Positions 1 through 64,000 of a stretch of 64,000 nucleotides of DNA are shown piece by piece (the stretch's first letter is position 1; each line of letters starts with the position of its first letter). The stretch lies in NCBI GenBank assembly GCA_015501075.1, contig JADNYJ010000066.1, positions 1 through 64,000 on the forward strand. The letters run 5' to 3'. Origin of the DNA: Gymnopilus junonius (Eukaryota; Basidiomycota; Agaricomycetes; Agaricales; Galerinaceae). A model generated the notes under the pieces. The model worked only from the letters and a program-made list of their open reading frames with translations. It did no database searches and had not been told where the DNA came from. The position numbers were made by a program, and so were the translations under genes.

Positions 1-348
1 TCCCGAACCCAAAGCCCAAACTACCCAATCCACCCCCACCAATTCACCCCTCCCCACCCGCACCCACATCCCCATCCCATGATTAACCTCATCCGCTCCT
101 TCCTCTCCTACCCCTCCTCCTCCCGACTACGCGCCGAAGACGCCATGCGGCATCCATTATTCGTCATTCCGGATCCTCAGCATCCGCTGTTGTTGCCCGA
201 GGGGTATGCGCTGGAGAGGAATCAGGGGTGGTTGAGGGATGTGGTGGTGTATGAGTGGGAGGGAAGGACGGTGGGGGATGTGGTGGCCGGTTTTTGGAGG
301 GGGTTAGTGTTGATGGACGGCGTAGGTGAGGGAAGGGAGGTGAGGTGA
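1..348 (+). CDS. Protein kinase, C-terminal end (partial)
   Basis: The reading frame is open from the first base and stops at 346-348. It contains the typical end of a CMGC-type Ser/Thr kinase domain, SSSRLRAEDAMRHPLF, which is the conserved alphaH-alphaI arginine followed by an 'A..HP.F' motif. A short tail with LLLPEGY follows. The catalytic lobes lie outside the window, so the subfamily cannot be settled. The LPEGY tail is reminiscent of CAK-type (Cak1/Csk1-like) kinases, but that is inference. An internal ATG at 79 is not the gene start, because the frame is open upstream and Pro/His-rich. Certain as a kinase tail, weak on identity. Confidence 0.75.
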   Translation, partial: SRTQSPNYPIHPHQFTPPHPHPHPHPMINLIRSFLSYPSSSRLRAEDAMRHPLFVIPDPQHPLLLPEGYALERNQGWLRDVVVYEWEGRTVGDVVAGFWRGLVLMDGVGEGREVR

Positions 349-667
349 GATGGTGTTTGGAGGATTGGAAGAAAGTTTTTGATGACAAGCTGGTCCCACA
401 TCTGTTCTTTCGTCGTCCTCTCTCTGCGGCGCCCTCTTCCGGTCGCGTCTCCTCGCTGTCATATCCCCATCCCTCTGCTTATATAATATTTTTTTCAAGA
501 TATACTCCTTTAAATTTGGGGTCATTGGTTACCTTACTTTTAATTGACTTGTCAAACTCCTTTTTCTCTCTGCCCCTTTTACGTTTGCTTTTTGTTTCTT
601 TTCAAAGTACAGGTCGATGAAGTTATCCTTGAAAACTGTGAATCCATGTCAACTTGTCATGACAAGC

Positions 668-799
668 CATCATAGTTCAGCATCTTTGCAACTCACAAGA
701 CTGGACTCTTGCCAAGTGCAGCTCCCGCCAACCGCATCCGAGCTTTACATCATAGTTCAGCATCCTTGCAACTCACAAGACTCCCGCCAACCGCATCCG
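668..799. repeat. Imperfect short tandem duplication
   Basis: A segment of about 35 bp starting CATCATAGTTCAGCAT at 668 recurs at 748. A second block, CTCCCGCCAACCGCATCCG at 722, recurs at 781. The two copies differ by one substitution and by an internal 20 bp present only in the first. The duplication lies between the kinase and the secreted-protein gene and shows no coding potential. Confidence 0.8.
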
Positions 800-1308
800 G
801 GCATTGAGCACGGGTTCACAACCCCACGCTGACGCCATGGTCACTGACAGAAAGCATCATAAATTGTCCCTTATTCCAACGATTTCTCGTTCAATGCTTT
901 CCCACAAAGTCAAGCAAATGCCCGAGTAAGTCTCGTCTTTTCATTCGAAGTGTGCTTTTCGAGCCCCTGCTGACCTTTGTTGACTATGTTGGTGCTTCCC
1001 ACGTTTGAAGAACGTGAAAACGTCTTGCAGGATTGTTTGAGCAACGAGTGCGGGTTTATTCACGAAGTCATGATCATTCGCCATCGAAGTCAGAACGAGG
1101 AGACTCTGACTGATTGACATCAAGTTCCGGAAGCAAACCAACCCCTTGCATTGCAAACGTTTCTTTTGTTCATGTGGCTTCACTGCTCGCGTATTCATGT
1201 ATATATGTCTGCCCAGCTTGCGATCAAGGCTTGGTGTTGCTGTTCCCCGCTCACGGTGTGAAAGACCTCTTGAAAAGGACCTTTGCGTGCAAATTATTGT
1301 GGATCATT

Positions 1309-2304
1309 ATGGCTCGTTTCTTCAACCTACTTGGTGCTTTTCTCGCCGTGGCTTCTGCTGGATTTGTGTTGGCTACACCTGCGCCTGCGCCTTTAGGTGC
1401 AGCTGCGGATGTTGATGCGCGTGCTGCTGATTTGGGTGTGGCGGATATCATCAATGCGTTGGGAGTGGGGTTGGTCAGAAATATCAGTGCGACCGTTACA
1501 GTGAGTACTTTTGTTGAAAGTGTGAACTTTAAATTGAAGCGGGCTAATTAATGCTTACTCGCGCTATTTTAATTGCCCAGCTGGAAACATTTGTGACGAA
1601 TGAAATCTCGTTCGTGGTTCAGTTCGATTTTCGGTAGCGCTGATGCGATTAACAGTCTATTCTTTACTCGTTTAAAGGGTCAACTTCGATGGTCAGTTAA
1701 GCACTATTTGTTTTCCATCTCTCTGGAACCTATCACTCATACCCCTCTCTTTACCTAGTCAAAAACCCCCTCCCAATCGAACTCACCCTCGACAAGGTGA
1801 GCGCTGTCGCCGGCCTCAACGGCACCATCTTCGCCACCTTCAACCACACCTTCGCCAAACCAGGACTCGTCGTCCCCCTCTCGGAACCAAGAACTCTGGG
1901 ACGATCAATAATGTGTTCCTCCGCAGGCGCATTAGCCTCTTTGGATATTATTCCGTTCGGAGTGCTCGATTTGCCTGATACCAATGCCAGCGTCCGGTAA
2001 GATGCGTTTTGCTTTTTCTACTTGCGTATATCATGACACCTCTTTGATTGTTTTGACTGGTCACTGACGAATCACGCCATTGCTTTTAACTTCTAGTGCG
2101 TTCACTATTAATGGAATTTTGGGCATTCCCATCCCTCTGATTGGGCTCAAGCAGACGTCTGTCCTACACGTAAGTTGCGCTCTTCTTTCCACGATCTTCG
2201 CTTGCATTCCCATACTGATTTTTCGCCAAGTTACACGTTAGAACTTGGAGACGTTGCCTGAGTCGGGTTTGATTTCGGAAAGCGGGTGCTTCACGTGTAT
2301 CTAG
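1309..2304 (+). CDS. Small secreted LEA2/DUF3712-like protein
   Basis: Six exons can be joined: 1309-1500, 1581-1633, 1678-1691, 1759-1996, 2097-2169 and 2242-2304, giving about 210 residues. The start gives a clear signal peptide (MARFFNLLGAFLAVASAGFV) followed by an Ala/Pro-rich segment. The body alternates beta-strand-like stretches (VNFDVKNPLPIELTLDKVSA, NGTIFATFNHTF, FTINGILGIPIPLIGLKQ). These resemble the LEA-14-type beta-sandwich of fungal secreted DUF3712-like proteins; this is a family resemblance only. Three N-glycosylation sequons are visible. Within exon 4, near 1890-1925, a neighbouring frame reads NSGTINNVF, which fits the fold better than the frame used, so a pair of compensating indels is possible. 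The 3' end is the least certain part. Confidence 0.6.
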
Positions 2305-3280
2305 TTTCATTAGGTCCAGAATCATTGAATCAAGTCAAGTCTTATTTCCCCGCATTTTTTTGCTTTTTGAATCGTGTGTGTGCGTGACGTCATATTGAAG
2401 AGGGGATTGCAGCTTCTAAATGGCCAAGTAAGTTCATGGTCATGGTTTTATCCTCCTGCGTTTTCAACCCGAACTTCTGGATCCTGATAGTTTTTCTACG
2501 TTTTCCTAGTGGGCGATAGGAACAATATTTTAGACGATTTATTCTTGCTTCTGACAGATGGCCGTCGGTCCCGCCGCCTGAAAAAATGAATAAAAATGAA
2601 TCGCAAGGATTATGCTAGGTGTCGCGATTGCGCAGTTTTTTGGCTGGACTAGAATATCAATCGTGTGACCCCCCAACTCCGTGCGTGGGTTTACCTGGAA
2701 TTTTGAAGAGCTTCCCGTGCGAGTCTTCGGAGTAAGTCTGTTTGCCCCAATAAGTGACGTGCTTGCTAAAGTGCCGTTCATATTCCAACAGACGATGTAC
2801 GCCGCATCAATACCATCAATGACGTTCCCAGAGGTATAGCTTTGCGTCAAGTCTCTGGACGAGCGTTCATTAGTCGTGCGATCTCAAAATAGCCTCCTGG
2901 GATTAATGTTGAGTGAAAGCTTAATATTTTTGTTATCGTCTCCGATTCATGAGAGTACGGTATACCGGTAAGCTGGGGTCTGCACCTTCCTGCCGGTTGG
3001 GATGTAGAGGGTTGGTGAGCAGAAGTGTTTCGATTCATTCATTTGGCGATGTTGACCTTATGGACAGGCGGATAAATGTGGTGATGATACGAAGAAGAAT
3101 GGCAGTAACTCTCTCAACGTTTCAAACGAAGTAGTATGGTGGGATTGAGGAATTATTGACAGGCATCGTCCTATGTGCCTTCACAGGTCAATATGCATCC
3201 TACCCATGGAACTCTATTCATGTCGCAATTTACGAGAAGTCTGTGCCAGAGAAGGTCAAAATTTTTCCGAAGGATAGGTC
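2305..3280. other. Gap with possible relic exons
   Basis: No complete gene is seen here. On the plus strand, about 2678-2728 and 2791-2835 read as two short exon-like pieces (GFTWNFEELPVRVFG, then TMYAASIPSMTFPEV and a stop). They are separated by a good GT-AG intron (GTAAGT...CAACAG), and a six-C run sits just upstream. They may be a remnant of a neighbouring secreted-protein gene or a missed last part of it. The stretch from about 2925 onward is shared with the upstream region of aspartic peptidase B. Confidence 0.35.
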
Positions 3281-3289
3281 GTATAAAAA
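3281..3289 (+). promoter_or_regulatory. TATA box of aspartic peptidase A
   Basis: GTATAAAAAG lies 75 bp before the start codon of the aspartic peptidase gene. The paralogue downstream has a similar ATAAAAGG at 6268-6275, 72 bp before its start, so spacing is conserved. Confidence 0.6.
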
Positions 3290-3355
3290 GCAGAAGATCA
3301 GCTAGTTGTCTTTCAAGGAGCACCGCCATCTTTCAGTAGCATTCGGTTCCCAGTC

Positions 3356-5118
3356 ATGTTCTCAGCAACTTTATTGACCACTCTTCTGCTTGCACTCTCT
3401 GTCGCCGCTAACCCGGTCCTGGTCAACAGGTCACCAGTGACCCTGCCGCTTTCCAGACGCGTTAACCTCACGAGCATACACAACCTTGTCCGACACGACC
3501 AGAACCGCGCCAAGGCCCTCAAGCTCAAGGGTGCCGCAAAGGCTGCTGGGACTCCTTTGTCAGAGGCTGCAGTTGTCAGCTCACAAGTCGATAATCAAGC
3601 TGTGACTTATGTCGCTTCCGTTGGAGTTGGTAGCCCAGCTACTCAATGTAATACTATCTTTTTACTATATGTTTTTAACCCATCTCACCATAATTTAATA
3701 TAGTCGATCTCCTCGTCGATACTGGAAGGTAAAGTTCTAGATTGATATCTGAATCGCTTGACTAACTGGGTGTTTATCTTTGGAATGAAGTTCAAATACA
3801 TGGGTTGGTGCAGGTCGGGCCTTCAGGCGAACAAAGACGACGACGACGACGAATCAGAGAGTCGTAAGTTTCTTTTTGAAAAAAGGCATCTTAATATCCG
3901 ATAGCTTATTTACGACATTTCCAGTCTGTCACTTACGGATCAGGCTTTTTCCAAGGTACGTGAATTTCGTCGGTATCAAACTTTACATGGCGCTCACGCG
4001 TACCCAATTACAGGCAGTGAATTTACTGACCAGGTTACCATTGCTTCTGGCCTTGTCATTCCAACGCAGTCGATTGGAGTGGCAAGCGAGGTTAGCGATA
4101 CAACTAATTTTTTTTTCGCAATAGTGCTCACAAACTGCGTTAGTCGGAAGGGTTCCAAGGTGTTGATGGTATCATCGGGTGAGTAAGGCCGTCGTCTTGC
4201 CTAACATATATTTTGATCAAATCCAATAGAATTGGACCCCTGGATCTAACACTCGACACTTTGTCTCCTGCAACGACCAGCACTATTCCTACAGTAACGG
4301 ACAACCTGTTCAGTCAAGGTACCATTTCTGCCCACGAAATTGGTATCTCCTTCGAGCCCTCGATTACGGGCAATGACTTGAATGGCGAAATCACTTGGGG
4401 CGGAACCGATAGCACCAAATTCACTGGCTCAATTACATTCATGTATGTGTCTTGCCTGTCAAATACTTTCGTATATTTTGCTGACTCTGCTCATCTACAG
4501 CCCTCTCACCAAGACGTCGCCTGCTAACGAATTCTGGGGTATAGATCAGACTGTCACTTATGCTGGTCAAACTATCTTGTCTGAAACTGCCGGCATCGTC
4601 GACACTGGTATGGATAATTCTTGTAGTAAGGAAATATACTTACAATTTTCTTTGTAGGTACTACTCTTATTCTCCTTGCCAGTGACGGTCTTGCCGCATA
4701 CCAGGCAGCTACTGGTGCTGTCCCAGACAATAACACCGGCCTGCTCAAGTTAACTTCTGTACAATTCGCCAATCTGCAACCATTGTTGTTCACGGCTGCA
4801 GGAGTAAGTCCCTTCTCGGAGTTGCATATCATCATAATTATTCAATGTCGCTTCTCATCACTGATCTCTCCTACTCCATAGACCACCTTTACATTGACAC
4901 CAAATGCTCAATTGTGGCCTCGAGCACTCAACGTGGATATAGGCGGTGTTGCTAACGCCATCTACCTCATTGTAAGTGACTTGGGTACCCCGAGTGGGGA
5001 GGGCTTTGACTTCGTCAACGGCTTCGCTTTCCTTGAGCGTTTCTACTCAGTCTTTGACACCGCAAACAACCAAGTTGGCTTTGCTACGACATCATTCACA
5101 GATGCCACTTCAAACTAA
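3356..5118 (+). CDS. Secreted aspartic peptidase A (pepsin-like, family A1)
   Basis: Multi-exon gene; the first exon is 3356-3647, the second 3704-3728, and the last ends with TAA at 5118. A signal peptide (MFSATLLTTLLLALSVAANP) is followed by a basic propeptide (VNRSPVTLPLSRRVNL...NRAKALK). The mature enzyme holds both catalytic aspartates of the family: DTGSSNTW split over an intron near 3720-3790, and DTGTTLI split near 4610-4660. The flap-region motif VTYGSG is at about 3925. An (ACG)5 tract at about 3835-3852 encodes a threonine run in a surface loop absent from the paralogue. Intron positions match those of the copy at 6340, so the two arose by tandem duplication. The predicted role is extracellular acid protein digestion. 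No frame break is seen. Confidence 0.92.
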
Positions 5119-5914
5119 ACAGTAACTGAGTAGATTCGTGTGGCTTGTGAAGTCAACCAATAAGATGCGATGTAGGTATACGCAGATTATAGAATCCTAA
5201 TCTCCACCAGTCGTCTGTCGGATAAATGACCTAGTGTTCTTTGTAGTAATATGATATCTTCATTTTCTGTCCTTGATTTTCTAGCTTTATGCACCGAACC
5301 TCAACAACTAGTGTGTTCTAGGAAGCAGACTTATGCTGGCCTAGGAAAGCGAATGACGTCAGGCAGGCGTGCTTCCAGCTTCTTTCGATGGGGCAGTGCA
5401 ATCTTGGAAACGCGTCGAGCAGGCCGTGCGGATAGCGTCGCCCGTAGTGGCAAGAGTCAATGAATGAGGAGACGGTGCCAGTGGCACAGCCGCTGACCGG
5501 AAGTACTTAAATTAAACTATCTAATCTAATCGGCTTGGTCAGATAGCACTGCCACACCAGCGAACGTATTGACAATTTTTCTGACCGAATGCCACTGTTG
5601 GCCACCTCGGAAGACAGTAAAGAAGAACAAAAAAGTCTGCCAGCTGTCACCAAGTTTATTCTGGTATTACATAGTAATCGCCGGTTGATAGAATTGCAAG
5701 TTTGAGTGGGGTCGGAAAGCTTGCGAGGTCACCGCCGTGCTTCTTGTGAGTCATCGGCGTCAGTCTCTTTGACCAATAACTGAACCTCCAGCTCTAGTGC
5801 TTTGCTATAATTTTATGCCCGTCAGTGCCGCCGGAAAAATTCCCACATTTACTTCTCCAAAGCTCCACTTTCAAATAGCGTACAGGCTTAAGATAACGCA
5901 TGGCACGGATTTGG
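5119..5914. other. Intergenic, no gene seen
   Basis: About 800 bp between peptidase A and the duplicated upstream block of peptidase B. Only short shadow ORFs without domain-like sequence are present. The first part is presumably 3' UTR and terminator of the upstream gene. Confidence 0.5.
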
Positions 5915-6338
5915 ACCAGAAACTCAATATTTTTGTTATCGTTTTCACTTCGTGGGAGTAGAATACCTTCAAAGTTTGACCTCGTACCCTCGTGCCAGTT
6001 GCAGTGCAACTACTGGTGAGCAGCGGCATTTGTTCATCGGGCCTGACCTTATGGATAGGCGGATAAATCTGGTGGATAAGATGAAAATGGCAGCAACTCT
6101 CCCAACATCCTGGACCAATTTGGAAACCGTTTGATGGGTATGGGACCCCTTGACCAGGAGCGGTCCACGTACTTGATAGGTCTATCCGAATATACTCATG
6201 GAAGCTTCCCTAATTTTCGGAAATTCTGTGCGAGGTATGGGTACAATTTTTTTGCCGAGAAGACGACATAAAAGGCGGAGGGGTGACTAGCAAACCCTCT
6301 GCGAATACCTGCCTTGCAAGCGACATTCGCCTTCTAAT
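5915..6338 (+). repeat. Duplicated promoter block of the peptidase pair
   Basis: Blocks here match blocks before peptidase A. AATATTTTTGTTATCGT at about 5923 matches about 2921. The stretch with ACCTTATGGA(T/C)AGGCGGATAAAT at about 6047 matches about 3054, and the following GGCAG(T/C)AACTCTC also matches. The order and spacing are similar, so the duplication that produced the two peptidases included more than 400 bp of upstream sequence. The conserved islands are candidate regulatory elements. Confidence 0.7.
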
Positions 6339-6339
6339 C

Positions 6340-8075
6340 ATGTTTTCTGCGACTCTATTAACGATTCTTCTGCTCGCACTCTCTGTCGCCGCTAATCCGG
6401 TCCTGGTCAACAGGTCGCCAGTGACCTTGCCCCTCTCTCGACGCCTCAACCTTACCAGTGTTCACAACCTTGTCCGCCATGACCAGAACCGGGCTAAAGC
6501 TCTTAAACTGAAGGGTGCCGCAAAGGCTGCTAGAACTCCCTTGTCAGAGGCTGCTGTTGTTAGTTCGCAGGTGGATAATCAAGCTGTGACCTACGTCGCT
6601 TCTGTCGGAGTTGGCAGCCCCGCTACTCAATGTAACAATTCTTATGTCCTTGAACTGTTTTGGATCTGATCTCAATCCTATTTGGCAGTCGATCTCATCG
6701 TTGATACCGGAAGGTATATGCCACATTTTGTGCTAGGTGGTTCCTCTGATTTTTGACTTTGGAGTATAGTTCGAATACTTGGGTAGGCGCTGGCCAGGCA
6801 TTCAAAAGGACTAGCACCAGTTCCGCTACTGGTGAACTGGTTGTAAGTTCTTTTAGTGAGAATACAGAAATTAGCACTGATTAGTCTACCCCTTTAGTCT
6901 GTCACATACGGATCTGGTTCTTTCACAGGTATGTTGGTCCAGTATAAGCCTTTGACACTGGCCAATTCTATCCTAGGGACCGAATTTACTGATCAGGTCA
7001 CAATTGCCCCTGGTCTTGTCATTTCTAAGCAATCTATTGGTGTGGCAGCAACAGTCAGTATTTAAATCTATTAATTTATTAATTGTCTTCCAATTAACGA
7101 AATTTGACCAGTCACAAGGATTTGATGGTGTCGATGGTATCATTGGGTACTGAAGTCCTTACACCCTCTTTACGCGCCTAGTTGAACTTAATGTCCCTGT
7201 AGCATCGGCCCTGTGGATCTTACGGAGGGGACCTTAATTCCTGCACTTTTTAGCACAATCCCTACAGTGACGGACAACCTGTTTTCGCAAGGTACAATTT
7301 CCGCTCACGAAATTGGCGTTTCCTTTGAGCCTTCAATCACCGGCAACGACTTGAACGGGGAAATTACCTGGGGTGGAACTGACGCCACGAAGTTTGTGGG
7401 TTCAATCACATTCATGTAGGTATTTTATATCCAGTGAAAATAATTCTTGCTCTAAAGTACCTTTAACAGTCCTCTTACGACTACTTCACCGGCCAACGAG
7501 TTTTGGGGTATAGATCAGTCTGTCAGCTATGCAGGTCAAACTATCTTAGCCACTACGGCCGGCATCGTTGACACCGGTATGAATAAGCCCTTACATGATG
7601 TGGATGCTACTCAACAACTTTTTTCCCCAGGAACTACTCTTATCCTCCTTGCCAGTGACGGTCTCGCTGCTTATCAGACTGCTACTGGGGCTGTTCTAGA
7701 CAACAACACAGGATTGCTCATGCTTACCGCTGCTCAGTTTGGAAATTTGCAAAATTTAGAGTTCAATACTGGCGGGGTATGTCAACTTTCAATATCACTG
7801 CTAGCGGAAATGGGCGTGGTAGACTTACGATTCTATAGACGACATTTATACTGACACCAAATGCTCAACTGTGGCCCCGTGCTCTCAACACTGATATTGG
7901 CGGAATTGCTGGTAACATTTATCTCGTAACAAGCGACTTGGGTACTGAAAGTGGGGAGGGCCTTGACTTCATCAACGGTTTTGGCTTCCTTGAACGCTTC
8001 TATTCTGTGTTTGACACTGCCAACAAACGAGTTGGCTTTGCTACCACGCCGTTCACAGATGCTACTTCCAACTAG
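6340..8075 (+). CDS. Secreted aspartic peptidase B (pepsin-like, family A1)
   Basis: Tandem paralogue of peptidase A with the same exon-intron plan and near-identical start (MFSATLLTILLLALSVAANP). I chose the ATG at 6340 over an in-frame ATG at 6283 because it begins the signal peptide and matches the paralogue. The catalytic motifs DTGSSNTWVGAG (about 6700-6790) and DTGTTLIL (about 7570-7640) are intact, as is VTYGSG at about 6903. The threonine run of copy A is replaced by a short Ser/Thr loop (RTSTSSATG). The last exon ends FTDATSN plus TAG at 8073-8075. It is expected to be secreted and to act on extracellular protein. Confidence 0.92.
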
Positions 8076-8499
8076 TAAATATTTCAGGCCAATTTTCAGT
8101 GAACCATTACGTGTTCATAAAACTGTCTTCCAGGATCAAATATCCAGACACAATCCTATACTTTGCATATCTACAAATGAAATGTTCAAATAAGCTTTAA
8201 CTTAAGGATGTTCGCGACGTAATATCTACGTCAAGCCGTTTAGCATTGTATCTTCCTAGGGACGTGGGCATTCAGTCCAAGGGGTATGGCTAAAAATATC
8301 GCGGAGAAACATAGCTAAGTATGGTATCTGCCTTGCTTTAAAAGGCAATCTTTCCTACTCTTGGTTACAACGTACTATGACCTGATTACAATTTGTACAG
8401 GTATTGAACGCTAGGAACAACTTTAGTTGAAAATGTGGCATGGATATGGTACAAAATTATTGCGCAAGTTTAACGGTCCTGACATAGCCTTACTTCTAC
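8076..8499. other. Intergenic, no gene seen
   Basis: 3' flank of peptidase B. AT-rich with no coding signal on either strand. Confidence 0.5.
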
Positions 8500-8653
8500 T
8501 ACTGTACCATTTCATTCAATTCGGCACCCACGTGACTTTTTTTGCACTTTTCAGAAATTCCAAAAAATCGGAAAAATCGAGAAAGAATTAAATCCGGGGT
8601 CAAAAAAAATGGCCGTGACGCGTGACTGCCGAATTGAATGAAATGGTACAGTA
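8500..8653. mobile_element. MITE with perfect inverted ends and TA duplication
   Basis: 8500-8526 is an exact reverse complement of 8627-8653 (27 bp, beginning TACTGTACCATTTCATTC). The outermost TA on each side fits a TA target-site duplication, leaving a 150 bp element that starts CTGTACC and ends GGTACAG. The 100 bp core is non-coding and AT-rich. Size, inverted ends and TA duplication are those of a Tc1/mariner-type miniature inverted-repeat element. No transposase is present in the window. Confidence 0.8.
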
Positions 8654-8980
8654 AGCAGTATAATACAGCTAAGCTGACTTTTGTCCGAACTTCACGCAGA
8701 GAATATGGAGAACTATAAGCAGTTGGTGGCTCGCGCCACATTATGACTATAGGATAGTGTACCCACTGTCATCTGAGCATTTCAGGGTTTGTAGAAAGCT
8801 ACGGGCTAGCTCCTCCAGATATCAGCTATCCTAAGGATCATGCAGAAATTAAGACCCACGAAGCAAACTATAGGTTGAACTTTATCCGAACCTGCATTTT
8901 ACTAACCGATTCATCGATGCTCTAGTGCAGATTGAAGGCTTGGCCAAACCTAAAGAGTCGTTCATGGAGCTTTGGTATTG

Positions 8981-8988
8981 ATATATAA
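8981..8988 (+). promoter_or_regulatory. TATA box of the secreted-protein gene
   Basis: ATATATAAGG lies 90 bp before the ATG at 9071, a spacing seen for several genes in the window. Confidence 0.5.
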
Positions 8989-9070
8989 GGTCCATCTATG
9001 GAAGCCAACTCTCAAGCTCCCAGCTCACTCATACGCAACCAGCGACTTTTTCTAGTCATCATTATCCAAG

Positions 9071-9727
9071 ATGTTCGTGTTCAAGAAGCTCATTGCTCTC
9101 GTTACCATTTTATGTGCCACCAATTTCTCGCAGGGTACGTCTAGCGTTTCCCTTCTTTCCTGATATTAAATCAAAACTTCCCGGTCAGCGGCACGGACTA
9201 GGCAGGCGAACATTATAGTCCGCCGGGACATGACCAAAGATCCATTTAAGCAAGACATTCAGGTCTTTGGCTGCGTCATCGTCAAGCGTGCGGATGGCAA
9301 GGGAGGCCCACCTTACGCTGCTGTCAAGCATGGCGCGCCTGGCAGCCATTGCGCCAAATTTGAGATAACATTTGAGGGTGAAGATTTCAACTTCGACGAT
9401 CTCCAGTACAGATTCCGTGAACTGTAGGTATTTGATTTGATGCAGGGTGTCCTCGTTTTTCTCACCGAGCCGTATAGCTCCACTAACAAGATGATGTCGC
9501 ATCCTTCTGGAAGTGACTGGATCTATTTCGGGAAGGATGCTGGAGACCATTCTTCAGACACACTTTTCATCGGGGAGAACTACGTGTTCTGGAACACTCA
9601 GATACCCACCTTGATGCTGCGTCCTTCCAATGGCAAGAATCGCATTTACGCCGATTATAATGATGGCGACTTGAATGTCAAAGGCACAGGCTACAAAGTC
9701 TTTCCCTCGTTTCAGTTCATAAACTAA
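9071..9727 (+). CDS. Secreted protein of unknown function with an in-frame TAG
   Basis: Exon 1 (9071-9134) encodes a signal peptide (MFVFKKLIALVTILCATNFS). Exon 2 starts at 9189 after a GT-AG intron. The frame stops at TAG 9425-9427 after FDDLQYRFREL, but the same frame continues without a break to a natural end at 9725-9727. The continuation is coding-like (VLVFLTEPYSSTNKMMSH, GENYVFWNTQIPTLMLRP). Either the gene carries a nonsense mutation (a single change from Trp or another codon), or the product is the short form of about 100 residues. An intron removing the stop would have to be 18-22 nt, too short. No family was recognised. Confidence 0.55.
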
Positions 9728-10848
9728 TCTTCTGGAGAGAAAACGCAACTCCAAGTTATTATGGAACGTACATACCTACGAGGCTAGTTAGTTGTCATTC
9801 CCAAAGAAATTAACTTGATTTTCCGAGGACCAAGGCCATATATTATTAACAATCATAAAGTATTTGATCTCGAGGCAGTGTGTGTGTGTGTGTGTGATTT
9901 GATTGAGATTTTGGGGTTTGTTGAATGGTTGATGATGGATGGAAGATGGTCCGTTAGATGCCCATGGGTAAGAAGTTGTAAGAACAGCTACTTCTACATA
10001 GCTATTAGACAGCAGGAGTTCGGGGTAGTGTAAGCAGATTCGGATGCACGTGAAGTGAGATGTTTGGATTCAATTCAATTCAGCCTAAGAGATGAGGAGG
10101 AAAGCAAGCATGAGGTGAAGCGTGCTGCTGAGCATGCTTACTTATGCAGGTCGATTTTTTAGAACCAAAAGAGATGCATGGAAATTGACAGCAAAACCAC
10201 GCACGCAGAAGACACAAGTCGTATGCATACAGAACGCCAGAGATAGGTACATGTAGCCAATTAGACTGAATCTTAGGAGAACAGGGCGAGCCATGGCTTC
10301 CATAACGTTTTCTGTCTTTGAATCAGATTCAGCATGCTGAGCAGCTGAGATAAATGAAATAAATAAGATTCACAGCTCATAATAGGGTTACAATCAAAAA
10401 GTATTGATATCGCAATTGCACGGAGCAGTGTTCCAGCCATTCAACTGGTGCCAAGCTAATGAGTATTAGGCGACAATCTGGAGTTCGAGATTGCGTGATT
10501 TCATCTTGTGCATAACAGATGCGATCAACGAGGTACTATGATTCGTCGGGAGTTTGAAACGGAAACTTAGAAAAATCGATATTAAATCTTTCACAAGCTC
10601 TGGAGAGCTAAAATTTTACAGAAATGTACAACTTTACATTCTCTTTAGATCTGCAAAATTTTTTTAACGAAAAGTTGAAAATGTAAGCAACAGGAGCATT
10701 TCCGCGTCTCAAAAGTGAAAGGATGGGGAGATTGAAAGGAGAGTCACATAGCAGTCATGGTCTATTTGAAGTTCTGCTGACAAGCCGAATGGACGGCATG
10801 CACACAATTATTGCTTCAACCGAAGGCCAAAAGATCAAGAGTAAAAGT
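9728..10848. other. Intergenic, no gene seen
   Basis: Holds a (GT)9 microsatellite at 9879-9896 and AT-rich unique sequence. No open frame with coding character on either strand. Confidence 0.5.
9879..9896. repeat. (GT)n microsatellite
   Basis: Nine uninterrupted GT units in non-coding sequence downstream of the secreted-protein gene. Confidence 0.9.
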
Positions 10849-11240
10849 CTATTGAGGGGGAGGGTATATTGGATGGTAATTATTGGTGTATACGTGAGGT
10901 ATATAAGGGTGAGCTGGAGGGGTATATGGATAGGATGGCATAGCAGCTGGTGGGGGTGGGTAAGGAGAATAACGAGCAGGTGGATGGTAAGAACGAGAGG
11001 GACCCGCTTCGTGTGAGAGCTCAGCCGCATAATTGTGTGCATAGGAATTGGCCGGAGGGGCAGGCAAAGGTGGAGGTATGGGTACAGGAGCAGAACCGGT
11101 CTCCTGATAGCGGAGCTTGAATGCTCATCACGTCTGTCACTCTGGATTGGACTCTGAATGGTCCTCCAGGTTTTCTGAACGCAATACTGTGAGAATCGAC
11201 ATGAAATTTGGCATGGATGCTCGCCTAAAGGTACTAAAAC
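10849..11240 (-). CDS. Pro/Tyr-rich coding fragment, no start found
   Basis: On the minus strand a frame open from about 11110 to a stop at 10849 encodes a Pro/Tyr-rich, disordered C-terminus (RYSPYPPPPAAMPSYPYTPP, then PYIPHVYTNNYHPIYPPPQ and a stop). Immediately upstream a different frame from about 11240 to 11110 also looks coding (KFHVDSHSIAFRKPGGPFRV, then RVTDVMSIQAPLSG). The two join if one base is missing near 11105 or if a short intron lies between them. A possible acceptor (CCTTTAG) precedes the first piece. I found no start codon or upstream exon, so this may be a gene relic or the last exon of a gene I could not assemble. The family is not recognised. Confidence 0.35.
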
Positions 11241-11391
11241 TGCCTGTAAAATTTTGGCGCGAACACTCCTTAGGATCTGGCTAGATCTAACTAATGATCT
11301 CGTTACATTGACTGCTTTGATGTAACGAACTTCTCATCTGTCCGATATCTTTCTCATCCAGAGCATTCTCTGAGAAAATTTTTACACCATC

Positions 11392-13086
11392 TTAAAGGCC
11401 AGAAGGTCTAGTATTTATGTGATTTTTTCTAGAGCAAAGGAGTGAGGTAGAGTGGCAGGAGCGGGGTCGTTTCAAACACCCCATCGTTTCAAACTCCCGA
11501 CGAATCATAGTAATATGTGGAAGAAGAATAGGGTTGTGGTCGTCCTCGGCACCAAAGTTGAGCTGGGCGTCGTCGTCGTCTTCTTCTTCCTTGATCATAT
11601 CCTCGTCCTCGTCGTCCTCCTCACCTTCCGCGTCGTCATCGTCGTCGGCATCATTATCCTCGTAATCATCATCGTCCTCGTCCTCCTCGAAGTCATCTCC
11701 CACAAGGACCTTGCGGGCATTCAAGTCAGCAGTATCCATAGAGTCACCCTCATCGACGTCAGCAGACCCTTCGCCTGCCTCGCCGCCTTCATGTTTGACG
11801 GCAACCGGAGGCAGTGAAACATCCCGAATTTCTGCCGTCCTCCGAGCCTCGCTCCGAAGAGCAAACTGATCAAAGGTCCTCGCGTCACCCTTGAAGGTGA
11901 AGCTCTTCAAGTTGGGCAGCCATTTCTTATCAGCCGGCTTCTTGAGCCAATCCTCGAGGTCGTCTAGCATAGTGATGGAACACGAACAGTGGAAAGCCAA
12001 GTTCTCGATGGAATTGGGAAGGAAAGGCACCAATCCCGTATCCTGGTTGGCCCGTGCAAGGATGAGCGTGAGATCCTTGAGGTGGGTGCATTTCTTGAGG
12101 CGGTCACGGAAGCGCAGGAGGTCGGCCTTGGTCTTGGCGTCACACCCATTGGTGCTCTGCAAGTAAAGGACCTCCAACCTCTTCGAGAAACCGGCGATGT
12201 CCGCACCAGCGCGAACGAATGCGGCCATGGCGTCATTCTCTATGATGCGCAACTTGGTAAGGTTTGGAAGGCCGCCGGTGATGTTGAGGCGGATGGAGGA
12301 GCAGTAGGAGAGGGTGATAGCTCTGACTGAGGAAATGGTTGTAGCCCAATCGACCTTGTCCCACAAAAGGTCAGACACATCTTCCAGACGAAGCGTCTCC
12401 AGTTCTGTCCAGCGGTGTTCGAGCCTGTCGAGGGAAGCGAGGTCACCTATCTCCTCAGTGCAAGATATGAGAGTGAGATGTTTGGGAGAAAGCCCGTTGA
12501 GAGCAAGCCAGTGGTGCCGTTCAGGGGACTTGATGCGCACGGTGTCGATCCGCTCAGAAGGGGGACGCTGGAGGTCCTGGTGAACAATTTGGCTGAGGTA
12601 CGCGACGAGCAGGCCGTCAGGGGTATCGGGGGCAGGAGATGCACGTCCTAAACCGTCATCGTCACCCGGCTGGGCACCAGGAGTATCGCCAATCCTCTTG
12701 AACTTCCTAGTGATGCGGGACACGTCGTGAGTGCCGCCAGGTTTCTCGTCAGCGTCCATGAGGTTCATTTCACCTTCCTCGTCCTTGACCGTGCCGCTCC
12801 TGTTCTTGACCTGCTGGTAGAAGGCGAGTTCGTCAGCCGTCGTCGACTCCGGATCTTTCTTCGCCGACCCAGTGTTGGCAGACGATGTGTGTTGCACTGC
12901 AGCGCCAGCACCGCTGAAGACGGGGATAAAGCCTGCCGGGGTGCAATCGACGTACAAAACGCGTCGGCCACCGGAGGTGAAGACGTCCACTTGAACATCT
13001 GCAGTGGTGATTTCTGGCGGACCTCGTTGAGATACAGATATGATAGTCGCGTTGCTCATGATGTGGGTACCGATAGGAGCAGCCAT
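11392..13086 (-). CDS. LRR-like protein with long acidic C-terminal tract
   Basis: Single open frame of 564 codons on the minus strand. A TATA-like GTATAAATACA lies about 120 bp upstream (13206-13216). The N-terminal 130 residues are polar. Residues about 170-410 hold irregular Leu-rich repeats typical of fungal F-box/LRR proteins (for example LETLRLEDVSDLLWD, LPNLTKLRIIEND, CTHLKDLTLIL), but no F-box is evident. Residues about 455-515 are almost all Asp/Glu, encoded by GAC/GAA repeats. The last 30 residues (after HITMIRREFET) have poor coding character, so the true 3' end may involve an intron. Likely a cytoplasmic or nuclear protein-interaction factor; the function is unknown. Confidence 0.65.
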   Translation of the reverse strand: MAAPIGTHIMSNATIISVSQRGPPEITTADVQVDVFTSGGRRVLYVDCTPAGFIPVFSGAGAAVQHTSSANTGSAKKDPESTTADELAFYQQVKNRSGTVKDEEGEMNLMDADEKPGGTHDVSRITRKFKRIGDTPGAQPGDDDGLGRASPAPDTPDGLLVAYLSQIVHQDLQRPPSERIDTVRIKSPERHHWLALNGLSPKHLTLISCTEEIGDLASLDRLEHRWTELETLRLEDVSDLLWDKVDWATTISSVRAITLSYCSSIRLNITGGLPNLTKLRIIENDAMAAFVRAGADIAGFSKRLEVLYLQSTNGCDAKTKADLLRFRDRLKKCTHLKDLTLILARANQDTGLVPFLPNSIENLAFHCSCSITMLDDLEDWLKKPADKKWLPNLKSFTFKGDARTFDQFALRSEARRTAEIRDVSLPPVAVKHEGGEAGEGSADVDEGDSMDTADLNARKVLVGDDFEEDEDDDDYEDNDADDDDDAEGEEDDEDEDMIKEEEDDDDAQLNFGAEDDHNPILLPHITMIRREFETMGCLKRPRSCHSTSLLCSRKNHINTRPSGL

Positions 13087-15732
13087 TGCAAATGGTCGGC
13101 AGTTATGAACGTTGGAGGTCGCGGTAAGAGAGTTATAGTGCAGCTGGCAAGTGTAGGACGTCTGGCAAGCCGGAAAAGTGGGGAAGCCCTCTCAAGGCTT
13201 GGCCTGTATTTATACGAAATGGGAGGTCGAAAATGAGAGCCATCGTATCGTATAAGCCCGAGCTAATGGACGTGCTAGGCAGAGAACACCAAGCAGCAAG
13301 TAATACACTGGGCTTTCAAGAGGGTAAAAGGTCGGTTACACTCTAATGTGCGACGAACAAACTACTTATTCTGCTATGTCGGCATTTCAGTCACGGCCGT
13401 GAGGCGATAGAAAAGCTTTCGGAGGTCAAAAGTAAATGGAGATGAAGAAGCTATGTCTCGAGTGATTGAAATGGAAGCTAGGAGCAGAATGTGAGAGGCG
13501 AAGGTGGTGAAGTGCCCTACAAATTGTGTTGCTTTCAGAAGGCCACGCCAAACAAAGAGGGAGGTTCACGCGGTTTCGACAGTGTCCCCATCATGACTCA
13601 TGATGAGCTCTCCCTCCACAATTGAGTTTGCATGTCGAAGTGACTCGAACCTGTGTTCTTTTCTATTATTCATGATCCGCGTATACAGGCATTGCTATCG
13701 ACTTAGTCAGCCCGACCTGCAAAGCCGCCTTAAGGGCGGATAACGAATGAATTTCATACAGTGAACCTGTGTTCTCGTCTATGCTTTTCATGTGTACCGC
13801 GTCATCTTTAGCCCACTCTCAACAACGGTTTTGTCCTGTATGGAGGCTTAGGGGCTCCCGCATAGCAGCTAGTCTCTCCAACGACCAGCGATAGGTCGTA
13901 CGACTTCAAAAATACAACTGGGCGTTCCGGGAGACGAGGGTATGCGTCTTGGGCGCGCGGGGCGTGGGTTTAGGATGTCAATGGTGGCCTCCTGCGAGGG
14001 TCTGTCCCCGTGTACCCGAGCAAGTGTCAGATTATCACGATTGAAGAGTTCACACCCAAACAGGATCAATCTGGACACCGATACTATCAACCTGAAATAC
14101 TAGTACCTTTGGAGGCTATTGAATCTGTTAGCCATTACAGACTTACAGTTGCCAACAAATCATAGGCCATTAGAACAGAAGTCATTTCAGAACATTCAAA
14201 CCTTCAGACCAGGCTCAGCCCTCGTTGCTTCCTCAACATTGGTAATTCACTGAAAACTATAAACGGTTCTTATATCTAGTAAGTGTTATACCAAGCTCTA
14301 GCAAGGGGGTCGAGGCCCTTCACGGTTTTTCGAACACTGAAATTTCCTGTATAGCTAGGTCATCCATACGGCAGTCTCTCCTCTCTCTGCATATATGTAA
14401 AGTAGCAAAGCGAGAACTGGACTGCAGAAGGAAGCAAATCAACGCCATATCAACCTGGACATCTTCCAAGGAGACGCGCAAAGATTTCTCAATTTACTTG
14501 CTCTCCTTTCTCTGTCGCAGTTCGTATACCAACAGGATGATCTTGCCGTCTTTCCACAGCTAACGACCGGCCTCTGAGCTGCTCCTCTGCGAGCTCTGAA
14601 TGTTTCGATCTTCCTGGACCTTTGGAGTGCTTCTCGGGCCATAAATCGACCTCACTGGCAGCAGTAACCTCGTTCTAGTGGACAAAATTATAACGACCAT
14701 TTATAAGCGGAAAGACTACATACTTGGTTCGGACATGAAGATGAGAGGTGAGGATGAACTATTTTTCATCGAAATTGAGCCTGTTTTTGGGCACGCGCAC
14801 TTGCCAAAGCAGCGGAATTTAAAATTTTTAATGCCGCACCAACTGGCTGTAAACTTTAAAACCTTCTTCCTTTCCAACTCCTTTCGCGTCGCCTGCAGCA
14901 TATTTCACTTTGTTTCTTTTCCCTTCAGGAGCATTACTTGTGAATTATGACCAAAAAAAATCGGGCTGTAGATGTTCTCATATCCTTGGATTCGATCGAA
15001 TTAGGGACCTTCCGTTTCAGATCCGAGGTATAGCTTTGCCAATCGCAATGCCTGTTATGACCAAGTTATGACGTGCAAAGAGTTAAGACTCGGGTTTGAT
15101 GCATGCTGATGATTTAACTCAAGCTCACCGGAGTTCTGTCAATGTCAGTCATATATGAAGGCAGCAAATCATACCGGAAGAGAGACCTGCACAACCGTTT
15201 ATGTGCACGAACGGATCATTGACCTGGGGTTGACTGCTGGGCGTGCCTTACACTGTAGTTATATTCAATCATTTCCTAGATTTATACCATGGACAGCGGC
15301 TAAATTCTTTCATCTCCACTACGTTCGCCTGCCAGAGCTCATCCACTTTTCGTCCGACTTTACCTCGACCCAAGACATATACCACACATACTTCTGGCGC
15401 TAGCGTCGCTTTAATGGTCTCTTACGCAGGCAGTTTTTTTTATCTTCAAGTTCCACTTTGCCCCGTATCACATGTGCAGCCGTTGACGACTGCCAACAAT
15501 GATACTAAACTTATGAGCCCAAGCCCTCACCTATGTCAAGACTGTACTTGCATCAGACCGAGGTGAAATGCTTCCCAGTTCCGAGGGACACATCCATTTC
15601 ATGTTGGTCGGTAACATGTCTCTGGATCGTCAAACTACACCCCGTTTATCAGGGTCAGGGTCCAGTAGATATATATGCCCGACGAAAACTATCGTAAATC
15701 CCCCCAAGTGTCGAATTGGCTAGTATTTCGGC
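13087..15732. other. Long intergenic stretch with a diverged repeat pair
   Basis: No gene was supported in 2.6 kb. A 37 bp sequence starting GAACCTGTGTTCT at about 13647 recurs with about 80% identity at about 13763, each ending in CCGCGT. The distal 300 bp before 15733 includes a TATATAT at about 15670, about 60 bp before the esterase start, probably its core promoter. Confidence 0.5.
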
Positions 15733-18103
15733 ATGTTCAAACCTTTGATATTCCTCCTCATATTGCAAGGCATCGTTCATGCCATTCCCTCTGGACCAAA
15801 AATCAAACTCGACTCGGCAACTGTCACTGGAGTGACTTCTGGGTTAGTATCAAAATTCTTGGGCATTCCGTATGCAGTTCCGCCGTAAGGTCTTTTTTAT
15901 CCTGCCTGTAGGATCCCCTTCGATTTACTCTCATTAGAGAACGATTCCGCGCCGCTCAAGCGGTGCCGCCATACAAAGGCAATGTGGATGCCACGAAATA
16001 CGGGTTTTTATGTCCCCAGCAGCAGATCGCAATCCCGCAAACAGGTTTGGAGGCCATTACCAACATCATATCTACGAAGCCAGAGCTCCGAGACGCGCCC
16101 GGGACGGAGAACGAGGACTGTAAGCATTTCATAACTATGATGATATTTTTGCGCTAAGAGGAGACCTTACGCAGGCCTTACTATTAACATCATCAAGCCA
16201 TCTGTTCCAAGTCTGTCCAATCATAAATTACCCGTTGTTGTTGTAGGTATTCTGAGCTTTACAGTCTGAGATTAGGATTTGACTTATCCATTTACGCAGT
16301 GGATCCACGGCGGTATGATAACTTATATCTAAAGTGTGTACGTCTCACAATGATATGCAGGTGCATACCAAGTCGGAGACACTGCCTCGTGGGGTTTCTA
16401 CTCTCCAGACTTTTCGTTTCCTAACCAAGTTTTGATAGATACGATTCGGTAGGGTCAGGACTTGTGGCTCGGTCAATCCAGCTTGGGAAACCGATCATTT
16501 ATGTATCTATAAATTACAGGTATGTCCTCGGCCCTGCATAATTATGTCTCTTTTTTTGACGGCTTCACCGCAGACTTTCAGGTTAATACAAATTAGCTGT
16601 ATAGCATCAAGGTAAAAAAAAACTCACCATTTGTGTAGCTTATGGATTCTTGGGCGGACTTCAGATTTTTCAAGAAGGTAATGGCAACCTCGGCCTTCGA
16701 GATCGTGAGTCGCAGATGTATTCGGACTTTCACACTTCAACGATTGACATTTTTATCAGAGCGCCTTGCAATTCAATGGGTCAATAAATACATTCACGCA
16801 TTTGGCGGTGATCCGTCTAAAGTGACACTGTGCGGTCCAAATTATGATTTCAGTCTTGTATCAACTGATCGTCCGTGCAGTTGGGGCCAGTCATCCGGTG
16901 CTATTTCTGTTGGTTTGCAAATGATGACGAATGGAGGAAATGCTCAAGGACTGTTCCGCGCTGGTTTCATGATGTCGGGGGCTCCACTGCCCGTTGGAAA
17001 TATCACTAAGGGAACCGGGCAGGTAAGTCGCGTTGGACTACAGAGACTGATCTTGGTTTGAACCTGTCTTTCAGAGTTTCTTTAGCTTCCTTGCATCAGA
17101 CACTGGGTGCTCTGCTGCAAGCGACGCTTTGGCCTGCTTGCGTGCCTTGCCTTTCCCTGTTTTGAAAGCGTCCGTTGACAAAACTCCAAGCTTCTTCTCC
17201 TACGAGGTAGTATTTCACTATTCCTCTGCAAATTCTATCTTAATCTTGCATCCTGATTGTTTAGTCACTGGCATTGGTTTGGCATCCAAGTGTAGACGGC
17301 GTATTCTTAAAAGATAATCCGCAAGCTCTTGTCACGAAAGGGGCATTTGCCAATATACCACTTGTATCGGGAACGGTTGACGATGAAGGAACACTTTTCG
17401 GAATCTCATCGCTCAATATTACGTTCGTTCAATCTCCCCCAACGGCCATAAAACATTTACTCACTTTAAATTTAGCACCGACGCCGACTTCCGTTCTTAC
17501 GTGGAAACAAATTGGCAACCCAGAAACCCTGTAGACACTCTCGATCAACTCTGGACTCTCTACCCAGCAGACCCAGCTGCAGGCTCGCCTTTTGATACTG
17601 GAAAAGCAAATGCCTTAACTCCTCAATTTAAGCGCGTGTCTGCCTTCATTTCCGACTCGATACAGAACGGGCCAAGGAGGTTGTTCCTTCAACAGGCTAC
17701 TACAAAAGCAAAAGTATTTGGTTATAGTGAGTAGTCGGAGTGTTCAGCATTAATTTTTATTCTAACTCTTTGATATGTTCAGTTACCAAGAGGCTTAAAT
17801 CTACTGACGGAATTGGATCTGTGAGTTAGTTTTATCTGTCTCTGGTTGTCTCTAATTTTCAACCCTCAGTACCATGGTTCCGACCTCGTTGCAGGCATAG
17901 TCAACGATAACCTAATCCACTTCGTCTCAGATCTCGACCCAAACACCAGCGTGGGCGTTCATTGGCCACAATACACCACTCGTTCACCAAACCTCTACAC
18001 TTTCCCTGCCAATGGCCCACCGCTTATCACGCAGGACACTTTTAGAGCAGATGGGATTAATTATTTGAACAATCTTGCTTTGGTTGCACCTTTCGTGCTT
18101 TAA
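15733..18103 (+). CDS. Secreted type-B carboxylesterase/lipase 1
   Basis: About 15 short exons (15733-15884, 15938-16119 and so on) splice into an intact alpha/beta-hydrolase of the cholinesterase/Candida rugosa lipase family. A signal peptide (MFKPLIFLLILQGIVHA) starts it. Family landmarks appear in order: GIPYAVPP, WIHGGAY (oxyanion hole), NYR, FGGDPSKVTLWGQSSGAIS with nucleophile Ser in G-Q-S-S-G at about 16895, VDDEGTLF with the acid Glu at about 17380, and YHGSDL with the catalytic His at about 17875. All three catalytic residues are present. Likely hydrolyses extracellular lipid or ester substrates. Three further members lie at 48060, 56224 and 59185. Confidence 0.9.
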
Positions 18104-18459
18104 TTACTTCTTACTTGTCTAATATTTGCATTCGAAAGCATGTATAATACGACGTTTTCTGGTACCACGTAGTACCACACATTAATTTTAGAACCAACTG
18201 CAGTTGGCAAAATGTTAAATTATTTGATCGGACTCAATTATTTGGCCAATCTTTCTGTACAATATTCCACCAGATTCAAATCAGACCCGGTGGGTATGTA
18301 TTTATTGAAGTGCTTTCTTCCGATGGTGAACAGAACGGGAGGGGATCAGATTAGATTAGATCATCGATGTGATCAAAGTTTTCCCTGCTGAACATGATCA
18401 AGGAAAGTCGATCGAACCATTTTCCAAGTTACCTCCACCACTCCTTGAACGATCCCGCC
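18104..18459. other. Intergenic between esterase 1 and adenosine kinase
   Basis: 356 bp acting as terminator of the esterase and promoter of the kinase gene. No TATA box was recognised and no coding signal is present. Confidence 0.4.
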
Positions 18460-19785
18460 ATGTCTACCCCTTCATACTCCGTATTCTGCATGGGCAATCC
18501 CCTGCTCGACATGCAGGTTAGAAATGGAGAGAAGCTCTTGGAGAAGTATGACTTGAAGGCCAACGATGCTATTTTGGCGGAGGAAAAACACGCTGGAATG
18601 TGAGAAGAAACCATGTATCACTTTTCTTTCCGTCTAACTGAAAAACATTTGTCTGCCTTGATAGTTACGATGAGCTCGTTAGCGACTATGAGGTGACCTA
18701 CGTTGCTGGAGGTGCGGCTCAGAATGCTGCTCGAGGAGCTGCGGTACGTGCAGAAACCTTTTCACTCTATTGGTGAAAACTAACGTGGTTAATGTAGTAT
18801 GTTCTCCCTCCTGGGTCCGTCGTTTACGCTGGCGCTGTTGGAGACGACGATCTGGCGGAGCAGCTCAAGGAGGCTAACAAGCGTGAAGGACTTGACCAGG
18901 TGTACCAAGTCAAGAAAGGCGAGAAGACGGGTGCTTGTGCTGTCATTCTTACTGGTCATCATCGGTACGTGGACCAAACTTCCTTTCCCTGGAAATTCAT
19001 GCTAAATTCATGTTCCTAGGTCGTTAGTGACCACTCTGCGCGTCGCAGAGAAATTCGAAAAGGCGCATCTGACCTCTTCCCAGGTTGCTCCTCTGATCGA
19101 TAACGCCAAATTCTTCTATATGGAGGGATTCTTCCTTACTCATGGTGTAGAATCTGCTCTGCACTTGAGCAAGACTGCCTCCGATGCCGGAAAGGTGTGT
19201 CTGCCCCTTTCTTCACGTCTATTTGGTCGTACTAAATGTCTCCCATTTGTAGACTTTCGTTCTCAACATCTCCGCCCCTTTCATCTCTCAATTCTTTAAC
19301 ACCCAGGTTCATCAAATCATCCCCTATGTCGACGTCTTCATTGGAAACGAATCCGAGGCCGAAGCATGGGCTACTACCCACTCTTACCCAGACCCTAAAG
19401 ACCTCCGTGGCATTGCCAAGAGCATCGCTCTGCTCCCTAAGGCGAACGAAAAACGCCCAAGAACGGTGATCTTCACCCAAGGCGCTCTCCACACTATTGT
19501 GGTGACGGCGGATAAGCCTGATGAGCCCAAGATCTTCGAGGTCGACGCGCTCCGGGATGATCAAATTGTCGACACAAATGGAGCAGGTGACGCGTTCGCG
19601 GGTGGATTCCTTGGCGCTCTCGTTGCTGGAAAGAGCTTGGATGAGTCCGTCTTGGCTGGTCACAAGCTTGCGAGGGCTTGTGTGCAACAGGTAAGCTTGC
19701 CTCCTGGTCGTTGATTTATACTGAGATTCCGCTCTGCCTATAGGTTGGACCACAATACCCCTGGCCAAAGGTCAATATCTTGTGA
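18460..19785 (+). CDS. ADO1: Adenosine kinase
   Basis: Six exons (18460-18599, 18665-18743, 18798-18964, 19020-19194, 19253-19690, 19744-19785) give an intact PfkB-family sugar kinase. The N-terminus CMGNPLLDMQV, the GGAAQN(A)AR substrate loop (about 18708), GAVGDDD, FFLTHG and the C-terminal signature DTNGAGDAFAGGFLG (about 19570-19614, with the catalytic Asp of the anion hole) match eukaryotic adenosine kinase. It phosphorylates adenosine to AMP, which clears the adenosine released by S-adenosylhomocysteine hydrolysis and so supports methylation. It acts in cytosol and nucleus. The start is chosen because the residues before it are not conserved-looking and the length (about 346 residues) fits the family. 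Confidence 0.95.
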
Positions 19786-20333
19786 AATGTCAACTAGACA
19801 AGGACATAAGAATGCAGCCTACCATACCCTGTTAAACGTAGAATTGTCGCCCGAATAGAGCCTTTGCTGAAAGTCTGGCTTACGTGAGGCAGCAATATTA
19901 CGTCATTTGTTACTTTGAGAACCTATAACCCGAGACTCGGTAGGGTAAAAGAGACGTCTAAGGGCCAGGCCCAGAACAGGAATGTAACTTGATTTCTTTG
20001 CTTGGTCAAAACTACTCAAAAGGGCAGCTGAATCTAATATTTAAAGCCCCACCTGGTTGGTTAGTTGGTCTTTTACGATCGTGTCTTTAGAGGCTTATTA
20101 GAATTTAGTGACCACACAAATCACTTTCTCGGCTGTTCGAGATTGGCGGTCGAGATGATCGGCAGGTTGCTCGGCAGGAATGGATTGAGCAGCTTGTAAA
20201 CCAAACAAATGACCACACATTTACGAAACCGTGAATTGGTTAAGCGGCAGGCGTTCACAGGACTCTGCTCTTCTCTACAACGGAAACGCCATATTCGCGT
20301 TCAAATTCTCTTTCTCCACTTTTCTTGAAGGAA
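19786..20333. other. Intergenic upstream of the C2H2 gene
   Basis: No gene found. Likely 3' UTR of adenosine kinase and promoter of the zinc-finger gene. Confidence 0.4.
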
Positions 20334-21901
20334 ATGGTACCTACCACATCGACTGCGCTTGTGAGTCTCCGGAATTTAATTTGCATTCATTTGAACCAGA
20401 GTTGCTGAACTTACCGATGGCCAGTCAGAGGAGCAGAAGAGACCTCCGAGAAAGAAGCCACTGGTTACTGGCATATGGCCGTGCAAAATCAATGGGTGCA
20501 ACAAGCAGTTTGCTCGCGAGGCCGATCTGAAACGGCATCAACGGACGACTAAGACGCATTCCATGCCTAGTTTGTGAGTCGCGTGTTGGGTTTTTGTTCT
20601 TTCGACTTCTGACGTTTTTATGTGTAGTCCTTGTCCGCAGTGCGATGCGAATTTTACCAGGGTATACTCCTATGCTGTTACCTCCTTTCACCAGACATCA
20701 CGCTCACGTATTCTGGACAGACGGATGCACTCAGACGCCACCAAAAGTCGAGGTGAGGAGTTACCTTGCGTCTGACTCCTTATTCCAAAGTCTCTAAAAG
20801 CTTGAAAGGCATGATGGTGTCGTGATCGAACCTGTAAGCCGGAATAAAGGAGGAGACGAGAATGCAGATGGCCGAAGTCGGAGTGGCACGCCTTCGTCAA
20901 AGGGCAAGGAGAGGGAATTCTATAGCAACATCCCCGTGCAGACGCACCAGGGAGCTCCTACCCATGCCGGTCCATCTAGCTACTACCGCTCTCATACCGT
21001 CACTATCTCCCGTACGTCGACCTCTGCGCGCATTCGCTTTCACACATTTATCTCACCTCGTTGCCTCTCAAATCTCGAAATGAAGCCCACATTCCTAAAC
21101 CTCCTATCTCGTCGAAGACAGGCCCTCCGTGGCCCGAATATCCAACATGGCAAAATGGCGTGCTGCCTCCGACTATGGGCCCGACGGGATACATTTCTTA
21201 CTATCCCTCCCCGCACTATCGACCGCACACGAGCGGATACCACACAGGTCCCACATCAGCTTATCAGTCTCAAGTACCACCACCCCACAGCTCTTCATCA
21301 AGTTCTACATCTCGTAATTCCTCAATACCGTCTAATTCAAGTCCAAGCCATACATCCGCGTCGCTTTCGCAATCTCCTCCTACAATCTCCTCCGATTACA
21401 TGTCCCCTTCCGATCCTACCGATCCAAACTTCGAGCTCGAAGAACAAACTGAACTTACAGAGGCAGACGTCGTAGCGGCCGTACAAGCGGTGCTTATGCA
21501 GGCCGAATCTGAGGAGGCGGCGAAGAAGCAGAGATTAAAGGAGCTAGAGGAGAGGGAACGGCTGATTGGTGGAGGTATCCGTTCGGAGTCAGCACATTCG
21601 GATAGAGCCTCTATGAGTAGTCCGCTGAGTTTTGCGGGCTTGGAAGCTGGGTTGTTGCATCGATATACTCGACCTGAACCAATGGAACATATTCTGACGG
21701 AGGATGGGGAGCCGATGTTGAATCCAGGTCCGTATTTCCTGTATTCATTTTAGAAACACTCGAAATTGACGTTGTTGGTTCCAATTGTAGCCGAGCTTTT
21801 AACTCAGGTCTGCGCTTTCCCCTCTTCTAAATTTATCTACGTTTTGCTGAACAAAGCTTACATCCGCATAGGAATCTCTTGCTTCGCCGCCTCCATCATG
21901 A
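20334..21901 (+). CDS. C2H2 zinc-finger transcription factor
   Basis: Eight exons: 20334-20360, 20425-20573, 20628-20661, 20721-20752, 20809-21011, 21086-21727, 21791-21807 and 21872-21901 (377 residues, all phases consistent). Two adjacent fingers sit near the N-terminus: C-x4-C-x12-H-x6-H (PCKINGCNKQFAREADLKRH) and C-x2-C-x12-H-x4-H (CPQCDANFTRTDALRRHQKS). A basic RPPRKK precedes them. The rest is Ser/Pro-rich and disordered (SSSSSSTSRNSS), with a short charged helix (about EEAAKKQRLKELEERERL). This is the layout of a small sequence-specific nuclear regulator. The tiny first exon is the weakest part of the model. Confidence 0.8.
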
Positions 21902-22519
21902 GGCTTATGTGCTCTCTGTCTCGTTATGCCATCTGACGATTTCCTCTCTTTCATTCTTTACTTTCACTGGATTCTTGATCTCGTCAAAATTTTTTCGCAT
22001 TTCAATCTTTGGACAATGAAAGAACAATGAATGAACGAATGTCAATGCGAAGAGCATAATGGTACAATATTACTTTAAAGCTTTTAAATTTTTGGAAGTT
22101 TTTCCTTTTCCCGTTTGCCATGTCTATTATTATGTCGCTGTCGAATTTCAGCATAAAGGGGCCCCAGTGTGCTATCCTTGCTTGCTTCACCTTTTTTTTC
22201 GCACCAATGTACAACTATCCGGATCGTTTTCCCCTTGACCTTTAACAATGAGCATTTTACTGTAGATAAGCATTGGATTTTTTTGCCGCTGTACTTCTTC
22301 GAGCAGCCGATTGACTGCTTGAGCTCCAGTGGAAACACTCTTTCTTGGTCATAACATAGGTTTATCTATTCTATTATATAAGTACGAATACGTCGTGCAT
22401 GAAGCTTCGATGATATATTTCGAACCTCTTAACCCACAGGGCACCGTGAAATTAAATAAGATCTTGAATGACTTAGACATGACAGAAAATAGTCCAAGGA
22501 ATTCTTTCATCCTTCTGCT
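21902..22519. other. Intergenic, no gene seen
   Basis: AT-rich sequence between the convergent C2H2 gene and the F-box relic. Confidence 0.4.
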
Positions 22520-23578
22520 AATTCTATATGCGAGTATATCTTGCGCAAGTTTCGCACCTCATGCCCTAACTCATGCACTTTGAAATCGAATTGGATTCCT
22601 TTCTGTGAGAGGTCCGAAATGAAGTCGAGTGTAGAACCACCAATGAAATTATGAATGGCAAGGGATCATCAATATCACACTCGAACAACATCTGGACAAA
22701 TTTAAGAGAACGCAGAGGGGTAATCTCTTTGTTGCTGAAAGGAGCAAAAAGCCCTCTAATAAGTCTAATCAGCTCCTCAGGAAAGGTAAATCCTCCGAAA
22801 AGCCTGAAAGTCTCTAATCGTGGCAGGATAGGTCCACCCCATGAAAGGAATGAGTCTGCAACCTCGAGAGAATGAGAGAAAGGGCAGTATAGAAGAGTCC
22901 AAGGGTGGTGGATCTTCTTTTGTATTTTCGTCTGCAGCCTTGGCTCTTATGAGAAGATATGACAGTGTCAGTAATAACCTTGTGATCTGTACAAGGTCTT
23001 CACCGGTCATGTTGGTCTCCTGGAGGGATAGTGTCCGAACAGGACACTTTGAACGTTCGAGAAAATATCTATTTCTCAAAAGATAGGCTGTTATATAGTT
23101 TGATTGACAAAGGGGTTTGTCCAGATCGGCATAACCATGTTGTTGCAAGCTGAATCCTTGTCGGTCCAATTCGTGGACCAAGCTCCATGGTCAACGATGT
23201 CCAAAGGTAGGGAACCGACCAGCCTATTTGCCGCCAAGTTCGACATACTGCACCCAACACCAACGGGGAGTCGGTTAGCTTCCTAGGTGTGGGATTCTCC
23301 GGATCGCCAAGTCCATGGACGTAAAGCGAGAAAATAATAGTAGATATCTCCAAGGGCAGTCGATGGACAATGGATTGATGGATATTGTTGAGTTGGGATC
23401 TGAGCCCTTGCCGCTCGTCTACCAGAGCTGCGAGAGAAGAATTGATTTGAGAAATTTGGTCGTTCAAAATATCAAACCTCCCGCAAGGGGAGCAGTATTC
23501 GTCCCCACAAGTCACATAGGGCCCATCAGGGTGAGGGTCAAGGGTGTCAAGACTCGAACAAGAGTAGCAACGATACAT
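22520..23578 (-). pseudogene. F-box domain gene with broken reading frame
   Basis: The minus strand from 23578 encodes an agaricomycete F-box N-terminus. A Cys-rich start and a coiled segment (ILNDQISQINSSLAALVDER) are followed by the F-box itself (HRLPLEISTIIFSLYV...VLGAVCRTWRQIGWSVPYLW). The frame stops near 23069 right after PLSIKLYNSLSFEK. Coding-like sequence continues in other frames: LPRLETFRLFGGFTFPEELI at about 22790-22730, then STLDFISDLSQKGIQFDF at about 22610-22550. At least three frame changes are needed. Some may be sequencing indels, as elsewhere in the window, but the number suggests real decay. F-box genes are substrate adaptors of SCF ubiquitin ligases and expand and decay readily in these fungi. 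Confidence 0.65.
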
Positions 23579-24282
23579 TGCGGTCCAAAATAAAGAGGGA
23601 GAAAGGCTCGGAGAGTAGACGTCAGTCTGAGAGTCCCTTTATAGATGAGTAGCAGCTGCAGCACTAGCCTGTTGCTAGCCCTGTGCAAGTGTCAAGGGGA
23701 CTCGTTTCCTGACTCAGTGGCGGTGAGCAGATCTTGGATCATGGATGGCAGGGGCTCGGTCCCAGATCGTGGGAAATCTTTGCTAGCCTGGCGATCTGCA
23801 TGTCCTTGAGATGACCCATAGACGACCAGCCAGAGCCAGAACTAGTTAGCTTGACTTTTCAGTCAACTAGATAAGAGACCAACGTTCTGGGGCATGAGTA
23901 ATGGAGCTAGCTATCAACCCGATTCACAGCTGGCACACGAGCGCTTCGTGAGCGCCAATTACTAGCGATCATAATAACCAAATGATAAATCATGACACAA
24001 ATAACATCTGAAAATATCTATGTATTACGAATTCATTTGCCATTTGGAATCTGCAGAAAGAAGTTGGCTTGAAACGGATATCCATCGATCTTAGACTATT
24101 GGATGATGATGGACTACGAACCACTTACAAATGACTTTCTGGAGGGTCCGCTGTAAAAGAATTTGTTAAGTAAGAAAAAATCAATTAGTTTCCATCGATC
24201 TCAGCAAAAAAGACGTGTACAACTAGTGCTTGGCATACTGAACTAAAAAACGAAACCAAAATAAGTATTTAACCTTGGCCGG
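23579..24282. other. Intergenic, no gene seen
   Basis: Includes a TATA-like TTTATAG at about 23638 that could serve the F-box gene on the minus strand. No other signal. Confidence 0.4.
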
Positions 24283-25314
24283 TTATGATTTCGACGAAGT
24301 TCCTTTGTCAACCAATTCCAAGATACCCATTACTCTAATATACAAGGAAAATGGAACCAATGGTCCAGAATCTGAGAGGACTGTAATAGTAATCCCGTCA
24401 GTAGGATCACTGATCGCTTCCCAAGGAATGGAAGAGGGATGTTGGCCGTTCTGGAAGGTAATATTGATTGTGGAGAACACGGTATTTCCGGAGGGCAAGT
24501 CGGACTTGACTTGGGTAGTATAAATCTCCAATGCTTCATAGGCCCTATTGAGCACTCTGGTAGATGATGCAGAAATAGTAGTGCCTGGATAGCCTACAAA
24601 AGTGCATGAGTATGAATACGTCGTTACACCTCCAGAGGTCGAAGTGCCCGTCAGCGTCATTTGGCCTTGCAAAAATGTACCAGGCGACACTGGGGTAATG
24701 CCTGTATGGTATACGTTATTGTCGATAAGCCACCAGGATGCAATAGAGTAGAATTGGCCTCCTCCAGCTGGAGAGACACCGTATTGCAATACAGGTTGCA
24801 AAATCCCGTTGAAATCATCTGGTACAAGACCGTTGAACCAGTAAAGAAGTTGGCCGTTCCAAGTGGAAGGAATGGGAGGGACGTGCCAATTGGTTCCAAA
24901 GAAAGAGATCGGGCTTGGACCTGCATTCCGCCAATTTGTGAAGGCAACATAGCCGCTTTGCAAGGCACGGCGACTGGTGGTAGTTGAGTTAGGTCTTTGA
25001 AGCACTCCTGCGGACTTCGAACCTATGTAGGGAACGGATTGGAGGATGGTTCCATTAGGCTACAATTTGAACCTCAGTAGGGGACTGATGCACGGTTGCA
25101 CCATCTGGAACGGCATGGACGTTTGACTTCGGAAAAAATCCAGCGGGTGTCTGCACAAGCTCCTCACTCGCTCTCTGTAAGACACCACAGATCAGAATGA
25201 ACATGAGGAAAGATTGTCGTAGATAGACTGCCTTACGTTTTCAAGAGGAGTGGCAATGCTGGTCACGACATGGGCGGCGAGAAGCGCAAATTTGCAAAGA
25301 CCTATGAACGACAT
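24283..25314 (-). CDS. Secreted protein of unknown function, one frame break
   Basis: Exon 1 (25314-25237) encodes a signal peptide (MSFIGLCKFALLAAHVVTSI). After a GT-AG intron, exon 2 runs from 25174 to 24283. It reads TPAGFFPKSNVHAVPDGATV, then PNGTILQSVPYIGSKSAGVL, then a long Trp/Gly/Ser-rich beta domain (NWHVPPIPSTWNGQLLYWFN, LQPVLQYGVSPAGGGQFYSI). Between the first two blocks, near 25058-25062, the frame shifts by one base, and a stop intervenes if it is not corrected. The pattern is that of a secreted beta-sandwich protein family widespread in mushrooms with no assigned function. A TATA-like ATATAAAAG lies about 135 bp upstream (25448-25456). Confidence 0.65.
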
Positions 25315-26887
25315 TGATTGTCTGCATAGTTCATGCGTCAGTATCGAGAGCAGTGTAAGTTTAAGAAAGTAACCCACTTTCTGAGGGCGAGATAGTTGCT
25401 TGAGAGTAATCAGACAACTTGGAGGGTTTCAACGCAGGACTGGGGTCTTTTATATGCTAAAGAAGCCAAGCCTTATACCTAAACTCACAATTTTTATGAA
25501 GGCCGCCCATGGCCGTAGTGGACAAGGGGAAATTTTTTCAAAGATCAGGGATACAGCATATGTTCTAGGTTCGACATGAGATGGCTTGGCCAGAATACGA
25601 AGGCGGCTGCCTATGACCATATCCGTAACGCAAGAGGCAGGGCGTTACGTTAGCACTTGTAATTTCTTTCCTCCTAATGCACGAGATCCTTGTGAAGCGG
25701 AGAAAATGTATCCATTTTGCAAAGCGCATAGTGCAAGGCCCAAACATGGGGATAAGGCATTATGAGGTTGGGTATCCTTACGGGGATTTTGTATTATATT
25801 TGCGGCGTAGGTCCATTAGAGATGAACCTCTACACATCACCGGCACGTTCGGAACAATTAGAGGACATTCCAGTGACTAAAATCTTGGCCCGCGTCGGAA
25901 CAGGTGACAAACCCAACAAACAGCCAGTACAATTCGAGATGTAAGCCGCCGCCGCACCAGACGCAATTATGAGAAGAAGGTACCAAGAAGGTACCAAGAG
26001 TGCAGCTTTCTGACGTCAGGGATGCAAGGAATGGTGTCAGGCTACGGAAATTCATCGTGACTCAGGTGGCAGACTGAAGAGTCCAAAAATGGCGGAAGTA
26101 TGGATGCGGAGGGTGGATACGAAGAATTGGAAGTGTAGGGCGCGTGGCCAAGAACAAGCCATGGCAGCCCAATTTTGAAGGGGAAGGGCAGATATAGGTA
26201 CGTGGCGAGTTGGATTCGTGTCCGACAGACTGGTGTTTGTAGTGGCATCGTCCGGGACGACCACGCAATTCTGTGTCAACCTTGATCGCTACATTCAAAT
26301 CCATGGACGTAGACCAGAAAATCTTTGGAATGATCTTCGCAGGAAATTGATCGACAAGGGAAAGGTGGGTGACAAAGTCAACGTTGAGTTCTGCTTTCAG
26401 CTGCTGTCGCCTTGGTTGTCGCTCCTAAGGAGAGAGGACTGGAGTTGGGAGGTTTGGTCGCTCAAGATTTCGAGGCTTTTTAGGTTGGACAAGACATGAC
26501 TTGATAAGCCGGAAAGAGTTCATCATGATCCTGATGCAGTATGAAAGTTCTGCGAAAGCCGTCCCACAAGCACCACAACGGTAAGTACATACATGATTGG
26601 GTTTCCACTTTAAATTACTATCGGCAACTTCGGCGTGGCAAGGCCGTTTACAGTGAGCACGATGTCTCTGTAATTGTACGTCCCAGTGTAAGTATTGGAA
26701 ATGAACCAGACGATAGAAAGTGCGTTGCCAAAAAAAATCGAAGGGAAGAAAGAACGGGGTATGCGTGAGTATTACGTAATCAAAGGTATAACGAAAGGTT
26801 ATTAGCAGCGGCCTTGCAAGGCATAATTCTAGTAGTAATACTAATAGTCATAATCATAGCACGAAAAAAATCCGGTCCATCCAAAAA
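25315..26887. other. Intergenic, 1.6 kb without a supported gene
   Basis: Several open frames of 60-93 codons occur on both strands, but none has exon structure, a domain or consistent composition. A short direct repeat AAGAAGGTACC occurs at about 25975-25995. Confidence 0.4.
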
Positions 26888-29800
26888 TCACAAAGCCGCC
26901 CCCAATGCGCTTGCCCTCTCCAACAACCCATGCACCTTCCTGCTCAACTTCTCACCCTCCATCTTCCTTTCCAACACCTGCTGCGCAGGCATCTTCTTCC
27001 GAGGCAGCCATACCTTACCGCCCTTCGCCTCCGCTCTCCTGGCATTCAGCGCTGACAAATCGACCACCCGCGGCGCGGAGGAGTATTTCATCACGTCACG
27101 GTACAGCTTCTTCGTCTCTGTTGCTAGTGAGAACAAGGTGGGTGGCGTTGGAGGTGCGTCTTCGTCCGAGTCAGAGTCGGAGGTGTCAGAGTTTCCGGAT
27201 GGGTCCAGAGGGGGTGTTGGTATTCGTGGCGTTGGTAAAGTAAGTGGTGGGAGGGCTTCAATTTCGCGGAGGAGGTCGTGTCCTTTGAGGAAGGAATTTT
27301 CGGTGCGAAGGAAACGGATTGTTCCGCGCAGGGCTTCAATCTACGTAGATGTGTTAGGAGCAGGAACGAAAAAGATGGCACCAGATATACCTGTTCCAAT
27401 AAGTGCGAAGTTTCCAAACTGCCTTCAATAGGCACATTCTCAACTTCAGCTTGCTGTTGTCCGGTCGCTATAAAAGAAACCGATCAGTGACAATGAACCC
27501 ACCAAATCATCCAAATCAAACTCACTCTGCCGCTCCTGTCCAGCAGTCAAACTCTTCAATTTAGCATTATCCTGCTCAAGCGTATCCAAATCGGCCTGCA
27601 ACTGCTCCATAGCCTCCTCATACGCCCTTTCCTGTTTCTTCGCCTTAGAAAGTTCGCCCTCCAGCTCGACAATCGCATCAGCCTGCTTCTTCACTGCCTC
27701 GAGACGACGCTCCATCAGCTCGATCTTGACGGTGGATTCTTGGATCGTCTGGTCCTTGGTACGCAGCGTCCGCGCGAGGGCCTGCATTTCGTCGCTGAGA
27801 GAGGCCACCTTGCGTTCGGCTTCGACGTTGATGGCCAGTGCTGCTTTGACTTCCGCGATTCGGGTTACCCAAGGTGCGGTACCAGTAACTAGAAGAGCAA
27901 GATCACATCAAACGGGAATTTTCAAGGCTAAAGGAGTGACTTACTCTTGAGCACATTCTCAGGCTCAGACAGAGGCTGAACGAGCTTGGTGCTTTCTTCA
28001 ATCAAATGAGAGACGACTTCGCCGATCGCATCCCATGGTGATGCGCCTGGCTTCATTTCCGGTGCGACAGTAGCTGTAGCCGACTGCTTGACAACACCCA
28101 AGATAGTGGTGAGCTGGAAGGAGGATTTGGAAGACCGGACATCTTTGAGATGCGGCATAATTTGCTGAGCCAGCTACGTAGTCCATCATCTAATCAAAAG
28201 CTGATAGAAGGTGAAGAAAGAGGAAAAAACGCACTGAGATACCAAAGTTGACGAGCTCTGCAATATAGTTGCTCAGGGCCTTCATCTGTGGAATAAGATG
28301 CGGTTTGACAGCTGAAGAGTCCTGTGCGAGATCTTCGAGCCTCTTGATCATTTTCCTTTTATCATAAAATACATTCAACACCCGCTGTGCATTGGTAGAG
28401 GGGCAGAAAGTATTACTGACCTTGATAGCGTCTTGGCACTCTTACATCTATTCAACAAAACACCCAGGGGTTCGAACAGCTCCTGCTCAATGTCATAGCC
28501 ACCCATATCGATTACCGCGTCTATCAAAAATAAAAAGGGAAAAAAGTCAACCCCCGAAAAAAGAAAAGTGAGAATGAGAACGAGAGTAGCATACCTTCTT
28601 CATTAGTAATCCCAGCCACAGATGTCCTGGCCAAGCTGATAGAAGCAGCGAACATGTCAAGGTCATGATCAAACCCAAGCACATAGCCAATTCACGCTCA
28701 GCCAGGTCCGTGTCGAAGCCATCAAAGTAGGTTTCGCCCAGGTGGTCGAACTGTGCTTGAATCCTGCAAAGTGACAAAATCAGCCCATCGAGATCATAAT
28801 GGGGGAGCCAGAAAAAAAATATGCACTTGACGATATCACTAACACACTCCATATCCCGAACTCGTCCCGGCGCAATAAATCAATGTGCATGTCGATCCTC
28901 TTCTCGAGCGGGGCGATCTCGGGGTATATCCGCCCAATGTTAGGAACGTCTCGACGTCACATCGGCGCAGGACGGCAGAGAAGCGTTTGCAGAGCGTTGA
29001 GAGGCCTGAGATCCTACTTCGCATCTAATTAGAGGTTAAGAAATGAGGGTTGAGTCATCAAAGTCGGAATTTCACATTGTAGTGAAATTGAAATCTTACC
29101 TCACACACACCGACGAGGACTTCGGATACATCGGCGTTGAGAGCTTCGGGCAGATTATGGATTTGAGCGACGACGGTATTGATCAACTCGGCCTTGTATG
29201 CCATACGCCGGAAGAAGAGATAGCAGCTCGTAGCATCCGAATCCGACTCGACATACATCTGCGGGAGGTACGGCTACAAATTCGAAGGTGTATGCAGTGA
29301 GTACATAAAATATAATAGACATCTTGCTTGCTTACCTGAACGATGCCCAACAGCTCTCGACACTCCTTCGCCTCGATACTCTTCACCTCTAGATCGATCG
29401 TCCTTGCTTGGTTCTTCTGCGCGGAGGATTGGAGTTTGAGGTTAAGTGACATGACATTGGCCGCTTGGGTCGCTGCGCTGGCCGATTCAGATTGTGCGGT
29501 TTGCGTTTGCGTGCGCATTTGGTCGAGGTCGCTGTGGGTGGGGAAAGTCAGTGAGAAGATGAGAAAGGAAGTAAAAACAAAACGAAATAGAAACCCACCT
29601 CTGCAACTGCATCACCAACTCCCTAAACTGCTGCATCGTACCCTCATAATCCACACACGTCTCCTCCAGCCCCTCGATCTTACGCTGTAGGTCCCTCATC
29701 TCGGCCTCCTTCGCGTCCAGATCCTCCTGCAGCTGCTTCTCCGTCTCCATGTGGTTCTCCTCCAGTTCGTCCGAGAGCTCTTTGAGTGCTTCGAGGTCCT

Positions 29801-31769
29801 CGATCGTTATTCGCATTTCTTCGATTTTCTATTAGAGTGGTTAGATGTTTTTTAGTGTTGAGATAAGATAGACGAACCTCGCCATATAATAAGTTTCGCT
29901 CTGTGAGTCTGACGACCATGTCTTCTGCTGTGAGCGCGTCGTCTAGCTGTAACTTGAGGTCTTCGATCTGAACTTCAGCATTGGCTAGCTTTATGAGGGA
30001 TTCTTCGTATGAAGCTGCATTTTTTAAATTAAGAAAGGAAAAATCGAAAAAAATGAAAGAAAGAAGAAATGAGTCAACGATATAAATAAAAGGTGTTGAC
30101 AGTACGGACCTTGGAGCGCGTCAATTCCTGAAGAGTCTTTTTCCAGTTCGGAGATGCGTCTGCGTTGGTCTTGTTCGGTTTCTTGCGTCATATCCCGTAA
30201 CCTGTAAACGGAAATGTGAAAGTTAGGATATGTTATAGAAAATAAAAAGAAAGAACTGACTTGATCAAAGCCTCTTTTAACCTTTCATTCTGTTTCTCCA
30301 GCTGGATATAGGCCAGGGAGTCTTTAGCCGGTGTATCACCAACGTCTTTACCCTCTGCAACGAAGCCCAAAAAAAATCAGCCCTCTTTCAACGAAAACGA
30401 AACAAGATCCCCGAAAACCTAAAACTCACCTTCCTTGAGCACATCCACCTCCACCTCCAGAATCGCCAACCGTTCCTTCACATCCTCCAGCTCCCCTTCC
30501 GCCAATTCAGCCCGCTCCTCCGCGACTTCCTTATCCAACATACACATCTCCAGCTGTTCCTGCGCGTCCATCACCCTCCCTTCCGCGAGCTCCGCTAATT
30601 GCTTGGCATCCGCCAATTCCCTCTTCGTGGCGATGAGGTCTTGTTGTAAGGAAGATAACTTCGCTTGGAGTTTTGGTCGGAGGGCGACGAAGGATTCGGC
30701 TTCGGATAAACGGGATTCGAGTTCGCGGATGTGCCGCGCGTCGTCGGTCCGTTTTGCTTCGAGTACACGGGTTTTGGCGCGTAGCTCGAGGAGTTCTTCG
30801 TGTTCGGGGTTGGGTTGGGGCGGTTGCTGGATCGGAAGGGAGATTGGGAATAAGATTATGTATTTTTGGAGTATGATGGGGTTGAGAGACATACCGGTGG
30901 TTGGATAACAGCAGAAGGAGGTGGAGAAGGAGCAAGACGCGAAGGTGGTCTTGGGGCTGCGGCTTGTATCGGGGGTTGGCTTAGTGGGGAAGAAGTCCGC
31001 TTCGTGGAATGGGCCTGAGCCATTAGGCGCGTTCGCGTTCGTGTTTGGTGATGTCGAATCCGTGCGTGAAGAGGGATGGGAAGATGGAGGGGTGACACCA
31101 CCACCCTCCTTTCCCTGAGCATACGCATTAGCCGCAGTGAGAGACAGGGACTGCCTAACAACGAGGGATTTCCTGCGTGGTTGTAAAGTCGCTGTGCTGG
31201 TACTGAGCTTCGTTGGACTGGGTGGGCCGGCCCTGGTCGCGATTGGGAGGAGATGGAGGAAGACCGAAGGAGAGTGGGTGGTGGGTGGGCGGACGTTGTG
31301 GGTTTTGCGGGGCTGGCTGAGCGCGTAGAGGAGCCTGAGTGGTTGGAGGAGGGTGTGGGTGGTGATTTGAGAGAGGTGGCGCGTAGGAGCCCCGAGGTGC
31401 TCGGTGTGCGTTGGTGTGTTCTGGCTGCAGGAGGTTGGGATTTCTAGGATAAAGACACAAAGTATCAGCATCGCGTATAAAAGTTTGAAATTTAAATGGA
31501 AATTTAAACATACAGCAGGTGCAGGTGCATCAAGCTCACTGCCATGGAAAGCCTTGATCTGACTGGGCCTCACAAAGACGCCATAGCCCAATTCACAAGT
31601 GAAATACACAACACCATCGACAGAACCGTCGTTCTTGCCGTTCTTTTCATGAGCTCTATGCCGACCCATTTGCCAGTTGTCATGAACGAGGTAGGCCCCT
31701 TGAATCGGACTACACCGCGGCCTGGGGCACGGATACAATGGAGCCCAAAGGCGGATCCTGTAGAGACAT
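26888..31769 (-). CDS. NIP100: Dynactin large subunit p150Glued, with several single-base frame breaks
   Basis: Minus-strand gene of about 16 exons. The start at 31769 (MSLQDPPLGSIVSVP) leads into a CAP-Gly domain (GRGVVRFKGPTSFMTTGKWV, KNGKNDGSV, GYGVFVRPSQIKAF), which binds microtubule plus ends. A Ser/Pro-rich basic linker and a long coiled coil follow (for example AYIQLEKQNERLKEALI; LEENHMETEKQLQEDL). The conserved dynactin domain comes next (SCYLFFRRMAYKAELINTVV; YFDGFDTDLAERE), then a second coiled coil and the end RASALGAAL. It is the dynein-activating subunit of dynactin. The frame needs about seven one-base corrections: 31724-31727, 31644-31647, 31224-31226, 30986-30989, 28940, 28856 and 28687. 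Nearly all are one base lost from a short homopolymer, so I read them as sequence error in a live gene. Confidence 0.85.
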
Positions 31770-32329
31770 TATTCAGTGAATGTTAGTGTAATTGTTTGCC
31801 CAAGAGAGAAATTATAACGCGGCCATGGAGGATAAGTACTGCTGAAAGCAGCCTGTCGGCAATCTCTGCGCATGGTATAGTCACGTTCCGTGACTACGCG
31901 CGTGACGCGTCCTCAGGAACTTGTGATTTTTCTCCCAAATTCCAAGATGCACTCTCATCTTGCTTTCAACATTCAGAACTTCAATATGGAATGGCACATT
32001 TAATTATTTAGTAAATCTTTAAATGACGAATGGGTTGGACCTGGCAATGGACCACAAGCTTTGGCGGAGATTGCCGACCCTCAAAGTCTAAGTATAGCCA
32101 GCCCTTGTCTTCCGTAATCCATCCTGCTCATTGTCCTCCTGTCCCTTCCTCCTCTATATACTCCTTCCTCCATTTTTTTTCTTTCTTCTTTCTTTTGAGT
32201 TGGCTGGAAGTTTTTAAGCAAAAATTTCAGTCTGGCTCTTTCCCACTGCAAAGGTCAACCTGACACTGGCACGAAGGAAAACTAGGACGCATACTCGACT
32301 CATCCGGAGATCCGCAGGACCACGACATC
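31770..32329. promoter_or_regulatory. Divergent promoter between p150Glued and KOG1
   Basis: 560 bp between two head-to-head start codons. It contains pyrimidine-rich tracts (CTTTCTTCTTTCTTTTG at about 32179), usual in fungal promoters, and TATATACTCC at about 32155. An ACGCGTGACGCGT motif at about 31898 looks like overlapping MluI/MCB-type elements; a role is speculative. Confidence 0.5.
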
Positions 32330-35300
32330 ATGAACAGCGCGCAAACACAAGCACAGACGCGGGCAAACGGTCCCAAATTCGCCACAGGTGCGTACAATCC
32401 CAACTTGTGATGCCAACTCGCCTTATTTGATTTGATTTTAATTTAGGTGCGGGCAATTGGCCTCGCGTGAATGGCGCCGACGGACGTACGCAGAGCTCTG
32501 ATTCGTCCACTGAGCGGGAATACAGCAACCGATCAACATCGCGCTCGGACCCCTCCTCCCATTCCCAAGCACGGGGTCCCAACGGCCGCCACCACCACAA
32601 CGCGAGCCTTTCCAACTCCAACTCCAACTCCACCAGCACGAACACGCACAACCACCGCCATTCCCCCGAGGGCCGCATATCCGCCTCGATCGAGACCTCG
32701 TCTGACCCATCGCCCCCAATCCCCTTCTGGTCTGCCAAGCGCCATCTGACTTGCGGGAACCCCACGCCTGGCCCACCCTGGTCGTCCAAGAATATCGCCT
32801 GGCGCGGCAGCGCACCTGGTAAACTCAAAACAGCCAACGCTGCTCTTGTTTTATGTCTCAACATCGATGTTGACCCGCCCGATGTCGTGAAAACCAATCC
32901 CTGCGCCGTTTTAGAATGCTGGGTCGATCCCCACACGATGCCTTCGGAAAAGGCGCTGCAGGCTATCGGGAGTAATCTGCAGCACCAATTTGAGGGGCTC
33001 AGCTTGAAGATCGCGTACAAGCCCATTCTGGACCCGTCTCTTGAGGATCTGAGGCGGTTCTGTCAACAGAGCAGGAAACAAGCAAAAGACGACGCGGTTC
33101 TATTCTATTACAATGGCCACGGTGTACCCAAACCGACAGCCAGCGGTGAACTATGGTGTTTTAACAAATCATATACCCAGTATATTCCAGTGTCCCTACA
33201 AGAAATCCAAGGCTGGCTCGGCTCACCAGGGGTATACATCTGGGACTGCTCAGCAGCAGGGAACCTGCTGACGAATTTTAACATCTACGCGGAACGGCGG
33301 GACCACGAAGTGAACACTATGCATGGCGGGTACCCAGAAGGGGTACAACCGATGATGAATTCGCTGCAGCTGGCGGCATGTGGGGCAAACGAGACGCTGC
33401 CGTCATGCCCTGAGCTCCCAGCGGACGTGTTCACATCGTGCCTGACATCGCCTATCGACATCGCGTTGCGGTATTTTATCATGAACCACCACCTACCAAA
33501 CAACACCACGCAGGACATGGTAATGCAGCTGCCTGGGGACCTGAAAGACCGCCGTACACCCCTCGGCGAGCTTAACTGGATATTCACAGCCATCACGGAC
33601 ACTATTGCATGGACTACGTTCTCTCGGGACACTTTCACCCGCCTGTACCGTTGCGATCTGCTGATCGCGTCTCTATTCCGCAATTTCCTCCTAGCAGAAA
33701 GGATAATGAAGAACCACCATTGTACACCGCACACCTACCCGCCTTTGCCATCTACTAACACCCACCCGTTATGGGCGACATGGGATCTGGCGGTGGATAC
33801 GTGCTTGAGACAGCTGCCTGATTTGTTATCCAAGTCAGCGAGTCCGACGTCGTTCAACCTGAGTGTTCCCTCCGGCTCAGGGACTACACCTGGGAGGATC
33901 GGGTCCACTGCGAGAGTGGATCCATCAACTGGGAGGGTTACTGCTGTTGCTAGTACCAGTGGCGGGACAGGCGAAAAACCCTACGTATACGTCCCCAGCC
34001 GGTTCTTCGCAGACCAACTCACAGCGTTTGAAGTGTGGATCTCAAGAGGCGGATCGGCACTGACCCGTAAAGGTCCGTTATCCCTCCCCCAAACAGGTGA
34101 AAATGGGTATCTATCTGGAGCAAGTACTTCTACTCCGACTTCGACCAACCCTAGTGGTAAATCCACCGAACCAGTTGCCCCCACTCCCGCCCCCGCCCCA
34201 GCCGTGGAGATCGACCAGCACGCGATAGACCACCACTTGGTGCCGCGTAAGCCGCCTGACCAGCTGCCTATCGTTTTACAAGTCCTCCTGTCCCAACCAC
34301 ATCGCCTGCGCGCGTTGATCCTGCTATCCCAATTTGTCGACCTAGGTCCATGGGCGGTGCATCTGGTGTTGACGATCGGTATCTTCCCATATATCTCGAA
34401 ACTGCTTCAAGCGCAAGGACAAGACCTGCGCCCCGTGCTGATCTTCATCTGGGCTAGGATTCTGGCAGTCGACGCGTCAGTACAAACGGATTTGTATAAC
34501 AACCAAGGATACAAATACTTTGCCAACATCCTCGGATTAAAGAACGAAGACAACCTGCCCAACTCGTCCGAGCATAAAGCCATGTGTTCTTTCATCCTGG
34601 CATCGATCAGTCGGGACTTTCCCTACGGCCAATAGCGTGCTGGAACGAGCGGGTGTTTGATAATTGCTACGAGCGCCTGGAGGACCATGATTTCTTGCTG
34701 AGGCAGTGGACTGCGCTGTGCATAGCACAGATGTGGGACGGGAACGACGAGATCAAGGTGTATGGCGTAGACAGGGGGACGCAGGATAAACTCATCACCA
34801 TGCTCTCAGACGACTCGGCGGAAGTGCGTGCTGCGGCACTGTACGCCCTTGGCACGTTCATGGGGGCATCAGGCTCCGCCGACGCGCTGAAGCAAGGCAG
34901 CGGGGGATCCGGCACGATGTACCAGCTGGAGGAACGCGTCCATTTCAGGATGGAGGTGGCGGTGGCAACAGGTGCGACGCTGGCGATCAAAGATGATGCG
35001 AGTCCAATGTGTAGGAAAGAGTTGCTGGTCGTGGTCAGCTGTCTCGTGAAAGAGTGGAGGGGGTATTTTGTCGTTTGTGCATGGATTTATTGGGAGGAGG
35101 ATAGGAGGTGGCGCGCGGGAGGTGCGGGTGCTGGAGGTGCTGGATCGAGTGCGGCGTATGGGTCATCTTCGGCTGCTTCGCATGGGTTGGGACATGGATC
35201 TCAAGGGCCCTATGGCCATGGAGGAGGGCACGGGCAAGGGCACGGACACTTACAAGAAGAAGACATCACCACGCAAGCCGTCTCGGAATGGCTAGACTCG

Positions 35301-37817
35301 TTCGGGGACGACGAAATGCTGCGGGAGGAGAACCGCGTTTTGCTCTCGTCCTTCTTCACCATCTACGTGCTCTTACTCGACCTCACCGTCGACCCATACG
35401 AGGAAGTCGCGACCAACGCGCAGACTATCGCAGATTATATCACTGCTTTACTCCTCGAATCGCCGTTTACGAGGTTGGAGTCGACGAGTTTACATGTCCC
35501 GCCTGCGGATGGGAAGCGCGGGTCGGGTGGATCATCAGGGTCGGGGTCACCCCAGCTTAGCACGAGGTCGAGAGTGCCTTCTCTGGCGTCGCCTTCTCTC
35601 CCACATTTGCCTTATACACACCCTCCGCCTTCGCCTTCCTATTCTGACAGACCAGGTATGGCGAGGCAGGATAGTATCGCCAGCACATTGGTTGGAAGCA
35701 CAATCAAGCGTACATCCTCATTCGCAAACGCACTCAAAAACTTTGCAGGGGGCATCGCGTTCCCGGGTGGTAGTGGCGATGGAGACGGACGCGCTTCGCC
35801 CAGTCTGGCGAGCACTCTTCTGCCTAGTCAGCTCCGACCGGCGGAGAAACACCATGATTATCGCGGGGATGTTTCTAGGCCTCCTTCACCGAATATGAAT
35901 CTGGCGAGATATACGTCGCCGTACCCCCCTTCTCCTGCGGCCTCCTCTGATGGAGGAACTCCGCAATCATACTTTGACATGCATGGAGGACCAGGTCAAG
36001 GACAGCAGAAAGCGTCCTCTCATGCCGAATTTCTTCCTTGCGATGTGATGGAGGCGCTCATGGAAGAAGACATGGAGCGGCTCCGTGCGAGGAGGAAGGC
36101 GACGCGGCGGTCGCATCAACACCAATATGGTTCACATGGGAGTGGTGGGCTGCCCAGCCCGAGCAATAGCACGTTCTCGATGGATTCGAATGGGAGCAGT
36201 GTGATTCTGGGGCTGGGCACGGGTGCGGGGATCAGGGATATGTTGCCGTTGAAGAGCACGTTTTATGACTGGTGTGCGGAGTATTTCAAAGAGCCGCAGA
36301 TGAGGGTGCGTTTGTGCTTTGGGGCCATATGTTTATCTGTTGACCTTCTTTATTTGGATTATAGCAAGCCGAGGCGGACGAACCAGGTAGTGTGCAGTAC
36401 AACTATCAAGTCTGGAGACAGCTGCGGAATGAGCAGGTCATTAAGGAGACGGATACTCAGGCCCAGATGGCAGAGACAGGCAGATGGGATCGAGCGGTGG
36501 CATCTTTCAGTGTATCGGGGTATCCTCTGACTATGGCGTTCCACTCTTACGATAAACATCTCGTCTTGGCGAATGAGCATGACATGATAAGGTACGCTCA
36601 CAATCCCTTCTTCTCTTATGCATGGCTGCTTTCTCACGATTTATCCAGCGTCTTCGACTGGCAGACCCGTAAACGGCTCAACTACTTCTGCAACGGCAAC
36701 CCCAAAGGCACCTCCATCACCGCGCTCGAAATTATCAACCAGGATGTGGGCGGGATCATCCTCACCGGCTCCGCTGATGGCATCGTTCGCTTGTACCGGA
36801 ACTACGATCCCACCCTCGAGCAGGGTCCGCTGCAGATGGTATCTGCATTCAGAGGGCTGAATGAGATGGTGCAGTCGAGACAGGGCACAGGGGTCGTGTT
36901 TGATTGGAAGCAGTCCAGTGGGTTTTTGTTGATCGGGGGCGATTCACGGGTGATCAAAGTTTGGGATGCGGGAACAGAGACGCAGGGATTGGTGTGTTTT
37001 TTTCCCCTATTTTAGCACACCCATTTACCATCTATGCATAGGACTTGGAAACCAACTCTGAAAGTCCAGTAACAGCTATTACTTCAGACTCTGGATCATC
37101 AAAAACCTTCTTGGCCAGTTTCGCAGACGGAGTGGTTAAGTTGTTTGATCGTCGATTGGAGGATGAGGATGCTATTGTCAGGACCTATGCTGACCGTGCT
37201 TCATGGGTCCAAAATGTGCGGTGGCACCCTACCCTGAGCGGACAGTTCCTATCTGCTGGGTATGTGGTACCTTTTTTTGGGTCTGTTCTTGGTGTTCATT
37301 TTTGCACTGTTTAGAATTGATGGTCAGGTCAAGTTGTTTGATTTGCGAGGCAATGATTATGCAGCCCAGACATGGAATGTACATCCATATGGCCTTTCTT
37401 CCTTTGACGTTCATCCTATTGCTAATGTGTTTGCTGCGTACGTCCAGTCTTCGTTCTTCATTCACCCTGCACCCTCTCACACTGACCATTATTACTTTCA
37501 GCACTTCTGCCATTACTCCGACGTATTGGAGATCCCAACGTATCGCTGTCCAAAACCTGAGCAAGACCATGCCTCTGACCAAATTTGACGTCACCACTGG
37601 GCTCAACATCCCTCCAGTCCGCGGCCTACCCTCTCCTTTCATCCCGAGGTCAAGCTCGCTTGTCTTCCATCCTCTACAAATGTTGTATGCTACTGGAGAA
37701 CCTGATGGCACTGGTGCGTTCACGCCTTGTCTGAAAATCCCTTTCATGTTATTGATTTTCTTTTTTCTTTTAGTGATGGTCAGGGGTTGCAGTCCTATTA
37801 CAAATATCAATCAATGA
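32330..37817 (+). CDS. KOG1: TORC1 subunit KOG1/raptor
   Basis: Eight exons: 32330-32387, 32447-36305, 36365-36591, 36649-36991, 37042-37259, 37315-37437, 37502-37713 and 37774-37817. A Ser/His-rich N-terminus is followed by the raptor N-terminal caspase-like domain ([31 protein letters not shown]). Armadillo/HEAT-type helices come next (LPIVLQVLLSQPHRLRALIL; DDSAEVRAAALYALGTFM). A long Ser-rich insert and a C-terminal WD40 propeller follow (GIILTGSADGIVRLYRNYD; GQVKLFDLRGNDYA). It recruits substrates to TOR kinase in nutrient signalling. The exons total 5084 nt, one short of a multiple of three. The missing base is at 34631-34632, where CCAATAGCG reads as a stop but CCAAATAGCG would continue into ACWNERVFDNCYERLED. 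The corrected length is 1694 residues. Confidence 0.95.
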
Positions 37818-38180
37818 TATCTCTTGCTTGAAGTCTAACTTACTAATCCCTCCTCTTTCCATGCTATTCAGTGCTCTATTACTCTTACTTTTCTGGCCCA
37901 GATACTACCAACACATGTAATTTTACCTGACACTTTCTTGGTTCTTTGTAATACGGCATACCTAGAAGAAGTTCCTTGTCCGACATCGGATACTTTTCGT
38001 ATTATTATATCCTTTCCAATACATACATACATACTACTTAGTTCTTGTTTCCGTTCCATTGATGCCTGATTGATTACCTTCATCGTGACTCGCCTGACTC
38101 TATGTAATACATTTTCTTGTGTTTGGGAAAGTCCTGAGCCTATAGGATTCTCTGTTACAATTAACAAAATAAAATGTGTT
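37818..38180. other. Convergent 3' flank of KOG1 and the RNA-repair gene
   Basis: 363 bp between two stop codons facing each other, AT-rich. It presumably holds both terminators. Confidence 0.5.
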
Positions 38181-40841
38181 TCATTCTGCACTATGGGTAT
38201 CCATATGCTTGTCTAGCTTTAGACTATTAACCTTGAGACCGCCTCTTGTCCAGTGCTCGTTCCCGGAAATGAAATCGCTCCGCACCATCTTTCCGCGATG
38301 CTTCACGCTGTTGTTTACTTCTACCTTCACATATACACCTTCTACTCGCCCTTCATAGAACATCGACTGCTGCTGAATCATTTGCAACAGCTCGGTGTCT
38401 GTTGGCATGCTCCCTTGATGTATGATGGGCGCTAATGGGATGGAAGTCCCTTCCAACAGTCCATGCAGGGACCTCGTGTCTGCCCACGACTGAGTACTCC
38501 GGTCGAATAAATCATAAGCGATGAAATAATCAGGGAGACGAGTATAGGGAATCGAATGGACTGCGAATACCCATTCCCCATAAAGGATATATCGTTCAGG
38601 AAAATAGGAGTCACGGCCAAGAATGTTTCTAAGCTCATCCTCATGTCGTTCAATCCACAGCCCCAGTTTTTTGAATTGTTCGTGGGTTGAAGAGTTGACG
38701 TAGTGCGAGCGGTTCTGCACCAAGATACGAGATGTGCCATCCGAGGAAGGTGATGATAATGAGATGCCCATGTTGGCTCCGTCAATCTTCTCAGTAATGA
38801 CTAAATGGCTTGAAGCAATATTAGCGAAAGACGACAGATCGGTGTGGATATCATCAGAAGTAGCTGCTCCCAGATCGATAAGATGAGGCGTCCTAGGAAA
38901 TTTCAGAATCGAAACAGGTGGCGAAAGGCGCAACACAGCTTCTTGCGAAGCGGAAAATGACCGAATTGTGATGATGGCTTTAAATCCCTCCCTCAAATTT
39001 GGCTTGACAAATACTTTCTGCATCTGCTCGACAGCATTGCGTACACGGTTACCTGGTGGCAGAGTGGGATGACCAGCTCGCATTTGTGCTCGTGATGTGC
39101 ACAACTCAGCGTCATAGTCAAACCAGATGCATACCGGAGAGGCAGTCCAATTTTGTGCGAGTTCAAGCCACGATTTCCTGTCCGATGCAGACGTATTACA
39201 TCTATCCAAAAGGACACGTTTACCCTTCAGAGGTGCCCGGCCGATCTCTGTCTCGCAAGCACCTCTACTCCGCGACTCATCCTGTGAGATGTGAACCCAT
39301 CCTGAAGGATCCCGTGCCAACAGTGATTTGGAGAACCATGATTTTCCTGAACCCGGAAGTCCAACAAGAATAAATAAATCACTACCGCCATTCAACGTGC
39401 CTTCTATTTCCATTGGCGATGGAGGAGGCTCGGAGGGAAGGTCAGGATATACTGACTGACGTTTCCAGATAGTGCTGCACCACTTCGATACGAACTGTTC
39501 CTGTTGAGAGGTTTCTATACTTCCGGGTCTCAGTGCACGAAGTGAAGAAATGGCCTCTACTGCTGTGAGTTCTGGGTGATCTTGACTGAAATTGGGTTTG
39601 TTAAAGCCGAAGGCTGCGATATAGCACGCAGCTACAGTTCCTGCCCGGCCCTTTCCACCTCCACAATGGACTAACATGGGAAGCTTGCCGTGGTCGTCGA
39701 ATAATCTGATTGTAAGATCCATTTGCTCTATTGAAGGAGGATGGTAATTTGGAACGGGTAAAAAGGTGTTGGTAATCTTTTTGCCTTGGAACCACGACGC
39801 GTGCAATGGTGTCTCTTCTGTCAGGGTTAATACGTGCCGTATTCCTAGATGGGGCGAGGCAAGCGCTGCTATGTCGTCTTCGTTCCTTGGAGTTGACATC
39901 AAGGCAAAATGGAAAGGTATAAGCCAGCGAAAGAAACGTGGCAGTTTGTAGAACTTCGTTTCCCCTGTGCCCTCGGAGGACAAAGGAATAGACAAAGCAT
40001 GCCTACTTTCCAGCATAAGTGATGGTGTTAATCTCTGGTTGCTGATGACTTCTCGTAAATAATCCGACCATGGTTTCAACAGGAAACTTGAGATGTCGTC
40101 CAAGGCCTGTACTTCGCTGATTTCGTGTCCTTGAAAGACAAGACCCCACTCAGTATCCTTAGAGCATTCGATGAGCTTCTTCATGCAATAAGATCGGATC
40201 TTATCTTCCGCAGTTCGTTCATAAGCGCAGGCATAGGACAGCATAGCAAGCTTGTACTTATACCCAGCTAGGGCTGCATCTGCTAGTCGAAGAAATCCTT
40301 TGTGAGACGTTTGGTCTGAAAGAATCAGTTGACGAGAGTGGTACTGGGCGTCGTCGTGTTGGCCAAAAGAATGAAAAGTAAAAATAGTGTGATCCAGAAA
40401 TTCCACATTGGCGCTTGGCAGCGTCTGTCCCTGTAAAAGAGAAATGATTCCTTTATCAACATCATGAATGTCATTCTCCGATAGAGTTATGTGGAAGTGT
40501 TTTGGCCGTAATCCGAACTGTTTACGGATTTGCTGCCCAGCTGCCCAGATGATGACAACCCAATATACTCCGTGATTGGGTAGGCCGCCGATTCCCGCTG
40601 AAAATAGATATCGTGTATCTGGCACTATTGAAGTCATCTTCTGTATTTGATTCTGTGTAAGGCTAGATAATTCTTCCTTTGTAGCCACCGTTACATGAAA
40701 AAGTGACTTTGAGCCAGGATGCTTGAAATGCCGTTGCTGAGTGAATACGGGGGAAGTCAAAGCCTCATCTGCTAGGTTGTCGATGTCCTGACCAACAAGG
40801 GCCAAGGCGGCTCTATATCTTTGTAAGGTGATCGATGCCAT
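38181..40841 (-). CDS. Multidomain RNA-repair enzyme: 2H phosphodiesterase - DSP phosphatase - kinase - RNA ligase
   Basis: Intronless ORF of 886 residues. Residues about 35-165 look like a 2H phosphoesterase with two HxTx motifs, HVTV (49-52) and HITL (117-120). Residues about 175-290 are helical. Residues about 300-460 are a dual-specificity-phosphatase domain (ALMSTPRN; VHCGGGKGRAGT, Cys393/Arg399), with Asn365 where DUSP23-type enzymes have the general acid Asp. Residues about 487-640 are a P-loop kinase (GLPGSGKS, 494-501; LLDRCN, 544-549). Residues about 675-870 are an RNA ligase: KIDG with nucleophile Lys685, LYGEWV, FIAYDLFD, EGVYVK (834-839), KHRGKMVR (847-854). The parts suggest opening of 2',3'-cyclic phosphates, end phosphorylation and sealing of RNA breaks. 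Trl1 has the order ligase-kinase-CPD and no phosphatase. A TATATATT lies 60 bp upstream. Domain assignment comes from motifs and is firm for ligase, kinase and phosphatase. Confidence 0.9.
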   Translation of the reverse strand: MASITLQRYRAALALVGQDIDNLADEALTSPVFTQQRHFKHPGSKSLFHVTVATKEELSSLTQNQIQKMTSIVPDTRYLFSAGIGGLPNHGVYWVVIIWAAGQQIRKQFGLRPKHFHITLSENDIHDVDKGIISLLQGQTLPSANVEFLDHTIFTFHSFGQHDDAQYHSRQLILSDQTSHKGFLRLADAALAGYKYKLAMLSYACAYERTAEDKIRSYCMKKLIECSKDTEWGLVFQGHEISEVQALDDISSFLLKPWSDYLREVISNQRLTPSLMLESRHALSIPLSSEGTGETKFYKLPRFFRWLIPFHFALMSTPRNEDDIAALASPHLGIRHVLTLTEETPLHASWFQGKKITNTFLPVPNYHPPSIEQMDLTIRLFDDHGKLPMLVHCGGGKGRAGTVAACYIAAFGFNKPNFSQDHPELTAVEAISSLRALRPGSIETSQQEQFVSKWCSTIWKRQSVYPDLPSEPPPSPMEIEGTLNGGSDLFILVGLPGSGKSWFSKSLLARDPSGWVHISQDESRSRGACETEIGRAPLKGKRVLLDRCNTSASDRKSWLELAQNWTASPVCIWFDYDAELCTSRAQMRAGHPTLPPGNRVRNAVEQMQKVFVKPNLREGFKAIITIRSFSASQEAVLRLSPPVSILKFPRTPHLIDLGAATSDDIHTDLSSFANIASSHLVITEKIDGANMGISLSSPSSDGTSRILVQNRSHYVNSSTHEQFKKLGLWIERHEDELRNILGRDSYFPERYILYGEWVFAVHSIPYTRLPDYFIAYDLFDRSTQSWADTRSLHGLLEGTSIPLAPIIHQGSMPTDTELLQMIQQQSMFYEGRVEGVYVKVEVNNSVKHRGKMVRSDFISGNEHWTRGGLKVNSLKLDKHMDTHSAE

Positions 40842-41929
40842 GAGCTAGCTGTAACCTCCAGAAACAGATTGGAAATGAAGTAGCAAGATTCAAGACGGGG
40901 TATATATTCCGTATGTAGGGCTATGCAAGCGGCTCGGTACTCAGAGCTAGAGTCGAGTCATATACGGTATGAGGCAAGTCGAATAATCTGCAAACCATGG
41001 CGGTCAGGCTGTTTCAATTTGAATCACAATGACTCACGGAGAAAAATATTTTTACAGTCGTAAAAATAAAACCGAATGATCCGTATCTCGATTTACTCAG
41101 AGATAATCCAAGCGCTTGTCTAGCGCAGATGAGGAGGTTATGCCTTTTCTTTGGAGAGAAATGTTCAAACTTGGAATTACTTACTGAAAGAGAGATGCCA
41201 GACGAATAATTGGAAGGCAAACAAAATGAATGCTATTGGAGTTCAGCCAGGTTGCTCATCAATTTCATGCATCTCATGAACCATTCAGACAACTGACCTG
41301 CAAGCATATGTTGTTTGCAGGCTCAAGAGCAGCTCAAAGCCCAACGTCGAACTTCGGAGGTCGAAATTTTGGTGCTGCAAGAGTTCAAGGACCAATTTGT
41401 GCCGAGAGTCGTAAACTACTTATCACAGGGATAGGCTCGCATCCCGGTTGGTATCCTTAATAAGAATGTGCCTTGGGTCACTAATAAGGACGGGATGAAG
41501 ACGGGATGGAATCAGAAAACTTGATTAGTAATCTTTACTCGGCTGAGTCACAATCACAAGCTCACATGACGTGACTTTGACGCGAATTTCCAATTCCCAA
41601 ATTCTCTGCGAACGACATTCCAACTTGCTCATAGCTTGCGTTATTCGACCTCTGAAGGGTGCACTAAGCTATGGTACCAATGCAAATTTGATCTACCAAA
41701 CTCATTACCAATCAATCCAATACTCGCATGAACAACGGCGTTCCTGATGGTTCTGCCAAAACTTCCTGGCGGGTAGCCGATATGCCCTAAAATGGTTGGA
41801 GAACTCGGCGCACCATTTGATCCCCTTCAAGGGCCTCGTGTCGTGGATTCTGCATAAAAGACCCGTTTCCCGAGCTCAATGGTCTTTATCTGATTTCTAC
41901 CCTCCTCTCTCCGTCCTTGAAATCACGCT
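40842..41929. other. Intergenic, promoters on both sides
   Basis: About 1.1 kb between divergent genes. A minus-strand TATA-like element is at 40901-40908, and a plus-strand GCATAAAAG is at 41852-41860, 70 bp before the phosphatase start. No gene was seen in between. Confidence 0.5.
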
Positions 41930-43865
41930 ATGGCCGACCAAGACAGCAAGATTCTCGGTGTCGTCCTACTCGTGCGACACGGCGATCGTCAAGGTATGAT
42001 CCATTGCTTTATGAATAACGCGATCTCACCGAACAACAGGTTTCTATCAGGATCCAACGAGTTACACTGCATCCAACACAGCGATCACGCCCCTCGGCAA
42101 CGTAAGGATCACTTTCAACCAATATTTATTGCTGGTCTGACATCATCTTGCGCATGCAGTCCCAACTCTTTGAGCTCGGTCAGGACTTGCGGAGCATTTA
42201 CTTTGACTCCTCGTCCCCTTCTTTCATTTCGACGGTTAATAGCACCCTGGTTCAAGACGCCCAGGTTCATATTCGTGCGGATGGTGGAGGGGAAGGGGGT
42301 GTCATCTTCGACTCGGCTGTATCTCTTCTTCAAGGACTATGGCCGCCCACCTTGAATTACTCTACAACACTAGCCAACGGTACTGTTGTTGTGGGGCCTA
42401 TGGGTGGCTATCAAACTGTGCCGAGTACGCATTCGCCTTCTTCGGTTTGAACACCATTTCCTGAATCAAAATCGATTTCTAGTTGAGTCGGTTGAGCCTG
42501 ACAACGACGTATCCCTCGAGGGATGGGACGACTGCAACGTATGTGGATTTGCCGGCCTCATTCTTCGTGATTTTCAACATCATATCAGACATTTGTTAAT
42601 GCCAATAATGCCTTTTACGAATCTTCCCTATTCAACCAGACGGCTGCGGTCCACGCAAACTTCTTGAACTCGCTGTCTCCATACTTGGACGGCAGGCCAG
42701 TTACACTGAAAAATATGGTTCGTGCTCGTGTATCTCAATTAGTAAATATGACTTACCTTATTTCATGGCAGTGGAATGTGAGACCCTTTTCTAATGGCCT
42801 TATAGGTGTAATTAAATAAATCTTGAATCTCAACAGATTTATGATTACATGAATGTCAATTCCATTCATAACGCTACGTTTGCGAAAAGCCTCCCCGCGG
42901 GTTATCTGGAACAAGCCAGAGATCTGGCCAATTTCCATGAAGGGGGCGTCTTTTCTTCTCCTGAGCTAAACGGCATTGGCAACAGTAAGCCTTCGTATTT
43001 GACGAGGTTGACATCTGACCTGTCTTACTGAAATTCATAGTTGGAGGCCAAACTATTCTTCCTTCTATATTGACTAGTCTCAGCAGCATCAGTAACACGT
43101 CCAACCCTCTGAAATTTGTCGTCAGCGCTATTTCTTACAAGCCTTTTATTTCCCTTTTCAACATGACCAGTGTTTCTGAAATGAATCCTCAATTATTTGG
43201 AATTGGTGAGTGACTGTGGGCATCTTCGACCTAGAACGGAAATCTATTGACACTGTTATTCTTGTGTCCTCGTAGTAAACTACGCTGCAGCTGTCGCCTT
43301 TGAAGTTCGTCAGCCAAACGGAGGAAGCGACGCGGTCATCAGGTTCAAATTTAAGAATGGCACTAACGACAATTTCAATACTTACAACTTCATGAATTCC
43401 ACCACTGACTTCCCTGTGCAAACCATCTTGACTGCCCTCAAGGTTTGTTTGTTTACAATTTCATTCCATTCTTCATTTTTCATCGACCTTTTACAGCCAT
43501 ATGCTGTCAATGATCTTCCAACTTGGTGCAAAGTGTGCAACAATCAGCAAGACAGAGGCTGCGCGGATCTCTCCGTTTCTGCTCCCTCCGTCTCTTTGGT
43601 CCACCATGATCGCGTCAGCCCTGTTGGTGCAGGCTTTATCGGTGCTTGCGTGACTCTCGCCTTGATGACAGGTATCTTCGCATTGCTCTTCTTCCTGGGA
43701 TTCCTGTCCTTTAATCGGAAGAGGGCCTCCATGACTGTCATTCTGAATGATGTGAGTGATACCTTAAATATATCATCCCAAACCACGTATTGAATTATTT
43801 GTCTTGTTCTTTCGTTGCAGTCGGATTCTGAGAGAAATGACATGGCTGAGAAAGGCCGCCAGTAA
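41930..43865 (+). CDS. Histidine-phosphatase-superfamily membrane protein A
   Basis: About eleven exons (41930-41993, 42040-42101, 42160-42424, 42483-42538 and so on, ending 43863-43865). VVLLVRHGDRQG near the N-terminus is the RHG phosphate-pocket signature with the nucleophilic His. FELGQDLR, HIRADGGG and LLQGLWPP follow as in acid phosphatases. The usual distal HD pair (as in HDTT) is not visible: the matching strand reads GGQTILPSI. A C-terminal hydrophobic helix (VGAGFIGACVTLALMTGIFA and on) precedes a short basic tail, so the protein is tail-anchored. No N-terminal signal peptide is present, although many N-glycosylation sequons are. The next gene is a tandem paralogue. Confidence 0.85.
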
Positions 43866-45909
43866 TAGGACTGAATGTTTTATCTTGTTCAGTTACATAC
43901 TCAACTTGAACCATTTTTTTCACTGTTGGGTTGTGAACGAATTTTCAGCATGAGCCTCTTCGTATGAAATCATTGCCGCCGTGCCGGTAAACCGGTGATG
44001 GAGGCAGTATAACGTCCGATCCAAAGTCCGATCATCGTCTACCGGAAGGTGGCTCTCCGTCATTCCTTTTCGTCCTGCCTACCTTTCGACATGCAACAAT
44101 TTTTTACTTTTTCATTGCCACACTGAAGTACTGGAATGTTTTCTCCATTAACATTCATTAGAGCCTGCCCGTCTCAATCATGACAACTCGAATCACAGCC
44201 CTTTGAATTTTTTGCTGGCATGCAAGTCGCTAGCTCATTTATAATATACCATATCCGACTCCCTGGGCTCCTCCTGATATCTTGTAGTTGTCCAAAACTA
44301 GAAGGTACAGCATGTTCCAATGTCTATTCATATTATATCTTGCCGACAACATGGCCAAATCCTTTACGCACTGTGAAGTTGGCAGATGTCCCTTTGCGAT
44401 CTATCCGTCTACACACCGAAGCTTGTACCGTTTGTATGACTCATACCCCAGATCCAACGATTGACAATCGACACGAGGTACATCTGCTGTGCTTTCCTTC
44501 AATATGCTGAAGAAGTCACATAGGCGATGTTGTCATCCTGAGTCTTTCTTCGTTGTAGCTTGGGGCATGCTCAATACGATGGTAAACTTTATCTTACACC
44601 TCAAAAGATTATCGACGATCTCTAATTCTCAGTTTTCTACTGATCAAAGGATGATGCTTGACCCATGTTTCCGCAGCTTCATGCGACGACAGATTTAAAA
44701 CTTTCTATAGATGTTCAAGCTGATCCTTGGTATATGGACAGGGATGTTGGTAATACGGTTCATAAGATGTGACTCTGCGTAGTAGGTACTTGAATAATTG
44801 TTGCTGTCATGCATACTATCGGCGTTTGCCATGCGTCATCGCCAGATATTTACAGATGGTTCATCTTTCATGCAGACCCCATCGAATTTCCGGATGGCTA
44901 GGTCCTACCTTCAGTGAAGACCTTGTGTGAGTTCTACATCTTTCCTAGTTACCGTTCTGAAGGCCTGTCTGATTAATAGTTACGATCCTCATTAGCATTT
45001 TCTGCTGGCTGTGTACGTTCAATATCGGTATACTCTTTGGCTGTCAAATCCCAACGACATGACTTCCTCTTGCTCGGAAACTTCCTGAAAGCAATAATCC
45101 ATTGTCCTTTTTTTATTACTAAGATCGGTGGAGTTGTCCCAGGCCGAACCTCATGCAGTGACATCCTGTGGTCAAGTGAAGCCATTTTTGAGGATGATGC
45201 CTGACGGATGGACGGGCATTGAACGGGCTTGCTCGTTACATCTTGCCGGAGTACCGATAGATCCTCGGATGTACGTATTCCTCCAGTAATACGTTACCGC
45301 GACGATGTTTAATCTTGAGACTCTCCAAGTACCCGGATGCCCAGAAAAAGGCTGCTTATTGGTATCCCACCTTTCGGACCTCCGTAAGAGGCAGGTAAAG
45401 TAGGTATTGTCCTCGTTGCCCCTTTATTGGGATTTATATCACCCTTCACTCTTTCAGGTCTGGGAATGAGCGCTCAATACATCATCACCTGCGCCAAGGG
45501 AAAGCCACGGTCCAGAAATGGGCATGTAGTTATGGGATGACGAGATCTGTGCAGGATAATCTTGTATCAAATATACTATCAACTTACTCCTCTAAACCTC
45601 TCAGCAAATAAATTACAGATCCAAGATACAGAGCTCAAAGAAGACGAGTGCATGACTCCAGTTGAGTAAATCTTCTTCGTAATAGCCAAGTAAGTGGCTC
45701 TCATCTCACCGAGGTTGACAGTGACAGGCCAAACGCCCAGGAGTTAAGTCGGTAGGTGAAATCCAGAACTGGTCTCTCTATTTCGAGGTGAGAAATGTGC
45801 TATAATCCACATGGCAAGGATAGGGGTTCCCGTGGCATATAAGGTCTTCCCAGGGTAGCGCAACCTTCGGCTGATTGTCCCTCTTCCTACTCGATCTTAC
45901 TAGAAAGAC
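43866..45909. other. 2 kb between the phosphatase paralogues
   Basis: No complete gene. Scattered stretches at about 44290-44510 and 45000-45200 have open frames of 70-96 codons with mixed composition but no recognisable domain. A CATATAAGG at 45836-45844 lies about 70 bp before the next start and is the likely TATA box of paralogue B. Confidence 0.4.
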
Positions 45910-47852
45910 ATGTCTACTAACGACAATAGTACAGTACTCGGTGTCGTCCTCATTGTACGACACGGCGACAGGGAAGGTAATATCATACGCCTATTGCGAG
46001 CGCCAGAACTCCTAACGCTTGACGGGGAACAGGTTTCTATCAAGACCCATTCACATATACTGCCTCGAATACTGCGATAACGCCTCTTGGGAATGTAAAG
46101 CACTTTTCATTTGAATCAAGGTGGATGAAACTGTGCTTAATATTCCTTGCTTTAGGCACAATTGTTCGAACTTGGGCAGGAATTGAGGGGCATCTATCTC
46201 AACCCCTCGTCTTCTTCCTTCATTTCGACCGTCAATTCTAACCTGGTCCAGGATCAGCAAATCCATATTCGTGCCGATGGCGGTGGAGAGCGCGGCGTCA
46301 TTTTTGACTCTGCTGTATCTCTTCTGCAAGGATTATGGCCGCCTACGACGAATTGGTCAACAGCTTTATCCAATGGCTCCACCGTAACTGGACCTCTTGG
46401 GGGATATCAAACTGTACCAAGTAAGATTCTTTTTTCTTTGCCATGAAAGCCTTGCCGAGGAACGTTACAGTCGAGTCTGTTGAACCTGACAATGATATTT
46501 CTCTCGAGGGATGGACTGATTGTAATGTACGTCTTCAATTTCTTATTACTGATCGTATTGCTACAAGTCAAATTAGACTTTCAATGCTGCTACCGCTGCG
46601 TTCTACGCCTCTGCTCTATTTAATCAAACCGCCGCAGAGCATGCTGACTTTATAAACTCTCTTCCACCCTTCTTGGACGGCAGGCCTGCAACTTTGATTA
46701 ACATGGTTCGTTATCAGCTATCCACCTGTCTTCTTGTACTGATTTTGAGATGGTCCGATGTAGTGGAACGTGAGTCCATTTTGTATTTGTTATTTCTGTA
46801 AGTACCTGACTCTATTAACTAGATTTACGACTTCATGAATGTCGAATCCATTCATAATGCCACATTCAATAAAAGCCTTCCCGCAACTTACCTTGCGCAA
46901 GCAAGGGACCTCGCTAATTTCCATGAATGGGGTGTTTTCACCTCTCCTCAACCCAACGGCGTAGGAAATAGTAAGTACTCGGATTATTGTGAAGAACGCA
47001 CATCATAATACCTTGCATATAGTTGGTGCACAGACTATTCTTCCTTCAATAATTAGCAGCATCAACAGCATCACGAATTCATCTGACCCTCTTAAATTCG
47101 TGGTTGAAGCAGTCGCTTACAAGCCATTCCTCTCTCTGTTCAATGTAACCGGTGTTGTGGAAATGAACCCTCAGCTGTTTGGTATTGGTGGGTTTATATT
47201 CTACTGATGATGATGCCACCACGTTGGAACATTATGGCTCACGCGACCTTGCAGTAAATTACGCATCAGCTGTTGCATATGAAGTGCGCCAAACAAGTAG
47301 AGGGGAGCAAGTCATTAGATTCAAGTTCAAGAACGGTACAGATGATGAATTTAACACTTACAACTTCCTGAACACTTCCGGTGACGTTCCTGTTCAGACT
47401 TTTATCAATACTTTGAAGGTTTGGTCAAATTAGTACTGTAAATTTCCGACTTAGACTTACTCTATTTTTGTTTCTTCTCTATCAGCCCATCGGTTTCAAC
47501 GACCTTCCGACGTGGTGCAAGGTTTGCAACAATACGGAAGATAGAGGCTGCGCAAATCTAGAGGCTTCTTGCCCTGCCGCTTCTCAGAACCTTAGCGTCC
47601 ACCATGATCGTGTTAGCCCTGTTGGAGCGGGCTTCATTGGAGCCTGCATCACTCTTGCTCTTATGTTGGGAGCCCTAGGCTTACTCTTCTTCACTGGCGT
47701 CATTTCCATTAACCGAGGCAAAGCCTCCAGACCCTCAACTTCCGACGTAAGCAATGCCTAATCATCCATAGCCATATTATTGTGACAACTAATTTACTTT
47801 TCGAACTTCTCAGTCGGATTCTGAAAGAAACGAGAAGAAAGAGAGGAACTGA
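45910..47852 (+). CDS. Histidine-phosphatase-superfamily membrane protein B
   Basis: Tandem paralogue of the gene at 41930 with the same exon plan. It starts MSTNDNSTVLGVVLIVRHGD, again placing the RHG signature within 20 residues of the N-terminus and leaving no room for a signal peptide. FELGQELRG, HIRADGGGERGVIF, ESVEPDNDISLEGW and FVNYASAVAYEVRQ-like blocks are shared. The distal catalytic strand again lacks HD (GAQTILPSI). The C-terminal membrane helix (VGAGFIGACITLALMLGALG and on) is followed by a charged cytosolic-type tail ending NEKKERN. No frame break is seen. Substrate unknown; possibly a phosphatase or a pseudo-enzyme. Confidence 0.85.
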
Positions 47853-48059
47853 AGGTTAAGGACAGTATTATCTTCTATTTCCCCTTTTTGCAATGTTTGC
47901 GAAGCAGAGTGAAGCGCGAGCTTTGTATTGAATTAAAAACATTTATTTGGATCAAAATGCACGCCGTCCCCAATAAGGGAACGAGAATGGCGTGTGGACA
48001 GAGAGTACGCGAGAACACAGAAAACAAAGTATAAGGAAAGGAAATTTGTTAAGCAAAGG

Positions 48060-50526
48060 TTAAATCGGGTATTTGAGAGATATATTTGTTAAGTATGCAA
48101 AGGCGTCTTTTCTGTAGTCATCCAGGGCTACAACTGGAGGATCATTCCTTGTCGGAGGGAAAGTATAAGCCTGAGGAGACTCGATGGTGTATTCTGGCCA
48201 AGGAATCCCATTTCCGGTGTTCGGATTATGATTCACGGCGAAATTGATAACGTAGTCATCAATAAAGTGTTCCTCAGTGACAAGATCGGAACCATGGTAC
48301 TAAGTTGGAAGACATGTCAAAACCCCTTCGCATGGGAACATCACCAGAACTTACAGAACCGACGAATAATGAGTTTTTAGCTCGTTTACTCACTAAGATT
48401 TCTCACATCAGAGGCCGTCTCAAAACAAGGCGCCAAAAAACTCACAGTAAAACCAGGCCTTTTGCTTTTTAGATAGATTTTGCAAGAATAGTCTTCTTGG
48501 AGCTTGAAAAACTGCGTCGCCTTGGAATGCAGCATTGCGTTTGAATTGAGGAGTGATCGCGTTCAAAAGCCCAGTGTCAAAAGGCGAACCTTGTCTTGGA
48601 TCTGAGGGATAATATGACCACAAAGGCGCAAGTTCTGCAGCTGGAACTTGTGGGAGCCATATTTGGCTGACATAGTCGCGGAATTGTGCGTCTGTGCTAA
48701 AGATGTGTACTACTGAGTAAATCTACAAATTAAATAGTTTGGCAGACGTACGTAATATTAAGCTGAAAGAAAGAAAAGACTGTTCCTTCATCATCACAGT
48801 TGCCTGGAAGAGATTATTACAATCAACGAAAGCAAAAAAGAATCGAGGAATACCTGACACGGTAGGAACATTTGCAAACCGGCCATCTTGAGCCAATTTC
48901 TGGGGGTCATCAAGGAGGAAAGAATCATCTCTCCGTGGAAGATAAGCAAGAACCAAAGACTATCAATGCAGTAAGATGATGTTCTTTGCCTGCAAAGGAA
49001 TGATGCTATTCGCTGACGCACCTGATAAGAGAAGACATTGGGCGTCTTATCCACGGCGTCTTTCAAGACCTTATACGGAACTTCTCGCAAGCAGTCCAAG
49101 GTGTCGTTGGAGTTTGTGCACCCAGTCTCATTCACGAGGAAGTCGTAATAAACCTAAGAAGATATTGCATACGTCAGGTGCTAGAAACAGCAGGCAGATC
49201 ATTACCTGTCCTTTATCCAGAGACCCGACTGGAACCACTGCTCCCGATTGCATGAACGCAGCATGGAAGAGGTCTGTGCTATTACCACCGTAGGCAATTA
49301 GCTGCATGGCAACGGAGATTGAGCCGGCGGATTCTCCCCATCTGAAATATCAAGATGGGTGTGTCAAAAGAATAGGAAGATTGAGTAAACAGTCACTTAC
49401 AGCATGACTTTGGAACTATTTCCACCGAATGCCCCGATGTATTTATTGATCCACTGGAGCGCAAGTCGTTCTGATGCACGAGGTTGAGCAGGACTTCAAA
49501 AATAAATGGTCGAGTTATCTTACGGTCTAGGAGTCCAAGATTCCCAACGCCCGCGTCGTAGACTTCCTTGCCTGGCAGGAAACCAAAAGCTAATTCACAT
49601 CAGCAAAAGGAATATATAATAATAATAAAAGTTTACCAGACACTCTTGGATTAAGAAAAAATATTTTAGTTCAGATATCAAAGTTGAAATGGGCACAGAG
49701 ACAACTTCATACCTATAATTCATGCTTACAAGAATTACTGGGTAACCAAGGGCAACAGAGCGTTGAACGATCCGGACAGATTGAGCATCATACCTGCACA
49801 CTATTGTTTAGCGCTTCTACTTAAGGAGGCAACTTCTACACATTCTTACTGTTCGGTGTCTCCAAATTCAAATGCGCCTATCGAACATGATCAAATAGTA
49901 CGTCGATCATTAGGCAGAAATAGTAGACGTGCTTACCACCGTAGATCCACTACACCGTGTGGTTCAACGCAGGTGAAAAGAAAGAAAGGTTGGGCAACGT
50001 ACAGCAATCACAGGTAACTCATAATCTGCACCTACGAACGACGGCCTGTAGACATTTATTGTAAGACCTGGCAAAGACGATCTTATGAAAGGATTGCTTG
50101 AATTTAATTAATTTGCTTACAATCTTCGTCCTGTACAGCCGTAGCAGCAGCGTTGAGCGCCGGAGAGCTTTTCTGGACGGCAGCAACATCATCTGAAGAG
50201 CTAAGAAGACTTTTTTGCTGAGGACAAGACGGGCCGTAGGCAGTCGCATTAATTGAGCCTTCATATGGACCAAGTATCTGTGGTGGGCGGAATCGAACAC
50301 TGCGATGAATCTCATGTGTAAGTTACTGGAAACTGGGCGCAGAAAAAAATTGATGGACGACAAAATGAAACACTTACGGGGGAGAGGCATATGGTATCCC
50401 AAGAAAGCTGGTGACCGAATTGTTGGTAAGGCCATACACCGTAGCATTATCGAGCTGAACGGGATCAGGAGCGAGGGCTGCGCCCAAGCATGTACCAGTG
50501 AATGCAAGGACCAAAAGACAGAGCAT
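48060..50526 (-). CDS. Secreted type-B carboxylesterase/lipase 2
   Basis: Minus-strand multi-exon gene. It starts at 50526 with a signal peptide ([20 protein letters not shown]) and GIPYASPP, and has a TATA-like GGTATAAAACC about 70 bp upstream (50590-50600). The catalytic triad is visible: WGESAGSIS (nucleophile Ser in G-E-S-A-G, about 49340), CDDEGTVFS (acid, about 48800) and YHGSDLV (His, about 48290). Other family blocks are [22 protein letters not shown] and [14 protein letters not shown]. The last exon ends at 48060 (ISLKYPI, then TAA). It converges with phosphatase paralogue B. Expected to be an extracellular ester hydrolase. Confidence 0.88.
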
Positions 50527-51660
50527 GACCGCAGATGAAGATGTAATAGAACTAGTCCACGTTAGTCAAGGTTCCTCTCCTAGAGGGTAGGTTTTATACC
50601 ATCGCGAAACTAGGGGAAGCGAGTAGCAAGATACGAAGGATCAGTTCTACGTAAGGCTTGGTGGTATTCTGGACTAAAGGAAGCACAATAGAAACCAGAA
50701 AATACCAGCCTCCATTTGATTCGCAGATAAATCGGCTTCATAAATTCCTTTGAGAAAAAGACAGTCTACTAGAGGAAAAAGTGTCAATTCCCTTTCAGTC
50801 CCAATGTCTGCACCGTGAATTCTTTTTATGTAATTGGTAGATCCATTTGAGGTGGCGCCACAGAAGGTGAGTTCTTCCATTGAGCCATTTTGCCATTTAT
50901 CTGGAGTGCAAAGAAGCATAAAAATGGCGCCCATGCATTGGAAATCGTCGAGAACATGGGTGGAAGGAAGCAAAAGCAAAAATGGCGTGGGAAGCCCGGA
51001 CCCGAACGTCCTGCGCCACTCCTTTGACCGCCACTTTCATTACGTTTGCTACTCCGTTAACGATATCACACACTCTCCGGCCCAAAGGATATTTTCCGGA
51101 AGAGTTATTATTCGAATGACTTTGTCTCCCAATCACAGTCGAATTGACGCCCACTCGGAGCAACTTGCAAGCGAATTTCCGGCTGCGCCCCTGCGGCCAA
51201 CCGTCTGTGACTGGGTAGGCACAATGCGTATGTACCGCCCGAGGGCCAATTTTCTTCTCCAGAGATCTCTGAATACCTACCTCCGTTGACCTAGAATGAC
51301 CAATTGACTGAATAGGGCGAAACGTCACAGCTATTGTTTGGCATCCGTTTATGTATCAATCTGACGCATTGACTCTTACTAGGCCTCTAATTTGGGCGAT
51401 TATTTTCGAACCGCACTTTTTGTCTTGGGCCTAAACGCTCACCTGCTATTGATTCGTTCCCGATATCCTGCATAGGTGGCCATGACGGAGATCCCCCTTC
51501 AAGTAATTACAGAGCAATGCGACATTCGCCCTTCCTGGTATAAATACCCCCGTCTCTTCCCCAAATCCCATCTCCAAACCCAACGGAGCTCTGAGCGACT
51601 CGCACCTCAATCGCTCTCATCCCACTACTCACTGGGAATTTTCCACCTAACCAGCACTAC
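50527..51660. other. Intergenic, no gene supported
   Basis: Overlapping ORFs of 101-151 codons on opposite strands at 50834-51328 are mutual shadows with no domain. A TATA-like GGTATAAATA at 51538-51547 stands upstream of the doubtful small ORF at 51661. Confidence 0.4.
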
Positions 51661-51853
51661 CATGGAACGCTCGGGCAGGCTGCATCATAGGCCACCACCC
51701 CATTCTCCGGCTCAAGCTCATGTCACTGACACGTTTCGTCACCCAATGTTACCACAACCTCGACGACCTATCTCGCTTTCGCTCCCCAAGCTCTCGCGAC
51801 TCTCGAGTTTAATCCCAGATCCCCAGTGGCGTTGCTTTCAACCTCAACTATGA
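51661..51853 (+). CDS. Doubtful small Pro/Arg/Ser-rich ORF
   Basis: An ATG at 51662 begins a 63-codon frame (MERSGRLHHRPPPHSPAQAH, ending RCFQPQL). It lies about 115 bp after a good TATA box at 51538. Beyond its stop, a repeat region and a frame ending SSSSCTSDDVDMSD (stop at about 52098) might be a downstream exon, but I could not join them convincingly. Composition is disordered and no family is recognised. It may be non-coding. Confidence 0.25.
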
Positions 51854-51880
51854 GAGCATACGCCGAGGAGCACCCAGCCT

Positions 51881-52020
51881 GCTTCCTCATCTAAACCCCT
51901 GGTATAGATGGAGCAGCCATTCCGCTTCCTCATCTAAAGCCCAGTAATAGGTGGAGCAGCCATCCTGCTTCATCATCTAATCCCACTTCCTCATCTAAAA
52001 CCCGCTTCCTCATCTAAACC
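51881..52020 (+). repeat. Degenerate short tandem repeats
   Basis: Five copies of a 17-19 bp unit (GCTTCCTCATCTAAACCC with variations) start at about 51881, 51923, 51967, 51986 and 52003. The first two are followed by a second shared block, GGTGGAGCAGCCAT or ATGGAGCAGCCAT. The array is compound and irregular. Confidence 0.8.
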
Positions 52021-52673
52021 CGAGGGAAGGGATTCGAGTTGGACCGCCATCGTCCAGCTCTTGTACTTCCGATGATGTGGATATGAGTGATTAGTGTTTC
52101 TTGGACGAAGACGACGAAGAAGAGAATATTCTCTGCGTGTTCGTTGTGCAGAGGATTTGACCTGGGTTATGATGCGTACAAGTGCTTTGGTTTAGATGGG
52201 TACTTTCATATATGATATTGTTCCTTATTCCCATGAATCATTGTATTTCCAATGCAAAGTTTTTTGATTTCAACTTGTCTGATCATGTTTGAGTGAATTG
52301 CAAGAAAATATAAGGGAATTCGGAAGAGAACCGTTTAGTCCTGTTCAATCCATATTAAAGTAAGCTGAACAGCAACAGCATTATGATGTACTGAATGTTC
52401 CCTATACTTTCAACTAAACTGTTATTATTATTGCGCAAGCCGGCGCTCACTCGTTCGGTTACCCATTCGCACCAAGATCCGACGCTCGAGTTCAAGTTCC
52501 GGCTCGCTTCGCGCTCGATCCAGCCTCCACATCAAGACCCCTAGCGACGTCGCAACCGCTCTCGCCTTTCATACGGAGCCTTGTTTGATTGAGCAAGAAG
52601 AGTCAAAACAAGTGGTTGGACAAGGGCGTCATGATGATGAGGCCTCCTTCACGTGAATGAAGCGCGGACCATG
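52021..52673. other. Intergenic, no gene seen
   Basis: No supported coding region. The end is the promoter of the next gene, which has a TATA box at 52674. Confidence 0.4.
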
Positions 52674-52683
52674 TATATAAATA
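52674..52683 (+). promoter_or_regulatory. TATA box of the small-protein gene
   Basis: TATATAAATA lies 119 bp before the ATG at 52793. The region between is C/A-rich leader-like sequence. Confidence 0.65.
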
Positions 52684-52792
52684 GCGTTGACCAAGTCTAG
52701 TGCTCTAATACCCCACACGACCATCATCACCCTCAAAGCTCAAACATTCACCATTGCCCATCCTAAGTCTACCACTAACTCCCCAGAAGAAA

Positions 52793-53324
52793 ATGCTTTC
52801 AGATACAGTCGCCGTACAACACCCTCCTGCTAGTAAGTCTTAGAGTCCTTGGCCCTTGCGTTACTGAAGAGCACTCTATTCGCATTATAAAAGTGAAAGT
52901 AGGCGGCAGGCGCCTTTCCATCTCTGCAAAACATAAGGCTCCACACCCAGCGTAAGGGGCATTTCTTCATACATAGCGGCAAGGCTTCATACTGAGCATA
53001 CCGCACAGCGGACCAACAAAGACGGAGAACGAAGGTTCCACACCTGCCGATTACCCACGTCCTGCACCTCCTCTTGGAACCGCTGATAACAACGAGGCGG
53101 AGTCCACTAACGAGGCTCCTAACCCCAATGCAGTTGTCAATAACAACCACGAGGATGAAATCCCTCCTCCACCCAAGAAAGAGAGAGTTGACAAGAAGAT
53201 AGAGGAGTTCGCACACCGGAAGACGGAGATGACAATGCCTACGAGGGATATGCACGCTGCTAGTCGAGCCGGTGGACAGAACATGAGGATTGGACAGCCC
53301 GCTGGGAGAGGTTTTGGCCTTTAG
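52793..53324 (+). CDS. Small hydrophilic protein of unknown function
   Basis: Exon 1 begins MLSDTVAVQHPPA at 52793 and has a good donor, GTAAGTC, after 52832. The main exon starts near 52993-52998 and runs to TAG at 53322-53324. It reads NEAESTNEAPNPNAVVNNNH, a Pro/Lys core (EIPPPPKKERVDKKIEEF), and a distinct C-terminus (TMPTRDMHAASRAGGQNMRI, then GQPAGRGFGL). The exon junction does not fit exactly: with the acceptor at CGCACAG the phase is off by one, so a base may be missing there or an earlier acceptor may be used. The composition suggests a short, disordered, possibly abundant protein. Family not recognised. Confidence 0.6.
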
Positions 53325-53637
53325 GCAATGGCGTTGGGAGCCAAAACAGGTCCAAAGTTCTGCGGTCATTCCCAGATGTTGCCATGTGAAGCAAAATTGT
53401 ATTTGTACCTCACAAGTGTAAGATAGTCTTCATCTCTTTACCTGCTTGTACTTTAGTGTCAGCACTTCGCTGTTAATCACCTCTCAATGATCAATGCACT
53501 CCTGATGCAGAAATTCATTGGCAGACCGCCCCAATAGTTTTTGGTCATGAAAGCATATATGTATTGCATAGGCATGAACCATAATCTGCGCGTAGAGAAA
53601 ATGCAAAAGATGGGAAGGAAACAGCACAAAATACAAT
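53325..53637. other. Convergent 3' flank
   Basis: About 310 bp between the ends of two convergent genes. No coding signal. Confidence 0.4.
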
Positions 53638-54613
53638 TTAACCGAGGAAGGCTTTGCCCTTCTTGCCCCTGACTTTCTTTGGAGGTGTGGGCTTGGGTCG
53701 CGTTGAGCAGCAATGAGGGCAGAAACACGGGCAAGGGCAGCCTGAAAGAGGAGAAGGGTGTTAGCATCGAGTTCAAGTCAAATAAGATGAAGTCGCGATG
53801 AACAAGAACAAGAGAGAAATAGATAGATAGATGTCATCGCCAAAGAGTCGGATCCTCCGCGTAGGGCAACGAACGGCGTCCGATAGCGACATGGTGAGGT
53901 ATCCACTGGAGTTTGATCGACTCCAGTGGATTGGGTTAATATTGCAAACATGTCCACGCCCTTCCTTCAATTACTTTTCAGTAGTTCCAGAGGGTTCTAA
54001 CGAGAATGCGTCTTTCCAAAGAGAGTCGGGCACCAGATAAAAAGAAAAAGAAGGCGAAAACGGTATGTAAGAACGGCACAAGCAGATACTCACAGTGCGG
54101 AGGTCGGGTCTGTATCCACGTTTAGCGGTGGCGGAGGCAATGCCGAGTGCGCGGCGTCCACCAGACCGTGGGCGGATGGAGGTGACAGCAGTGGCGGAGC
54201 GGACGGCTAAGGGAGAGGCCTTGGTCTTGCGGGTGACAATCTTGATGGCGCCATTTTCCTCCTTGACATCAATGGTCTACAATCATACGTGAGGTCAACA
54301 TTAGCATCCACCTAAGGAATAAATCTGAAGCTGAAGGCACCTTGGAGTTGGCAAGACCAGAGTACTTGTAGGAGTGGAGGTTACGGAGGTTGCCCTACTG
54401 CAAATTTCAGCATTTCACATCTCATGTTACAGCTGGGCAATGGAAGAAACGAGGCACATACGGGCTCCTTGGAGAAGACGGGTCCTTCCGTCACACGCTT
54501 AACGATGAAAGCATTGCTTTTCTGTCGTTGTCATCGCAGATATTAGCCAAGGGGGTTGTGCGGATGAGTGGGCAACGCACGCGGAGGAGGTACCACTGGA
54601 GGTCGTTGGACAT
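53638..54613 (-). CDS. RPL28: 60S ribosomal protein eL28
   Basis: Five exons on the minus strand. The start is at 54613 (MSNDLQWYLLR), followed by KSNAFIVKRVTEGPVFSKEP, GNLRNLHSYKYSGLANSK, TIDVKEENGAIKIVTRKTKA and KRGYRPDLRTAALARVSALI. The end is a basic tail, KPTPPKKVRGKKGKAFLG. This matches eL28 (human RPL28) along its length; the protein is absent from S. cerevisiae but present in many other fungi. It is a structural protein of the large ribosomal subunit. In the last exon one C is missing from the run at 53695-53697 (the minus strand reads GACCCAAG where GACCCCAAG is needed). Without correction the conserved basic tail is lost. For a ribosomal protein this is almost surely a sequence error. 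Confidence 0.93.
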
Positions 54614-54938
54614 TTTGAAGGATTTTGAGGAACGGGCTTCACGACGTGGAACAGTGTCCCAAATCGGATCGGTGGCTGATGAACTGTACAGCTGGCTCTT
54701 GCATAACAAACGCAAATATCGGATCCCTCTTTGCCGCCATTCCGGACCCAATTCCTCTTCAGTACCTTCATACTTTGCCTCTAGCAGCTTCCTTATCGTC
54801 GAATACTGGTCCTGCAAACGCAATACTTACGCAGGAATGAGATATCTAATTTGCATCTCTTCCTGGTCCATGTCCAAATTGCCTACATATTTAAATAATC
54901 GACTACAAAGGGGACAGCTCTCCCTATCTTGACAATTA
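54614..54938. other. Intergenic between eL28 and the thioesterase
   Basis: 325 bp that should hold the ribosomal-protein promoter and the thioesterase terminator, both on the minus strand. Open frames here are shadows. Confidence 0.4.
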
Positions 54939-55593
54939 TTATAGCTTCGCCTTATCCTTTGTGTCCAATTGCAACAACTTCTCGAGCCCTGTCTTCGTCT
55001 CCTTAGCCATCGGGGTACTCTTTCGCGACTTGCTGCCAACAAATACATGGGTATACCCGCCAACCGCCGCCGGTATATCCTTCCCCTGCTCAAAGACACC
55101 AATCTCATACGATACGGAGCTGTTTCCCAAAGTGTTGACGCGCAGACCTAGGTCTAAAACTTGGGGGAACCCGAGGGGCGCGAAGAACTATAGAAGACGT
55201 GATGGAATCGATTAGGGTTGGGCATGTTTCTTCAGAGACGAGAAGGACTGCACCTGACAGTATGACGACACAACAAGGCCGATGAGGGGCGAGGACACGG
55301 GGTCGAGTCCGCAGTTCTCGATGAGGTAGGTGTTGACAATAGAGTCGAAGAGGTGATAATAAATGGAGTTGTTCATATGAGAGTATTGTCGTTGTCACTC
55401 CTAAGGGAAGTAATCCAGATCCGAAGCATGCAGGCAAATCCAAGAAAAGAGGGAAGACAAAGGCAAGAGAACTATCATGAGCTCGTCATCTCTAGTTTGC
55501 GACATTGCCAGAGCTTACCGACCATCGTGTGCGGTATGAGAGGAAGTAGACGTAGTCTGAACGCGTCCTCGATTTGAGATTAGGCTCTCCCAT
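54939..55593 (-). CDS. 4HBT-type (hotdog) acyl-CoA thioesterase
   Basis: Three exons on the minus strand from 55593. Exon 1 reads MGEPNLKSRTRSDYVYFLSY and RTRW. The next continues SDNDQYSHMNNSIYYHLFDS, the hotdog signature in which Asp-x-x-x-H-x-N-N holds the catalytic Asp. It is followed by IVNTYLIENCG, GLRVNTLGNSSVSYEIGVFE and AAVGGYTHVFV. The product is about 155 residues, typical for YbgC/4-hydroxybenzoyl-CoA-thioesterase-like enzymes that hydrolyse acyl-CoA esters. The frame needs one base near 55388 (minus strand GACAA to GACCAA) to join SDND to QYSHMNN. No targeting peptide was evident. Confidence 0.85.
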
Positions 55594-56223
55594 GATTCTG
55601 TTGGGAATATGACACCAAAAGGATCCTGGGTACGCCTTCGCTAAGAAGCTTTCCTGCAAAGCAATTACGAGAGCAGGAGTGACATCTGATAGTGAGGTCT
55701 AGTGAGGAAGGATGGCGAGGAAACCGGTTAGTACTACACCGACCCGAACCTTGCGTAGTTCAAACACCGACACACAAGGCGGGCGCCACTGTCACCTCTC
55801 TCTTACCACACCTTTCTAAAATCTGCAACTAGCCTTCGTAGACCTGGCTTGCTTCCATTATAGAGTAAACATTGCTCGGACTTTCTTAAAACCCGGTCGC
55901 TCCTTTGCTTCTCTCGTAGGGGACCTTTCTTCTGGTACATTTTGCCCTGATGAAAATGGATTCTCTGCCTTTTAAGTCGTGTATAAGTCATTTCTTCAAT
56001 GACATTATTGATATCATCAGATATTGCCGCGAGCACTTTTCTCCCAGCAGAAACCGCAGCGCTCCTCTTAGCTGAAATGTGCGCCAAGGGGCGGCAGGCC
56101 GTTCGTTATCCCACTATTCCTTGGTCCCGAAAGCTTTCAATTCCAGTATGTATAAAGCCAACCTTCTGCAAGGTTGTAAATCTCAGTTTTCGTGTCTGTC
56201 CTGAGGCCCAAAGTCTTCCAACC
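55594..56223. other. Intergenic with promoter of esterase 3
   Basis: TGTATAAAG at 56149-56157 lies about 70 bp before the esterase start at 56224. A 94-codon minus-strand frame at 55803-56087 is basic but has no recognisable features and is not called. Confidence 0.45.
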
Positions 56224-58796
56224 ATGCTTCTGCTTGCTCTCGTCGGTTTTACAGGCTTACTGTGTGCATCAGTCATTGCTGACCCCGTTGTCAAGCTTGA
56301 CAATGCGACAATCAGCGGGTTTAACGATGACTCTGTGTCCAAATTCCTAGGCATTCCGTATGCTTATCCTCCGTGCGTGTCAGCTACTTTGCCCCAGTCA
56401 CTTTTCTCTTTCATTTACGGAACACCACCCTTAATGGCTGTGTCCTCCTGCTTACGCCTTTCGCTCTTAATCTTATAGCACAGGACAATTGCGGTTCCGT
56501 CCCCCTAAAGAGCTCGGTCCTTATAAATCACCAATCAATGCAACTGTTTATGGTCCTGCTTGTCCCCAGCAAAAGCTCGATTCTCCTTTCGCCGGTGTCC
56601 TCCCGAGTAATGCCACAGCACTTTTACGTTTGTCTCCCCTATTCAAAGATGCCGCGGCTGCGCTTGCGGAAAGTGAAGATTGTAAGTAATCGAAAGTTTA
56701 GGTTCCTGTTTCTAAGTAAGCTGATATTTTGATGCGCATATGACAGGCCTCTCGATTAATGTCCTCAGACCGTCGTTTGTGGACGCAAGTCATAAGCTTC
56801 CAGTCGTGGTGGTACGTTATGCATGTTCTACTTGGCCAAATCATTAACCCAGGGATTATAGTGGATCTATGGAGGTAAGATTCTTCTATCTTCGAATTTT
56901 CCTCTGTTACATAATTTGTATTGACGCTTATCTGTCAGGCGGCTTCGAAGTGGGTTATACGGAACAGTAGGCATCTATGCGAGTCCATCTATTTCCAAAC
57001 GCGCCTAAATCAGTACACACATAGATATGACGGTCAAGCCGTCAGAATCGTTCAACGCTCCGTCAAGCTCAATCAACCTGTAGTGTTAGTCCATATGAAC
57101 TATAGGTATGTCAGCGTTCTCTTAAGTTCACCTGTCATGATTTAATTCATCTTCTCTAGACTGTCGGGTGAGATATATAACGAAGGAATCTCCTCGGATA
57201 CTTAATATTTGGTAGCGTTTGGATTCCTTGGTGGAAAAGAAGTTTACGACGAAGGTGTTGGGAATCTAGGACTTGTTGACCGTACGACTGTCTGCAACTC
57301 CTCGATTTTTTTGCTGACAACCCCACTATTTGCTTATTTAGAGCGTGCCGCTTTACGTTGGGTCAATAAGTATATAGGCCAATTCGGTGGAGATAATTCC
57401 AAAGTCACCTTGTGCGTTCATTGCTGACCTATTCCTTCCTATTTAATGTTGATAAACTTCTGACTTACACTAAATTTTTGAAGATGGGGAGAGTCCGCTG
57501 GCGCTATATCCATTGCCATGCAAATGCTTGCGTACGGAGGCGACACTTCTGGCTACTTCCATGCTGCCTTCATGCAATCTGGGGCTACACTTCCTGTGGG
57601 CTCAATCAAAGAAGGCCAGGTAGGTCTTCTTTTCAATTCTCCAGCATGGTATAGTTATTCATGCTTGATCACTCTTAACAGGTGTATTATGACTTTATCG
57701 TTGAACAAACTGGGTGCAAGGGGAATCCTGATACGCTAAACTGCTTACGCAGAGTCGACTACAGTGTTTGAAGGCTGCAATGGATGCTTCACCTAACCTT
57801 TTCTCTTATCAGGTTCGTTTTCTCTTTTTTAATTAATCGGGTATTCCTTCAAGCTTATGTCTTGCCACCATGCACAGTCGTTGGCCCTTGCATACGTACC
57901 TCGAGCAGATGGTTTGATACTTACTGATGATCCACACAAGCTCGTTCAAAGCGGTCTTGTTGCGAAAATTCCCATTGTATCAGGTAAATATCAGCATTTC
58001 ATCTCTGTGAGCTTTACTTTCAATCTTGGCCATCTGTAGGCAATTGCGATGATGAAGGAACAGCCTTTGCGCTCTCCAGCAGGAATATAACGTGAGCTCA
58101 TCTCAACGTGCTCAACGAAAGATTGCACATCTAAACTAAGGGTCTGCTAGATCGGAAGACCAATTTCGTGAATACGTCAACCAATTTTGGATTCCCAAAG
58201 CACCTGCAAAGGAGCTGGAGCCTCTGTGGTCGTTGTACACCTCCAATCTGCCCGAGGGCTCCCCTTTTAATACTGGATATCTCAACGGCCTCACCCGCCA
58301 ATTCAAACGTATGGCTGCGTTCCAGGGCGATGCGTTTTTCCAAGCTCCAAGGAGATTCTTCTTGAAGAACCTGTCTGGGAAGCAGAAGATATGGTCCTAT
58401 TGTGAGTGATTCGCATACGAATTAGACATGGTTAATGGGATTTAACTGCGTTGTTGCTCTTTAAGTGGCGAAGCAACTGAAATGGGTTCCGTATCTCGGT
58501 TCTGTACGTGCTTTTACCTCGCTGGAATCAAATTTTACAAACCTTTCTGATACCTGGAACTGTAGTTCCACTTCTCCGACCTGTTGGTTAATCTGACCGA
58601 TGACTACCTCATCAACTTTGCCAATAAGCACGATCCTAACATCGGAAATGGACCCGCTTGGCCAGAATACACTGCGGAAAACCCTCAGTTGTATACGTTC
58701 CCTACCTTGGGTTCGACTCCGACAGTCATTTTGGACAATTACCGCGCTGAGCAGTTTGAGTTCTTGACAAACATTTCGCTCAAATATCCAAATTAA
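56224..58796 (+). CDS. Secreted type-B carboxylesterase/lipase 3
   Basis: Multi-exon gene with a signal peptide (MLLLALVGFTGLLCASVIAD), then GIPYAYPP, WIYGGGFEVG (oxyanion hole), [44 protein letters not shown] (nucleophile Ser, about 57490), CDDEGTAFA (acid, about 58050) and FHFSDLL (His, about 58565). The His block reads FHF instead of the YHG of its paralogues. The last exon ends ISLKYPN and TAA at 58796. A T is missing in the run at 57767-57769: the frame reads a stop after RRVDYSV, whereas one more T gives VLKAAMDASPNLFSYQ as in the paralogues. It is expected to be extracellular. It stands in tandem with esterase 4. Confidence 0.87.
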
Positions 58797-59184
58797 GGGA
58801 GCTGCCTACCCTTCAAACAACTTGGTAGTAGTATTGTTTTTTTCTTCTTTTCTCATTCGAGGCTGGCGCAAGTCGTTATGCACCAACAAATGTAAACAAC
58901 CGCAAAGCTTTCGAATGTAATAGTTCATCCGTCATCGTGACATCGTCATCTGCTGGCTATATCCTTGCAGTTTTACTCTCTTAGTTCGACTCCTACTAAT
59001 TCACTTCAAGCTCTGCAAGAATGTTCGAAAGTTGCCACAGACTCAGTTGTCCCATGTCTGAGATCGATCGCTCCGTGCTGCGATGCTAGCCCTTGTCAAA
59101 AGGAGATTCATGTGTTCGTCATCGGGAGCTAGGTTATCGGCGTCGCGTCGTACAATATCCATGGGCTTGATTCCTGACTATAAC
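58797..59184. other. Intergenic between tandem esterases
   Basis: 388 bp, T-rich just after the stop. No TATA box is clear. Confidence 0.4.
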
Positions 59185-61735
59185 ATGAATCTCTTGGTCA
59201 TTTTGCTTTTCACAAGTTTGCAATCAGTATCAGAGCTTGTAGCGGCTCTGTCTGTGGGCAGCTGGTCACGTCAAATATATCTTCTTCTCCACCCACAGTA
59301 ACCCTCGATTCTGCGAACGTCACAGGAGTTAACCAGGGAGCATTATCAAAATTTCTTGGCATTCCGTACGCTGCGCCTCCGTGAGCTCGATTCTACATCT
59401 CGTTTTGCCCAAGCTAACCTTCCTTAGCGTTGGCGACCTCCGATTTCGCTGGCCACAACCCATCGCATCTTACAATGGTTCAGTTAATGCAACAAGTTAT
59501 GGGTACTCCTGCCCTCAGCAGAATGTTACATCTCCCATCAAGTTAAAGGATATCTTCAATTTTACCATTCCAAAAGTGATAAGCAACTTCATTCCTGATG
59601 TCAACGGTTCCAGTTCTCAGCCGGAGAGTGAAGATTGTCAGGATATTCTCGGTGTTTCACTTTCAACGACTGCTGATACAGGACGTTAATACAGGCCTCA
59701 ATATCAACATCATCGTGCCTTCAAATGTCTCAACGGACGCTAAACTTCCTGTTGTAGTGGTAAGTCATTTCCCAGTTCGTTAAGACTTTAAGCTGCACAT
59801 ATTGCGCCAGTGGATTTTTGGAGGCGAGTCCTTTGTCGCCTCAGTCCTAATGGTTTTGATTAGACAACTTGAGCGTTTGTAGGAGGTTTCGAACGAGGAA
59901 ATGCCGAAAGGTCATCTTTCATCTTCCATGAATTTGATTGTCGACGCTGAGTATAGTCTATCTCAGTTATGATGAACAAGCGACAAGGGTTGTCAATCGA
60001 TCCATGGAACTTGGACAGCCCGTTGTATATGCTGCTATGAACTATAGGTGGGTTTCAGTCCTTTGAACCGTGTATTTAATTTGACTCCATCGATTTTCAT
60101 TCTTCCTTCCAGAGTTTCAGGCAAGCCTCTTATCCTTCTTTATTGAGTCAAAGAGTTTCACCTCATTTTGTAGCCTTCGGTTTCCTCGCTAGCAAGGAGG
60201 TGCAAGCCGCTGGAGTGGGGAATATGGGACTTGTAGATCGTGAGCTTGGTGATCTTGCCATCATTCAAACTAATAACAGTCAAACTTCTCTCCAACCAGA
60301 ATACGTTGCTTTGCAGTGGGTCCAAAAGTACATTGGTGCCTTTGGCGGAGACAGTTCGAAAGTAACCATGTAAATTACTCTACATACTTACTCCATTAAG
60401 AGTCTAACAAGGAAATTAGATGGGGACAATCAGCAGGAGCAATCTCCATCTCACTGCAAATGCTTGCCTTTGGTGGAAACTCGACAAATTTATTCCGTGG
60501 GGCTTTCATGCAGTCTGGCTCGCCAATTCCAATAGGCAACCTCACGGGCGGGCAGGTATTTTTTCAAATCTATTTGCGTACTTCTGATCCTCAAGCCCTT
60601 GAAAGCAATATTATGACCAACTTGCCAACCAGACGAATTGTAATGGATCTAATGATACTTTGGCTTGCCTCCGAAATGTGCCATATGCCCAGTTGAAGGC
60701 TGCAATGGATCAAACGCCAAGCTATTTTTCGTATGAGGAAATTGTCTCCTCAACTTTATTTTTGCTCTTTTTACTTACTGTTACTTAGGCGTTGGCATTG
60801 GCTTGGTCCCCTAGATCTGACGGAGTATTTTTACCCGATAACCCGCAGAAATTGGTACAGCAAGGAAAGGCGATAAACATCCCTATAGTCTCAGGCAATG
60901 TAGATGATGAGGGTACAATATTTTCTTTGTCCAGCACAAATGTCACGTTGGTCCTTCTTTCCTTCATTTTCTTGCAGCTCATAACTTTGTTTGCAATCAT
61001 TTTTCTTAACAGGACGGATGATCAGTTCGAGCAATATATATCCACCATCTTCGTTCCAAACGCATCGCCTTCCGAGCTTAGCCCTGTGTGGAATTACTAC
61101 CCATCCGATGCAAGCGCCGGCTCACCGTTCAATACTTCGAAGTTGAACGAATTGACTCCGCAGTACAAAAGGATAGCAGCTTTCCAGGGTGACGTTGTTT
61201 TACAAGCGCCAAGGAGATTTTTCTTCCAAAATTTATTGGCACAGAACGGGACCAGGAAAATATGGGCGTACCGTATGTATTCTTCATATCTTACTTTAAC
61301 AAACAATTTGGCCCTGCAGAGCTGACTGCCTTTTATCTATAGACAGCTTACAGTCAAAATATACTCCATACGTTGGCTCTGTAAGTCATTCAACCATTCA
61401 AACTTGGGGTGTTGTCGTGTTTTCGGAGTGCCATCTCTGAACATAAGCGATTTCTGACCAAATTGATCTAAATCCAGTACCACGGTTCCGACCTTTCCGG
61501 ATTTCTAGACGACTATCTCATCAAATTTGTGTACAACCTCAATCCCAACCTGCAAAACTTCTCTTCCTCCCACTCATCCACACCCGAATGGCCCCAGTAC
61601 ACGACCTCCTCTCCACAACTGTATACATTTCCTGCGATCGATTTGGGTGAGCCAAGTCCAGAAATTTCAAGTGACACGTACAGAGAGGAAGCCATGGCGT
61701 ATTTGATGAACCTCTCGCTTTCCTATCCGCTGTAG
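59185..61735 (+). CDS. Secreted type-B carboxylesterase/lipase 4
   Basis: The start at 59185 gives a signal peptide (MNLLVILLFTSLQSVSELVA). After a frame break near 59263 (one G missing from CTGGTC), the sequence continues with TVTLDSANVTGVNQGALSKF and GIPYAAPP. Later blocks are WIFGGGFERG, VVNRSMELGQPVVYAAMNYR, FGGDSSKVTMWGQSAGAISI (nucleophile Ser, about 60430), VDDEGTIFS (acid, about 60905) and YHGSDL (His, about 61485). All catalytic residues are present. The intron within WIFGG (59824-59882) has a GC donor (GCGAGT) and an AG acceptor. The last exon ends LSLSYPL and TAG at 61735. It is the nearest paralogue of esterase 3, and probably secreted. Confidence 0.87.
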
Positions 61736-61978
61736 CTTTTTGTCGGGCGGCATTTTCTCTTATCTCTACCCTCCATTTTCTTTTTGTGGACATTAATCGC
61801 GTAGTACTTGCATAGTATGTATGACTTGCCCAATTGCGATTTGATCCCTTCAGCTTCAGTGTATTGGCATTGTTAAGTACTAGGTAGTTGTTTCATATAT
61901 CTGTCTTTCATTTCGAGGACTGCAGCTTTCTCTGACATGTCAATGCATTAAGGTTAAATATACCCGACTTGAATGTAC

Positions 61979-63315
61979 TCATAGTTCTACGTGGATAGCA
62001 GGGTCAGGAGCTGGAGGTGTGGGTTGTTGTGCGAGATCTTCAGAAGAGGAAGTGTAGTTGTGCCTGACTCTGTTTCCTGCCCGAACGGAGTATGTGTTTC
62101 ACTGGAAGAGGGAGGAGTTGGTGGAGAAGTGTCCTCTTCCTTCAAATTTGGTGAGGAAGTGGTCTCCAAGATTTCGGATAGAATGGGCTCTGCGTTTAAG
62201 ATGCTTGGTGTGGGTTTGAGGAGGGAGAAGATAGGGCCGACGACGACAACACCATACTGGCGGTGGGTATGATTGAAGAGACCGCAGAAACTACGACGCT
62301 CGAAAAACTCTCAGCAGCGGCCTCGACATCCTTCTCTACGCTTCTCAGCAATTCAGCGTCGTCAGAAAAGCTGGGTATGAATCTCGTCCACCAAAATGCA
62401 ATTCTCAACCCCCTATCCACGATGCGCTGTTTGAGAATCAAGGCAACGACTAACAAGAAAAAGAAGAATCCTGATAGGATGAGAACACGGTCTAGCCAAT
62501 CAGATTTTTCGAGCGCGGTGACGAGTTGCTTGGAGGTGTACATGACGGTGGAGAGCGTATCGTGTTGTTGAGAAGCAGAGCGAAGGGTGGAGGTTGAGTC
62601 TTGCAGGATTTGGGTGGAGAGGACAGAGCGTTCTAGTTCCGTTTGCATCAACGCGATTGTGCGTCGCAGGGCGTAAGTTACATCCGAGTTGGCTTTCATC
62701 AGCGTGTCTTCCCTGAGTAGTTAACGTTTTGTTAGTTTTACATTAGGTAAAAAGAAGAGGTAACATACGCTGACTTTTCGTTAGAAGGTGATTTCCCTTT
62801 TTCTGAGAGGACAGAGGCAGACGCCAGGAGCTCGTCTCGGTTTGATTTAGCACGTTGGTCGATAGCTTTTTTAGATGATAGGAGGGCTGCTCGCGTCTCG
62901 ACTCTTAAGCTATATGATAGAGCATGAGTCAAAGACGTTCTGCGAGCTTAAATTATAGGCATACAGGTCAAGTTTCTCCCGAAAATCAGTAACCATCTCT
63001 CTCAACTCTTTCCTGTTCTTCTCGCCTCTGAGATCGTCTACCATTAAATCAAGGTCCTTTGAAAGCCAGTTCCTAAAAAGTAAGCCAAGACTAAACTAAA
63101 GAAGAGAAAAGTAGGGAAGGACAAACCTCGACCTGTCTTGTAAGCAATATTGTATCCTGCCTCACATCCTCCGCAAGGGACTGCTGCACAGCGAGCGGTC
63201 CAGTACATTTGCGCAGTGCAGGGATTTCGACCTGGGAGATGTGGTTGTGTCTCCTGTCAATATCTGAGATGAGGGAGAGAGCTTCTTCTGGGAGACGGCT
63301 AGGTATTGGAGGCAT
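61979..63315 (-). CDS. SEC20: ER SNARE Sec20 with C-terminal HVEL
   Basis: Minus-strand gene starting at 63315 (MPPIPSRLPEEALSLISDID). Exons continue NWLSKDLDLMVDDL, RVETRAALLSSKKAIDQRAK and the SNARE-like helix ALRRTIALMQTELERSVLST to QQHDTLSTVMYTSKQLVTAL. A transmembrane helix follows (WLDRVLILSGFFFFLLVVAL). A longer lumenal tail ends AIHVEL at 61979, a variant of the HDEL retrieval signal carried by yeast Sec20. It acts in Golgi-to-ER retrograde fusion with Ufe1 and Tip20. Frame breaks are needed near 63075-63125 (exon 1/2 phase), near 62255 (entering GVVVVGPIFSLLKPTPSILN) and near 62045 (entering SSSEDLAQQPTPPAPDP). The uncorrected frame stops early, at 62196. Confidence 0.8.
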
Positions 63316-63464
63316 AGTGCCGGATGGAATTTGAAGAACGAGGTCGTCGTGGTCGTGGTCGTGTTCAACGCCAGTGCAACGCCTCCACACCGCCAGTGAC
63401 GTGGGTCGGCTTTCCCGGTCCGGTAAGCAACAACGGCCGCCATCGAATTTTTGCCTGGGCAAAC
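63316..63464. promoter_or_regulatory. Short bidirectional promoter
   Basis: Only 149 bp separate the start codons of SEC20 (minus) and the methyltransferase gene (plus), so both must be driven from here. No TATA box is visible; a GGTCGTGGTCGTG repeat lies at about 63349. Confidence 0.6.
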
Positions 63465-64000
63465 ATGGAATCGTTGACCAGATTGCTCTCGGATCCACTC
63501 ACCATCCATCTTATAAGTACACATCCAAACATTTATGCTGTCACATCTACGTCTCCTCGTCTTCCAGGTGTATCTGACTGGCTCGATCTCGTCCAATTCT
63601 ACTCGACAGGCGAACTTGAAAGGACATGCAATTCTTCCAGGATTCCAGATGAACTCATCCATTTAATATCGTCCATCCGATATCTACAGCTCCATAGAGG
63701 GCCTATACCAATGCCTAAAATTCTCAGGCTTCACTCAGAACAGGGAATGTCCCCTAAAAAAGCTCATGAAGTATCACGCATGGCTACGTACATCGTCGAC
63801 CTCGCACCTCGCCTCGCCTCCTCCTCAAGTTCTTCCTTACGAATAGTAGATATCGGTGCTGGACAAGGATATCTCACACGCGCTCTCAAGGCGCATTTGC
63901 CCAATTCTCACATCCTTGCTCTAGATGCAGATGTCGAGCAAACAAAGGGAGCGCAAAAGTGGGAGAAGAGACTTCTTCCCAAGGAGGCTCAACGTCCACC
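63465..64000 (+). CDS. METTL25-like methyltransferase, N-terminal part
   Basis: An open frame runs from ATG 63465 to the end of the window (178 codons). It reads MESLTRLLSDPLTIHLISTH, DWLDLVQFYSTGELERTC, then the family block EQGMSPKKAHEV and the SAM-binding motif I VDIGAGQGYLTRAL (about 63850-63890), followed by an acidic LALDADVEQT. The MSPKK(x)HEV block directly before a Rossmann motif is characteristic of METTL25/RRNAD1-type proteins. The substrate is not clear from this part. No intron is seen so far, and the gene continues beyond the window. Confidence 0.85.
   Translation, partial: MESLTRLLSDPLTIHLISTHPNIYAVTSTSPRLPGVSDWLDLVQFYSTGELERTCNSSRIPDELIHLISSIRYLQLHRGPIPMPKILRLHSEQGMSPKKAHEVSRMATYIVDLAPRLASSSSSSLRIVDIGAGQGYLTRALKAHLPNSHILALDADVEQTKGAQKWEKRLLPKEAQRP

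What the first reader, a model, noticed from the sequence alone, without database searches (positions are those of the whole stretch)
38181..40841. All-in-one RNA repair protein with 2H, DSP phosphatase, kinase and ligase modules
Seen: two HxTx motifs (49-52, 117-120), HCGGGKGR (392-399), GLPGSGKS (494-501), and ligase motifs KIDG (Lys685), EGVYVK and KHRGKMVR in one 886-residue frame. Known: fungal tRNA ligase Trl1 is ligase-kinase-CPD and has no phosphatase. Here the order is reversed and a phosphatase is inserted. Inference: a second RNA break repair or tRNA-damage response pathway, possibly against anticodon nucleases, able to process every type of broken end. I cannot say whether this fusion has been described.
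Basis: partly seen in the sequence, partly recalled or inferred. Interest (0 to 1): 0.88.

Follow-up and report, generated by a model that had tools for sequence, protein, structure and literature searches.

The report
Fungal all-in-one RNA repair enzyme
A mushroom gene codes for one protein that carries all the tools expected for trimming and rejoining a broken RNA; it belongs to an already named family, and it sits in a genome that also has the ordinary tRNA-splicing ligase.

Summary
Window 38181-40841, minus strand, is one uninterrupted 886-codon frame with all the motifs named. Pfam finds a 2H phosphoesterase, a DSP/PTP phosphatase, a polynucleotide-kinase-type P-loop domain and an RNA ligase. 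AlphaFold models with structure alignment support phosphatase, kinase and ligase strongly and the 2H fold with middling scores.

It is not a permuted Trl1: its ligase and phosphodiesterase belong to other families, and the genome separately holds Trl1, Tpt1 and an RtcB-like gene.

It is not new as a kind. Pfam already calls two of its domains "Swiss Army Knife" domains; one search found 724 relatives. Mushrooms and oomycetes have the full architecture; rotifers, ascomycetes and others have parts or most of it.

What I add, from 161 held four-module proteins: the phosphatase has Asn where DUSP23 has Asp in 156; the 2H motifs are eroded in 24, scattered over a quick tree, while phosphatase and kinase residues never vary.

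Most likely function: single-protein end healing and 5'-phosphate sealing of cleaved RNA. The natural substrate is unknown.

The parts
38181..40841 (-). complete ORF, 886 aa, 2H - TPR-like - DSP - PNK - RNA ligase
   Evidence: homologues
40464..40805 (-). 2H phosphoesterase domain (residues 13-126)
40686..40697 (-). 2H motif 1, HVTV 49-52
   Evidence: conservation
40482..40493 (-). 2H motif 2, HITL 117-120
   Evidence: conservation
40080..40406 (-). helical linker, residues 146-254, TPR-like
   Evidence: paired helices in model; no Pfam hit in the window piece itself, TPR_14 over cut-off in relatives P0162 and P0169
39489..39941 (-). DSP/PTP phosphatase domain (residues 301-451)
39645..39668 (-). 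phosphatase P-loop HCGGGKGR 392-399
   Evidence: C393 and R399 in 161 of 161 four-module proteins
39747..39749 (-). Asn365 at the place of an Asp in DUSP23
   Evidence: alignment to 2img; N in 156, D in 4, gap in 1 of 161
38919..39389 (-). 5'-OH polynucleotide-kinase-type domain (residues 485-641)
39339..39362 (-). kinase P-loop GLPGSGKS 494-501
   Evidence: GK in 161 of 161
38250..38915 (-). RNA ligase nucleotidyltransferase domain (residues 643-864)
38787..38789 (-). ligase motif I Lys685
   Evidence: its role as nucleophile follows from the family
38289..38342 (-). ligase motifs IV (EGVYVK 834-839) and V (R849-G-K851)
   Evidence: motif numbering recalled

Best explanation
It is a single-polypeptide RNA end-healing and end-sealing enzyme of the 'Swiss Army Knife' (SAK) family. 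Inferred steps: (1) the 2H module opens a 2',3'-cyclic phosphate to a 2'-monophosphate; (2) the DSP module removes the remaining terminal phosphate and leaves 2'-OH/3'-OH (its Asn365 and P-loop Lys397 suggest that it is not an ordinary protein-tyrosine phosphatase); (3) the kinase puts a phosphate on the 5'-OH; (4) the ligase adenylates on Lys685 and joins the ends. Shown: the modules, their folds by prediction, the conserved catalytic residues, and coexistence with Trl1 and Tpt1 in the genome. The likely role is repair of RNA cut by metal-independent ribonucleases, self-made or foreign. If the phosphate is removed before sealing, Tpt1 would not be needed.
For: Domain searches and structure comparisons agree. 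In 161 held four-module proteins phosphatase C393/R399, kinase GK and D521 are invariant, and the five ligase residues are kept in 160. Trl1 and Tpt1 are separate genes in the same genome. In a quick unrooted tree of 49 picked rows, oomycete and rotifer proteins fall in one set with the basidiomycete ones (SH-aLRT 97), the three ascomycete rows outside.
Confidence: 0.72

Rival explanations
1. The phosphatase module acts on the 5' end (RNA 5'-triphosphatase or diphosphatase, as in the baculovirus/Mce1/PIR1 branch, recalled), and the protein makes 5'-monophosphate ends for ligation rather than cleaning 3' ends.
For: Asn replaces the Asp of DUSP23 in 156 of 161; recalled: RNA triphosphatases of the cysteine-phosphatase superfamily do not depend on that acid.
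Against: Closest solved relative is DUSP23/VHZ; a 2H module in the same protein points to 3'-end work; 4 of 161 carry Asp.
Confidence: 0.15
2. It is simply the genome's tRNA-splicing or HAC1-type mRNA-splicing ligase (a permuted Trl1).
For: Same three activities as Trl1 expected; reverse order; Trl1 lies on the same contig about 49 kb away.
Against: Separate Trl1 and Tpt1 present; different ligase and phosphodiesterase families.
Confidence: 0.06
3. The protein serves something other than repair of toxin cuts: RNA circularisation, retroelement or small-RNA processing, or recovery from desiccation and oxidative RNA breakage.
For: PMC10809525 (passages) reports RNA ligase genes induced in a rotifer after desiccation and radiation; it is not shown here that those genes are of this family.
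Against: Healing modules for 2',3'-cyclic phosphate/5'-OH ends fit enzymatic cuts at least as well.
Confidence: 0.25

Closest known systems
Swiss Army Knife (SAK) RNA repair proteins (Pfam PF22547 2H-SAK, PF22784 PTP-SAK; Burroughs and Aravind 2016, NAR gkw722: paper not held, content recalled)
   Same: both named domains over cut-off, plus kinase and PF09414 ligase, as in mushroom and oomycete homologues
   Different: nothing of substance found; one more orthologue. PMC7824862 (passages) uses the name for a HAD phosphatase family; no HAD model matched here at E <= 1, a DSP domain stands instead
Fungal tRNA ligase Trl1
   Same: 2H phosphodiesterase, 5'-OH kinase and ATP-type RNA ligase in one chain
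   Different: reverse order, added phosphatase, PF09414 instead of PF09511 ligase, PF22547 instead of PF08302; both genes coexist
Naegleria gruberi RNA ligase
   Different: only residues 139-339 of the Naegleria chain align; a kinase precedes the ligase here
Stand-alone bacterial PF09414-type RNA ligases
   Same: 28-38% identity (best segment) in the 80 loci kept of 292
   Different: no 2H or DSP frame found nearby by my mushroom-built profiles; 3 kinase-like frames
DUSP23/VHZ
   Different: an Asp of DUSP23 (its general acid, recalled) is Asn here
Mammalian and bacterial Pnkp
   Same: kinase module
   Different: as whole proteins not matched: NCBIfam 55.1 and 36.4 bits against cut-offs 502.8 and 750

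Membership tests
Swiss Army Knife RNA repair proteins | PTP-SAK phosphatase domain | tested here: met
   195.2 bits, cut-off 27; the model alone is not specific
Swiss Army Knife RNA repair proteins | 2H-SAK phosphoesterase domain with two HxT/S motifs | tested here: met
   67.7 bits, cut-off 27; motifs at 49 and 117
Swiss Army Knife RNA repair proteins | polynucleotide kinase and RNA ligase in the same chain | tested here: met
Swiss Army Knife RNA repair proteins | healing and sealing activity | not testable with these tools
   needs purified protein
Fungal tRNA ligase Trl1 | PF09511 ligase domain | tested here: not met
   no row at E <= 1; present in the separate Trl1 gene
Fungal tRNA ligase Trl1 | PF08302 phosphodiesterase domain and LIG-KIN-CPD order | tested here: not met
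   no PF08302 row at E <= 1; order reversed
Rnl5 (Naegleria-type) RNA ligase | N-terminal OB domain (recalled) before the nucleotidyltransferase | tested here: not met
   a P-loop kinase occupies residues 485-641, directly before the ligase; only residues 139-339 of the Naegleria chain align
Rnl5 (Naegleria-type) RNA ligase | nucleotidyltransferase fold with motif I lysine | tested here: met
   K685 and fold match
Bacterial Pnkp (TIGR04075) | equivalog score of the whole protein | tested here: not met
   36.4 bits, cut-off 750
DUSP23-like protein phosphatase | CX5R and the general-acid Asp (recalled) | tested here: not met
   CX5R present, Asp replaced by Asn365

The most novel reading that the evidence does not exclude
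The phosphatase module is a 2'-phosphatase for RNA ends that works without the usual Asp, which makes this protein a complete, Tpt1-independent, scar-free repair enzyme; the gene moves between fungi, oomycetes and bdelloid rotifers as a ready-made immunity unit against RNA-cutting toxins, and its 2H module decays repeatedly because Trl1's phosphodiesterase can stand in.
Probability: 0.25. Interest if true: 0.75.

Novelty: new member of a known kind. Interest (0 to 1): 0.42.

Why it matters
The family carries in one chain the healing and sealing steps that many systems spread over several proteins, and here it coexists with Trl1, Tpt1 and an RtcB-like gene in one mushroom genome. That makes a direct question testable: why a fungus needs additional RNA ligases. 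The near-constant Asn in the phosphatase and the repeated decay of the 2H motif give two sharp biochemical predictions. The rotifer and oomycete relatives suggest lateral movement of a whole repair enzyme between eukaryotes.

Tried and rejected
Permuted Trl1: rejected. Viral relatives: the single-sequence scan of viral contigs confirmed none of 14 stretches; with the alignment 2 of 36 stretches matched, ligase part only. Bacterial operon of the same modules: the single-sequence scan of genome contigs confirmed none of 27 stretches; with the alignment 292 of 331 matched and the best 80 were kept. My five module profiles on frames of 50 aa or more from 82 loci (80 bacterial, 2 viral) gave 82 ligase hits, 0 2H, 0 linker, 0 DSP and 3 kinase hits at E <= 1e-3; those profiles were built from mushroom proteins and may miss distant domains. 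PADLOC: no hit. PHROGs: RNA ligase and polynucleotide kinase families match the respective parts. TPR in the window's own linker: no Pfam hit at E <= 1; called TPR-like only from the model and two relatives.

The count of 18 changes for 2H erosion comes from a FastTree tree, whose support values I did not look at. Some of the 24 may be gene-model errors: P0108 and P0243 have a gap at motif 1, and some keep both His but lack T/S. In one search, 247 of 292 held proteins (440 aa or longer) were aligned and 45 shorter ones dropped; the 161 with all four modules were counted. The held proteins are the top 120 of each of three searches, so the sample leans to mushrooms and oomycetes. The tree is a quick one of 49 rows that I picked by name, with no outgroup; direction of transfer is not shown.

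Rotifer link: PMC11258130 (passages) reports RNA ligase genes induced against a fungal pathogen and names PF13563 (written PF013563; a 2H-type domain as I recall); its methods also list PF09414 and PF09511 trees, so genes of the present family may or may not be among them. PMC13407396 (passages) says that evidence for dedicated RNA repair in desiccation-tolerant animals is limited.

Ten library searches listed no paper whose title or abstract start describes this fusion; I saw listings, and passages of a few papers. The founding paper is not held, so this says nothing about print as a whole.

Full report
Observation. The frame lies on the minus strand, window 40841 to 38181, 886 aa without interruption. 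The genome (58.0 Mb, 898 contigs) holds one full-length copy; two other places match only the phosphatase stretch weakly. Controls: 2H-SAK is found at one place and in 0 of 14 control genomes, PF09414 at one place and in 5 of 14. PTP-SAK is found at 7 places, 5 over the cut-off, and in 8 of 14 controls, 6 over the cut-off, so that model alone does not define the family.

Family. The search with the whole protein returned 724 proteins at E <= 1e-3; the 120 listed, the query among them, are Agaricomycetes where a name is given, otherwise unnamed records, nearly all over the full length. A search with residues 295-640 returned 174 and showed bdelloid rotifers (named ones 54-56% identity), Phytophthora infestans (46%), a fern record (42%), ascomycetes (Aureobasidium, Elsinoe, Rhizina) and Violaceomyces. 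A search with the Phytophthora protein returned 618 and showed the full four-module protein in Phytophthora, Nothophytophthora, Pythium and Lagenidium, and in Tulasnella, Ceratobasidium and Rhizoctonia; a Kwoniella protein shows no 2H-SAK match. The fern record has no ligase hit and may be contamination; I did not test that. In a quick 49-row tree the oomycetes, the rotifers and the basidiomycetes fall in one set of 37 rows with SH-aLRT 97, the three ascomycete rows and the fern row outside; the tree is unrooted and the rows were picked by me.

Name and prior knowledge. Two Pfam families matched here are named 'Swiss Army Knife'. PMC7824862 (passages) uses 'Swiss-army-knife' for a HAD phosphatase family and cites Burroughs and Aravind 2016; PMC7765460 (one passage) shows the phrase 'HAD domain in Swiss Army Knife RNA repair proteins'. 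The founding paper is not held, so what it draws for fungi is recalled, not read. I file the protein as a member of this known family.

Not Trl1. The genome has a separate Trl1: PF09511 pieces, a PF08303 match just under its cut-off and PF08302, in LIG-KIN-CPD order on contig C623 at 89.4-91.9 kb, about 49 kb from this gene, and Tpt1 on C224. The protein here has neither PF09511 nor PF08302 at E <= 1. A second PF09511 match lies on C567 and a PF08302 piece with one stop on C602.

Residue conservation. Of 161 held proteins with all four modules, C393 and R399 are kept in 161, kinase GK in 161, kinase D521 in 161, the five ligase residues (K685, E756, E834, K839, K851) in 160; residue 397 is Lys in 160 and Arg in 1; residue 365 is Asn in 156, Asp in 4, gap in 1; both 2H motifs are intact in 137, one in 14, none in 10. 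DUSP23 has Asp at the place of Asn365 (alignment); that this Asp is the general acid is recalled. On a FastTree tree of the other modules the 2H states need at least 18 changes. Reading: the 2H step is the dispensable one. The caveats are gene-model errors, a quick tree and a biased sample. A separate group of nine relatives (481-560 aa: P0161, P0162, P0164, P0167-P0169, P0171-P0173) lacks both 2H His, the kinase P-loop Lys (or that part) and the ligase, yet keeps the phosphatase Cys; eight have His and one Arg at the Asn place. Two environmental proteins carry the end of a ligase module before the phosphatase: P0197 by a Pfam match under the cut-off, P0215 by reading its sequence.

Origin of the ligase module. 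The alignment scan of bacterial and archaeal genomes matched 292 of 331 stretches; the best 80 were kept, all from records titled as bacteria, at 28-38% identity, nearly all over the ligase part alone. On those 80 and the 2 viral loci, profiles of the other modules found 0 2H, 0 linker, 0 DSP and 3 kinase frames. So the fusion looks eukaryotic and the ligase has stand-alone bacterial relatives; direction is not shown.

Mechanism. Shown: modules, predicted folds, conserved residues. Inferred: 2H opens the cyclic phosphate, probably to a 2'-phosphate (the abstracts of PMC4643303 and PMC3290555 state 2' products for CNPase; seen in the listing); DSP removes it; kinase phosphorylates the 5'-OH; ligase seals. 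The Asn in the phosphatase leaves two readings: 2'/3'-end cleaning with another proton donor, or 5'-end work, which I rank lower.

Role. Toxin defence is plausible and untested. Mushrooms make ribotoxin-like proteins such as ageritin (abstracts in the listing), and PMC11258130 (passages) proposes RNA ligases as anti-ribotoxin defence in rotifers; neither is shown to concern this gene.

Verdict. A correct and well-read observation; a named family; a useful case because this gene coexists with Trl1, Tpt1 and an RtcB-like gene and because of the Asn365 and 2H-decay patterns.

Noticed in passing
own genome C445:287857-290197 (L116) and C619:6170-8437: RtcB-like gene found in separate pieces, as if broken by introns, in two nearly equally scoring copies (perhaps two haplotypes); open frames in L116 show RtcB-like motifs (motifs recalled). 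PMC3400036 (passage) says most Basidiomycota might have lost RtcB.
   Followed up: partly
own genome C623:89414-91860 (L099): Trl1 lies about 49 kb from this gene on the same contig and strand; conserved linkage elsewhere was not tested.
   Followed up: partly
P0161, P0162, P0164, P0167-P0169, P0171-P0173: Nine 481-560-aa relatives with decayed 2H motifs and kinase P-loop, no ligase, phosphatase Cys kept, His (eight) or Arg (one) at the Asn365 place; TPR hits in the two that were scanned.
   Followed up: partly
P0197, P0215: Environmental proteins with the end of a ligase module before phosphatase and kinase, a different order from the window protein.
   Followed up: no
window 32467-37588, + strand: Raptor-type gene (Raptor_N 6.6e-64, HEAT repeats; frames after it look like WD repeats to me) next to the finding.
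   Followed up: no
P0159: Fern record (Adiantum nelumboides) with SAK phosphatase and kinase, no ligase hit; may be real or contamination.
   Followed up: no
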